Origin: Deltaproteobacteria bacterium
GTDB lineage: Bacteria > Desulfobacterota_D > UBA1144 > Nemesobacterales > CSP1-2
Reading direction: 5' to 3'
Assembly (NCBI GenBank): GCA_016187835.1
Contig: JACPIY010000001.1
Coordinates: forward strand, 27,722-77,740
DNA: 50,019 nucleotides
Shown here: positions 1 through 50,019 of the stretch, piece after piece
Numbering within the stretch: position 1 is the first letter of the stretch
Layout: each line of letters starts with the position of its first letter
Position numbers and translations under genes: made by a program
Notes under the pieces: generated by a model
Database searches by the model: none
The model's input: only the letters and a program-made list of their open reading frames with translations
Told to the model about the DNA's origin: nothing

Positions 1-1
1 A

Positions 2-316
2 GGCGATGATCCGGCGCTTATAATTACACGTGCCGCTGCTAAGATAGTTTATGTTCTAGTCTGTCCGCCTGATGTCCTAATTGAGCGAGTTCAGACGAGG
101 GTGCAGAATAGTCGTAACCAAAACCATTTAAAAAGGAAAGAATTGTTAATTTCTGACTATTCTCAGCCGGGAAGACTGCATGAACTCTATGAGAATTGGA
201 TTTCGTATTGTAAGGCTCAGGTATGTGAAATCAAGTATGTGGACGTTAGTTCAGAGAAGGTTAAAACGATCACAGAAGAGGAATCTCTCAGGTTGGTTAG
301 TTCCACCTTAAAATAA
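2..316 (+). CDS. C-terminal part of a P-loop nucleotide kinase-like protein (thymidylate-kinase-like), truncated by window start
   Basis: Reading frame is open from base 2 (GDDPALIITRAAAKIVYVLVCPPDVLIERVQTRVQNSRNQ...); VYVLVCPPDVLIERVQTR resembles the hydrophobic strand + R-rich lid of dNMP kinases. Confidence 0.4.
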   Translation, partial: GDDPALIITRAAAKIVYVLVCPPDVLIERVQTRVQNSRNQNHLKRKELLISDYSQPGRLHELYENWISYCKAQVCEIKYVDVSSEKVKTITEEESLRLVSSTLK

Positions 317-879
317 GCCACGTAATAAACAATGAACAATGACCAAATCCCAAGTTTCAAATGAGAAATCAGAAGTCAATGGTCGGAAGTTTTTATTTGT
401 AAAAATCTAAATTTGACCAAACAGACAACGTGGAGGTAAGTCTCACCCAGTTTAGTAATTCCTATCAAGTAACTGTCATTCGACCGTTTCTCCTGTTATC
501 CTGAAACCAACAAGATTCCTCACAAGCTCCCTCACAGGAGCCGAAGGGTTCGGGACAGGGTTCGGAATGACAAATGAGACTGTCGTTTCGACCGTTTCTC
601 CTGTCATCCTGAAAACAAAGAAGATTCCTCACGGAGTTTATTCCTTCGCTTTGCTCAGGACGGGCTTTGATGTATCGAAGGGTTCAGAGTGACAGCCTAG
701 AAAATTTTGACAGAGGGTGAAAATCGTGCTGACATTGTCCGACAGAATAAATCTTGATTATTACATTTTATTCTCTCTGCTGTTTTCCGGATTCTGGCTT
801 CTGCCTTCTGCCTTCTGAACTCTTGCTTTGTTAAATTCATATCCCTCCTCTGTGCCCTTGTGCCTTTCTGGCTGAATAA

Positions 880-1815
880 TTACCCCTCTAAAAGTTCCTT
901 CAGTCCATCTTTGATGTTTACCCTAGGTCTCCAGCTTGTCTCCTTGATAATCTTTTCAATGTCCGCAAGAAGGTGCATTCTATCGCTTTTTCTCTTTCGG
1001 GATTTTGTGCTTTTTATTTTTATCTCTTTGCCGATTATTCGTCCGCAGATTTCTATTATCTCTCGGATTGAGTACTCTTTTCCTGACCCCATATTGAAAA
1101 TACCAAAATCTCCCCTGAAATCGCCTAACAGAGCTATGAAAGCCTCCACGACGTCCTTTACGTTAATGAAATCTCTCTTGGGCTCGATATTGCCTAATTC
1201 CACTTCTAGCTTTCCTTCTTTTAACTGTTTAATAATTTCGGGTATAAGATGAGGGTTGGTTTCACCGGGTCCGTAGACATTAAATAGTCTGGCGATTATT
1301 GTTCTCACCCACGTTTCACGATAAAAAAGCCTGCACATATCCTCACCTATTAATTTCGAAATCCCATATATGTCAGTTGGCTCTGTTAAATCCTCTTCAC
1401 TTAGCTTGCTATCGGAAATGGCGTAAACCGCACCCGATGAGGGAAAGATAAGAGCATCAGGTTTTACTATTTTACAGGCCTCCAACAGGTGTCTCGTGCC
1501 TACGATATTTGTCTCTATGGCTTTAACCGGATTTTCATTGCAATAGGGAATGAAATGAATAGCCGCAAGGTGAATTACGATTTCCGGGCGAAATTCCTCT
1601 ATCAAGCTGAATAAAAGCTTCCTATCAGTCATATCACCTTCTACAAAACTTAGATTTTTGGTTATTTGAGGAATTGGTTCTATTTTGCCGAATGAAAGGT
1701 TATCTATCACTAAAACGTTATGATTTAGAGTTAATAAGCGCTTTACCAAATTTGAACCAATAAAACCCGCTCCGCCTGTAACAAGGGTTCTTGCCAATTT
1801 CTCAAAATCCTCCAT
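880..1815 (-). CDS. NAD-dependent epimerase/dehydratase (SDR, UDP-sugar epimerase type)
   Basis: TLVTGGAGFIGSNLVKRLL Rossmann motif, YGISK catalytic motif, RLFNVYGPGE; start placed at MEDFEKL because the longer ORF (to 1887) runs into intergenic repeat. Confidence 0.9.
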   Translation of the reverse strand: MEDFEKLARTLVTGGAGFIGSNLVKRLLTLNHNVLVIDNLSFGKIEPIPQITKNLSFVEGDMTDRKLLFSLIEEFRPEIVIHLAAIHFIPYCNENPVKAIETNIVGTRHLLEACKIVKPDALIFPSSGAVYAISDSKLSEEDLTEPTDIYGISKLIGEDMCRLFYRETWVRTIIARLFNVYGPGETNPHLIPEIIKQLKEGKLEVELGNIEPKRDFINVKDVVEAFIALLGDFRGDFGIFNMGSGKEYSIREIIEICGRIIGKEIKIKSTKSRKRKSDRMHLLADIEKIIKETSWRPRVNIKDGLKELLEG

Positions 1816-2162
1816 ATCAAGTAAGTTAGGACTTATCCAAGATTTCCGTTCATAGTTCGATCCTTCGACGGGGTTTACACTGAGCACGTTCGTGAGGCTC
1901 AGTGCAGGTTCCGCGAATGTGCTCAGGACAGGCTGGACTCACCACGAACGGCTTGATTCAGATGACGTTCGCCACATCATCAGCAGTGAGCCATTCGACA
2001 AGCTCATGACAGGCCTGTCGAACTGTCGAAGGGCGTTTGCTTGCTTAAGTTACAGAAAGTTATGTAACATACTATAATTATAAACGGTTTGCTAATCATA
2101 CCAGCGGATTTCTGTGAAAAAAAGTATTTGACTAAGAAACCTAACGTGATAATTTACTCTCA

Positions 2163-3299
2163 ATGAAAACTATAAAGATTCTCGTTACTGCGCCGAATCT
2201 TATAACAGGGGGAGCGGAAAAACAACTCCTATACTTGATAGAAGGACTTGTCAAAAGGGGTTTTAGCATTGTTCTTTTTCTTTTTGACATTGAGGGTGAA
2301 TATCTAGCTATGGTTCCCAAGGAAGTTAAAATTCTAAGTCCTACCTCTCCAAAACCTGGAAAAGCCTTAAAGGGCATATGGAAGACGAGGGAAATTGCCA
2401 AGGCTATATCTAAAGAAAGGCCCGACGTTCTCTATAGCAGACTATGGCCTACAAAGGTCGCAACAGCGTTTGCCGGATTTCTATCGAGAAGGCGGGTTGT
2501 TCTCTCAGAGGATAGAACACTTAGCCGATTCAAGGAGGAGGGTGATCCACACAGGGGGAGCTTCAGTTTTTTTATGAAAAAAACTGCTTCCCAATTAGCC
2601 AGTGCTGTGGTGCCTGTTTCTCAGGGTATAGCGGACGAACTCCAAGAGGTTTTTAAATTAAGTCCTGAGAAAGTGAAGCTGATTTACAACGGGTTCGATC
2701 TCGAAGAGATGAGGAAGGAGGCGGCGGTCGAAGTGAATCACCCCTGGTTCAATAACGGCGAGGAACCGGTTGTTGGAGCTTTAGGTAGGATGGTTGAGCT
2801 AAAGGGGTTTGAATATTTGCTTGAAGCAATAAAATTCGTGAAAGATTCAGGGTTTAACGTAAAGCTTATTATGATCGGAAAGGGAGAGCTTCTTGAGGAA
2901 TTAAAGCTAAAAGTGGAGAGATTGGATATAAAGGACAGGGTAGAATTTCTTGGTTTTGTTGAAAATCCATTTTCGTTTTTGGCAAGGTGTGACTTGTTTG
3001 TGCTTTCATCGCTCTATGAAGGGCTTCCCAGCACCTTGATTGAGGCGATGGCTCTGGGACTACCTGTGATCTCGACAAGGTGTCCTACCGGTCCCGAGGA
3101 GATTATTGAGAATGAGAAGAGCGGAATTCTTGTCCCTATGGCTGATTCAAAGGCGATCGCGGAAGCAATTTTAAGAGTTCTCAAGGATAAAGAATTGAAC
3201 ATGCGATTGAGAATGGAAGGGAAGAAGAGAGCCGAGGATTTCTCTCTGGAAAACATGGTTTCAAAGTTTGCCGATATATTTATGGGCCTCTCCGGTTAG
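2163..3299 (+). CDS. Glycosyltransferase family 4 (GT-B fold)
   Basis: NLITGGAEKQLLYLIEGL N-terminus; GRMVELKGFEYLLEA; SSLYEGLPSTLIEAMALGLPVIST. Confidence 0.92.
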   Translation: MKTIKILVTAPNLITGGAEKQLLYLIEGLVKRGFSIVLFLFDIEGEYLAMVPKEVKILSPTSPKPGKALKGIWKTREIAKAISKERPDVLYSRLWPTKVATAFAGFLSRRRVVLSEDRTLSRFKEEGDPHRGSFSFFMKKTASQLASAVVPVSQGIADELQEVFKLSPEKVKLIYNGFDLEEMRKEAAVEVNHPWFNNGEEPVVGALGRMVELKGFEYLLEAIKFVKDSGFNVKLIMIGKGELLEELKLKVERLDIKDRVEFLGFVENPFSFLARCDLFVLSSLYEGLPSTLIEAMALGLPVISTRCPTGPEEIIENEKSGILVPMADSKAIAEAILRVLKDKELNMRLRMEGKKRAEDFSLENMVSKFADIFMGLSG

Positions 3300-3318
3300 T
3301 GTGGGAAACATTACGAAT

Positions 3319-3346
3319 GTAGGGGCACGCTGCAGCGTGCCCCTAC
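3319..3346. repeat. 28-bp perfect palindrome GTAGGGGCACGCTG/CAGCGTGCCCCTAC
   Basis: Direct reading; arms are exact reverse complements, 19 nt after GT4 stop. Confidence 0.95.
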
Positions 3347-3396
3347 AAATGCGGGACAAGAACGCACCTCCCATCTTATGTAGAATTTTACCGATA

Positions 3397-3417
3397 GGAG
3401 GGATTTTCTAATCCCGC
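3397..3417. repeat. Second palindrome type GGAGGGATTTTCTAATCCCGC preceded by ACCGATA
   Basis: Similar to 37352-37373 (ACCGATA-GGCGGGGTTTTCTGACCCCGCC). Confidence 0.7.
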
Positions 3418-3441
3418 TTGGAATGAGAAACATTTCGGGTC

Positions 3442-4683
3442 ATGAAAATACTAATTACCAATCTTTACTCTGCCGCCAATAGGGGAGATGCAGCGATTGT
3501 AAAAGGAATGAGAAATGCCCTCCAGGAGTATTTCCCGAATTCAGAATTTATAGTTCTATCAAAGTCTTACGAGGCGGCGAGAGCAATCACCGGGCTTGAA
3601 TCTTATCCTCCCCTCATTGATCGCCTTAAATTTTTTGGATATTTGGGGCTTATTTATTTTCTCCTTTGGGCGTATCTCTACAAAAAAAATATAAAGCTCC
3701 CGACTCTTGGAAAGGGAGAGAGGATTAAGAACTACCTGGATGCAGATTTGATTGTGAGCGTTGGAGGAGGTTATTTGAATGACAATTACCCTGTTGCGAT
3801 GATAAGGTGGTTATTTGAGTTCTATTTCGGAAAGCTCTTAGGGAAAAGGGTTATTATATACGCAAGCTCTGTGGGTCCGTTTAACAAATTCTGGCTGAAA
3901 CCTTTGGAGAGGTTTGTTTTTGACAAATTGGATTTAATCACCCTTCGAGACTCGAAGTCCAAAGAGGCTCTCGACTCAATTGGGGTTAATCATTCCAGAA
4001 TTCATGTTACGGCTGATGCCGCCTGGTGTATGGAGCCTCTAAGCCGTGAGGAAGGATTGATTTTGCTAGAAGGAGAAGTTCCGGAGCTCAGTGTTGAAAG
4101 TCTTAAAATCAGCATCTCAGCCAGACATTGGGAGTTTTACAAGGGAGACAGCATAGAATCCCATCTCAGGTATATCAAAGCACTTAGTTCACTTACGGAT
4201 CATCTCGTTGAAAACCTTGGCGCGGAGGTGTTTTTTCTGTCGACATGTACTGCCTTTGGAGGCTACAGTCATGACGACAGGCAGGTTGCTTATAAAATAA
4301 TAGAAAATATAGAAAACCTGGATGGTGTGAGAATACTAGGCGGGGAATATTTACCTGAGCAGCTTTCAGCCATTTATGCCAATATGGACCTTCATATAGG
4401 GACACGCATGCATTCAAATATACTGGCTATGCTATCCGGAACTCCGGTTGTAGCGATTCAATATGAGCCCAAGACGAAGGATATGATGGATTCGTTCGGT
4501 TTGGGGGATTGGGTAATTGATATTGAGCAAATTAATCCTGAAAGATTGATTCAGACGGTGGATAAAGGGATTGAAAAAAGAGACTTGATTAAAAGTCAGA
4601 TTGCTAAGAAATTGCCTGAGCTAAAGATGAAATCTAAGGATAATGCGAGGCTCGTGCATGAGCTTTTGGCAAAAGAAAGTTGA
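3442..4683 (+). CDS. Polysaccharide pyruvyl transferase family protein
   Basis: N-term NLYSAANRGDAAIVKGM; DLIVSVGGGYLND; GTRMHSNILAMLSGTPVVAIQYEPKT; typical PF04230 layout. Confidence 0.9.
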   Translation: MKILITNLYSAANRGDAAIVKGMRNALQEYFPNSEFIVLSKSYEAARAITGLESYPPLIDRLKFFGYLGLIYFLLWAYLYKKNIKLPTLGKGERIKNYLDADLIVSVGGGYLNDNYPVAMIRWLFEFYFGKLLGKRVIIYASSVGPFNKFWLKPLERFVFDKLDLITLRDSKSKEALDSIGVNHSRIHVTADAAWCMEPLSREEGLILLEGEVPELSVESLKISISARHWEFYKGDSIESHLRYIKALSSLTDHLVENLGAEVFFLSTCTAFGGYSHDDRQVAYKIIENIENLDGVRILGGEYLPEQLSAIYANMDLHIGTRMHSNILAMLSGTPVVAIQYEPKTKDMMDSFGLGDWVIDIEQINPERLIQTVDKGIEKRDLIKSQIAKKLPELKMKSKDNARLVHELLAKES

Positions 4684-4786
4684 CAAAAGTAGTTCTCTTG
4701 TTAAGCGTGCAAATTTCTATAATTGTCATTGACTGCATAGCATCTGAAGGAGAATCCTTAGAATTGGTTACAGTCTCCTTGTGTCA

Positions 4787-4935
4787 TTGCGAGCACATTC
4801 ACCCTTCGGTTACACTCAGGACATGCTTGGTTCAGTGTAAACTCCGCGAAGCAATCTCACACGAGTTGTCATTCCGAACGCACGTGAGGAATCTCAAGGC
4901 ATTGCTGCGGTCGCAACTGCTCCCTCGAAATGACA
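4787..4935. repeat. Composite intergenic repeat (module A TCATTGCGAGC...CAGTGTAAACTCCG + module B GTCATTCCGAACG...GAGGAATCTCAA...ATTGCT..GGTCGC)
   Basis: Same two modules in same order/orientation at 10549-10800. Confidence 0.7.
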
Positions 4936-5064
4936 TTTTTTTCTAAGTAAGTCTCTGAGAAATTACTGATCCTGTTTCGGTGGATGATTAGGTGACTTGA
5001 TGTTTCATATATAAATTGGGCATAATAACTTTTGGAAAATCTGTGAGTATCTATTGTAACAGTT

Positions 5065-5784
5065 ATGAATCTATTACGTTTATGCCACACAACTTCTGAG
5101 GAGATATTTGCTCCAGTCGTTAGACTAACTGCAGCCCGATTTGCTTCTAATCTACATGTCCCACCCTATTTTCTGGAGCAATTGTTCACTATTGAAGATA
5201 AACGGTTTTTAATTCATCCTGGTGTGGATCCTATTGCTGTTGTGAGAGCTGGATTGGAAAACTTGGGAGGCAAAGGAAGGCTTCAAGGTGCAAGCACGAT
5301 CACGCAACAACTTTATGATGCTCGCCGAGAACTTAAAGGCTTCCGCCGTAGCCGCACTGTCACCAGGAAGATACTCCAGACAGGTTGGGCATTATTAGAA
5401 GAGTTGCATAGATCCAAGTGCAATATCCTAGGTGAGTACCTCAATATTGTCTATTGGGGCAGATCATATTATGGGATTGATGCCGCCGCTCGTAGTTATT
5501 TCCATTCAGATAGAGACAGCATTACCCTCACGCAAAGTTTTTTCCTAGCGGAGCGCCTTGCAAGGCCGAATTCTATATCTATCACTCGTATTAGATCCCT
5601 ACTTTCACGTGCTTCTATTTCAAAGTTGTTCCTTGAAGATAAATCTGCTTTTGAAGAGCTAGTAGCAATTTATGATAAGCGGTTTCATTGTGGAGGTGAA
5701 TTATGGCAATGCCTGGTGAAATCCCCCAAGAAATTGGAAGGGCCTATGTCCAAGTCCTGGTCGGGTGCCTTGAACGTGCCGTAA
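5065..5784 (+). CDS. Stand-alone GT51 (penicillin-binding-protein type) peptidoglycan glycosyltransferase domain protein, no evident signal peptide or TM anchor
   Basis: IEDKRFLIHPGVDPIAVVRA (catalytic ED..F..HxGVD), QGASTITQQL, RTVTRKILQTGWALLEEL...ILGEYLNIVYWG = GT51 conserved motifs. Confidence 0.85.
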   Translation: MNLLRLCHTTSEEIFAPVVRLTAARFASNLHVPPYFLEQLFTIEDKRFLIHPGVDPIAVVRAGLENLGGKGRLQGASTITQQLYDARRELKGFRRSRTVTRKILQTGWALLEELHRSKCNILGEYLNIVYWGRSYYGIDAAARSYFHSDRDSITLTQSFFLAERLARPNSISITRIRSLLSRASISKLFLEDKSAFEELVAIYDKRFHCGGELWQCLVKSPKKLEGPMSKSWSGALNVP

Positions 5785-6428
5785 GTTATTTTCAGCGCTC
5801 ATTTGAGGTACAAATTACTCCGGACAAGTTAATGTTTTCAGGGCCTACAGGGGCTTCCTTTTCTTTTGACGTATTGGGAACGTTTCATCACCCTGCGCAT
5901 GTGAGTGAGGTGTTTATAGAATCAAAGGGACACAAAGATGGCTCTCGCGTGTTTGAGGGTTATAAGGAGTTTTTGGCAAAGTCATACGCCACCTCAGTTG
6001 GCTACTCAAGGCATAAAGGGGATTTATTCTGGTTTTTAACTAATGTGCCTTTTGGCTCAACAGTTGGAAGGAACTTAACATCTCCAGAAACCATACATTC
6101 ATATCTTACAAGCGACCGCAATGAAAAGGTAAAATCACTCCTTGACTCATCTCCAATTGACTATGACCATGTAAGATCACTCTCTGAGCGAGTGAGTGTT
6201 TGCATTCTTACTGACTCCTTTATCCGAGTGACAGGAATATCTTACCCAGTGAAATATGGCGAAAGCATATACAGTATTATTAAACTTCTTCATGGAGGAA
6301 GAATCCCGCCGCCAACTTTTTATCCAATAAGCAGTATAGTCGCTGAATTTAATAAACTTGATAATCCCGATAAAATTTTAGCGGGAAAAAGACTACATAT
6401 CCCCTGGTATGGTTTAGAGTGGGATTAA
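5703..6428 (+). CDS. Putative PD-(D/E)XK-like domain with C-terminal LysM-like domain
   Basis: Overlaps the GT51 stop by ~80 nt. FSFDVLG...VFIESKGHKDGSRVFEGYKEFL (D...ExK pattern); C-term YPVKYGESIYSIIKLLHGG...IVAEFNKLDNPDKILAGKRLHIPW resembles LysM. Confidence 0.5.
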   Translation: MAMPGEIPQEIGRAYVQVLVGCLERAVSYFQRSFEVQITPDKLMFSGPTGASFSFDVLGTFHHPAHVSEVFIESKGHKDGSRVFEGYKEFLAKSYATSVGYSRHKGDLFWFLTNVPFGSTVGRNLTSPETIHSYLTSDRNEKVKSLLDSSPIDYDHVRSLSERVSVCILTDSFIRVTGISYPVKYGESIYSIIKLLHGGRIPPPTFYPISSIVAEFNKLDNPDKILAGKRLHIPWYGLEWD

Positions 6429-6629
6429 ACAGAGAATTGTTTGATTGATTTTGATGCAGAGTCAGTTCTATGATTAACAGCCACCTTATTTGTCCTTCGA
6501 TCGGAGCGGTAATGCGAGCCTTGTATGATTCTTCAGTTCATTGGCTTTCTGGTCAATCTCCACGTTAAAGGGAGTCCATTTTTGAGTCGAACAAAGCTTC
6601 CTGCCTGTGCTGAAATTCATGTCCTTCTA

Positions 6630-7262
6630 ATGAGTAGGCGTCGATGCTGTATTTGTTTTGGTCTCCACGGCGACACTGACATAAAGCGAGGTCAAATTGC
6701 TCATCTCGATGGTAATCCTGAGAACAACAGTGTTGAGAACCTTGCCTTCATGTGCCTTGTGCATCACGATGAGTATGATGGAAACACCAGACAGTCAAAG
6801 GGTCTAACGATTCGTGAAATCAAACATTACCGGGTTGAGCTCTATGAATTTCTGCAAGGATCCTTTCGCCCGGGCGCGGCGTCATCTACTGAGTCTCCTT
6901 GGTCGAACCTATGGCCTCCCGGAAAATGGACCGTGGAGCACGATGAAGCGCTGGAGTTTTATACGGGAACGCATCGGAGCCAGTCGGTCGTGTTTGCAGT
7001 ATCTCAGGGACCCATTACCTTAGAAGATATTAACGCTTGCATCCCGCCGCACGATGTCGATTGGACGGAATCGATCGTCAGCGACTTGGTCAAAAGAGGT
7101 TGGATCCAGGTAACCTCCAGCGAACCTGGGCGATACGAGTTGAGCACGCAAGGCTACCAGATGCTGCGAGCGCTGATGGAGATTCCAGAGAATATAAAGG
7201 ACGCTGTCTGGAGGCGGGTATGGTTGGGTGAAGGCGAAGACGAAGACGGAGACTTACCCTAA
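6630..7262 (+). CDS. HNH endonuclease-like protein with C-terminal winged-helix-like region
   Basis: RCCICFGLHGDTDIKRGQIAHLDGNPENNSVENLAFMCLVHHDEYD; internal ATG at 6630 preferred over 6525. Confidence 0.7.
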   Translation: MSRRRCCICFGLHGDTDIKRGQIAHLDGNPENNSVENLAFMCLVHHDEYDGNTRQSKGLTIREIKHYRVELYEFLQGSFRPGAASSTESPWSNLWPPGKWTVEHDEALEFYTGTHRSQSVVFAVSQGPITLEDINACIPPHDVDWTESIVSDLVKRGWIQVTSSEPGRYELSTQGYQMLRALMEIPENIKDAVWRRVWLGEGEDEDGDLP

Positions 7263-7369
7263 CACTTAAAAGGTCCCGGGTGTTAATGAGAAGTAAAAAG
7301 TCTAGGGTCTTGGATCGAGAAAAATGAAAAACGGTGCCAGGCGTTAATATGCAAGCCTGACCCTATTCC

Positions 7370-7659
7370 TACTTCAGAAGGAACCGTACCCTGTCCAATA
7401 TCCCCATGATCAATATCTTCAACAGTATCCCGGGATGATACGCCGGATGTCCTGCCCCTGAATACCTTTAGTACGTGAGATAAAGAAAATAGGTAAATAT
7501 CTCGGTTGATTATCTCACGTACTAAATGTCAAATGAGCTAAAGTCCATTGTCTCTACTATGCCCTCTACTAAGAAACATATGTGGTCATCCGGTATCATC
7601 TCCTCCAGGCTCGGAGGTAACAACCACTGCTGCCCCTTATATGATTCTATATATGCCAG
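7370..7659 (-). pseudogene. Fragment of IS1182-type transposase N-terminus, interrupted by a hairpin element
   Basis: Minus strand reads AYIESYKGQQWLLPPSLEEMIPDDHICFLVEGIVETMDFSSFD / [7467-7526 hairpin] / YSGAGHPAYHPGILLKILIMGILDRVRFLLK*. Confidence 0.75.
7467..7526. mobile_element. 60-bp MITE-like hairpin with perfect 17-bp terminal inverted repeats
   Basis: TTTAGTACGTGAGATAA (7467-7483) ... TTATCTCACGTACTAAA (7510-7526), inserted in the transposase reading frame. Confidence 0.7.
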
Positions 7660-7940
7660 TTTTAATTCCTCCTCTCTGAAGATTTATTTCCTTTCCTGCA
7701 GTTATTATAAACTCGCAGGATTCTTCATTATATAACTCCCTTAAAGATCGTCAGACTAATTACTGGTTATATGAGATATTTCCCTTGTAATTCAGACATA
7801 TAAAAAGGTTTTGTCAAGAGAATTTTTTCTATCCGGGTTTGGCAAATTCATTGAATATAAGGCTTCTTGATCATACCGTTACGGAACGTCACAGGTTTAT
7901 TCAAAGCTTTGATTGCCTTGTTGAAATCATCATTGGCAAG

Positions 7941-7968
7941 GTAAGGAACGCATATATGCGTTCCCTAC
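7941..7968. repeat. 28-bp palindrome GTAAGGAACGCATATATGCGTTCCCTAC
   Basis: One mismatch from perfect; same length and ends as the GTAGGG...CCCTAC family. Confidence 0.85.
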
Positions 7969-8240
7969 AGACCCACCGGCAAGCCTGCCCCGAGTCCTAT
8001 AAGTTGAATGTGCTCGTATCGTTGGATCAGTATCCGATGAGGGGTGATTTTCTGACCCACGCGTCGCTTGTGAGTTGCTCGATCATGAATCCCGCGCATC
8101 GCCTTGGAGGAGACCACACACACCCAGGCGCTCGCTTCTCTGGGTGACCGCCGAGAGCTTGCGCGCGAACGCAGTGACCTCATCGCCGATACCTTCCTTA
8201 CCATGGCACCCGACCGTTTTCATGTGAATAACCTCTTCTT

Positions 8241-9200
8241 TTACGCGGTAGAGTAAGCACTCGCTTGATTCAATAACTCTATTTGAGAATGATCTAATTC
8301 AAGTTTTGTCGCTTCGATTAGTTCGTTCAATTGTTCTAAGCTCGTGGCGCTGGCAATTGGGGCAGTAATGCTAGGGCGAGCGATCAGCCAGGCGAGCGAC
8401 AAACTCGCGGGATTTGAATTAAGTTGTTTCGCTACTTGATCCAGAGCCTTGAGAATCCGAAATCCACGGTCATTCAGATATTTTTTGACAAACTGGCCTC
8501 GGGCGCTCTTTGACAAATCATTTTCTGACCGATACTTGCCTGTAAGAAAGCCGCTTGCCAACGAGAAGTAGCTGATCACGCCCAATCCTTTTTCCTGGCA
8601 AAGGGATTCAAGCTTCGTTTCATACTCGGAACGATCATAGAGATTATATAAAGGCTGCAGGCTTTGGTAGCTGGGATATCCCTGTTGTTCGCTGACCTGC
8701 AATGCCTGAGAAAGTCGTTCTGCGCTGTAGTTAGAAGCGCCAATGGCTCTGACTTTCCCTTGCTTGATCAATTGTGCATACGCTTCCAGAGTTTCTTCCA
8801 ATGGTGTATCCAGATCGTCCGCATGTGACTGATACAGGTCAATGTAGCCCGTCTGAAGCCGTTGCAGAGAATCCTCTACTGCAGGCAGAATGTAGGATTT
8901 TGAAAGGCCTTTCTTATTCGCACCCATTTCCATTCCCACTTTGGTGGCGATGATAACCTTTTCCCGGTTGCCGCTTCGTTTAAGCCATTTACCAATAATT
9001 GTCTCGGATTCTCCGCCCTTGTTACCCGGAACCCATTTCGAGTAGACATCTGCAGTATCAATAAGGTTAAATCCGGACGCTACAAACGCGTCTAATAATT
9101 TAAATGATGTTGACTCATCTACAGTCCATCCAAAGATGTTACCTCCAAATGCTAGTGGAGATACTTCTAATCCAGAATTTCCGAGCTTACGTTTTTTCAT
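8241..9200 (-). CDS. Aldo/keto reductase
   Basis: MKKRKLGNSGLEVSPLAFGGNIFGWTVDES; LIDTADVYSKW; ATKVG; IGASNYSAERL; SLAWLIARP. Confidence 0.95.
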   Translation of the reverse strand: MKKRKLGNSGLEVSPLAFGGNIFGWTVDESTSFKLLDAFVASGFNLIDTADVYSKWVPGNKGGESETIIGKWLKRSGNREKVIIATKVGMEMGANKKGLSKSYILPAVEDSLQRLQTGYIDLYQSHADDLDTPLEETLEAYAQLIKQGKVRAIGASNYSAERLSQALQVSEQQGYPSYQSLQPLYNLYDRSEYETKLESLCQEKGLGVISYFSLASGFLTGKYRSENDLSKSARGQFVKKYLNDRGFRILKALDQVAKQLNSNPASLSLAWLIARPSITAPIASATSLEQLNELIEATKLELDHSQIELLNQASAYSTA

Positions 9201-9593
9201 TTTTATCTTACCTCCAGTATTTATTCTGTGCTTCAGAGTTTGTTGCTATTCAACTCTCCTAATAGCCGAATGCAGCAACATTATCTTATGTGAATATCAA
9301 AAGCTTGTTGATTGATCATGATGAAATACCTTTTAGCAACAGCCTGATAATACTTGAAATATCCACCCGCGGATTAGTAAGGCATTTACATATAAATGGG
9401 TTTATAGGTAAAATTTTGTATCCATTTCTGGGACTTATAAGCAAAACAATCAACCTTATAATCACAGTGTTCCTTGTGGTATTAATAGATTTGCCGATTC
9501 GGATGCTTCTTATAAGTAGACTCTAATTGTAATTGAATTTTACTCCCGTGTGAAAAGGGAACGCAATTTAAAATCTATCCCGCCTTTTAACTC

Positions 9594-10244
9594 TTATTTT
9601 CTAGAACCAAGATTTTCAGATAATACCCGACGAGACTGTTCCACTGTGTTTTTCTCATCTACATTTTGAATTATCGGAATATGGTAGTCTTTGGCGACTT
9701 TAACTATATGATCGCGGACATGCCTAATATTTCCGAAGTACTGAAGATGACGAGAAACATCTCTTAACGGGGAGTGTAGTTGTCTCTCTGTAATTCTTTG
9801 TCTATGCAGGTCCTCGTTTTCAATGTCTAACACTGCCTCGCCTATCAGGTCAATTATTTCAGGTTTTAATAGCTTTCTGATATGACGTGGAGAAATGTGA
9901 ACTCCTTCGATAATTAGATTGATTCCTTCGATGAAGCTCCTTTCGATTACCGCTGCGACTGCAATGCTTATGATTCTAGCTTGTTCGTCATAAGCACAGA
10001 TAAGAGGATCAGAACGATGAAAATCACAGGATTCCCATCCATCTTCTAAGCTCTTATGACCGTCATAAGAAGAATAGAAGAGAGGAGGGTATGTATCTCC
10101 GGGTATTATACGCCTTAATACCTCGCGTAGGGAGTCTGTGCCTATTATGGAACTAACATGTAGAACCGGATCCATGGAAAGCTCTAACGCTATAGTTGAT
10201 CTACCAACTCCAGTGGGACCGCCAATAAGATAAACGAAGTTCAT
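9594..10244 (-). CDS. P-loop kinase, 2-phosphoglycerate kinase-like
   Basis: YLIGGPTGVGRSTIALELS Walker A; IIGTDSLREVLRRI; GINLIIEGVHISP; pattern of COG2074-like kinases. Confidence 0.6.
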   Translation of the reverse strand: MNFVYLIGGPTGVGRSTIALELSMDPVLHVSSIIGTDSLREVLRRIIPGDTYPPLFYSSYDGHKSLEDGWESCDFHRSDPLICAYDEQARIISIAVAAVIERSFIEGINLIIEGVHISPRHIRKLLKPEIIDLIGEAVLDIENEDLHRQRITERQLHSPLRDVSRHLQYFGNIRHVRDHIVKVAKDYHIPIIQNVDEKNTVEQSRRVLSENLGSRK

Positions 10245-10548
10245 TCAATTTTATCCCGTATTACTTTGTTTAGAGGTCTGTCGGTTGAAATTGGACGCTC
10301 TCAAATTCTGAAGTAACGTTGAGTATCTTTTATAACTGTTAAATACCTAAATTATCATGTCTGTGACATCTTGCAATATCTTCAAGGGCAGGTTTGCAAT
10401 TTGCCGACGCTATTTGAATTTTGCTAACCTATTGGGATCACGACAAGAACAAAGATAAAACGGCAATCCAAATCTTTTCCCATATGAGGTTATCGCCTAC
10501 CACGTTGCCAACGACTGCTCATCCTTAAGAGATTCCTACTATCCTATG

Positions 10549-10800
10549 GTATCATTGCGAACAAATTCACGGAGCTTGCACTGAGAGAATCGAATGCTTT
10601 CAGTGTAAACTCCGTCCAAGGGCTTCTCGCAATGACCGAAGGGGGCGTATGTTCCATTCTGATGCCCAGCAGCTTGCAGCAGGGGTTCCGCTATGCTAAA
10701 GTGTCATTTCGAACGTTGTCCCGAGCAAAGACTTGAGGGCAGTGAGGAATCTCAATATATTGCTTTGGTCGCTGCCGCTCCTTCGCAGTCTGCTTTGCCC
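10549..10800. repeat. Composite intergenic repeat, second copy of modules A and B
   Basis: TCATTGCGAACAAATTCACGG...TTCAGTGTAAACTCCG, then GTCATTTCGAACG...GTGAGGAATCTCAATATATTGCTTTGGTCGC. Confidence 0.7.
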
Positions 10801-10914
10801 AAGTTGATTATCTGATCGGGATAACTCAATTCTGTATTTAACACACAAATGACAGGTGAGTGAACTCATTTTTTTAACTTAAAGATTATTTGGGGGAATA
10901 CTATAGATTTCTAA

Positions 10915-11769
10915 ATGACGAACATAGAAATGCCAAGAAAGTTTGTCGTATTGACAACACAGCGTTCGGGCTCTAATTATTTCTGCTTTTGGTTGAATAA
11001 TCATCCAAACGTGCGTTGTCATTCGGAGCTGTTTTTGAGGAAATATACTTATATGGACGGCTTCCGTTACTATTGTAATTCCAATCATTTAAGATGCCTT
11101 CTATACAATACCTTTGGCGGTAAGCTCCTTGCTAAGCTGCCTTATAATTTAATTATAAGCGGTCTCATTAAGGATTTTTACTACTCACTCTTGAATAATC
11201 CGGCTCACAGCGGGCCTTTGACGGATCAAGAAGATACACAGGCCCGGGGCCGTTATCATCCAAGGGGAAGTCCCGAGGAGGACAAGGCTATCGGCTTCAA
11301 ATTGATGTATGATCAGCTTAAATACTATGGATTTTTAAAGAACTTTATAAAAGAGGAAGGCATATCGGTAATTCATTTGATTAGGAACAACCCTCTCAAA
11401 ATATATCTTTCAAGGCTGACCGGAAGGAAAAGAGGAGTTGCACATGCGATATACGAAGTGAAAGAAGTAAAGGTATGGGTAGACCCGAAGAAAATATTAA
11501 ACCATTTGAATCTAATAATGAAAAATCAAGAAAGAATGAAGAAATTTTTCTCTGATAATTCTTACTTAGAAATCGCGTCTGAAGATTTCTTTGGTAACCA
11601 TTCAGAAACGTCTAAAAAGATATTGGATTTTTTAGGGGTTGACGAGCGCGAAATACGGGCGCCAAAATTAAAGAAACTTAATCCCGACTCTGTTAGGCAG
11701 ATTATTGAAAATTACGACGAAATTTTTGAGGTAATAAAAGGGACCTCCTACGAACGTTTTCTCGGCTAG
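10915..11769 (+). CDS. Sulfotransferase family protein (Stf0-like)
   Basis: RKFVVLTTQRSGSNYFCFWLNNHPNVRCHSELF (5'-PSB loop); GISVIHLIRNNPLKIYLSRL. Confidence 0.8.
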   Translation: MTNIEMPRKFVVLTTQRSGSNYFCFWLNNHPNVRCHSELFLRKYTYMDGFRYYCNSNHLRCLLYNTFGGKLLAKLPYNLIISGLIKDFYYSLLNNPAHSGPLTDQEDTQARGRYHPRGSPEEDKAIGFKLMYDQLKYYGFLKNFIKEEGISVIHLIRNNPLKIYLSRLTGRKRGVAHAIYEVKEVKVWVDPKKILNHLNLIMKNQERMKKFFSDNSYLEIASEDFFGNHSETSKKILDFLGVDEREIRAPKLKKLNPDSVRQIIENYDEIFEVIKGTSYERFLG

Positions 11770-11793
11770 GGTTCCAAAGTGGTTTCCAGATTT

Positions 11794-13146
11794 CTAGGTC
11801 TCCCGATTGACGGATGGGGAAACGCTGATTTCAAGAAGCCTTTTCTTTTCGTTTAAAGAAATTTTAAGGGCTGCTATTGAGGTTGAAGTCCTCACAACAC
11901 AATATGCAAGATAAGCGTAAGCCGCACCCATAAAAGAATGTTTGGGGATTAGTAAAAGTAACAACGCAACGTATAAGGCTGTAGAGATTATTCCAACGAT
12001 TGTTCTAAGGCCCGGTCTTCCGATAGCAAGTAAAGCCGGGCTTATCCAGAAAATGACCTTGGATATTACAACTCCTATAGTAACAATGCGAAGTGCGTTT
12101 GAAGCGGGAAGATACTGTTTCCCAAATACTAGACTTATGATTAGGTCCGAGAATATCAGGATTACGACCGCCACGGGTATTACAAATTTCATCAGGTTTT
12201 TCGTCGTGTATTTAAGCATTCTTTTAAAATCTTTTAAAGCATTGGTGGTTAAAATCCTCACCAATTCGGGATATATGGCCTCATAAAGAGGGTCAGCGAT
12301 ACGCGTCATAACCTTTGAAAATGATTGGGCAATTTTGTAATACGCTGTCGCTTCCTTTCCTGTAAAGTACCCCAGCGCCAGAACCCCTAGGTAATTATCA
12401 CCTGCCATCTTGATTGTAGCCGCCAGGCTTGTGTTACCTAAAAACCATGCAATTCCCTTCCACTGGTCTCTAATCAGGTTCAGATCGGATTTCCACCACC
12501 TTTCAATCTCGCTTTCCTTAAGTGTACTCGAAACAGCCCATTGCCTTATACCAAATCCTAGGAAGCTGGCTACTATAAAAGAAAATAAAACTCCTTTTAT
12601 TCCCATACCTGAATACAGGACTACCGAAACAAGAACGAGTCTAAAGAAGTTATTGAAGGATGAGATAAAGGCTATACTCTTAAACCTGTCAAAAACTCTG
12701 AGGATTGCATCTGAAGTCGAATTTGCAGTATCAATGAGGAGACTGAGAGCATAGATACAAATGAGAGGGTATGCCTGAGGGGAATGAATCAGATACGCGC
12801 TTGCTATTTTCGCGGTAATAACAGCTATAATCAAAGCCAGTACTCCACTTGATATATCTATCATGTATGAAAGCTTAATCATAGAGCGAGTTTTCTCTCT
12901 CTCCCCACTTGTCCAAAATGTGCCTATATACTTTGTCGCAGTCTCCCAAACCCTGAAATCAAAGAATTGGTTTAGGATATCTACATAGGCAATGATTAGG
13001 GCTAGCAGTCCATAGTCGCTAACCCCTAGCATTCTTGCTACGACAACCGTTTGTAGAGCGGAAAAAACGCTCGATGCAGTTTTTCCTCCAAAAAGCCAAG
13101 AGGCATTGAGATAAAGCCGTTTTGTCAAGATTTTTGTCTTACTCAT
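11794..13146 (-). CDS. Polysaccharide flippase / oligosaccharide translocase (Wzx-like, MOP superfamily)
   Basis: Multi-TM protein, N-term NASWLFGGKTASSVFSALQTVVVARMLGVSDYGLLALI. Confidence 0.88.
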   Translation of the reverse strand: MSKTKILTKRLYLNASWLFGGKTASSVFSALQTVVVARMLGVSDYGLLALIIAYVDILNQFFDFRVWETATKYIGTFWTSGEREKTRSMIKLSYMIDISSGVLALIIAVITAKIASAYLIHSPQAYPLICIYALSLLIDTANSTSDAILRVFDRFKSIAFISSFNNFFRLVLVSVVLYSGMGIKGVLFSFIVASFLGFGIRQWAVSSTLKESEIERWWKSDLNLIRDQWKGIAWFLGNTSLAATIKMAGDNYLGVLALGYFTGKEATAYYKIAQSFSKVMTRIADPLYEAIYPELVRILTTNALKDFKRMLKYTTKNLMKFVIPVAVVILIFSDLIISLVFGKQYLPASNALRIVTIGVVISKVIFWISPALLAIGRPGLRTIVGIISTALYVALLLLLIPKHSFMGAAYAYLAYCVVRTSTSIAALKISLNEKKRLLEISVSPSVNRET

Positions 13147-14348
13147 ATGATAATCCGAGCAGGCGGGTCTTCTTCAGTAAGGCTTTTTATAACTTTCAAG
13201 TAATTTTTAATCATTTTTTCTTCTGTGAATGATTTCTCAACCATCAGTTTTGCATTCTCGCCCATGTTCCGGGCTTTTTCCTCATCGCTAAGTAAAACTA
13301 AGATGGCATCTGCAATTTCATCTATGCTCTCCGGATTCACCAAATATCCGGTTAGTCCGTGTTGTATGGCTTCCTTTGAGCCTCCATGGTCTCCTGCTAT
13401 GGCGGGTTTTCCCCTCGCACTTGCCTCAAGAAAAGCGTTTGGCAGTCCCTCAACTTTATTGTTCCATGGTCTGTTTGGCATTATGAATACGTCACATAAG
13501 TCATAGAAATCAATTGTTTTTTCATGGGGCACGCCACCGGTAAAAATCACATTATCCCCTACTTTCTCTTCCTCGGCAAGCTTTCTGAATATTGCTTTGT
13601 ATCTTCCCTCTCCAACTACAAGGTATTTGAGGTGCGGATATTTTGCTATAACCTTCGGAAGCGCCCTTATGACCATGTCCTGTCCCTTTCTGGGGAGGAC
13701 CCTTGCCACGGTAAGAAGGATTTTGTCCCTTTCGCCTATGCCCAATTTGTTTCTCAATCGCTCTAGATTTTTATCGTTGGGCTTCTGATAAACCATATAA
13801 CTTTCTACCCCACTATATATAACTGTAATTTTATCTCTAGGGATTCCGATCCTCTCCAGCAATTCCCTTGTGGAATGGCTTACGGCTATTATTTTTGTTG
13901 AATTCGCGTAAAGCCTGCGTATTGGAAATTGGAGAAGCCTTTTGTTTATCTTTTTGCTAAAGAAACAGGTTGTTATACCGGAGCCTGCTACGCGCGCTAT
14001 GGGCTTGAACGAGAAAAAGGGAAAGAGACCTCCTACTGCTTCAGCCTCTTCGGTTATGAATAAAACAATATCTGGCTTCTCCTTAGCAATAGTCAAAGAA
14101 AAGAATATCCATCCCCAAAAATATTCAATAAATGGTAGTTTCTTTACTAAGCTTTTTCCGAGAAAGGGGATTCGGATTATTTTAGAGCTTAGAGTCTTAT
14201 CAATTTCTTTATCCTCAGATGAATACCCGGGAACTAGTGCTGCAACCTCCAGTCCCGCCTCGGAGATCCCTTTGACAAGTTTGAAACTCGATGTGGCTAG
14301 CCCTCCCAAAAACGGAGGGAATTCATGTGTGTATACAAGAACCCTCAT
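13143..14348 (-). CDS. Glycosyltransferase family 4
   Basis: VLVYTHEFPPFLGGLATSSFKLVKG; ARVLPRKGQDMVIRALPKV; E-rich EGLPNAFLEASARGKPAIAGDHGG. Confidence 0.92.
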   Translation of the reverse strand: MRVLVYTHEFPPFLGGLATSSFKLVKGISEAGLEVAALVPGYSSEDKEIDKTLSSKIIRIPFLGKSLVKKLPFIEYFWGWIFFSLTIAKEKPDIVLFITEEAEAVGGLFPFFSFKPIARVAGSGITTCFFSKKINKRLLQFPIRRLYANSTKIIAVSHSTRELLERIGIPRDKITVIYSGVESYMVYQKPNDKNLERLRNKLGIGERDKILLTVARVLPRKGQDMVIRALPKVIAKYPHLKYLVVGEGRYKAIFRKLAEEEKVGDNVIFTGGVPHEKTIDFYDLCDVFIMPNRPWNNKVEGLPNAFLEASARGKPAIAGDHGGSKEAIQHGLTGYLVNPESIDEIADAILVLLSDEEKARNMGENAKLMVEKSFTEEKMIKNYLKVIKSLTEEDPPARIII

Positions 14349-14558
14349 AGATTAATAAACCTTTTCTTGCCTGCGATAATTGCTCCTCAGCCGATTAACT
14401 GGCACTAGAGCTCTATTTGCTATTGCAGTTTATTTTATATTACACTATATTGTGTTTTATAGTATATTTCGCTTCTGATCTGAGATAGTGATGTTGTTAA
14501 TTGATTGTCTGGGTGGAATTTCAATTTACTACCCTTATCTAAAATTCAGGAGATAAAA

Positions 14559-14810
14559 ATGAGCGATCTTGTATCCGAATTAGTTACATTTCTTTGCACC
14601 GGCTTAGGGGAGGGGAATACAAATACAGATAAACTTACAAGGCAGATGGTTATTTTCAATCCGGACAGGGATTATAACCAGACTAAGATAGAGATTGTAG
14701 AAGCACTGAGAGAGCTTAAGGATAGCGGGCAAATTCAAATTATTACCACTGGCTGGGAGTTGGGACAGGAGTTTTTCTATATCTGCGCAAATAGATTGGA
14801 GGAGGATTAG
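14559..14810 (+). CDS. Hypothetical protein
   Basis: ATG at 14559 preceded by AGGAGA; 83 aa acidic protein. Confidence 0.5.
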   Translation: MSDLVSELVTFLCTGLGEGNTNTDKLTRQMVIFNPDRDYNQTKIEIVEALRELKDSGQIQIITTGWELGQEFFYICANRLEED

Positions 14811-14873
14811 TTTGACCATTGAGTTTGTAAAAAGAGTGTAAGCACCAGGGATAAGACTCCTCAGGAGGGTTGA

Positions 14874-15203
14874 TTGCAGGTACTCGATTACATAAGGATA
14901 GTTGGCATATCAGAAACCGAGGCTATATCTCTCGATGCTTTTGATGTGACATTTAACATCATTTACTCTAAAGACTCTGATTTCAGTAGCCCCCGAAGGG
15001 GGGTGTTTACTCTCAGATTATCTGAATTTATTGATATAAGTAATTCCGGCAATCGTGATATTGAAAATATGGCCTTGGGTCTCATAGGGCAGATTTTAAT
15101 AAGGGAAAAAAGAGAAGATGGCTCAGTTAAGGTTCTTCATCTTCTTGGCATGGCACTTGGTGATTGGCTGATTAAAAATGGAAGAACTAATTTGAAACAT
15201 TGA
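14874..15203 (+). CDS. Hypothetical protein
   Basis: TTG start with GGAGGG upstream; uninterrupted 109 aa. Confidence 0.45.
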   Translation: MQVLDYIRIVGISETEAISLDAFDVTFNIIYSKDSDFSSPRRGVFTLRLSEFIDISNSGNRDIENMALGLIGQILIREKREDGSVKVLHLLGMALGDWLIKNGRTNLKH

Positions 15204-15689
15204 GCTCGAGTTTACCAAACACACTGGTTTTTCATTACTGCCTGGACTTTTAAGGTCAGTTAGGCGAAAAAGAATTATGTTTTAGTTGCATAAAGTCGCC
15301 CCTCTATATGGGAATGTGGGGCTCAAAGGGAGGTTTTATCGGACTCCTCACTACCACAGCGCTGAGTAAACCTTCGTTCAACTGAACTCGATTAAGTCAG
15401 GTCTCATTAGTTTGTGGAGTCCTGAAGACCTCCCCCAAATGAGTTTCCGGCTTCCGAAAAACCATATCGAACCGGTTTTATCCTGAATTGGATTAAATTT
15501 TAGTTTATTTAATAAAAGGTCTTTACATATTAATTAGGATTGGTGTATAATCAGGACAATTTTTTATCTGTTCTTTGAAAATAATTTAATTATTTTTTGA
15601 GGTAGAGGAAGGAGCAAAGCTATTTGTTTGCTCTTGAGCCTGGGGTGAGAGCATTATTTCCTAATAAGTTTCAGCAGGGAGGATTGGTT

Positions 15690-17651
15690 ATGACCTCAAA
15701 ACGTTCTCTTATCCTGATATTTATGCTTTTTCTTCCACATACCGTTTTTGCCGCTACGAAGTACGTTGTTAAAAAGGGGGACAGTTTATATAAGCTGTCA
15801 AAGAAATTCAGCGTTTCTGTTAATGACTTAAAAAAAGCAAATAAACTAGATGTAAGTAATTTGGATGTTGGGGATGTTCTCCTAGTACCTACTTCCAAAA
15901 ATTCTACGAATAATGCGGCTTCGGGTAGCCAACGTGAGTATGTTGTTGCCAAAGGTGATACATTAAGCGAGATTGGCGAAAAGTTTGGAGTTTCCGCTAA
16001 TTCTATCAAAGTCGCAAACAATCTAAATAGCAACAACCTGAGCGTAGGACAAAAGCTTATTATTCCTTCTTCCTCTAAGTCTAATTACATTAAGGCAGAA
16101 GCAAAAAAAGAGACCAATACGAGCGCCCAGGAAAAAAAACCAGTAGAAACCAAAAGTAACCCATCCTCGGTTTCAACAAAATACACTGTCAGAAAAGGGG
16201 ATACGCTTGGCGGGATAGCCAATAAATACGGTGTGTCCGTTCGCAAACTTAAGGGTGCAAACGGGCTTAAAAGTGATAGTTTAAAAATAGGAAAGGTTCT
16301 AATAATACCTGGATCAGTAAGTAAAGAAGTCGCCCGAGGGGAAATCTCTCCAGAGCCAGTTCTTAATGATAAAAAATACGTTGTTAAAAAAGGAGACAGC
16401 CTATACGACGTATCAAAGAAATTTGGAGTTTCAATTGATTCTATAAAGAAAGCAAACGGGCTAAGTAATAATGGACTGAAAGTTGGCGATACTCTCTTAA
16501 TTTCTGGTTCCAAAGAGCAAGCAGCCTCGGTTAACCAAAGTAAGTACGTTGTTGCTAAGGGCGATACATTAAGCGAAATTGGTGAAAAATTTGGGGTATC
16601 CACAAATATAATAAAGAAGGTAAATAATCTAAATAGCAACAGCCTAAGGATAGGACAAAAGCTTATCATCCCTTCTACCGGGTCTGCTAGACTAAATGTT
16701 GAACAACCTGACACTGCTCAAAAAGAGCTAACCGTTTCCAAGAGTACGCAAGAAGAAAAACCGCCCGCAGCCCAAAACAATCTGCCTTCAGTTTCAATAG
16801 AATACACTGTTAGGAAAGGCGACACGCTTGGCGTAATAGCCAATAACTTTGGAGTTTCTGTACCCGAACTAAAGACCGCAAACGGACTTAGAAGTGATAG
16901 TTTGAAGGCAGGAAAGGTTCTCATAATACCAGGAGCTGTAAATAAAGAGGTTGTTAGAGAGGTCTCATCTAAGCCCGTTCTTATTAGCAGAAGGTATGTT
17001 GTTAAAAAGGGAGACAGCCTACATCGTCTATCAAAAAAGTTTGGGACATCTATTACATCAATAAAAGAAGCAAGCGGCATTAAAGGGAACGCTATAAGGA
17101 TTGGACAGGTACTTACCATCCCCGGCAAGGAGCAATATATAGATACGTATAAGTCCGATTTGCCAGAATCCTACTCTTTAATTGATAATAACCATTATGA
17201 TCTGAATAAAGCAGATGATCTTGTTTCTCGAAGCACTATTATCAATGTAGCAAAGAGGTTTCTTGGGGCTCCTTATAAATTTGGCGGCACCTCTCCTGTT
17301 AGGGGTATTGACTGCTCGGCATTTGTCAATAAGGTATTTGATTTTTTTAATGTAGATCTTCCTAGAACCGCCCGGGATATATATAAGGTTGGACGAAGTG
17401 TGGCTAAAAGCGAACTTGCTACTGGAGACCTTGTGTTTTTTAGAACCTATGCAAGTTACCCTTCTCACGTTGGAATCTATATCGAAAATGATGAATTTAT
17501 ACATGCTTCCTCTGCGGCTAAGAAGGTGACAATTGATAGCATTAATCGTTCTTATTATAGGAAGAGGTATATCGGGGCTAAAAGAATTGAGGTCAGTGGT
17601 TTGTTCTATGGTGATTTGTCTCAAGATTATAAAGGTTTTGAGATACAATAA
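15690..17651 (+). CDS. Secreted LysM (x7) + NlpC/P60 peptidoglycan hydrolase
   Basis: Signal peptide MTSKRSLILIFMLFLPHTVFA; seven YxVxKGD(S/T)L...N.L...(I)P LysM repeats; C-term APYKFGGTSPVRGIDCSAFVNKVF...GDLVFF...PSHVGIYI. Confidence 0.95.
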   Translation: MTSKRSLILIFMLFLPHTVFAATKYVVKKGDSLYKLSKKFSVSVNDLKKANKLDVSNLDVGDVLLVPTSKNSTNNAASGSQREYVVAKGDTLSEIGEKFGVSANSIKVANNLNSNNLSVGQKLIIPSSSKSNYIKAEAKKETNTSAQEKKPVETKSNPSSVSTKYTVRKGDTLGGIANKYGVSVRKLKGANGLKSDSLKIGKVLIIPGSVSKEVARGEISPEPVLNDKKYVVKKGDSLYDVSKKFGVSIDSIKKANGLSNNGLKVGDTLLISGSKEQAASVNQSKYVVAKGDTLSEIGEKFGVSTNIIKKVNNLNSNSLRIGQKLIIPSTGSARLNVEQPDTAQKELTVSKSTQEEKPPAAQNNLPSVSIEYTVRKGDTLGVIANNFGVSVPELKTANGLRSDSLKAGKVLIIPGAVNKEVVREVSSKPVLISRRYVVKKGDSLHRLSKKFGTSITSIKEASGIKGNAIRIGQVLTIPGKEQYIDTYKSDLPESYSLIDNNHYDLNKADDLVSRSTIINVAKRFLGAPYKFGGTSPVRGIDCSAFVNKVFDFFNVDLPRTARDIYKVGRSVAKSELATGDLVFFRTYASYPSHVGIYIENDEFIHASSAAKKVTIDSINRSYYRKRYIGAKRIEVSGLFYGDLSQDYKGFEIQ

Positions 17652-17901
17652 TTGATTTCATCTTTATATTAAAAAAGTAGTAATTTTGCCACCGGGAAAG
17701 AAGGATTAATCCGACAAATGATACAAAGTACATGATGCACGATGCAGGATAAAGCTTTGAATCTCTGCATTCTCTATCGTGTATACTGTTTCCTCCCTGT
17801 CTTTATTAATGTCCATTTGTGTTCGTGTGTGGCCGAATGAGTATTCCAGCACAAATTTGAAATATGTAAACCCCGTGTATATATTATTGAAAAGGAAAAT
17901 T

Positions 17902-18792
17902 ATGCCTGAGCATATTACTAGATTTAGAGATTTTCTGGTCTCTGAAAGAAACTACTCGGAACACACAGTAAGAGCCTATATGACTGATCTCAGGGAATTT
18001 AAATCGTTTCTTGAAAAGAGAATAGGTTCTCATGACGGAGATGTTGATATATCTCGTGTCCAAGAAATAGATATAAGGGCTTATATAACCTGGCTTTACA
18101 AGAAAAATTCAAGAACTTCCATATCTAGAAAAATTGCCTCAATTAGAGCCTTTTTTGAGTTTCTTATAAGGGAAGGCGTGATCTTGAATAATTCTGCTAA
18201 GCTCGTTCCCACTCCGAAGGGTGAGAAGAAGCTCCCCGCTTTTTTAACCGTAGATGAGGTGTTTAAACTCGTTGATGCCCCTGAAAATGACGGTGTTTTG
18301 GGTTTAAGGGATAAAGGAATACTAGAGCTTTTCTACTCAAGCGGCCTCAGGGTAAGCGAGCTTGTCGGAATAAACTTGGGCGACCTGAATCTTATAGGTT
18401 CCGTTGTCAAGGTTCTTGGCAAGGGGGGCAAGGAGAGGATCGTTCCCCTTGGTTCTAAGGCAGTGGAAGCGATTAGAGAGTATATTGGAAAAAGAGAAGA
18501 GCTTAATCCGAAAGGGGATTTTTTCTTCGTGAACTCTCGTGGCGGAAGGCTTACTGTAAGAAGTGTGGCGAGAATCGTAAAAAAGTACGCAGCTATTTCC
18601 GGAATTCCCAAAAACGTTAGTCCCCATGTTCTTAGGCATACTTTTGCCACTCACCTTTTGGGAAGCGGCGCGGATCTGCGAGCAATCCAGGAGATGCTTG
18701 GACACAAGAGTCTTTCAACCACTCAGCGCTACACCCACACGTCAATTGAAAAAATCATGGAGGTTTATGATAAAACTCATCCGAGGGCATGA
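17902..18792 (+). CDS. xerC: Tyrosine recombinase XerC/XerD
   Basis: [67 protein letters not shown]. Confidence 0.93.
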
Positions 18793-19331
18793 CTAATATG
18801 ACATCATTTCACGGTACTACGATAGTTTGTGTGAGAAAAAACGGTCAGGTCGCAATGGCAGGGGACGGTCAAGTAACGCTGGGTCAGACTGTGATAAAAC
18901 ACACGGCCAGGAAGGTAAGAAGAATTTATAGTGACAAAGTAATTGTGGGGTTTTCCGGAGCCACGGCGGATGCTATCACCCTTTTTGACAAATTTGAAGC
19001 AAAGCTTGAGGAGTATAGGGGTAATCTGAGAAGGTCGGCCGTCGAGCTTGCACGGGACTGGCGAACCGATAGAATCTTAAGAAGGCTAGAAGCTCTGCTC
19101 GTCATTGCTGATAGGGAAGCGATGTTTATTATTTCGGGAAGCGGAGACGTACTTGAGCCAGACGATAATGTAATCGCAATTGGCTCAGGCGGTCCTTTTG
19201 CTCAGGCTGCGGCAAAGGCGCTTTTAAGGCACTCCAAATTAAATGTGCGGGAAATCGCTGAGGAGTCTCTTAAAATTGCGGCGGAAATCTGTATTTACAC
19301 AAATGATAAAATTATAGTTGAGGTTTTATAA
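18789..19331 (+). CDS. hslV: ATP-dependent protease peptidase subunit HslV
   Basis: [29 protein letters not shown]; overlaps xerC stop (ATGA) and precedes hslU. Confidence 0.97.
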
Positions 19332-19335
19332 ATTA

Positions 19336-20664
19336 ATGAATAAGGAAGCATTTTTTACCCCAAGGGAAATCGTTTCAGAGCTTGATAAATACATAGTTGG
19401 CCAGAACAAGGCAAAAAAAGCAGTTTCAATTGCTCTCAGAAACCGCTGGAGGCGTCAGCGCGTATCACCTGAGCTAAGGGATGAGATAGCGCCCAAAAAC
19501 ATATTGATGATCGGACCTACCGGCGTTGGGAAGACGGAGATCGCCAGAAGACTGGCAAAACTTTCCCAGGCTCCTTTTCTAAAGGTTGAGGCTTCAAAGT
19601 TCACCGAGGTTGGGTATGTGGGAAGAGATGTTGAATCAATGATTCGAGACCTTTCGGATATAGCCGTAAAGATGCTAACCGATGAAGAGAAACAAAAAGT
19701 ATTGGTAAAAGCCGAGGACTTAGCGGAAGAAAGAATCCTTGATCTCTTATATCCAAAGAATAAAACTGAAGAATCCGATTCATTAAACGATACAAGGGAG
19801 AAGTTAAGAAAGCTTTTGCGAGAAGGAAAGCTTGATGAGAGATACGTTGATATTGAAGTAACATCAAGAAATTTTCCCATACAGGTTTTTTCCCCTACCG
19901 GCGGTCTGGAAGAGATGGATGTAAATATCTCCGATATGCTTGGCAATCTCTTTCCAAAACGAACAAAAAAGAGAAAAGTAAAAGTTCCTGAAGCAATGAA
20001 GATCTTGATTCAGGAAGAAGCTGAGAAGCTCGTTGATATGGATAAGATAGTTAAACTCGCAATCGAGAGGGTAGAACAGGCCGGGATTATCTTTATAGAC
20101 GAGATAGACAAGATTGCAGGGCGTGAAACCACGGCGGGTCCCGACGTTTCCAGAGAGGGAGTCCAGAGGGATTTGCTCCCGATAATAGAAGGCTGCACGG
20201 TAAATACAAAACATGGAATGGTAAGAACGGATCATATACTTTTTGTTGGAGCAGGAGCTTTTCACGTTTCTAAGCCCTCTGACCTTATTCCTGAGCTTCA
20301 GGGTAGATTTCCAATAAGGGTGGAGCTTGACCCCCTTACAAAAGAGGATTTTATCAGGATTCTTACGGAACCAAAAAATGCGCTTATCAGGCAATATAAA
20401 GAGCTTCTCAAAACTGAGAATATTGAGCTACTATTTAAAGAAGATTCAATGTCTGAGATTGCGGAGATTGCCGCTCAGGTGAATGATTCGACAGAAAATA
20501 TAGGCGCAAGAAGGCTTCACACAATTATGGAGAAAATACTTGAAGATGTTTCCTTTAACGCCCCCGATATGCCCAAGCAGAAAATCGTAATAGACGCAAA
20601 ATACGTAAAAGAGAAGATCGAGGGTATTGTAAAAGATAGGGACCTGAGCCACTATATTTTATAA
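19336..20664 (+). CDS. hslU: ATP-dependent protease ATPase subunit HslU
   Basis: [61 protein letters not shown]-term DLSHYIL. Confidence 0.98.
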
Positions 20665-20727
20665 AACCAACCTTGCGAAGTACCAATTGAGGAAATTGCG
20701 GTTGCATTTGAAATATTGGAAACGTAA

Positions 20728-20773
20728 TTAGGAGCCGTTTCCAGCCGCAATCGCGCCAGGATGGTGCTCCTAC
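20728..20773. repeat. 46-bp element with ends TTAGGAGC...GCTCCTAC
   Basis: Terminal arms resemble GTAGGGGC/GCCCCTAC; internal GCCGCAATCGCGCC. Confidence 0.55.
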
Positions 20774-20844
20774 GGATTAGTTAGGTAATCGTATGAATGT
20801 ATTTGAATACTCAAGAACTTGAGATTGTATTACAGTTCAAAAGT

Positions 20845-21567
20845 CTAAATTTTGCCCTGCCAGATTGCCTTACCTATAAAAAATGGCCCCAGGCTCTCAA
20901 GATATTTAGAAGTCTGCTTGGTTTTTCGCATAGCCTGAACTACGCTCGATAACGGATATAACTCCTTTCCCAATAAGCCAATTACGAAATCATTGTCATT
21001 TTTATCCAAACCATGGCAGGCAAGGCGGATATCCTTTGCATATCCGGCTTTGCCGTATTTAAAGCCGACTTTCCCATGTTCTCCTAGTACGGCTCGTTGT
21101 TCGTCTTCAGGCAGGTTCTCAAATGACTTGACCCTTTTTAGGGGATACCAAATTGCCCAGGGCCAATCTCTGTCGAGTATTCTTCTCCGAGGCTCGTTTA
21201 TGAGGGTCTCTTCTAAATCCGGCTCATAGCCGAAGGAGTAGGTCCGACCAAGCGTTGTATATTCAGGTTTCGGGGTGAGTTCGGTGAAGGAAGTCTGATT
21301 GAGGACGTTTCTGAGACCGTCTAAAAAGAAATCTGGATTTTCGTTCATTGCGATTAAACCCACTCCACATGGGTCGTTTATATCCAAATATAAGGCTCCA
21401 TCAATATTAGCCTGTTCTAGTTTTTCTATGATGGGTTTAGTGTCACGACAATTGCCGAAGGCCAGAAATTGAATAAATAATCTCCGGTTTAATGATATAG
21501 GAGTCCCGTCTTTCTTCCTTCCCTTCTCACTTATGTCAAGCTGAATATCATCTTTATTTGTGGCCAT
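20845..21567 (-). CDS. Chlorite dismutase-family (heme-dependent peroxidase-like) protein
   Basis: WAIWYPLKRVKSFENLPEDEQRAVLGEHGKVGFKYGKAGYAKDIRLACHGLDKNDNDFVIGLLG. Confidence 0.75.
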   Translation of the reverse strand: MATNKDDIQLDISEKGRKKDGTPISLNRRLFIQFLAFGNCRDTKPIIEKLEQANIDGALYLDINDPCGVGLIAMNENPDFFLDGLRNVLNQTSFTELTPKPEYTTLGRTYSFGYEPDLEETLINEPRRRILDRDWPWAIWYPLKRVKSFENLPEDEQRAVLGEHGKVGFKYGKAGYAKDIRLACHGLDKNDNDFVIGLLGKELYPLSSVVQAMRKTKQTSKYLESLGPFFIGKAIWQGKI

Positions 21568-21745
21568 ATCAGCAAATTCCTTTAAAATGAAATATAACAG
21601 ATTATACCGGATTTATTGAATTTGCTAATCAACAAACTGGTATCAAATTTTAGGATAATACTACATTATACCGGGAGCTTTTTATTGCAAGAAACTTTAT
21701 TTACTATATAATAAATATCTCATTTTTTCGACAGAGTGCTTGTAA

Positions 21746-22627
21746 ATGAAAGAATTAATCCATAAAGCAGAAACGCTTATTGAGGCGCTTCCCTACATAA
21801 GAGAGTTCTATGGCAAGACCATTGTGGTGAAGTATGGAGGCAGCATTGGCGGCAAAGAACTCCATGGCTTTGCCCGTGACCTTGTACTTATGAAATATGT
21901 GGGGATGCATCCCGTGGTTGTTCATGGAGGCGGTCCTCAGATTGGAAGCCTTCTCGAAAGACTGGGAATAAAATCTCAGTTTGTCGCGGGCTTGAGGGTT
22001 ACGGACTCGGAAACGATGGAGATAGTGGAGATGGTCCTTGTCGGAAAGGTTAACCAGGAGATCATAGCCGCTATAAACTCGCTTGGAGGGAAAGCGGTTG
22101 GTGCTTCTGGACAGGAAGGGAATATAATAGTCGCAAGGAAATTGGATATATCCAAATTTGCCCATGATAATAATGTTGACATTCCTGAGGGGATGGACTT
22201 GGGGATGGTGGGGGAAGTGGAAACCATAAATCCTCATTTGATAAAGGTTCTTGAGGACGCAGGGTTTATTCCGGTTATTGCTCCAATTGGTTTTGACGAA
22301 ATGGGAAGGTCTTATAACATAAATGCAGATCATGTCGCGGGGAAAGTCGCGGGAGCGCTCAAGGGGGAGAAATTGATTCTTCTCACAGATGTGCCCGGTA
22401 TATTGGATGAGGAGAAAAACTTAATCTCTTCCCTCACCGAGGGGTCTGCAAGAGACCTTATAAGAAAGGGAATAATTTCCAGTGGAATGATACCTAAGGT
22501 TATGTGTGCAATCGAGGCCCTGCATGAGGGAGTTAATAAAGTTCATATAGTTGACGGAAGGGTTGAGCATGCGCTAATTCTTGAAATCTTTACCGATGCC
22601 GGAGTTGGAACAGAGATACTGCTTTGA
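21746..22627 (+). CDS. argB: Acetylglutamate kinase
   Basis: ALPYIREFYGKTIVVKYGGSIGG; MHPVVVHGGGPQIG; NINADHVAGKVAGAL; adjacent argD/argF. Confidence 0.97.
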   Translation: MKELIHKAETLIEALPYIREFYGKTIVVKYGGSIGGKELHGFARDLVLMKYVGMHPVVVHGGGPQIGSLLERLGIKSQFVAGLRVTDSETMEIVEMVLVGKVNQEIIAAINSLGGKAVGASGQEGNIIVARKLDISKFAHDNNVDIPEGMDLGMVGEVETINPHLIKVLEDAGFIPVIAPIGFDEMGRSYNINADHVAGKVAGALKGEKLILLTDVPGILDEEKNLISSLTEGSARDLIRKGIISSGMIPKVMCAIEALHEGVNKVHIVDGRVEHALILEIFTDAGVGTEILL

Positions 22628-23823
22628 ATACCGAACAAATAATTTCGAAATCCCAAAGATACTTGATCCATAACTATTCCCGTCATCCAATAGTGCTGAT
22701 GAGAGGAGAGGGGTGTTGGATATGGGATGCCGATGGTAAAAGATACCTTGATTTTACTACCGGAATTGCTGTAACAAACTTGGGCCACGGTCATCCTGCT
22801 ATAATAAACGCTATAGAAGAGCAGGCTAAGAGTGTGATCCACGTGTCAAATCTTTTTCATATAGAACCGCAGGTTGAGCTGGCAGAGATTCTTGTAAAAA
22901 ATTCTTTTGCCGACAAAGTGTTTTTCTGCAATAGCGGCGCGGAGGCGAATGAAGGCGCAATCAAACTTGCAAGAAGGTGGGGTGATGCAAATGGGGGGAG
23001 ATACAAGATAGTTTCGGCACTTGGCTCTTTTCATGGAAGAACGCTTGGGGCGCTGAGCGCAACCGGACATAAAAAGTATCAAAAGGGGTTTAAACCGCTT
23101 GTGCCGGGTTTTAAATTTGTTCCTTATGGGAAGATAGAACCGCTAAAAAAAGCCATTAATGATGAAAAAGTATGTGCCGTGATTCTTGAGCCTATACAGG
23201 CAGAAAACGGTGTGATAATTCCTCCTGATGACTACCTACCCAAAGTAAGGGAGCTTTGTACTGAGAAGAACGTGCTTTTAATTCTTGATGAAATTCAGGT
23301 AGGACTTGGAAGGACTGGGAGGTTGTTTGCTTACGAGCATTACAGAATAGAGCCGGACATTATGACTCTTGCCAAGGCCTTAGGTGGGGGGATTCCCTGT
23401 GGCGCGGTTTTAGCACGCGATGAGGTTGCTATCTACTTAACACCAGGCTCTCACGGTTCCACTCTGGGAGGAAACCCCCTTGCTATGCATTCAGGGTGTG
23501 CTGTCCTAAGAACTATACTTGATGACGGACTCCTCGATAACGCAGCCAGAATGGGGGAGTATTTCTTACATAAGCTAACTGCGTTAGAAGAAGATTATAG
23601 TGAATTGATAAAAGAAGTTAGAGGAAAAGGACTTATTCTCGGAATAGAGATTAGAAACAAAGATAAAGCAAAAGAAGTTTCAGGAAAGTGCCTGGAGAAG
23701 GGATTTCTTGTGATCCTCACACAAGAGACCGTAATAAGGATTCTTCCACCGCTTATAGCGAAGCAGGACGAGATTGATTTTGCAATAGAAAAATTTGATG
23801 AATCATTCAGAGAGATTTCTTAA
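22624..23823 (+). CDS. argD: Acetylornithine aminotransferase
   Basis: [48 protein letters not shown] start overlapping argB stop. Confidence 0.95.
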
Positions 23824-24737
23824 TGCCAAGACATCTTCTTAGTATCTTTGACCTAGATAAAAAAGAGATAGAATCCCTCATTAAAAGAGCTTTTAAACTT
23901 AAAGCGCTAAAGAAAAAGGGTTCATCCCACCACACTCTAAAGGGTAAATACGTAGGGATGATATTTGAGAAGCTTTCTACCAGAACCAGGATATCGTTTG
24001 AGGTTGGAACGATTGACCTGGGAGGAAATGTTATCTACATGAGCTCCCGGGATATGCAGCTTGGTCGTGGTGAGACCATTGCCGATACGGCAAGAGTGCT
24101 GTCTTCTTACGTTGATGGAGTGATAATCAGGACTTATGGACAAGAGAGAATTGAGGAACTCGCCCGACATTCATCAATTCCCGTGATTAACGCTCTTACC
24201 GACCTTGAACATCCATGCCAGATTGTATCGGATTTATTTACCATAAAAGAAAAGGGTGTTGATATTAAGAAAATGAAACTCGCCTATATAGGAGATGGGA
24301 ACAATATTGTTAATTCTTTAATTGGTGCCGCGGCAATATTGGGATTTCACTTGAGTGTAGCTACCCCGAAAGAATATGAACCTAATGGTAAAATATTGAG
24401 CGGTGCAAGAGGATACAAAAACGGAAAAATAGAGATTATCAACGATCCGAAAGAAGCAGCGAACGGTGCGGATATACTATACACAGATGTCTGGGTTAGT
24501 ATGGGTCAGGAAGATGAAATGAGAGAAAGGCGCAAAATTTTTAAACCTTACCAGATAAACAGGAGGCTTCTTTCTTTTGCAAAGCCAAGTGTACTGGTAA
24601 TGCATTGCCTACCTGCACATAGGGGCGAAGAGATTACGGATGAAGTAGTTGATGGGCCAAATTCAATCGTATTTGAACAAGCGGAGAACAGGCTTCATGT
24701 CGGAAAAGCAATACTTGAGATGTTTATAGGGAATTAG
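23823..24737 (+). CDS. argF: Ornithine carbamoyltransferase
   Basis: [23 protein letters not shown] (STRTR); [26 protein letters not shown]. Confidence 0.97.
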
Positions 24738-24960
24738 AAAACCCCGCCTATCCTGTTATATATTTTCACATTCTCTGCAAAGAAGAGAAAAGTGCAAATT
24801 TGAAACGCATTCTCTCTAATAATTAAATACTTTCTCAACATGGTATTATTTGCGATTTTTTTAGGGAAAGAATTTAGAGAGTTCAGTAAAATCAGGTAAG
24901 AAGCAATGAAATCGGAGGGGAAACAGTTCGTTAGGGATGATAGGAATTGAGAAAGCTGGA

Positions 24961-24988
24961 GTAGGGGCAATTCTTCAATTGCCCCTAC
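24961..24988. repeat. 28-bp palindrome GTAGGGGCAATT-CTTC-AATTGCCCCTAC
   Basis: 12-bp perfect arms, 4-nt loop. Confidence 0.95.
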
Positions 24989-25032
24989 TGTATATTTGGA
25001 TGATTATAAAAAGTTAATCAACTTTGTATAAA

Positions 25033-25299
25033 TTAGTAATCTTCGTCAATACTTATTCTTGGCTGATAGTCTATGTTGAACCCTCTTCTTATCGGTTCAG
25101 AATCGAAAACCCAGTAGCCACCCTTTATGAAGATATTTATCAGTCCAATCGGGGGTCGGATAACAAGGCTTAACAGCTTAAAGGGATGAATCGCATCGGC
25201 TGGGTCATAAACAGTTATTTCTTGTTGTCCTGGTCCCTGAGCAAAAGCAGAGGAAGCAAAAATTAAGATTCCAAGTGCAAGCCCATGAAATAATTTCAT
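25033..25299 (-). CDS. Small secreted hypothetical protein
   Basis: MKLFHGLALGILIFASSAFAQ signal peptide; RBS GGAGGATG upstream; IRPPIGLINIFIKGGYWVFDSEPIRRGFNIDYQPRI. Confidence 0.7.
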   Translation of the reverse strand: MKLFHGLALGILIFASSAFAQGPGQQEITVYDPADAIHPFKLLSLVIRPPIGLINIFIKGGYWVFDSEPIRRGFNIDYQPRISIDEDY

Positions 25300-25531
25300 T
25301 TTCTCACATCCTCCTTTAAAGCATTTTTATGCTATAGTGGTAAATTATAGTACATTACTTGCCAAGGTCAATCATTGATTTAAACTTCTGAGCTCTGGCG
25401 GTTCAAACGAAAGTTAGCGTAGAAATTCATATGGCTAGGACTGGTATTTTATTTTGTATTAAATCAACATATGTGACTACAACTCTTAAATTTTATTTGA
25501 TTTTGTCTCTGATTTAGTTTATTGCTTAGTT

Positions 25532-26299
25532 ATGGCTTTAAGTTCGCTTATCGTTTACGAGCCTCTTGATGCATTAAGTGAAAACAGGGATTACTGGAGT
25601 GAATACATCTCTTTCTATGAGCAATACTGGGGTGGACCGACCTCCCCATATGGGGTATGGTTTGGCACTGAATACAATAATTTTAGGAACTCTCTTTCAA
25701 AGCATCTGGAGATTGACGAAGAGGACATTGTTGACTGTTTCTTCATGAAAGATAAAGAGGGAAAACATTATATTTCTCCATTCAGTTCAGAAATGAATTC
25801 CTACTTTCTGCATTCTGAGAATTATATACCGCTTCATTGGTTTCTCTTATTTAAACATGACGAGGGGGAATTTTTTTATACTCCTTGGGGATTCGGAGGA
25901 ATTAATTATGATACAAAAATCAATCTCGGTTTTCAAAGACTGAAAGAAGCGGATGAAATCATAAAAGGGACATTGCAAGAACACAAAGAAACTCGTTTTA
26001 AGTTTCCTATCCTCCACAAACTCGGTGAGATTCAGGCTGGAATTGATAGTCTTAAGGCCTGGCTCGGAGGATTTGACCCAACTGGATACGTAGTTCTTAG
26101 CTATGGAGAAATATGCTCTTTTATTCATCCTTATACTATCAAAAATGAGCGTTCTGTGAACGAGATATGGCAAATACTTTATCTTATAAAGGAAGACCGG
26201 TTTGAAGAAGCTCAGTCTGTGCTAAGTATTATAGTTGAGAAGTGGGAGGATATAAGGAGAAAGGCTTCAGGAGATATTGATAAATTTACAATCCAGTAG
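25532..26299 (+). CDS. Hypothetical protein, possibly TorD/DmsD-like helical chaperone fold (weak)
   Basis: Long ORF with coding-like composition; EYISFYEQYWGGPTSPYGVWFGTEYNNFRNSLSK; no confident family. Confidence 0.55.
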   Translation: MALSSLIVYEPLDALSENRDYWSEYISFYEQYWGGPTSPYGVWFGTEYNNFRNSLSKHLEIDEEDIVDCFFMKDKEGKHYISPFSSEMNSYFLHSENYIPLHWFLLFKHDEGEFFYTPWGFGGINYDTKINLGFQRLKEADEIIKGTLQEHKETRFKFPILHKLGEIQAGIDSLKAWLGGFDPTGYVVLSYGEICSFIHPYTIKNERSVNEIWQILYLIKEDRFEEAQSVLSIIVEKWEDIRRKASGDIDKFTIQ

Positions 26300-26646
26300 C
26301 TAAGGTTCTTTTGTAGCTCAATAATAATCCAGTCATGGCTTCTAGCTTGTGCTTAATGAGTTCTCAAGTGGATTTGAACTGTTTACGCCATCCTTTTAAA
26401 AAGTTCCCTCGTTGATCGAGGCCTGCGATAACTCCATAAGTCACCTAAAAATAGAGATTATTTCACCAACACTTATGGGGGAATTCTGCTAATTCCTCGT
26501 CTAAATAATACGATCACCCTGGGTTGTCTGTCTAAATATAAGTTGAAACCAAAACGATTCTTGAGAGTTTAAATAAAGTGGAATAAATTTCACTTTACTG
26601 CATCCATTTTAGGGGAATTACATCATAACTTCAAGGAGAAAGGGTT

Positions 26647-27846
26647 ATGCTCAAATATAAAGAATTAAATGAGATATTTGATGAGGATTCAACGCCCCGA
26701 ATTGATTCTCTTCCAGTGGGTTTTGCCCCGATAGAGTCTGAAGATTATTTTAAGGAAGATTTTAATCTCGATATTGAACCATCCGAGGAAATCTCAATAA
26801 CTGGAAGCGTGAACGAAATTCCCAATCAGGATTTAAGATTAATAAATGCTTACTTTAAAGAAGTTAGCACTGAGCCGCTTCTTACACCAAAGGAAGAAAT
26901 TGAAGTTGCGGCAAAGATAAGAAAATGTGAAGCAAGAGCAAGAGAGATGCAAAGGGTTATTGAGAGAATTCTTAGCAGAAGGGTCAGGCGTGATGACAAG
27001 AAAACGCTTCTAGAGTTAATAGACGTTGCGGATAAGAGTCCTAATAAAACAGAATTATTTGAAAAACGCATCAAGAGACTTGTAAATCTTCTTCAGGCAT
27101 ATTCCGGAAAGGCTATTCAGTTCAGAAACAGATTTATCAAGGCGAACTTAAGGCTTGTTGCAAGCATGGCAAAAAGATACATGGGGCGTGGAGTTCCCTT
27201 TTTGGATTTGATTCAGGAGGGTAATCTGGGGCTTATAAAGGCGGTAGAAAAGTTTGACTATACAAAGGGCTACAGATTTTCTACTTATGCTTGCTGGTGG
27301 ATAAATCAGGCCATGACCAGGTCGCTTTATAATCAGACAAGAACTATTAGGGTTCCATCCTATTTGCTCGAGAAAGCGGGTAAAGTCCAATATACGCGGT
27401 CTAGGCTTAAGGAAAAGACTGGAAAAGCGCCTAATGCCGAAGAAATTGCAAAGAAGGTAAATATGTCCGTAGAGGGTGTAAAGCGGATACTTGAAACAGG
27501 GGAAAAGGTAGTAAGTCTCGACTCTACGATATGGACGGAAGAGAAAATGACCTTTATTGATTTTGTTCCCGATCCTAATTCTCCGTCACCCGATTCCCTA
27601 ATAGCGGCTGCTTCCATTCCCAAGAATGTTGACCATGCACTTTCAATTCTGAATTTCAGGGAGAGGGAAGTTATTAAAATGAGGTTCGGAATAGGGTATG
27701 AAAATCCGTTTACGCTTGATGAGGTGGGAAAACGATTTGGGTTAACTAGAGAAAGAATTAGACAGATAGAAAGAAGCTCGATTCATAAACTTAAAAAGTC
27801 AAAATCGGCTGCCGCTCTTAGAAGCCTGGTGGAAGTTTACAAGTGA
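26647..27846 (+). CDS. RNA polymerase sigma-70 family factor (RpoD/RpoS group)
   Basis: RFIKANLRLVASMAKRYMGRGVPFLDLIQEGNLGLIKAVEKFDYTKGYRFSTYACWWINQAMTR; region 4 TLDEVGKRFGLTRERIRQIE. Confidence 0.95.
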   Translation: MLKYKELNEIFDEDSTPRIDSLPVGFAPIESEDYFKEDFNLDIEPSEEISITGSVNEIPNQDLRLINAYFKEVSTEPLLTPKEEIEVAAKIRKCEARAREMQRVIERILSRRVRRDDKKTLLELIDVADKSPNKTELFEKRIKRLVNLLQAYSGKAIQFRNRFIKANLRLVASMAKRYMGRGVPFLDLIQEGNLGLIKAVEKFDYTKGYRFSTYACWWINQAMTRSLYNQTRTIRVPSYLLEKAGKVQYTRSRLKEKTGKAPNAEEIAKKVNMSVEGVKRILETGEKVVSLDSTIWTEEKMTFIDFVPDPNSPSPDSLIAAASIPKNVDHALSILNFREREVIKMRFGIGYENPFTLDEVGKRFGLTRERIRQIERSSIHKLKKSKSAAALRSLVEVYK

Positions 27847-28025
27847 GATTCAGGGCATTTTAATAGTTTGTTCTAAACCTACCCCCCAAGCCTGGAAATA
27901 TAAGCAATACCTTGGACGTAGAGTAACTGTACGCCCCCTGCTGGATTTTTCCTAAGATTAGTATTAAACCCCTCTGGAATAGCTCGCCTTAATGGTATTA
28001 TTTTACACTGTTTAGGTCAATAAAA

Positions 28026-28682
28026 TTGAGAGACAGCGACATTCATAATGTTATTAGAATCTTGAGGAAAGAGAGCAGCAAATGGGACGTCCCGGTTGTT
28101 ACACTGGCTGCGGAGACTTCTCACGATCCTTTTAAAGTGTTAGTATCAACAATTCTCAGCCTTCGCACGCAGGACAAGACTACTGAGGAGGCGTCAAAGG
28201 GATTGTTTCAGCTTGCGGATAATCCCTGCGATATGTTGAAGCTTAGCGCTGAGGTGATTGAGAAAACAATATATCCGGTTGGATTCTATAAAACTAAGGC
28301 AAAAACAATCCTTTACCTCTGCCAAGAGCTTATAGAAAGATACGATTCGAAAGTACCGGACGACCTGGATGAATTACTGAAACTAAAAGGGGTAGGAAGA
28401 AAAACCGCAAACCTGGTTGTCACTTTAGGATATGGAAAGCCTGGAATCTGTGTTGACACGCATGTTCACAGAATATCTAATAGATGGGGTTATGTAAAAA
28501 CGAGGACACCTCTTGAAACAGAAATGGTTCTTAGAGAAAAGCTTCCCAGGAAATACTGGATCGAAGATAATACCCTATTAGTAGGTTTCGGACAGTATCT
28601 ATGCCGACCTATTTCTCCAAAATGCAGTGCGTGTCCCATTGAAAAGTACTGTGATAAAGTCGGTGTGAAAAAAAACAGGTGA
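28026..28682 (+). CDS. nth: Endonuclease III
   Basis: LVSTILSLRTQDKTT; HhH LLKLKGVGRKTANLVV; VDTHVHRISNRWG; C-x6-C-x2-C-x5-C FeS cluster (CRPISPKCSACPIEKYC). Confidence 0.95.
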   Translation: MRDSDIHNVIRILRKESSKWDVPVVTLAAETSHDPFKVLVSTILSLRTQDKTTEEASKGLFQLADNPCDMLKLSAEVIEKTIYPVGFYKTKAKTILYLCQELIERYDSKVPDDLDELLKLKGVGRKTANLVVTLGYGKPGICVDTHVHRISNRWGYVKTRTPLETEMVLREKLPRKYWIEDNTLLVGFGQYLCRPISPKCSACPIEKYCDKVGVKKNR

Positions 28683-28810
28683 TATTTAGATAAAAACGAA
28701 ATTAATTGAGAAGTCTTATCTGCAAGTTTGACTACCCTATCTTTCCAAATATAATCTAATACGTTTATTTTTATAACTGACAGGATACATAGAAGGAGGT
28801 AAAAGGAAAT

Positions 28811-29317
28811 TTGGAATCGGTGCTTTTCTACATATTCGCAGCAGCTTCGGTAGCAGGTGCTCTTTTGGTAGTTTTTCACAAAAACCCCATAGCTAGCGCT
28901 CTTTCTCTTGTGCTTACGCTTTTTTCAACTGCGGTTCTTTTTATTTTTCTTCTTGCTCATTTTGTTGCTGCTATCCAAATTCTTGTCTATGCCGGTGCTA
29001 TAATGGTCTTGTTTATGTTTACGGTTATGTTCTTGAACATAAGAGAAGAATCTCTAAAGTTTGATGCTCAAAATCTTCCTGTTAAGCTCGGTGTTTTGTT
29101 GCTAATTCTTTTTATTTTTGGTTATTTTGCAAGTATAGGTTTTAAAAAGAGCTTTTCTCTAAACCATGCTGCTTCACTTCCCGAAAGCTTTGGTACTGTT
29201 GAAGGAGTAGGAGAGGTTCTTTTTAAAGACTACCTTCTTCCATTTGAGCTTACATCAGTATTGATCGTAGTGGCTATTCTAGGCGTAGTTGCGATAGCCA
29301 AAAGAGGGACTGACTGA
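28811..29317 (+). CDS. nuoJ: NADH-quinone oxidoreductase subunit J
   Basis: Hydrophobic; NPIASALSLVLTLFSTAVLFIFLLAHFVAAIQILVYAGAIMVLFMFTVMFLN. Confidence 0.95.
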   Translation: MESVLFYIFAAASVAGALLVVFHKNPIASALSLVLTLFSTAVLFIFLLAHFVAAIQILVYAGAIMVLFMFTVMFLNIREESLKFDAQNLPVKLGVLLLILFIFGYFASIGFKKSFSLNHAASLPESFGTVEGVGEVLFKDYLLPFELTSVLIVVAILGVVAIAKRGTD

Positions 29318-29318
29318 A

Positions 29319-29624
29319 TTGATTGTTACAATAGAACATTATTTGGTACTCAGTGCCATTCTTTTCATCATAGGTGCTTATGGGGTTATTATAAGAAAGA
29401 ACCTGGTTATCGTGCTTATGTCCCTGGAACTAATGCTTAATTCTGCAAACCTTGCTTTTGTGGCATTTTCAAAGGCACTAGGAAATATGACGGGACAGGT
29501 ATTTATGATAATGACACTCACTGTGGCCGCGGCTGAGGTGGCTGTTGGACTTGCTCTTGTTGTTGCGATTTATACTCATCGGGGAACTTTGGATATAGAT
29601 GTTTTAAAAATGCTTAAAGGATAA
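29319..29624 (+). CDS. nuoK: NADH-quinone oxidoreductase subunit K
   Basis: NLVIVLMSLELMLNSANLAFVAFS; AAAEVAVGLALVVAIYTHRGTLDID. Confidence 0.96.
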   Translation: MIVTIEHYLVLSAILFIIGAYGVIIRKNLVIVLMSLELMLNSANLAFVAFSKALGNMTGQVFMIMTLTVAAAEVAVGLALVVAIYTHRGTLDIDVLKMLKG

Positions 29625-29715
29625 CATCACGGAATACAGGATGCATGATACAAGATGCAAGATGTAAAAAACATGAATCGTGCATGTTGCAACATTTCAA
29701 AGGATAAATAAACAG

Positions 29716-31689
29716 ATGCTTGCCTGGATAATCTTTGCTCCTCTAATCGGTGCTTTGATAAATGGACTTGTTTTTGCTTCAGGATTTTGGAAGAAAGTTC
29801 TTCACGGAGATGAACACTCGGAAAAGAGGATAGTAAGCGTTGTTGGATGTGGCGTGATCCTAATTTCCGCAGCAATCTCTTCAATTATGTTTCTCAAGCT
29901 TCGCGCGCTTGACCCTGCTGAGAGACAAATCATTCAAGAACTATTCGTCTGGATTCCTTCAGGGGAATTTCAGGTATCGTATGGGTTTTTATTTGACTCC
30001 CTTTCCTGCGTTATGGCTCTTGTAGTTACGTGGGTCAGTTTTCTTATTCACATCTATTCAATCGGTTATATGCATGAAGACCATTCCTATTCCAGATACT
30101 TTACTTATCTAAACATATTCGTTTTCTTTATGCTAATTCTGGTTCTTGGAAACAGCTTCCCTCTTATGTTTGTTGGTTGGGAAGGAGTCGGTCTTGCCTC
30201 TTATCTTCTTATTGGTTTTTGGTACGACGACCCCGAAAAAGCTTATGCGGGTAGAAAAGCGTTTATAGTAAACAGAATAGGTGACTTCGGCTTCATACTG
30301 GGCATATTTCTAATATTCTTTGTATTTGGCTCTGCAAGTTACGGAGAGGTTTTCAAGAAGGCACTCGATCCGGGATTCATGAGTAATATTCCTGGCGCAG
30401 TTATTACTGTAATAGCCTTACTTCTATTTGTAGGCGCGGTAGGAAAATCCGCTCAGTTCCCACTCTATGTATGGCTTCCTGATGCTATGGCGGGTCCCAC
30501 TCCGGTAAGCGCGCTAATTCACGCCGCTACGATGGTTACAGCAGGAGTTTATATGGTAGCAAGGTGTAACATTTTTTATTCCGTTTCTCCCACGGCTCAA
30601 ATGATTGTTGTTGGGATTGCGGCGTTTACGGCTTTTCTTGCCGCAACTATTGCCCTTACTCAGAACGACATTAAAAAAGTTCTTGCTTATTCAACTGTAA
30701 GCCAGCTTGGTTATATGTTCATGGGCGTAGGCTGCGGGGCTTATATTGCCGGGATGTTTCACCTTGTAACTCACGCCTTTTTTAAGGCGCTTTTATTTTT
30801 AGGTTCTGGAAGTGTCATCCACGCTCTCGGTGGAGAACAGGATATAAGGAAGATGGGCGGATTAAGAAAATTTCTCCCTGTAACGTCGCTAACATTTCTC
30901 GTAGGAACTCTTGCAATCTCAGGGATTCCTCTCCTTTCAGGCTTTTTCAGCAAAGATGAGATACTCGGCTCTCTTTATGAAAGGGGTTTTATAATTGCCT
31001 GGATCGCAGGACTTATTACGGCGGTCCTTACAGCCTTTTATATGATGCGACTGTATCTTCTTACGTTTGAAGGAGAAGCCAGGGCTTCGGGGGAAGTAAA
31101 GCAACTTATACACGAGTCTCCTTCTTCTATGACGCTTCCTCTTATAATTCTTGCCGTGCTTTCCGTTATCGGCGGATATATGGGCGTTCCTGAGTTTATG
31201 GGGAAAGTAGTAGGAATTCACGATTCAAATATATTTGAAAAGTTTCTAGCGGCTTCGATACTTGTAGAGGAAATAAAGCACTTAGAGCATCACGCTTTAG
31301 GGCATTGGACACTGGTTGTGTTTTCAATTATTGCGGCTTTCTTGGGGATCGGATTAGCTTTTTATACGTATATCATTAAACCGTCTATTCCAGAGTCAGT
31401 TGCAAAGAACCCTGGTATCTCTTCTCTCTACCAGGGTTCTTATGGAAAGTGGTTTGTGGATGAGATCTATAATGTGCTTTTTGTGAGAACTTTCGTCCGT
31501 TTAGCAAATATAGCTGCTTTATTCGACATGAAGATCATTGACGGTGCGGTAAACGGAATTGCAAAGGTCATTGGAGAGGCGGCGGCTATTTTACGTAACG
31601 CACAGACTGGAATATTAAGATTCTACGCTGCCCTTATGGCAATTGGAGCTACGGCCATTCTTATTTATATTGTATTGTCGGTGAAGTAG
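29716..31689 (+). CDS. nuoL: NADH-quinone oxidoreductase subunit L
   Basis: VGWEGVGLASYLLIGFW; WLPDAMAGPTPVSALIHAATMVTAGVYMVAR; ATG at 29716 preferred. Confidence 0.96.
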   Translation: MLAWIIFAPLIGALINGLVFASGFWKKVLHGDEHSEKRIVSVVGCGVILISAAISSIMFLKLRALDPAERQIIQELFVWIPSGEFQVSYGFLFDSLSCVMALVVTWVSFLIHIYSIGYMHEDHSYSRYFTYLNIFVFFMLILVLGNSFPLMFVGWEGVGLASYLLIGFWYDDPEKAYAGRKAFIVNRIGDFGFILGIFLIFFVFGSASYGEVFKKALDPGFMSNIPGAVITVIALLLFVGAVGKSAQFPLYVWLPDAMAGPTPVSALIHAATMVTAGVYMVARCNIFYSVSPTAQMIVVGIAAFTAFLAATIALTQNDIKKVLAYSTVSQLGYMFMGVGCGAYIAGMFHLVTHAFFKALLFLGSGSVIHALGGEQDIRKMGGLRKFLPVTSLTFLVGTLAISGIPLLSGFFSKDEILGSLYERGFIIAWIAGLITAVLTAFYMMRLYLLTFEGEARASGEVKQLIHESPSSMTLPLIILAVLSVIGGYMGVPEFMGKVVGIHDSNIFEKFLAASILVEEIKHLEHHALGHWTLVVFSIIAAFLGIGLAFYTYIIKPSIPESVAKNPGISSLYQGSYGKWFVDEIYNVLFVRTFVRLANIAALFDMKIIDGAVNGIAKVIGEAAAILRNAQTGILRFYAALMAIGATAILIYIVLSVK

Positions 31690-31814
31690 GATTGCGCCGT
31701 ATTTGCAGCGACGAATCGTGTACTTTCCCTATGATATAAAATCCGTTTGAGTATTCTTTCAGTAGTTTGTTGAGTCAACTGTGATTTGACTAAGCTCGGA
31801 GTGGTTTCTACTAT

Positions 31815-31842
31815 GTAGAGACACAAAATTTTATGTCTCTAT
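31815..31842. repeat. 28-bp near-palindrome GTAGAGACACAAAATTTTATGTCTCTAT
   Basis: Same length/architecture as GTAGGGGC family, AT-rich core; related copy at 42898-42925. Confidence 0.8.
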
Positions 31843-31941
31843 AAAATCAAATTCAAACCAGACGATGAACGAAATCTCTTCACCTTATCTTTTAGACCTA
31901 TTTCAGCAATAGTAGTTTAAAGAAAAAGTATATCAAGATAA

Positions 31942-31977
31942 AAAGAGGCGACAGCGAAAAGCCGCTGTCGCCTCTTT
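31942..31977 (-). terminator. Rho-independent terminator of glnB-glnA (possibly bidirectional)
   Basis: AAAGAGGCGACAGC-(8 nt)-GCTGTCGCCTCTTT 14-bp stem followed by T-rich tract on minus strand, just past glnA stop. Confidence 0.85.
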
Positions 31978-32009
31978 CCTAGTTGAGGTTTATTTCGAGA
32001 TGGGTTTTC

Positions 32010-33485
32010 TTAAGCGTCAAAGTAAAGCATAAACTCATAGGGCACAGGTCTCAGTCTTATCGGATTTACTTCCTTCTCGATCTTATAGCTTATCCACATC
32101 TCAATCACGTCCTCTGTAAACACATCACCCTTCATGAGAAACTCGTGGTCGTTCTCAAGTCCCTTTAGGGCTTCTTCAAGTGAGCCGGGAACTGAGGGGA
32201 TTCCGGCGAGCTCTTCCGGACCTAGTGCGTAAATGTCCTTATCAAGCGGCTCTCCGGGATTTAATTTTTTCTCAATTCCATCAAGCCCTGCCATAAGCAT
32301 TGCAGCGAAAGCAAGGTATCCATTGCAGGATGGGTCTGGGAATCTGCATTCGATTCTTTTTGCTTTGGGGCTTGGAGAATACATTGGGATTCTAACTGCC
32401 GCGCTTCTATTTCTTGCAGAGTAGGCAAGGTTCACAGGGGCTTCAAATCCAGGAACGAGTCTTCTGTAGGAGTTTGTGGTGGGTGCAACAAACGCGCATA
32501 GAGCCGCAGCGTGTTTTAGAATCCCTGCAATATAGTGCATAGCCAAATCACTTAGACCGGCATAACCATTTCCCGGAAAAAGCGGCTCACCGTTTTTCCA
32601 GAGGGATTGATGTACGTGCATTCCTGAGCCGTTATCTCCAAAGATCGGCTTTGGCATGAATGTAACGGTTTTTCCGTATCTTTTAGCAACGTTTCTGCAT
32701 ACGTATTTATACCACTTCATATTGTCACCCATAGTGACGAGCGGGGCAAAACGCATATCAATTTCAGCCTGACCCGCGGTGGAGACTTCATGGTGGTGCG
32801 CCTCAATCATAATGCCAAGCTCCTCTAGGACTCTAACCATTTCGGATCTTAGGTCCTGAAAGGTATCTGTAGGTGGGACAGGGAAATATCCTTCTTTGTA
32901 TCTGGGCTTATAGCCCAGGTTTGGTTCTTCATCTCTTCCCGTATTCCAGGATCCCTCGATCGAATCCACAAAATAATATGCTGTGTTAGATGTTTGATCG
33001 TACCTGACATCGTCTAATATAAAGAATTCGAGTTCGGGTCCAAAGTAGGCCGTATCAGCAATCCCCGTGCTCTTCACATAGGCTGCTGCTTTCTTTGCAA
33101 TATTTCTGGGATCACGTGAGTACGGTTCACGCGTTACAGGGTCCACTATATCGCAGATCACGGCCAAAGTAGGAGCAGCCGTAAATGGATCCATCCTTGC
33201 GGTTTTTGGATCCGGAATGACGAGCATATCACTTGCGTGAATTGACTGCCATCCCCGAATACTGGAGCCGTCAAAGCCAAGTCCGTCTTCGAATGCATCC
33301 TCATCTAGCTGGTGTGCCGGAACGCTAAAGTGCTGCCAGGATCCAAGGAAGTCGAGGAATCTTAAATCTACAATTCCTACACTATTTTCCTTCAGCAATT
33401 TTAAAACGTCTCCTGCTTTTTGAGGAAACGCAGAGCCTGTGGCTTCTTTGCTCTTCTTGTTGGAATTTCTTCTTTTTGTGGGCAT
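32010..33485 (-). CDS. glnA: Type I glutamine synthetase
   Basis: [55 protein letters not shown]. Confidence 0.97.
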
Positions 33486-33529
33486 TTCGTTAAATCCTCC
33501 TAAAATAGTATTTATAGTCGTCTTTAATC

Positions 33530-33901
<372 letters not shown>

Positions 33902-33908
33902 TTAACAA

Positions 33909-33924
33909 TGCAAACAACATACCA
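33909..33924 (-). promoter_or_regulatory. Putative sigma-54 (-24/-12) promoter upstream of glnB
   Basis: Minus strand TGGTATGTTGTTTGCA: GG and GC at exact -24/-12 spacing of TGGCACNNNNNTTGCA, ~41 nt before glnB ATG. Confidence 0.75.
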
Positions 33925-34160
33925 TATTCCTAAATGCTCTTTCAATAACTAAATAGGCTATTTTTTGAAAATATAGGCTTGATTCATGCTTAATGCTTAA
34001 GCACGGAGGCTTAAAAAATGAACATCCAATAAGTTGTCTTCATACAAAGTTAATTTGTGAAAAGAATTGTGGGCAAATAAGAAAAGTGGGTTGATTTGTT
34101 AAAAAAGATTATACGAATGTTTGCCATCGGGTAAGGCAGGTTAAAATAAAAAATCATCTA

Positions 34161-34190
34161 TTTTAGGGGCGTAGTTATACGCCCCTAAAA
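34161..34190 (-). terminator. Hairpin TTTTAGGGGCGTA-GTTA-TACGCCCCTAAAA downstream of acyl-CoA synthetase
   Basis: 13-bp perfect arms with T-tract; core similar to palindrome family. Confidence 0.75.
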
Positions 34191-34197
34191 GGCTTCA

Positions 34198-35934
34198 TTA
34201 TTTTCTCGCGCTGAATTTAAGGCCAGACTTGCCTCTGTCCCACGTCCTGTCAGTTATCTCCTTTAACTCCACCATCTTTATCTTCTGTGTTGCTGTGACC
34301 GGAAATCCCTCCGGATACACCTCTATAAACCTAGGCACCATAGCTACCATTACATGCTCTGCCATCCATTTGCTAAACTCCACCGGATCAAATGTCTCCC
34401 CTGGCTTAAGCGTTATATTCAACTTTATCTCATCATCCGAAACGTTCGGCAGCCTAATCCCCACCGCTATAGCCTCCTGTATCGCCCCATACCTCATCGC
34501 TACATCCTGCACTGCTATCGGATCCACATTCTCCCCAGATACCCTTATCCTGCTAAACCTACCCGCGAAGTAGTACCTCCCGTCTATCCCTCTAGCGAAC
34601 AGATCATCCGAATTGAAAAACCCATCATCATCAAATGCCTCTCTCGTCCTCCTCGCATCCTTAAAATATTCGTTCAAGGTCGTGTGTGGTACAAACGGCT
34701 TTATATACAGCAACCCCTTTGCCTCCTCCGGCGGAGTCGGATTCTCATACGGGTCCCAAAAAGGCCTGAGTACTCTATTCACATCCTGCGGGTCTCTTAA
34801 CTCCACATAATAACCATCCATAGGATACCCGGATGACCCAGGACGATGATCCTCAGGGTCTTTCCACAGCACCATCCCCATCTCAGTTGACCCATACCCA
34901 TCTATCACCCTCACTCCAAACCTCTCCTGAAACTCCCGTAAATTCCTCGGCGCCGGTGACCCCAGCATTATCCTTATTCTGTGCTTCCTGTCCCAATCAC
35001 TCCCCGGCGCTGCCCACAAGTACTCTGCCACCGCCCCAAGCATATTGGCACACGTCGCTCCACACTCGGCTGCCCACTTCCAGAAACTAGATGCTGAAAA
35101 CCTTGGATAGAATACCGCCGTTGCCCCTGCCCCTATCGCACTGAATAAACACATTACCTGTGCATTGGCATGCCCAAGGGAAAGTATACTCATCAGCACA
35201 TCTCCGCTTCTCACTCCCTGCTGCTGTAAATAACTCCTTACAGTCATTACCACCCCTCCGTGATCCCTCGCTACCCCCTTCGGCATCCCTGTCGTCCCTG
35301 ACGTGAACATACATCTCTCCATATCTGTTGTCCTTACATCCACTCCAGGATTTTCCGTTGAAAATCTATCAAACGTGCTGGTGAATGATAATGTCTTTAT
35401 CCCTCCTATGCTCTGTGGAAAGCTCTTCCCATCCCCAGTAACAAAGATTACCTTTAAATTCTTTAACTCCTTCGCTATCTCCTCTATGAAGGGAACACTA
35501 CCCGGGTCTGCTATTAATACCCCCATGTCAGAATAGTTTATTACATACGCTAACCTCTCTCCCTTCTCATCCTTATTTATCGGTACCTGTACTCCTCCCG
35601 CCTTGTGTATAGCTATGATTGATGCCACGTACTCCGAACAGTTCAGCATGTACATCCCCACCTTGTCCCCCTTTTTCACTCCAAATTCATCCCTGAGTCC
35701 GTTTGCTACTCTGTTTGCCCACTCGTTGGTCTGCTTATACGTATAGCTCTCCGTAAGGTTCCCGTCCTTGTCCGCTACTCGAAACATCGTCTTGTCCGGA
35801 AATTTCTCAGCCCCCATCTCCAGGTATCTCGTAACCGACAACCACTTCTTCGTGTCATCAAACGTTCCAAATGGTAGTATTCCCTCTCCCTGATACCTCG
35901 GCTCTCTCGGCCTAAATAATAATTGCATTTCCAT
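34198..35934 (-). CDS. Long-chain acyl-CoA synthetase / AMP-binding enzyme
   Basis: MFTSGTTGMPKGVARDH; DGYGSTEMG; FNSDDLFARGIDGRYYFAGR. Confidence 0.93.
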   Translation of the reverse strand: MEMQLLFRPREPRYQGEGILPFGTFDDTKKWLSVTRYLEMGAEKFPDKTMFRVADKDGNLTESYTYKQTNEWANRVANGLRDEFGVKKGDKVGMYMLNCSEYVASIIAIHKAGGVQVPINKDEKGERLAYVINYSDMGVLIADPGSVPFIEEIAKELKNLKVIFVTGDGKSFPQSIGGIKTLSFTSTFDRFSTENPGVDVRTTDMERCMFTSGTTGMPKGVARDHGGVVMTVRSYLQQQGVRSGDVLMSILSLGHANAQVMCLFSAIGAGATAVFYPRFSASSFWKWAAECGATCANMLGAVAEYLWAAPGSDWDRKHRIRIMLGSPAPRNLREFQERFGVRVIDGYGSTEMGMVLWKDPEDHRPGSSGYPMDGYYVELRDPQDVNRVLRPFWDPYENPTPPEEAKGLLYIKPFVPHTTLNEYFKDARRTREAFDDDGFFNSDDLFARGIDGRYYFAGRFSRIRVSGENVDPIAVQDVAMRYGAIQEAIAVGIRLPNVSDDEIKLNITLKPGETFDPVEFSKWMAEHVMVAMVPRFIEVYPEGFPVTATQKIKMVELKEITDRTWDRGKSGLKFSARK

Positions 35935-36498
35935 ACCCTCCTCTTAGAATTGAATGTTTTAAACTATTTGGATAAAAACTGGAATAAATTAATTTAAAAA
36001 CTTCTTTGAACCTAATTATATAATAAACGGAATATGTTATCAATAAAATGATAAGAATGTCAACTTGCCCATGCGGGTCTGGCTAAAGGAAGTTGAGAAA
36101 GTGGGGTCAAGCCTCAACGGGTTATTGCCCAAACGGTTTTTTCGGACATTTATTGAGCAAACATTGGCAAATCATCTTTCCAACTTGCTGATTTGATTGT
36201 CTTATCATTTCGATTATTCATGCGCTCAGCATCAAATTGGGATTTGGGCAACAGCCCGTCAAATCGAGCATTCTAATCTTTCACTATCCAACTTGAAAAT
36301 GATGGCAGAGAGAAAAGATGACAGATATTCTACATTAAGACCTGAACATGGCTTCATCTATAGCCATTCATAATACAATTAATATATGAAAACGCTCTTC
36401 ACTTATGGACAGGAGTTGATGCGAGGATTGTAACTAAACTTCTTGAAAATTTGTGTATCAAATCGAAGTATTAGAATTGAGAAGAAGGCTGAGTAACC

Positions 36499-37044
36499 TT
36501 ACTGAATCTTGAACCTTTCCTTCCATACTTGCCTTCTTTCCTCATACATCTTCACCCATGCAACGGCTGTGGCAATTTGATTGCCGATTGAAGAAAGCAA
36601 GGCTACCTCTTTATTACTAAATTCTTTCTCTTTATCGCTCCATAGCCAGATGCAACCTTTTGCGGTTACTCCTCTAAATAGAGTTATTGGCATTCCCACC
36701 ACTCCGTGCTTTCCGAGCGCTTTTGCGTCAGGGCCTATAGTTTCATCGGCTTAAGCATACCTGACATTGAGAACTTTATTGGTTTCTATGACCCTCCAAG
36801 TAATGCCTTTAGGACGAGGTATTCTGGATGCTCTTTTCAGGTAGCTTTCGGGAACGTGCCTGTGGACTTTCAAAACTGCCTCATTTGTATCTTCTTCTAC
36901 TATATAAATCATAACCATATCCACACTTTCCATGTTCATGAGTAAATCAGCAGAGGTTTTATAAACCTGCTCAAGGTCACGGGTTTTGCTTACCAGGTCG
37001 GTAATGATATTTAATATTTCTGAACTCCTTGCCACTTGATCCAT
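36499..37044 (-). pseudogene. GAF-domain protein interrupted by a single in-frame stop
   Basis: ORFs 36751-37044 and 36499-36702 are in the same frame, separated by TAA at 36751-36753: ...NKVLNVRYA*ADETIGPDAKALGKHGVVGMPITLFRGV...GNQIATAVAWVKMYEERR. Confidence 0.75.
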
Positions 37045-37351
37045 CCAGTTAAAACTTCTCCTCTAAATTAAAGAATTTCTCTGAAAATTCTTTAATGATT
37101 TCATATACTCTGGAGATCCCTGTGAGTTTAGTCATTATAGTCATGTTCACAGCAAAAGACATGCCAAAGAGGTCGAATTCTTTATTTCTCACTTAACTAA
37201 TTGAAAAAACAAGAGATTTGAAAAGAACAAAGTTCATTTTGTAATAAAAGGCTGTGCCAGGAAGACTTTTTTTGTCAAGCTTGCGATTGTGTATGACTTA
37301 AATTGTTATTAAGTAAAGTGAGTTCAAAGATTAATATTTATAACACCGATA

Positions 37352-37373
37352 GGCGGGGTTTTCTGACCCCGCC
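37352..37373. repeat. Palindrome GGCGGGGT-TTTCTG-ACCCCGCC
   Basis: 8-bp stem; preceded by ACCGATA like 3397-3417. Confidence 0.75.
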
Positions 37374-37374
37374 A

Positions 37375-37400
37375 GTAGGGGCAAGAATGTCTTGTCTATC
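37375..37400. repeat. Degenerate GTAGGGGC-family palindrome GTAGGGGCAAGA-ATG-TCTTGTCTATC
   Basis: Left arm consensus, right arm decayed; abuts the 37352 palindrome. Confidence 0.65.
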
Positions 37401-37706
37401 GTTCTCTTGGGATTATTTTGATTCTTCTGTAAAATTCAGGTTAAGCAAGCTGATTTTTATATTTTCTTTCATGATTGTTTAAGACAGGTAAAAATAAACC
37501 ATGACAATCCTTAATACTAATCTTATGAACGTTGAAACTAATTCAAAAAATGACAGGTCTTTCTTTGTTTATGTGACATTTTTTGTCCTCTTCAACTCTC
37601 GTAGAACACCCTCTCCAAGATGTGATTTAGTAATGATTTGAATAGGTTAATCAATATTACTAGGTAATAATACCAGTGGCACAACTCTTGCAAAATTATG
37701 ACATAG

Positions 37707-39590
37707 ATGAATATTCACCTTGCAAAAATACTAGTTAAAGAAAACATTGTTAGTCTTGATCAAGTCAGAGCAGCCTTCGAAGAACAGAGGGAGACTGGTA
37801 AAGGATTGGGTGAAGTTCTAGTTGGTTTAGGCTATATAGATGAATCACAACTTGTGGATTTTCTGAGTAAAGAATATGGCGTTCCCTCTGTTAATCTTGA
37901 TGAGTTTGAGATTGAGGCCGTTGTACTAAAACTTGTCCCCAGGAAAACAGTTTTAGAGCATGGCCTTATTCCAATAGGCCGCTCAGGTTCAACCCTTGTT
38001 GTAGCTATGTCGGACCCTTCTAACATAATAGCTGTAGATGATCTTAGATTTGCTACGGGGTTTATCATTAAGCCTGTAGTAGCCCCTGAGAGAGCGATAA
38101 AAACTGCCATAGGCAAGTACTATGGTATGGATGAAGTTGAAGAGAAGGTAAAAGTTGATAGAGATGAAGAGCCTGTAATAGAGGATATAATAAAAGAACT
38201 AAAGGATTTTAAGAATAGTGTTCAGAAAGATTATGGAGCATCATCATCTCAAGACGAGGAGTTTGAGAGAGGATGGGAAGGAGTAGAGTCCGAGGCTAAC
38301 CAAGATGAAGAAGTCCTGAGACCGAGTAGTTTTTTCTCTCAAGGGCATGAGTTTGATCAAGAGGGGTATGTGGTTTCCGAGTCGCTTGGAGATAAAGTTG
38401 TTGTTAATCCGTTTGTAGCCCCATCATCGTCTCAAAATTATGAAGTTGCAGGTGGAGATGAAGACGTAAGTTTCGAGAAAGGGCAGGATGATGATTTAGA
38501 TCCTGGCGGTCCGCTCTCTAAGGAGTATGAGCCTCAGCAGCAACCGGAAGAGGAGAGTTTGGAGGAAAATCGGGTTGAAGAGACCTTGGAGCCGTTTGTT
38601 ACGGAATCATTACCTCAGATGCATGAGTCTGATCCACAGGCGGATGTGGTTTCAGAGTCCGTGGAAGATAAAGTTTTTGTTAATCCGTTTGTAGCCCCAT
38701 CATCGTCTCAAAATTATGAAGTTGCAGGTGGAGATGAAGACGTAAGTTTCGAGAAAGGGCAGGATGATGATTTAGATCCTGGCGGTCTGCTATCTAAGGA
38801 GTATGAGCCTCAGCAGCAACCGGAAGAGATGAGTCTGGAGGCACATCAAGAAGAGGAGGTTCTAAAACAAACGAGTTTGTTCTCACAAGGTTTTGAGTCT
38901 CCACAGCAACTGGAGGATCTCAATGATGACGTTGCCCTAGAGTTAGTGCAAGAGGAAGAAGCTTCCGAACAGTTTGTCACATCATCGCCTCAACAAGATG
39001 AGTTTACAAAACAAAAAGGAGAAATAAGTCCTGAGATGGCAGAAGAGAATGAGGGTTTAAAGCCAAGTAGTCTCTTCTCTGAGACAAACGTTTCTAAAGC
39101 ATCTTTCTCTCCTGAGCCGATGGAAAAAGAAGAAAAACAACAGGATACCCCAGCGGTTATTCTGCTACACAGAGAAAAAAACTCTCCGGCTCCGCCTGAG
39201 CTTGAAGAGGAGAAAAAGCAAACATTCAAGCAAACTATTTTGGTGGTAGATGATAGTCCAACAATTCAAAAGATCGTTGCTATCACTCTTGAACGTAAGG
39301 GATATCGGGTGGTTACTGCTGCAGATGCTATGCAGGCGTTGGCTAAACTTAATGAAGTGGTACCTAATCTAATATTCCTTGACATAAACCTTCCTCACCT
39401 GGACGGCTACCAGGTCTGTAAGATAATAAAGGCGAATGCTCTGACTAAGGACATTCCGGTTGTCATGCTGTCGGGAAAGGACGGTTTTTTTGATAAGGCG
39501 CGGGGACGTATAGCAGGGGCGACGGATTATATTACGAAACCCTTTGGACCGAGCGCTCTCATACAGGCAGTAGAAAAGTATGGTGGATGA
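37707..39590 (+). CDS. Response regulator with N-terminal PilB/GspE (MshEN-type) domain, long acidic linker and C-terminal REC domain
   Basis: N-term LAKILVKENIVSLDQVRAAFEEQRETGKGLGEVLVGLGYIDESQLVDFLSKEYGVPSVNL; C-term TILVVDDSPTIQKIVAITLERKGYRVVTA...PNLIFLDINLPHLDGYQVCK...VVMLSGKDG...ATDYITKPF. Confidence 0.9.
   Translation: MNIHLAKILVKENIVSLDQVRAAFEEQRETGKGLGEVLVGLGYIDESQLVDFLSKEYGVPSVNLDEFEIEAVVLKLVPRKTVLEHGLIPIGRSGSTLVVAMSDPSNIIAVDDLRFATGFIIKPVVAPERAIKTAIGKYYGMDEVEEKVKVDRDEEPVIEDIIKELKDFKNSVQKDYGASSSQDEEFERGWEGVESEANQDEEVLRPSSFFSQGHEFDQEGYVVSESLGDKVVVNPFVAPSSSQNYEVAGGDEDVSFEKGQDDDLDPGGPLSKEYEPQQQPEEESLEENRVEETLEPFVTESLPQMHESDPQADVVSESVEDKVFVNPFVAPSSSQNYEVAGGDEDVSFEKGQDDDLDPGGLLSKEYEPQQQPEEMSLEAHQEEEVLKQTSLFSQGFESPQQLEDLNDDVALELVQEEEASEQFVTSSPQQDEFTKQKGEISPEMAEENEGLKPSSLFSETNVSKASFSPEPMEKEEKQQDTPAVILLHREKNSPAPPELEEEKKQTFKQTILVVDDSPTIQKIVAITLERKGYRVVTAADAMQALAKLNEVVPNLIFLDINLPHLDGYQVCKIIKANALTKDIPVVMLSGKDGFFDKARGRIAGATDYITKPFGPSALIQAVEKYGG
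38403..38552 (+). repeat. 150-bp intragenic direct repeat, copy 1
   Basis: Nearly identical to 38679-38828 (offset 276 nt = 92 codons). Confidence 0.95.
38679..38828 (+). repeat. 150-bp intragenic direct repeat, copy 2
   Basis: NPFVAPSSSQNYEVAGGDEDVSFEKGQDDDLDPGG(P/L)LSKEYEPQQQPEE repeated. Confidence 0.95.
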
Positions 39591-39682
39591 AGCAATTGAT
39601 TTGTCAATAAAGTAAAGATGAAGCGAAACTTCATTCTCGTTAAAGGTGATTGAAGGTTTGACGAAGGGGAGGAAGAGACGAA

Positions 39683-39973
39683 TTGCTCGTCGAGGATGAA
39701 ATTGAGCGGGATAACACTATAGAGAACAACTTCATCCTTTTGCTTTCCGAACTTGAACAGTTAATGGTTCGACTGGAGGAGAAGAAGGGCAAGCAGCCTA
39801 TTTTGTCAGTTCAATGTTTATCTGACATGGTGAACCGTCTTGCTGAGTTTTCAGAGAAGGTAATGAACATAGATCCAAGGGGAGGATTTATGGTAAAGGT
39901 TTTACGGAAGGTATCGGATAGGTATTCCCAGATGCAGCTTTTGCATTCCGAGGGGAATCGTTTATCAGTTTAA
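39683..39973 (+). CDS. Hypothetical / possible 5' remnant of the chemosensory kinase
   Basis: Non-ATG start ORF immediately before the CheA-like pseudogene. Confidence 0.3.
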   Translation: MLVEDEIERDNTIENNFILLLSELEQLMVRLEEKKGKQPILSVQCLSDMVNRLAEFSEKVMNIDPRGGFMVKVLRKVSDRYSQMQLLHSEGNRLSV

Positions 39974-40223
39974 ACAGCGGTTAATCTATATAATGGCTGG
40001 GCAGGTGATCTGAGGGAGCGTCACCAATTGTTTCATAAGATATGTGTCGGTGTAGTAGAGGTGATGGAGTCGTTCTTTTCGTTTTTTGTAAGTTCATTTC
40101 GATCAACAGAGATGAGAGATCAGTGGAAGGATGCTTGTAGTCTATTTACAGGCGATCTAAAAAAGATGATTGATAAAATTCAATTCTAGTCTTCTCGGTA
40201 GTGATGGAAAGGATGCAAGATAA

Positions 40224-41806
40224 GAAGATGAAAACGTCGCCACTAGTGAAGATAAGATTGTTAATCCGTCTGATGCGGGTTCCCATGGTATTAAAGAAGC
40301 TTATGAGCAGTCCGGTAAAGATACCAAGCAAACAATACGCAAACCGGGAGAGTTTGTCCGTATCCCGATCGAACGCCTTGATGAATTGGTGAATTTAGTC
40401 AGCGAGCTGGTTGTAAATCGCTCTACTTTTGAACAGCATTTTGGGCGCTTTATTCAGGAGGTTGACGAGTTGCAACCCAGCGTTGACCGCCTGCGACATG
40501 CATCAACTAAGATGGAAACCGGGTATGAAGTGATCAACCTGGGAAGGAGGAGGTTTGCAAGTAACGGTAAGGCTGTTGTTGGAATGTCAGTATCAAAACC
40601 TGTAGCTTCCAGCGTCTATGAATTTGACGAACTCGAATTTGATCGTTACACCGAGTTTCACCTCCTATCCCGGGAACTCACCGAGACAACAAATGACATT
40701 GACGCTGTTGCCAATAAATTAAGATACATAATTGGTGATTTCGATAGTTATCTCGATCGACAGGGGCGACTGACCGGCGAGATACAGGATAAGTTGATGC
40801 GTTTACGGATGGTTCCCCTCGCAACTCTTGTTACACGTCTCCATAGAACTGTTCGAGTTACAGCAGCCCAGCAGAGTAAGATCGTGGATTTTGTAATTGA
40901 GGGCGAAGACGTAGAACTTGACAAAACAGTGCTGGAAGAGATGGCGGACCCATTGTTACATATCCTCCGCAACTCTGTAGATCATGGTACATGGTATCGA
41001 GCCACAGGATATTTGCAGGATGATGGGTAAACCTGAGAATGGACAGATATGTCTACGCGCATATTACGAGGGCACACAGGTCGTGATTCAGGTTAGGGAT
41101 GACGGTGCGGGGCTTGATCCTGAGCTTCTGCGTTCGACTGCGGCAAGGGGCGGATTTGTTTCCGAGGCTGACGTTATGAATTTGTCCGACGAAGAGCTTT
41201 ATTCGTTGGTTTTTTTGCCAGGATTTAGCACTGCTAAGGAAATCAGTGAAATCTCAGGACGCGGTGTGGTGATGGATATTGTCAAATCAACCGTTTACAA
41301 GATGAAAGGTGCTGTGTCGGTTAATTCCACGCCGGGTAAAGGCACTATATTTACAGTACGCCTTCCAATAACGCTGGCCATTATGAGTGTGCTTGCTCCC
41401 TAAGGCCTCTAGCGAAACCTTAGCCTCCCTTTAGCAACCGCGACTCAAATTTCAAGGATTGAGAAGGACAGGATCGAACGTTTAGGACGAGAGCAGATAA
41501 ATCGGTTAGAAGGCAAAGTCTATCCCTTTTGTACGGCTTGGTAATGTGTTAAACCTGAAGCAATCATCAGATCAATCAGTGGATGGGGGTCCCCCTGTTT
41601 TAGTCTTAAGCCTTAGCGAGAAGCAAGCGGCTTTGGTTGTAGACCAGATTTTAGAGTCGCGAGAAGTCGTTATCTCCAGCTTGATAAGGTGTTTGCCAGA
41701 AGCGTATTCGAATCAGGGAATGAAACTCTGGGGGTTCCCGATATGGATATGGTTGTTAGTTCTTACTGAAGTTCATTGCAATGAAAAGACAAAGATGTGT
41801 CGTTAA
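40224..41806 (+). pseudogene. CheA-type (Pil-Chp/Frz-like) chemosensory histidine kinase, multiply frameshifted
   Basis: FVRIPIERLDELVNLVSELVVNRS; LRNSVDHG/IEP; QVRDDGAGLD; GFSTAKEISEISGRGVVMDIV; GTIFTVRLPITLAI; CheW-like ALVVDQILESREVVI; frames broken at ~40983-40996, ~41395-41440 and ~41530. Confidence 0.85.
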
Positions 41807-41972
41807 AATCCCTAACCCATTCACTCTTCTTTAAGAAAGAAGTTAGGTATTGATTACTTTTCTATTTGTGGGATTACCTACAATTCCCTCCCCCGGAAGA
41901 GTGTAGTGGTGGTTCCCTAAAAACCCTTCCTCTGGATAACTACCCCAGATCCCGCTGATGCCCAAATGAGCC

Positions 41973-42001
41973 CTAAGACTCGTTCGGGGAACGAGCCCTA
42001 C
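41973..42001. repeat. Degenerate palindrome ...GACTCGTTC-GGG-GAACGAGCCCTAC
   Basis: Right arm GAACGAGCCCTAC intact, left arm decayed from GTAGGGCTCGTTC. Confidence 0.6.
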
Positions 42002-42184
42002 ATTCCTCAGCAATCTTACTACAACTAAATACTTTGCTAAAATGGTATTAATTCCCCGCCTCGTTCGATTGAGAATCACAACGTCCCATGCTTACTTCAA
42101 TGCCTAATTCATTTTTTAATGTTAATATTGCCAGGATATTACTCTTATTGATTTTCAAATGTCTTATGATAGTTTTTTACAGCC

Positions 42185-42868
42185 ATGATAGAGAAGAAGC
42201 TCCATTACAAATTTAAGAATCAAAAACTCCTTAAAACGGCTCTTACTCACAGTTCCTTTGCCAATGAAACTTCGGTGGATAGCAACGAGCGGCTTGAGTT
42301 TCTTGGAGATGCTGTGTTGGGCTTTGTTACTGCTCGGTTTCTTTATGACCATTTCCCCAATGCATCCGAAGGTAAGCTTTCTAAGGTGAGGAGTGCTATC
42401 GTAAGCAGATTGAATTTTGCGCGTCTCGCGCAAGAATTGGGAATAGATAAGGAAATTTTTCTGGGTAAAGGGGAAGAGCTAACGGGGGGGAGGAAGAGGG
42501 AATCTAACCTTGCGGGTGCATTTGAGGCTGTTATTGGAGCTGTTTATTTAGACGGTGGATATAGAAAGGTTTTTAAGATAATCACTCATCTTTTAAAAAA
42601 CTGTCTAGGTCAAAAAGATATATTCATGGATTATAAAACAAAACTCCAGGAACTTGCACAGAAGCAATATAAGAGCATGCCTAAGTATAAAGTGGTTCTG
42701 GAAGAGGGCCCACCCCACGACAAGTGTTTTCATGTCGAAGTTAAAGTTACAAGAAAGGTTCTCGGAAAAGGTTTTGGGAGAAATAAAAAAGAAGCAGAAC
42801 AAGCCGCAGCTAAAGAGGTTTTAAAATACATCGAGTCATTGAACCAATCGAAAACCCATGAATTGTAG
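42185..42868 (+). CDS. rnc: Ribonuclease III
   Basis: LTHSSFANE...NERLEFLGDAVLGFV; AFEAVIGAVYLDGG; C-terminal dsRBD DYKTKLQELAQKQYKSMPKY...AEQAAAKEVLKYI. Confidence 0.97.
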   Translation: MIEKKLHYKFKNQKLLKTALTHSSFANETSVDSNERLEFLGDAVLGFVTARFLYDHFPNASEGKLSKVRSAIVSRLNFARLAQELGIDKEIFLGKGEELTGGRKRESNLAGAFEAVIGAVYLDGGYRKVFKIITHLLKNCLGQKDIFMDYKTKLQELAQKQYKSMPKYKVVLEEGPPHDKCFHVEVKVTRKVLGKGFGRNKKEAEQAAAKEVLKYIESLNQSKTHEL

Positions 42869-42897
42869 GTGTGGGTCTTGGATTTGCATTGTTATTA

Positions 42898-42925
42898 ACA
42901 GAGATACAAAATTTTGTGTCTTTAC
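42898..42925. repeat. 28-bp near-palindrome ACAGAGATACAAAATTTTGTGTCTTTAC
   Basis: Same consensus GTAGAGACACAAAATTTTGTGTCTCTAC as 31815-31842; between convergent rnc and ntrC. Confidence 0.7.
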
Positions 42926-42926
42926 T

Positions 42927-44366
42927 CTAATCAGAATCTTCTCCATGAATTCCGAGTTCTTCCATCTTTTTCGAAAGCGTGTTTCTATTTATTCCTAAAA
43001 CCGCCGCTGCCTTTTTCTTATTTCCTTTGGTGATTTCTAGAGTTGCTTCAATGAGAGGCTTCTCAATTTTTTTTATAACAATATCGTAGATTCCTCCGGA
43101 AGTGGCTTCGTTAATGGAGTTAATCAGGTTAAATAACTTCGCCTTCATTAGCTCATCAAATGTGTCTCGGTTTTCATTCTTTACATTTCTTAGATAAGGA
43201 GCTGCATCTAGAAGAGCATCGGATGTAATCGTCATATCCGAAGAGAGGACGATTACACGCTTAACTGTGTTTTCCAGCTCCCTTACATTTCCGGGCCAAT
43301 CATACTCCATCAGGCAGTTTTTTGCTTCATCTGAGATGATTTTTTTCCCTGTTCCGAGTTCGTTTGCGTATTTCTCGAGAAAATATTCTACAAGGAGAGG
43401 AATATCCTCTTTTCTCTCTCTAACTGGAGGAATTTCAATTGTTATTGCATTAAGTCTGTAATAGAGATCTTTTCTGAATGTACCCCTTTCTACTTCTTCT
43501 TCAAGGTTTTTGTTTGTCGAGGCAATTACTCTTACGTCTACTTCGACAGGTTTTTCGCTTCCAAGACGGTAGTACTTTTTTTCTTCGAGAACCCTGAGAA
43601 GCTTTGTTTGAAGCTCAAGAGGCATATCTCCAATTTCATCCAGGAGGATTGTTCCGCTGTTAGCCTCTTCAAATCTTCCCTGCTTCCTGATCGTCGCACC
43701 GGTAAAAGCCCCCTTTTCATAACCGAATAGCTCGCTTTCAAGAAGGTCTTTAGGGAGAGCGGCAATGTTTACGGCTACCAGCCTTTCTTCTTTCCTTCTG
43801 CTGTTAAAATGGACTGCGCGAGCCACAAGCTCTTTTCCGGTTCCGCTTTCCCCTGTGATGAGAATGGTTAACTCTTTCTCCGCTACTCTTCCTATGGTTT
43901 TATAGATTTTAAGCATGGCGGCTGATTTTCCGACAATTCCCTGGTTGGTTTCCATCGTCTCCTTGAGTGTAGCGCGAAGCGATTCCAGTTTTTTAGAGTT
44001 CTCATAACTTTCTATTGCTCTTTGGACCATGAGTTTTACTTCGTCTAAATCAAAGGGTTTTGCTATGTAGTCGTAGGCCCCTTCCTTCATCGCATCAATT
44101 GCGTTTTTTACTGTGTTTTGAGCGGTAATTATAATTACGGGAATATCAACTCCTTTTAGTCTAATGCTATGAAGGACATCAAGCCCACTTAGATCGGGCA
44201 TGTTTATATCGAGTATAATTAGTGAAAAATCATCCGACGTTGCTTTATCAATGGCTTGAGACCCGTTTTCGCCGTATTCAATGGAGTACCCGGTCTTTTC
44301 CAGGCTCCTTCCCAAAACCCACCTTATGCTTTCTTCATCATCCGCTACTAGAATCTTTTTTTTCAT
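42927..44366 (-). CDS. ntrC: NtrC-family sigma-54-dependent response regulator
   Basis: REC DDEESIRWVLGRSLEKTGY; GESGTGKELVARAVH; GAFTGA; C-terminal Fis-type HTH GNKKKAAAVLGINRNTLSKKMEELGI. Confidence 0.92.
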   Translation of the reverse strand: MKKKILVADDEESIRWVLGRSLEKTGYSIEYGENGSQAIDKATSDDFSLIILDINMPDLSGLDVLHSIRLKGVDIPVIIITAQNTVKNAIDAMKEGAYDYIAKPFDLDEVKLMVQRAIESYENSKKLESLRATLKETMETNQGIVGKSAAMLKIYKTIGRVAEKELTILITGESGTGKELVARAVHFNSRRKEERLVAVNIAALPKDLLESELFGYEKGAFTGATIRKQGRFEEANSGTILLDEIGDMPLELQTKLLRVLEEKKYYRLGSEKPVEVDVRVIASTNKNLEEEVERGTFRKDLYYRLNAITIEIPPVRERKEDIPLLVEYFLEKYANELGTGKKIISDEAKNCLMEYDWPGNVRELENTVKRVIVLSSDMTITSDALLDAAPYLRNVKNENRDTFDELMKAKLFNLINSINEATSGGIYDIVIKKIEKPLIEATLEITKGNKKKAAAVLGINRNTLSKKMEELGIHGEDSD

Positions 44367-44380
44367 TTCGGTAAATGATT

Positions 44381-44406
44381 GTAGGGCACACTGCAGTGTG
44401 CCCTAC
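44381..44406. repeat. 26-bp perfect palindrome GTAGGGCACACTG/CAGTGTGCCCTAC overlapping ntrB stop
   Basis: ntrB stop TAG (44403-44405, minus) is inside the terminal GTAG. Confidence 0.95.
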
Positions 44407-45545
44407 TTAGATATGGGCAAATAAACCTTAAACACCGTTCCTTTTCCTAACTCGCTTTCTACTTGTATTGCTCCTCCATGTTTGGCTATGATTTGATAAG
44501 CAAGAAATAGGCCAAGCCCGGAACCTTCTTTTTTAGTAGTATAAAAGGGACTAAAGATTTTTTCCAGAGCTTCCTTTTGTATTCCTGTTCCATTGTCCCT
44601 TATCTCTATAGAGATTGCATTTTCATCTTTAAGCTTATAATCAGTAACCCATCGTGTAGAAATCTCCACGGTTCCTAGGGGCATCCCTGACCTCCCCGAC
44701 TGGATCGGGGACCGGGATAGAGAGGGAGGGATTCTGGGGGACGGACTATCAGGGATTGCCTGTATGGCATTCTTTATTAGGTTTAATAAAACTTGCTTAA
44801 GGGAATCCCTGTCACCCTGCACCAACGGCAGGGTAACATCGAAGTTTTGTATAAATTGAATATGCTTTTCTTTACTCGACTTAGATTCAAGAAGTATGAT
44901 CTCTAAGAGAATTTCATGAATATCTACCGGCTCGAAAATCTCTTTTGCAAATGGCTCAAGCCCCTTTAGCGTTTCAAGAAGGGCCTTAAGTCTATCTGCC
45001 TCTTTAATGATTATCTCCGCACATTTTATCCTTTCTTCTTTGCCGCTTGTTCCTTCAACAATTATCTGCGCGGCTCCCCTTATTCCGCTTAAAGGATTTT
45101 TTAATTCATGTGCAAGTCCGACAATAAGACCTTCGAGTGTAGAAGTGGAGATTTGCTGTTGGGTTTTTTCGCTGAGGAATTTTGCTCCTGATAGGTCTTT
45201 TACCTGAATTATAACCCCCACGAGATTACCTTCGTCGGAGAATAGAGGGGATGCTACTGTATGGACCGATATCCTCTCTCCTCCTCTCAAAATAGGATTG
45301 CTTTCATCCCCAAAAACGGTGCGTTGCTCTCTCAGTGCTTTTTCCGCAGTCTCCTCTATCTCTTTGGGTAGAAAAGTAAAGCACGGTTTCCCCGATGCCT
45401 TCCTTCTTGATATTTTAAAAATGGTTTCTGCGGTATCGTTCATACTGAGAACAGAAAAGTTTCTGTCAAGAACGATAATTCCTTCAGGAAGTGCATCAAA
45501 GACCTCTTTAAAAAAGTTCTCGTCTATTTTAGCAGTTTTGGTCAT
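44403..45545 (-). CDS. ntrB: NtrB-like PAS histidine kinase
   Basis: PAS VFDALPEGIIVLDRNFSVLSMN; GLAHELKNPLSGIRGAAQII H-box; NLIKNAIQAIPDS; DNGTGI; GSGLGLFLAYQI; MTKTAKIDENFF start preferred. Confidence 0.9.
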   Translation of the reverse strand: MTKTAKIDENFFKEVFDALPEGIIVLDRNFSVLSMNDTAETIFKISRRKASGKPCFTFLPKEIEETAEKALREQRTVFGDESNPILRGGERISVHTVASPLFSDEGNLVGVIIQVKDLSGAKFLSEKTQQQISTSTLEGLIVGLAHELKNPLSGIRGAAQIIVEGTSGKEERIKCAEIIIKEADRLKALLETLKGLEPFAKEIFEPVDIHEILLEIILLESKSSKEKHIQFIQNFDVTLPLVQGDRDSLKQVLLNLIKNAIQAIPDSPSPRIPPSLSRSPIQSGRSGMPLGTVEISTRWVTDYKLKDENAISIEIRDNGTGIQKEALEKIFSPFYTTKKEGSGLGLFLAYQIIAKHGGAIQVESELGKGTVFKVYLPISK

Positions 45546-45553
45546 TTTTGATT

Positions 45554-45581
45554 GTAGGGGCGTATGGCAATACGCTCTGAC
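45554..45581. repeat. Degenerate GTAGGGGC-family palindrome GTAGGGGCGTAT-GGCA-ATACGCTCTGAC
   Basis: 28 bp; right arm with three substitutions; immediately upstream of ntrB start. Confidence 0.8.
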
Positions 45582-45696
45582 ATTTTCCTTTTCTGATTCT
45601 GAGAGCCACAGTAATATTATTTGAAATTTGGGATTATTCAAACGCACATACCTTGACTTTTCCCTATTAACCTTATTTAATAAGGAATAGGTAAAA

Positions 45697-48020
45697 ATGC
45701 CACGTATTTTCGACAACATTGAGCAAGAACTCCTGCCCGCCTTGCGTGAAACACTTGAGGTGGCAAGCCGCGCTGATTTCTGCGTTGGTTACTTGAATCT
45801 ACGCGGATGGAAGCAAATCGATTCATATATCGAGCATTGGTCGGGTGGGACAGGAAATTGTTGCCGTCTCCTTGTCGGAATGCAGCGACCACCACAGGAA
45901 GAACTGCGAGCGGCAATGAGTCTGGTGAATCGCGATGGTGACATCGACAACCAAACTGCGCTGCGCTTGAAGAAGAAACTAGCTGAGGAGTTCCATGATC
46001 AGTTGAGCCTAGGCGTTCCTACCAACGAGGATGAGTCTGGATTGCGCCAACTCGCAGCCCAAATTAAATCCAAGAAGGTCGTTGTCAAACTGTTCCTTCG
46101 CCACCCCCTCCATGCCAAACTCTATTTGCTTTTTCGTCTCGATCCTATCAATCCAATCATTAGCTATTTGGGCAGCAGCAATTTGACTTTTGCAGGTCTT
46201 TCCCAACAGGGTGAACTGAACGTGGACGTGCTTGACCATGATGCCTGCCAAAAGTTGGCAAAGTGGTTTGAGGATCGTTGGAACGACCGTTGGTGTATAG
46301 ACATCTCGGATGAATTGGTGAAAATTATCGAAGGGAGCTGGGCACGAGAGGAAATAATCCCACCTTATCACATCTATGTGAAAATGGCTTATCACCTCTC
46401 ACAGGAAGCGCGCGCTGGTCTTTCCGAGTTCCGAATTCCTCGTGACTTTGGAAAGAAGCTATTTGAATTCCAAACAGCAGCCGTCAAGATTGCTGCGCGA
46501 CTTAGGTGAGACCGAGTTTATCCGCCGCCACCAATGTTCTGTTTGCTCTCTTGCGGCTTTTGAAAAAAGCGAATACGCCGATGATTGGCGTGAACTAATG
46601 CGCCTGTATCTTGTACGCCGCACACGTAGTTTCATTCAGGATAACTATGCCGAAACGGACCCAACCAACGAGCGCAAGTTTCTCACATTTGAAGATGGCA
46701 CGCGTTCTTACTTTCCAACACGTGCTCCGAGAACTATAAAATTCAATATTAACGATGATAAACCTGATGATCAGTATGCAAAGCTCTATGCTTCAGATGT
46801 AGTTGATACGATTAATAGTCTAAACCTCCCGCGTTATGGTTTAGGCAACTACGTCTCTGCCTCGCCGCATGAGCCACCGACTCAAACCGAGGCCAAAGTT
46901 CTTCAGGATCTTTCCCGTGCAGGCAAGCGCCTTATGGGCTTTTGCCGCACCAACCTCTTTAAACGGCTGGAAAGCGGCGGGCAAGCATTCCTTCAATCCG
47001 TTGAACGTCATATTTCACGTAATTACGTATTTCTGCACGCCATCGAACAAGGACAACCGCTTCCTATTGGTACTCAAGATGCAGGACTACTTGATTCTCG
47101 AATAAATGATGAGGACGAAGACATCGGTGTTGTAGCCGGATTGTTTGATGAAGATGATAGCAACGATAATGTTTCTGTAGGGGCGAGGCATGCCTCGCCC
47201 CTACGCAATGAGGATGATTTCAAACGTCGAGCTTCCGAGGTCTATGCCGAGTATGTCACACAATACAAACACCGCTTCAAATGGCTTCGTCCTACTTTGT
47301 TTGTCAAAACGCTCGCTAAAGACTTACTTAGCGACGCCCATGCTTTACTAAAGGTACTGGAGAAGTGCGGTGAGTGGGATGCTGATAAGGATGCCAAGGT
47401 TAATGCGCTCACAAAACTTCTAACGAAGGAGCACCCAAACGAAAAGGTCATTATCTTCACACAGTTTGCCGACACGGTGCGCTACATTGAATCTCAGCTC
47501 AGAGCGTGCGGCATCTCCCAAATGGCTGGAGTAACTGGCGACTCGCCAGACCCAACTGCTTTGGCGTGGCGGTTCAGTCCTGTTAGTAACAACAAGCGCG
47601 GCCAAATGAAACCTGAAGATGAACTCCGCGTTCTCATCGCCACCGATGTACTCAGTGAAGGGCAGAACTTGCAGGACTGTTCTACCGTTGTAAATTACGA
47701 CTTGCCCTGGGCTATTATCCGTCTCATCCAGCGCGTCGGGCGTGTGGACCGAATCGGACAGCAAGCTGAGAACATACTTTGTTATTCGTTCCTCCCTGCT
47801 GACGGTGTAGAGCGCATCATCCGCCTGCGTGCTCGTGTGCGTCAGAGATTGCAAGAAAACGCAGAAGTTGTCGGAACGGATGAGGCTTTCTTTGAGGACG
47901 ACCGTAATGACCAGGTGGTGCGCGACCTGTTCACAGAAAAATCGGGTATCCTCGACGGCAATGCCGACACCGAAGTGGATTTAGCCTCTTACGCTTACCA
48001 AATCTGGAAAAACGCTATCT
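45697..48020 (+). pseudogene. PLD-nuclease/SNF2-type helicase, internally deleted and frameshifted
   Basis: N-part HPLHAKLYLLF...YLGSSNLTFAGLSQQGELNV (HKD); stops at 46509 and resumes in another frame at LGETEFIRRHQC...; C-lobe NEKVIIFTQFADTVRYIESQL...LIATDVLSEGQNLQDC..VVNYDLPWAIIRLIQRVGRVDRIGQ; no Walker A or DEAH motif present. Confidence 0.85.
47177..47204. repeat. 28-bp perfect palindrome in frame inside helicase CDS (encodes V-G-A-R-H-A-S-P-L-R)
   Basis: GTAGGGGCGAGGCA/TGCCTCGCCCCTAC. Confidence 0.97.
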
Positions 48021-48021
48021 G

Positions 48022-49935
48022 GAGATTAGAGAGAGACTTGCCAGCGGCGAAATCCGTGACATCAACGACCTCATCACATATAACCTCGACATCCGTCAGT
48101 TTGCTCAGGATGTAATAGAGAACTGCGAAGGACCTGAACTATTAAGAGCCTTTTATCATGCAATCGAGAAGGTTACGATTCTCGACCCAACCTGCGGCTC
48201 TGGTGCGTTCCTATTTGCTGCGCTTAACATCTTAGAGCCTCTTTACGAGGCGTGCCTTGAGCGTATGAAAGCGTTTATTTCTGACCTTGAACTTTCTGCT
48301 GAAAAACACCGACCAGAAAAGTTCAGCGATTTTCGCAAGGTTCTGGAGCGTGTAGGTCAACACCCCAACCCACGTTACTTCATATTGAAATCCATAATCG
48401 TGAACAACCTATTTGGCGTTGACATAATGGAAGAGGCGGTTGAAATCTGTAAACTGCGTCTCTTCCTCAAATTAGTAGCTCAAGTGGAACAAGTAGAAAA
48501 CATAGAACCCCTTCCCGACATTGACTTTAATATCCGCGCCGGTAACACGCTTGTCGGGTTTGCAAACTACGACGAGGTCAAGAAAGCCGTCACCAGTAAA
48601 TTAGATTTCGACAACACGATGAAGCGGATTGAAGAAAAAGCCCAGGACATTGACCGATTGTTTGGACTCTTCCGACAGCAACAGACGGAACTCGGTGGAG
48701 AAGTAACGCCCGATGATAAACAAGAACTTCGTAATCGCCTGAGGGTTCTTGAAGATGAACTCAACCGCTACCTTGCTGGTGAATATGGCGTAAGTGTAGG
48801 GGCGGGGTCACCCCGCCCCTACGAACAATGGCTTGCCTCTCATAAGCCTTTCCACTGGTTCATCGAATTCTACGGTATCATCAACAGCGGCGGGTTTGAT
48901 GTGATTATCGGAAATCCACCGTATGTTGAATATAGCAAAGTAAAAAATGAATATACAGTTCTCAATTATGAGACAGAAAGCTGTGGGAATCTTTACGTTT
49001 TCGTAATGGAAAGGGCGCACAATATTCGAATTATAGGCGGGCGTTTAGGATTAATTTTACCGATTTCACTTACCGCGGCACAAAGAATCAGGCCATTACA
49101 AGAAAAGCTATTAAATGAGAATTCGGTGGTTTATCTAAGCAATTTTGGTTTACGACCAGCAGCTCTTTTCCCTGGTATTATGCAACGCCTAACCATATGT
49201 TTGACTTGCAATGGTAAGAAAAGTGTTTTATATACAACTGATTACATTACATGGTACACAGAAGAGAGAGATATTCTGTTTAAGGCAATACAATATATTT
49301 CATCAAACGGATTAAGGTTGTCATACAGTATTCCGAAGATAAACAATCCAATTGCTCAAAAAGCATTATTGAAAGTACGTTCTGTAAGAATGTCCGGTAA
49401 CTACCAGGATTTCAAGGGTGATTTTTGTATCTACTATCATAACGCTGGTGGATATTGGATCAAAACATTCGATTTTCCGCCTTATTATCGCTCAATAGTA
49501 AATCCTAATAAAAGACACACAACCATATCAGAATTGAGACTGCCAAATGAAGATCTGACTACAATATATTTATGCGTTCTTAATAGCAGCCTTTTTTATT
49601 TCTTTTGGAAGAGTCTTACTGATGCTCGTCATCTTTACCCGTCAGATGTAGCAATGTTTCCTATCGAACTTCCATTACCACCAAATTTGATTAATCGGTT
49701 GTGTTTGTTAAGAAGAAATTTAATGCAAGCCTACAGAATTAACTCAGAACGAATAGTTTACGGAAGAGCAGAAGTGGATCAGTTCAATGTGTTTCCCTGT
49801 AAACCCATTATAGACGAAATAGACCGCGCACTAGCACAGCATTACGGATTCACAGACGAGGAGTTAGATTTTATCATTAACTACGATATAAAATATCGAA
49901 TGGGGCTGGATAATATGGAAAGCGAAGGGGAATGA
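48022..49935 (+). pseudogene. Adenine-specific DNA methyltransferase (Eco57I/PglX-like), N-terminus missing
   Basis: Frame of ORF 48265-49935 extends upstream: ERLASGEIRDINDLITYNLDIRQFAQDVIENCEGPELLRAFYHAIEKVTILDPTCGSGAFLFAALNILEPLYEACLERM; NPPY motif at 48913-48924. Confidence 0.82.
48796..48822. repeat. 27-bp palindrome in frame inside methylase CDS (encodes V-G-A-G-S-P-R-P-Y)
   Basis: GTAGGGGCGGGGT-C-ACCCCGCCCCTAC, 13-bp arms. Confidence 0.97.
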
Positions 49936-49942
49936 AATTTGT

Positions 49943-49969
49943 GTAGGGGCGGGGTTACCCCGCCCCTAC
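49943..49969. repeat. 27-bp palindrome after methylase stop, identical to 48796 copy except loop base
   Basis: GTAGGGGCGGGGT-T-ACCCCGCCCCTAC. Confidence 0.97.
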
Positions 49970-50019
49970 TACAGGTGGCATAATACATCTGATGGGCTGG
50001 ATTACCAGGGAGAAAGAAT

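Follow-up and report, generated by a model that had tools for sequence, protein, structure and literature searches.

Introduction

TnpA_REP subclass 2.4, equivalent to RAYT group 4, is associated with 'double foot' REPs that carry 5′ GT[AG]G and 3′ C[TC]AC (Quentin et al. 2018, PMC6006769). According to the article text, the transposase gene itself also contains such REPs in frame, in the region from HuH to Y, and the subclass is common in Cyanobacteria and Bacteroidetes and scattered elsewhere (PMC6006769). The main text of Di Nocera et al. 2013 (PMC3733652) describes RAYT-linked, GTAG-tagged palindromes of 20–40 bp, some of which lie in frame in many genes. In-frame REPs are therefore already known, from the in-RAYT REPs of subclass 2.4 and from the in-frame lists of Di Nocera et al., as far as these texts describe them.

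Here we examined an in-frame palindrome in a 50,019-nucleotide stretch of a Deltaproteobacteria genome, hereafter the window. Judged by its features, it is very probably a double-foot REP of the TnpA_REP subclass 2.4 (RAYT group 4) type, with a resident RAYT-type HUH/Y1 transposase as the candidate mobilizer. An odd palindrome is thereby tied to a specific transposase class, and through their core the copies in the window connect to a RAYT gene of the same genome.

Palindromes in the window

The sequence GTAGGGGCGAGGCATGCCTCGCCCCTAC at positions 47177–47204 is a perfect 28-bp palindrome (14+14 bp). It lies within the open frame 46442..48112/48115 and is read as VGARHASPLR. The coordinates and the translation given in the initial annotation were verified. 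The GTAG of the palindrome is base-paired with the CTAC at the opposite end, and RNA folding gave a hairpin of -24.6 kcal/mol (z = -6.7). The pattern GTAGGGGCG...CGCCCCTAC has 3 matches in the window compared with 0.00 expected in shuffled sequence. Chance was therefore rejected as the source of the palindrome. Its core, GAGGCATGCCTC, recurs inside a RAYT gene and in free copies at C103:30108-30135 and C83:13143-13170 of genome G000. The exact 28-bp palindrome was also found in three contigs of a viral collection (L072, L073 and L074).

Two more copies with the same arms lie less than 3 kb away; these and the following elements are given without strand. The copy at 48796–48822 (core GGGGTCACCCC) is read in frame as VGAGSPRPY in an Eco57I-type methylase ORF. 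The G001 orthologue of this methylase is without the element, and the window methylase has a net gain of 6 nt relative to it. The copy at 49943–49969 is intergenic, right after the methylase stop. Elsewhere the window holds at least two further same-arm copies, with copies at 3319–3346 (core ACGCTGCAGCGT) and 24961–24988 (core AATTCTTCAATT), plus palindromes with other GTAG arms. Among the latter, the copy at 7941–7968 (GTAAGGAACGCATATATGCGTTCCCTAC) has one mismatch to the palindrome in RAYT gene C84:38380, the element at 31816–31841 (TAGAGACACAAAATTTTATGTCTCTA) is a decayed member of the GTAGAGAC arm family, and that at 44381–44406 (GTAGGGCACACTGCAGTGTGCCCTAC) is a perfect GTAG...CTAC palindrome of a further arm type.

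The host genes are damaged. A PLD-domain ORF (45697–46506, + strand) is the N-terminal part of a broken PLD-helicase gene, and the frame that carries the palindrome (46442–48112, + strand) is a C-terminal helicase fragment without the ATP-binding half. The methylase ORF (48265–49932, + strand) is N-terminally truncated. Compared with the G001 helicase orthologue (1151 aa, 81% identity over the shared part), the window helicase has lost ~440 nt, which include the Walker A and DExH motifs, and ~2.5 kb are missing in a second deletion that fuses the end of the helicase to the methylase. The only domain left in the helicase ORF is Helicase_C. The deletions are possibly an assembly error of the draft genome. 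Thus the initial annotation, which placed the palindrome in a helicase ORF, was right about the open frame, but this frame is a deletion fragment lacking Walker A. It is a relic, or possibly an assembly fault, and alone is no proof of a functional protein with the insert. The PLD-helicase and methylase cluster as a whole (45697–49932), broken by the two deletions, resembles phage-defence helicase/methylase genes. It gave distant matches to DISARM DrmD and BREX PglX, below their cut-offs.

Copy number and distribution of the palindromes

The pattern GTAGGGGCN{4,24}GCCCCTAC identified 43 copies with GTAGGGGC...GCCCCTAC arms in the genome. A second arm family, GTAGAGA...TCTCTAC, has 48 copies. 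Reversed controls of each pattern produced 0 matches in the genome. The 43 and 48 copies, all from one genome, are 27–35 bp long, which agrees with the description of REPs as short (20–40 bp), dispersed palindromes in many copies. About 10/43 GTAGGGGC copies fell inside ORFs of at least 110 aa in a mechanical ORF test; the family, like other REPs, is thus mostly intergenic.

Cores vary widely between copies and palindromy is maintained. At five inner positions left free by the pattern, 488/520 pairs (94%) from four genomes were Watson-Crick, and several pair types were present at each position. Among the matches listed, from named genomes, the palindrome occurs in Chloroflexota, Cyanobacteria, Poribacteria, Omnitrophota, Desulfobacterota, Planctomycetota and others. 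Among the papers listed for the bare string GTAGGGGC, none was relevant. For several abundant cores no intact RAYT was seen alongside. One of these, GCATTGCAATGC with GTAGAGAC arms, is present at G000 contigs C4, C8, C58, C59, C67, C71 and C78, and has no intact cognate RAYT among the genes read.

The initial annotation had likened the palindrome to Rickettsia palindromic elements, and its reading as a dispersed element translated in frame is supported. The annotation had also expected the peptide string to recur in an unrelated family. VGARHASPLQ is indeed found in G001, in a CusA-type RND transporter (L257), and VEARHASPLQ was found in a transposase of this genome.

Transposase genes with an internal palindrome

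Elements were found inside Y1/HUH transposase genes, 13–20 codons past the start of the MPNHxHG motif. A Pfam Y1_Tnp scan for RAYTs recovered mostly other subfamilies, which are without the element. A profile built from the element-bearing genes (A1) was needed to find this subfamily, and matched 17 times in this genome, with further matches in six other genomes. A GTAG...CTAC palindrome, intact or decayed, follows the HUH motif in 26/26 readable RAYT genes of this type, a universality that applies to seven genomes. About 20 of the 26 palindromes have at most two mismatches and the rest are decayed. In some genes (L323, L334, L336 and L337) at least two decayed palindromes stand in tandem in the same loop. 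Arms and cores vary between RAYT genes, with GTAGGGGC, GTAGAGAC, GTAGGGGT, GTAGGGAACG and GTAGGGACAG all represented.

RAYT gene G000:C103:30174-30725 carries the core of the helicase palindrome in frame just after the HUH motif, with two mismatches in the arms, and the perfect free copy on C103 lies just upstream of this gene. For the two arm types searched, an exact free copy exists elsewhere in the same genome for 10/12 intact gene-borne palindromes. For instance, the RAYT palindromes of G003 C63, G003 C8 and G006 C77 have five free copies each. No exact free copy was found for the RAYT palindrome GTTCAATTGAAC of this genome (C105) or for that of G001 (C29). REPs also flank the genes. An upstream copy with the same core up to the central bases is located 281–300 nt before the HUH codon in four genes (L314, L322, L330 and L331), and a downstream copy is present at L331 and L341.

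The RAYT subfamily was detected in 6/58 genomes of this phylum, which are exactly the genomes with at least two elements. Genome G060 has 8 elements, yet no match to the subfamily profile. The RAYT proteins match NCBIfam REP_Tyr_transpos with E-values of 1e-15 to 8e-21, short of its cut-off, and the closest solved structure to one of them is 4ER8, TnpA_REP. In the AlphaFold model of RAYT L090, which is of low confidence (mean pLDDT 55), the stretch encoded by the palindrome follows the HUH strand and precedes the next helix as a loop, itself of low confidence. Relatives from Leptolinea and Spirosoma plasmids and from two viral contigs have no clear palindrome in that loop. The in-loop palindrome is therefore not universal to the wider family.

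Orthologous sites in related genomes

The intact helicase of G001 has an element at the same codon, GTAGGGGCGCACGGCCGTGTGCCCTTAA, which is read as VGAHGRVPLR and has a core unlike that of the window. It is three positions off a perfect palindrome, each readable as a synonymous change. The ancestor shared with G001 probably had a REP at this site, where a different one now stands. Four other helicase homologues are without the peptide. A clean gap of 9–10 aa had been anticipated in homologues; none was seen, the outgroup linkers being only 1–2 aa shorter, with net gains of 1–4 codons among homologues.

In-frame palindromes were also identified within IleRS, ValRS, LeuRS and the DNA ligase LigA (L018, L019 and L043 of this genome; L256 of G006). 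An ECF sigma factor has one in frame inside region 2, common to G003 (L239) and G006 (L244). All coding sites checked in alignments were linkers or loops. Several sites hold different palindromes in different genomes. In a sigma-54 activator the bases next to the element are identical (GAAA then GTAG), and the element itself is GGTTCGCGAACC in G003 and ACGGCATGCCGT in G006. In ValRS the same codon is occupied in four genomes, with GTAGGGGC arms here and GTAGAGAC arms in G001 and G003. G006 ValRS has a one-sided intermediate, GTAGAGGC, that of G005 has a decayed copy and that of G004 none. LeuRS copies are decayed in G001, G004 and G005. An intergenic site also differs between this genome (L045) and G001 (L266). 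Exchange appears slow, since most sites shared by the closest pair, G003 and G006, have the same core.

The 28-nt element of IleRS makes the gene only 12 nt longer than five relatives without the element, so ~16 nt of the gene were lost. LigA gained 9 nt with its element (~19 nt lost). At a clean intergenic empty site (L388 compared with L380) the insertion is ~27–28 bp, without evident target duplication; in other intergenic pairs divergence was too great for a reading. In view of this clean insertion, the loss of target sequence seen in genes may be due to selection for reading frame and linker length and not to the insertion reaction. Counts of exchange and replacement are few and are treated as leads only.

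Alternative explanations

That VGARHASPLR is native to the helicase linker and the palindrome a coincidence has next to no probability. The initial annotation had held that homologues keeping the residues would mark the peptide as ancestral, and the nearest orthologue does have VGA....PLR at the same place. However, VGAHGRVPLR is a decayed palindrome with another core and the four more distant homologues lack the peptide, so the helicase peptide is element-derived. The same peptide class appears in unrelated proteins and identical DNA is found at intergenic sites; on the strength of the identical free copies an ancestral peptide was rejected. A GC-rich perfect hairpin would also suit an intrinsic terminator or attenuator of a defence-like gene cluster. 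This reading is very improbable and was likewise rejected, since the hairpin is not followed by a T-run, 2/3 of the clustered copies are inside open frames, and the family is genome-wide.

The hairpin is strong, and palindromes stay perfect through paired substitutions even in the coding sequence of ValRS. Selection on pairing rather than mobility might produce this pattern if a DNA or mRNA hairpin were useful at coding sites, through translational pausing, mRNA stability or protein binding. We consider this improbable. Occupied sites are polymorphic and lie in a scatter of unrelated genes. Decay of the copy is tolerated in the helicase of G001, in the ValRS of G005 and in the LeuRS of G001, G004 and G005, and relatives of IleRS and LigA manage without the element. 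Different palindromes at one site could also come from independent insertions, in which each sister genome received its own REP at one and the same permissive linker codon and no resident element was exchanged. Insertion is tolerated at few positions, given that the examined coding sites are all linkers or loops, and some elements are plainly recent and lineage-specific. Nevertheless, separate landings seem rather unlikely in view of the shared start base between identical neighbours in the G003/G006 sigma-54 activator and the shared ValRS codon in four genomes.

Proposed mechanism

Mobilization of a double-foot REP by a resident RAYT remains the preferred reading. We observed copy families with lineage-specific cores, a cognate core inside and beside a RAYT gene, insertion polymorphism between relatives and in-frame survivors in many genes. 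By analogy with other TnpA_REP enzymes (PMC8266576), the RAYT would bind and cleave the single-stranded hairpin with GTAG as guide. By the same analogy, copies would reach new sites, with single-stranded DNA as the probable form of transfer. Insertions into genes would mostly be lost. Survivors would be those that use one of the two TAG-free frames, change the length by a multiple of three and occupy a tolerant linker. Resident REPs would then probably be overwritten by other REP lineages, through the same enzyme or through conversion. On this reading, no separate function has to be assumed for the encoded peptide.

We tentatively propose in-place exchange of double-foot REPs. RAYT strand transfer, or conversion driven by the hairpin, may overwrite the palindrome resident at a fixed coding position with that of another lineage. 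Ten codons, sometimes in an essential enzyme, would then be rewritten at once, with the palindrome left intact. The first insertion into a gene may go with loss of a stretch of similar size, so that proteins gain few residues. If exchange in place is true, the orthologous sites in ValRS, LeuRS and the helicase preserve a natural record of how REPs have moved, and REP mobility by RAYTs, which is unproven, becomes directly testable. It would also suggest that essential enzymes tolerate the wholesale swap of a ten-residue linker.

Two observations seem to be new, as no description of them was found in the article texts consulted. Different palindromes occupy orthologous coding sites of sister genomes (helicase, ValRS and sigma-54 activator), and the IleRS and LigA elements replaced ~16–19 nt of gene.

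Comparison with known systems

As described in the article of Quentin et al., REPs of subclass 2.4 have GT[AG]G as one foot and C[TC]AC as the other, flank their cognate RAYT gene and reside in it between HuH and Y; the palindromes reported here share all three features. They differ in two ways that the article text was not found to describe: copies also occupy essential genes in frame, and the palindrome at an orthologous site can differ between genomes. In the GTAG REPs of the Di Nocera et al. main text the tag is unpaired and at one end only, whereas here GTAG pairs with CTAC; the string GTAGGGG is absent from that main text.

Rickettsia palindromic elements are likewise palindromes read in frame in many proteins, a likeness of behaviour only. 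The suggestion that the palindrome is a different, shorter element of its own type did not hold, as its features match those of a REP class already known and associated with RAYT transposases. The REP/BIME system of E. coli, with its TnpA_REP (4ER8), also combines GTAG-footed hairpins with a related HUH/Y1 enzyme. E. coli REPs differ in that they go with another RAYT group and are imperfect palindromes with a required bulge (PMC8266576).
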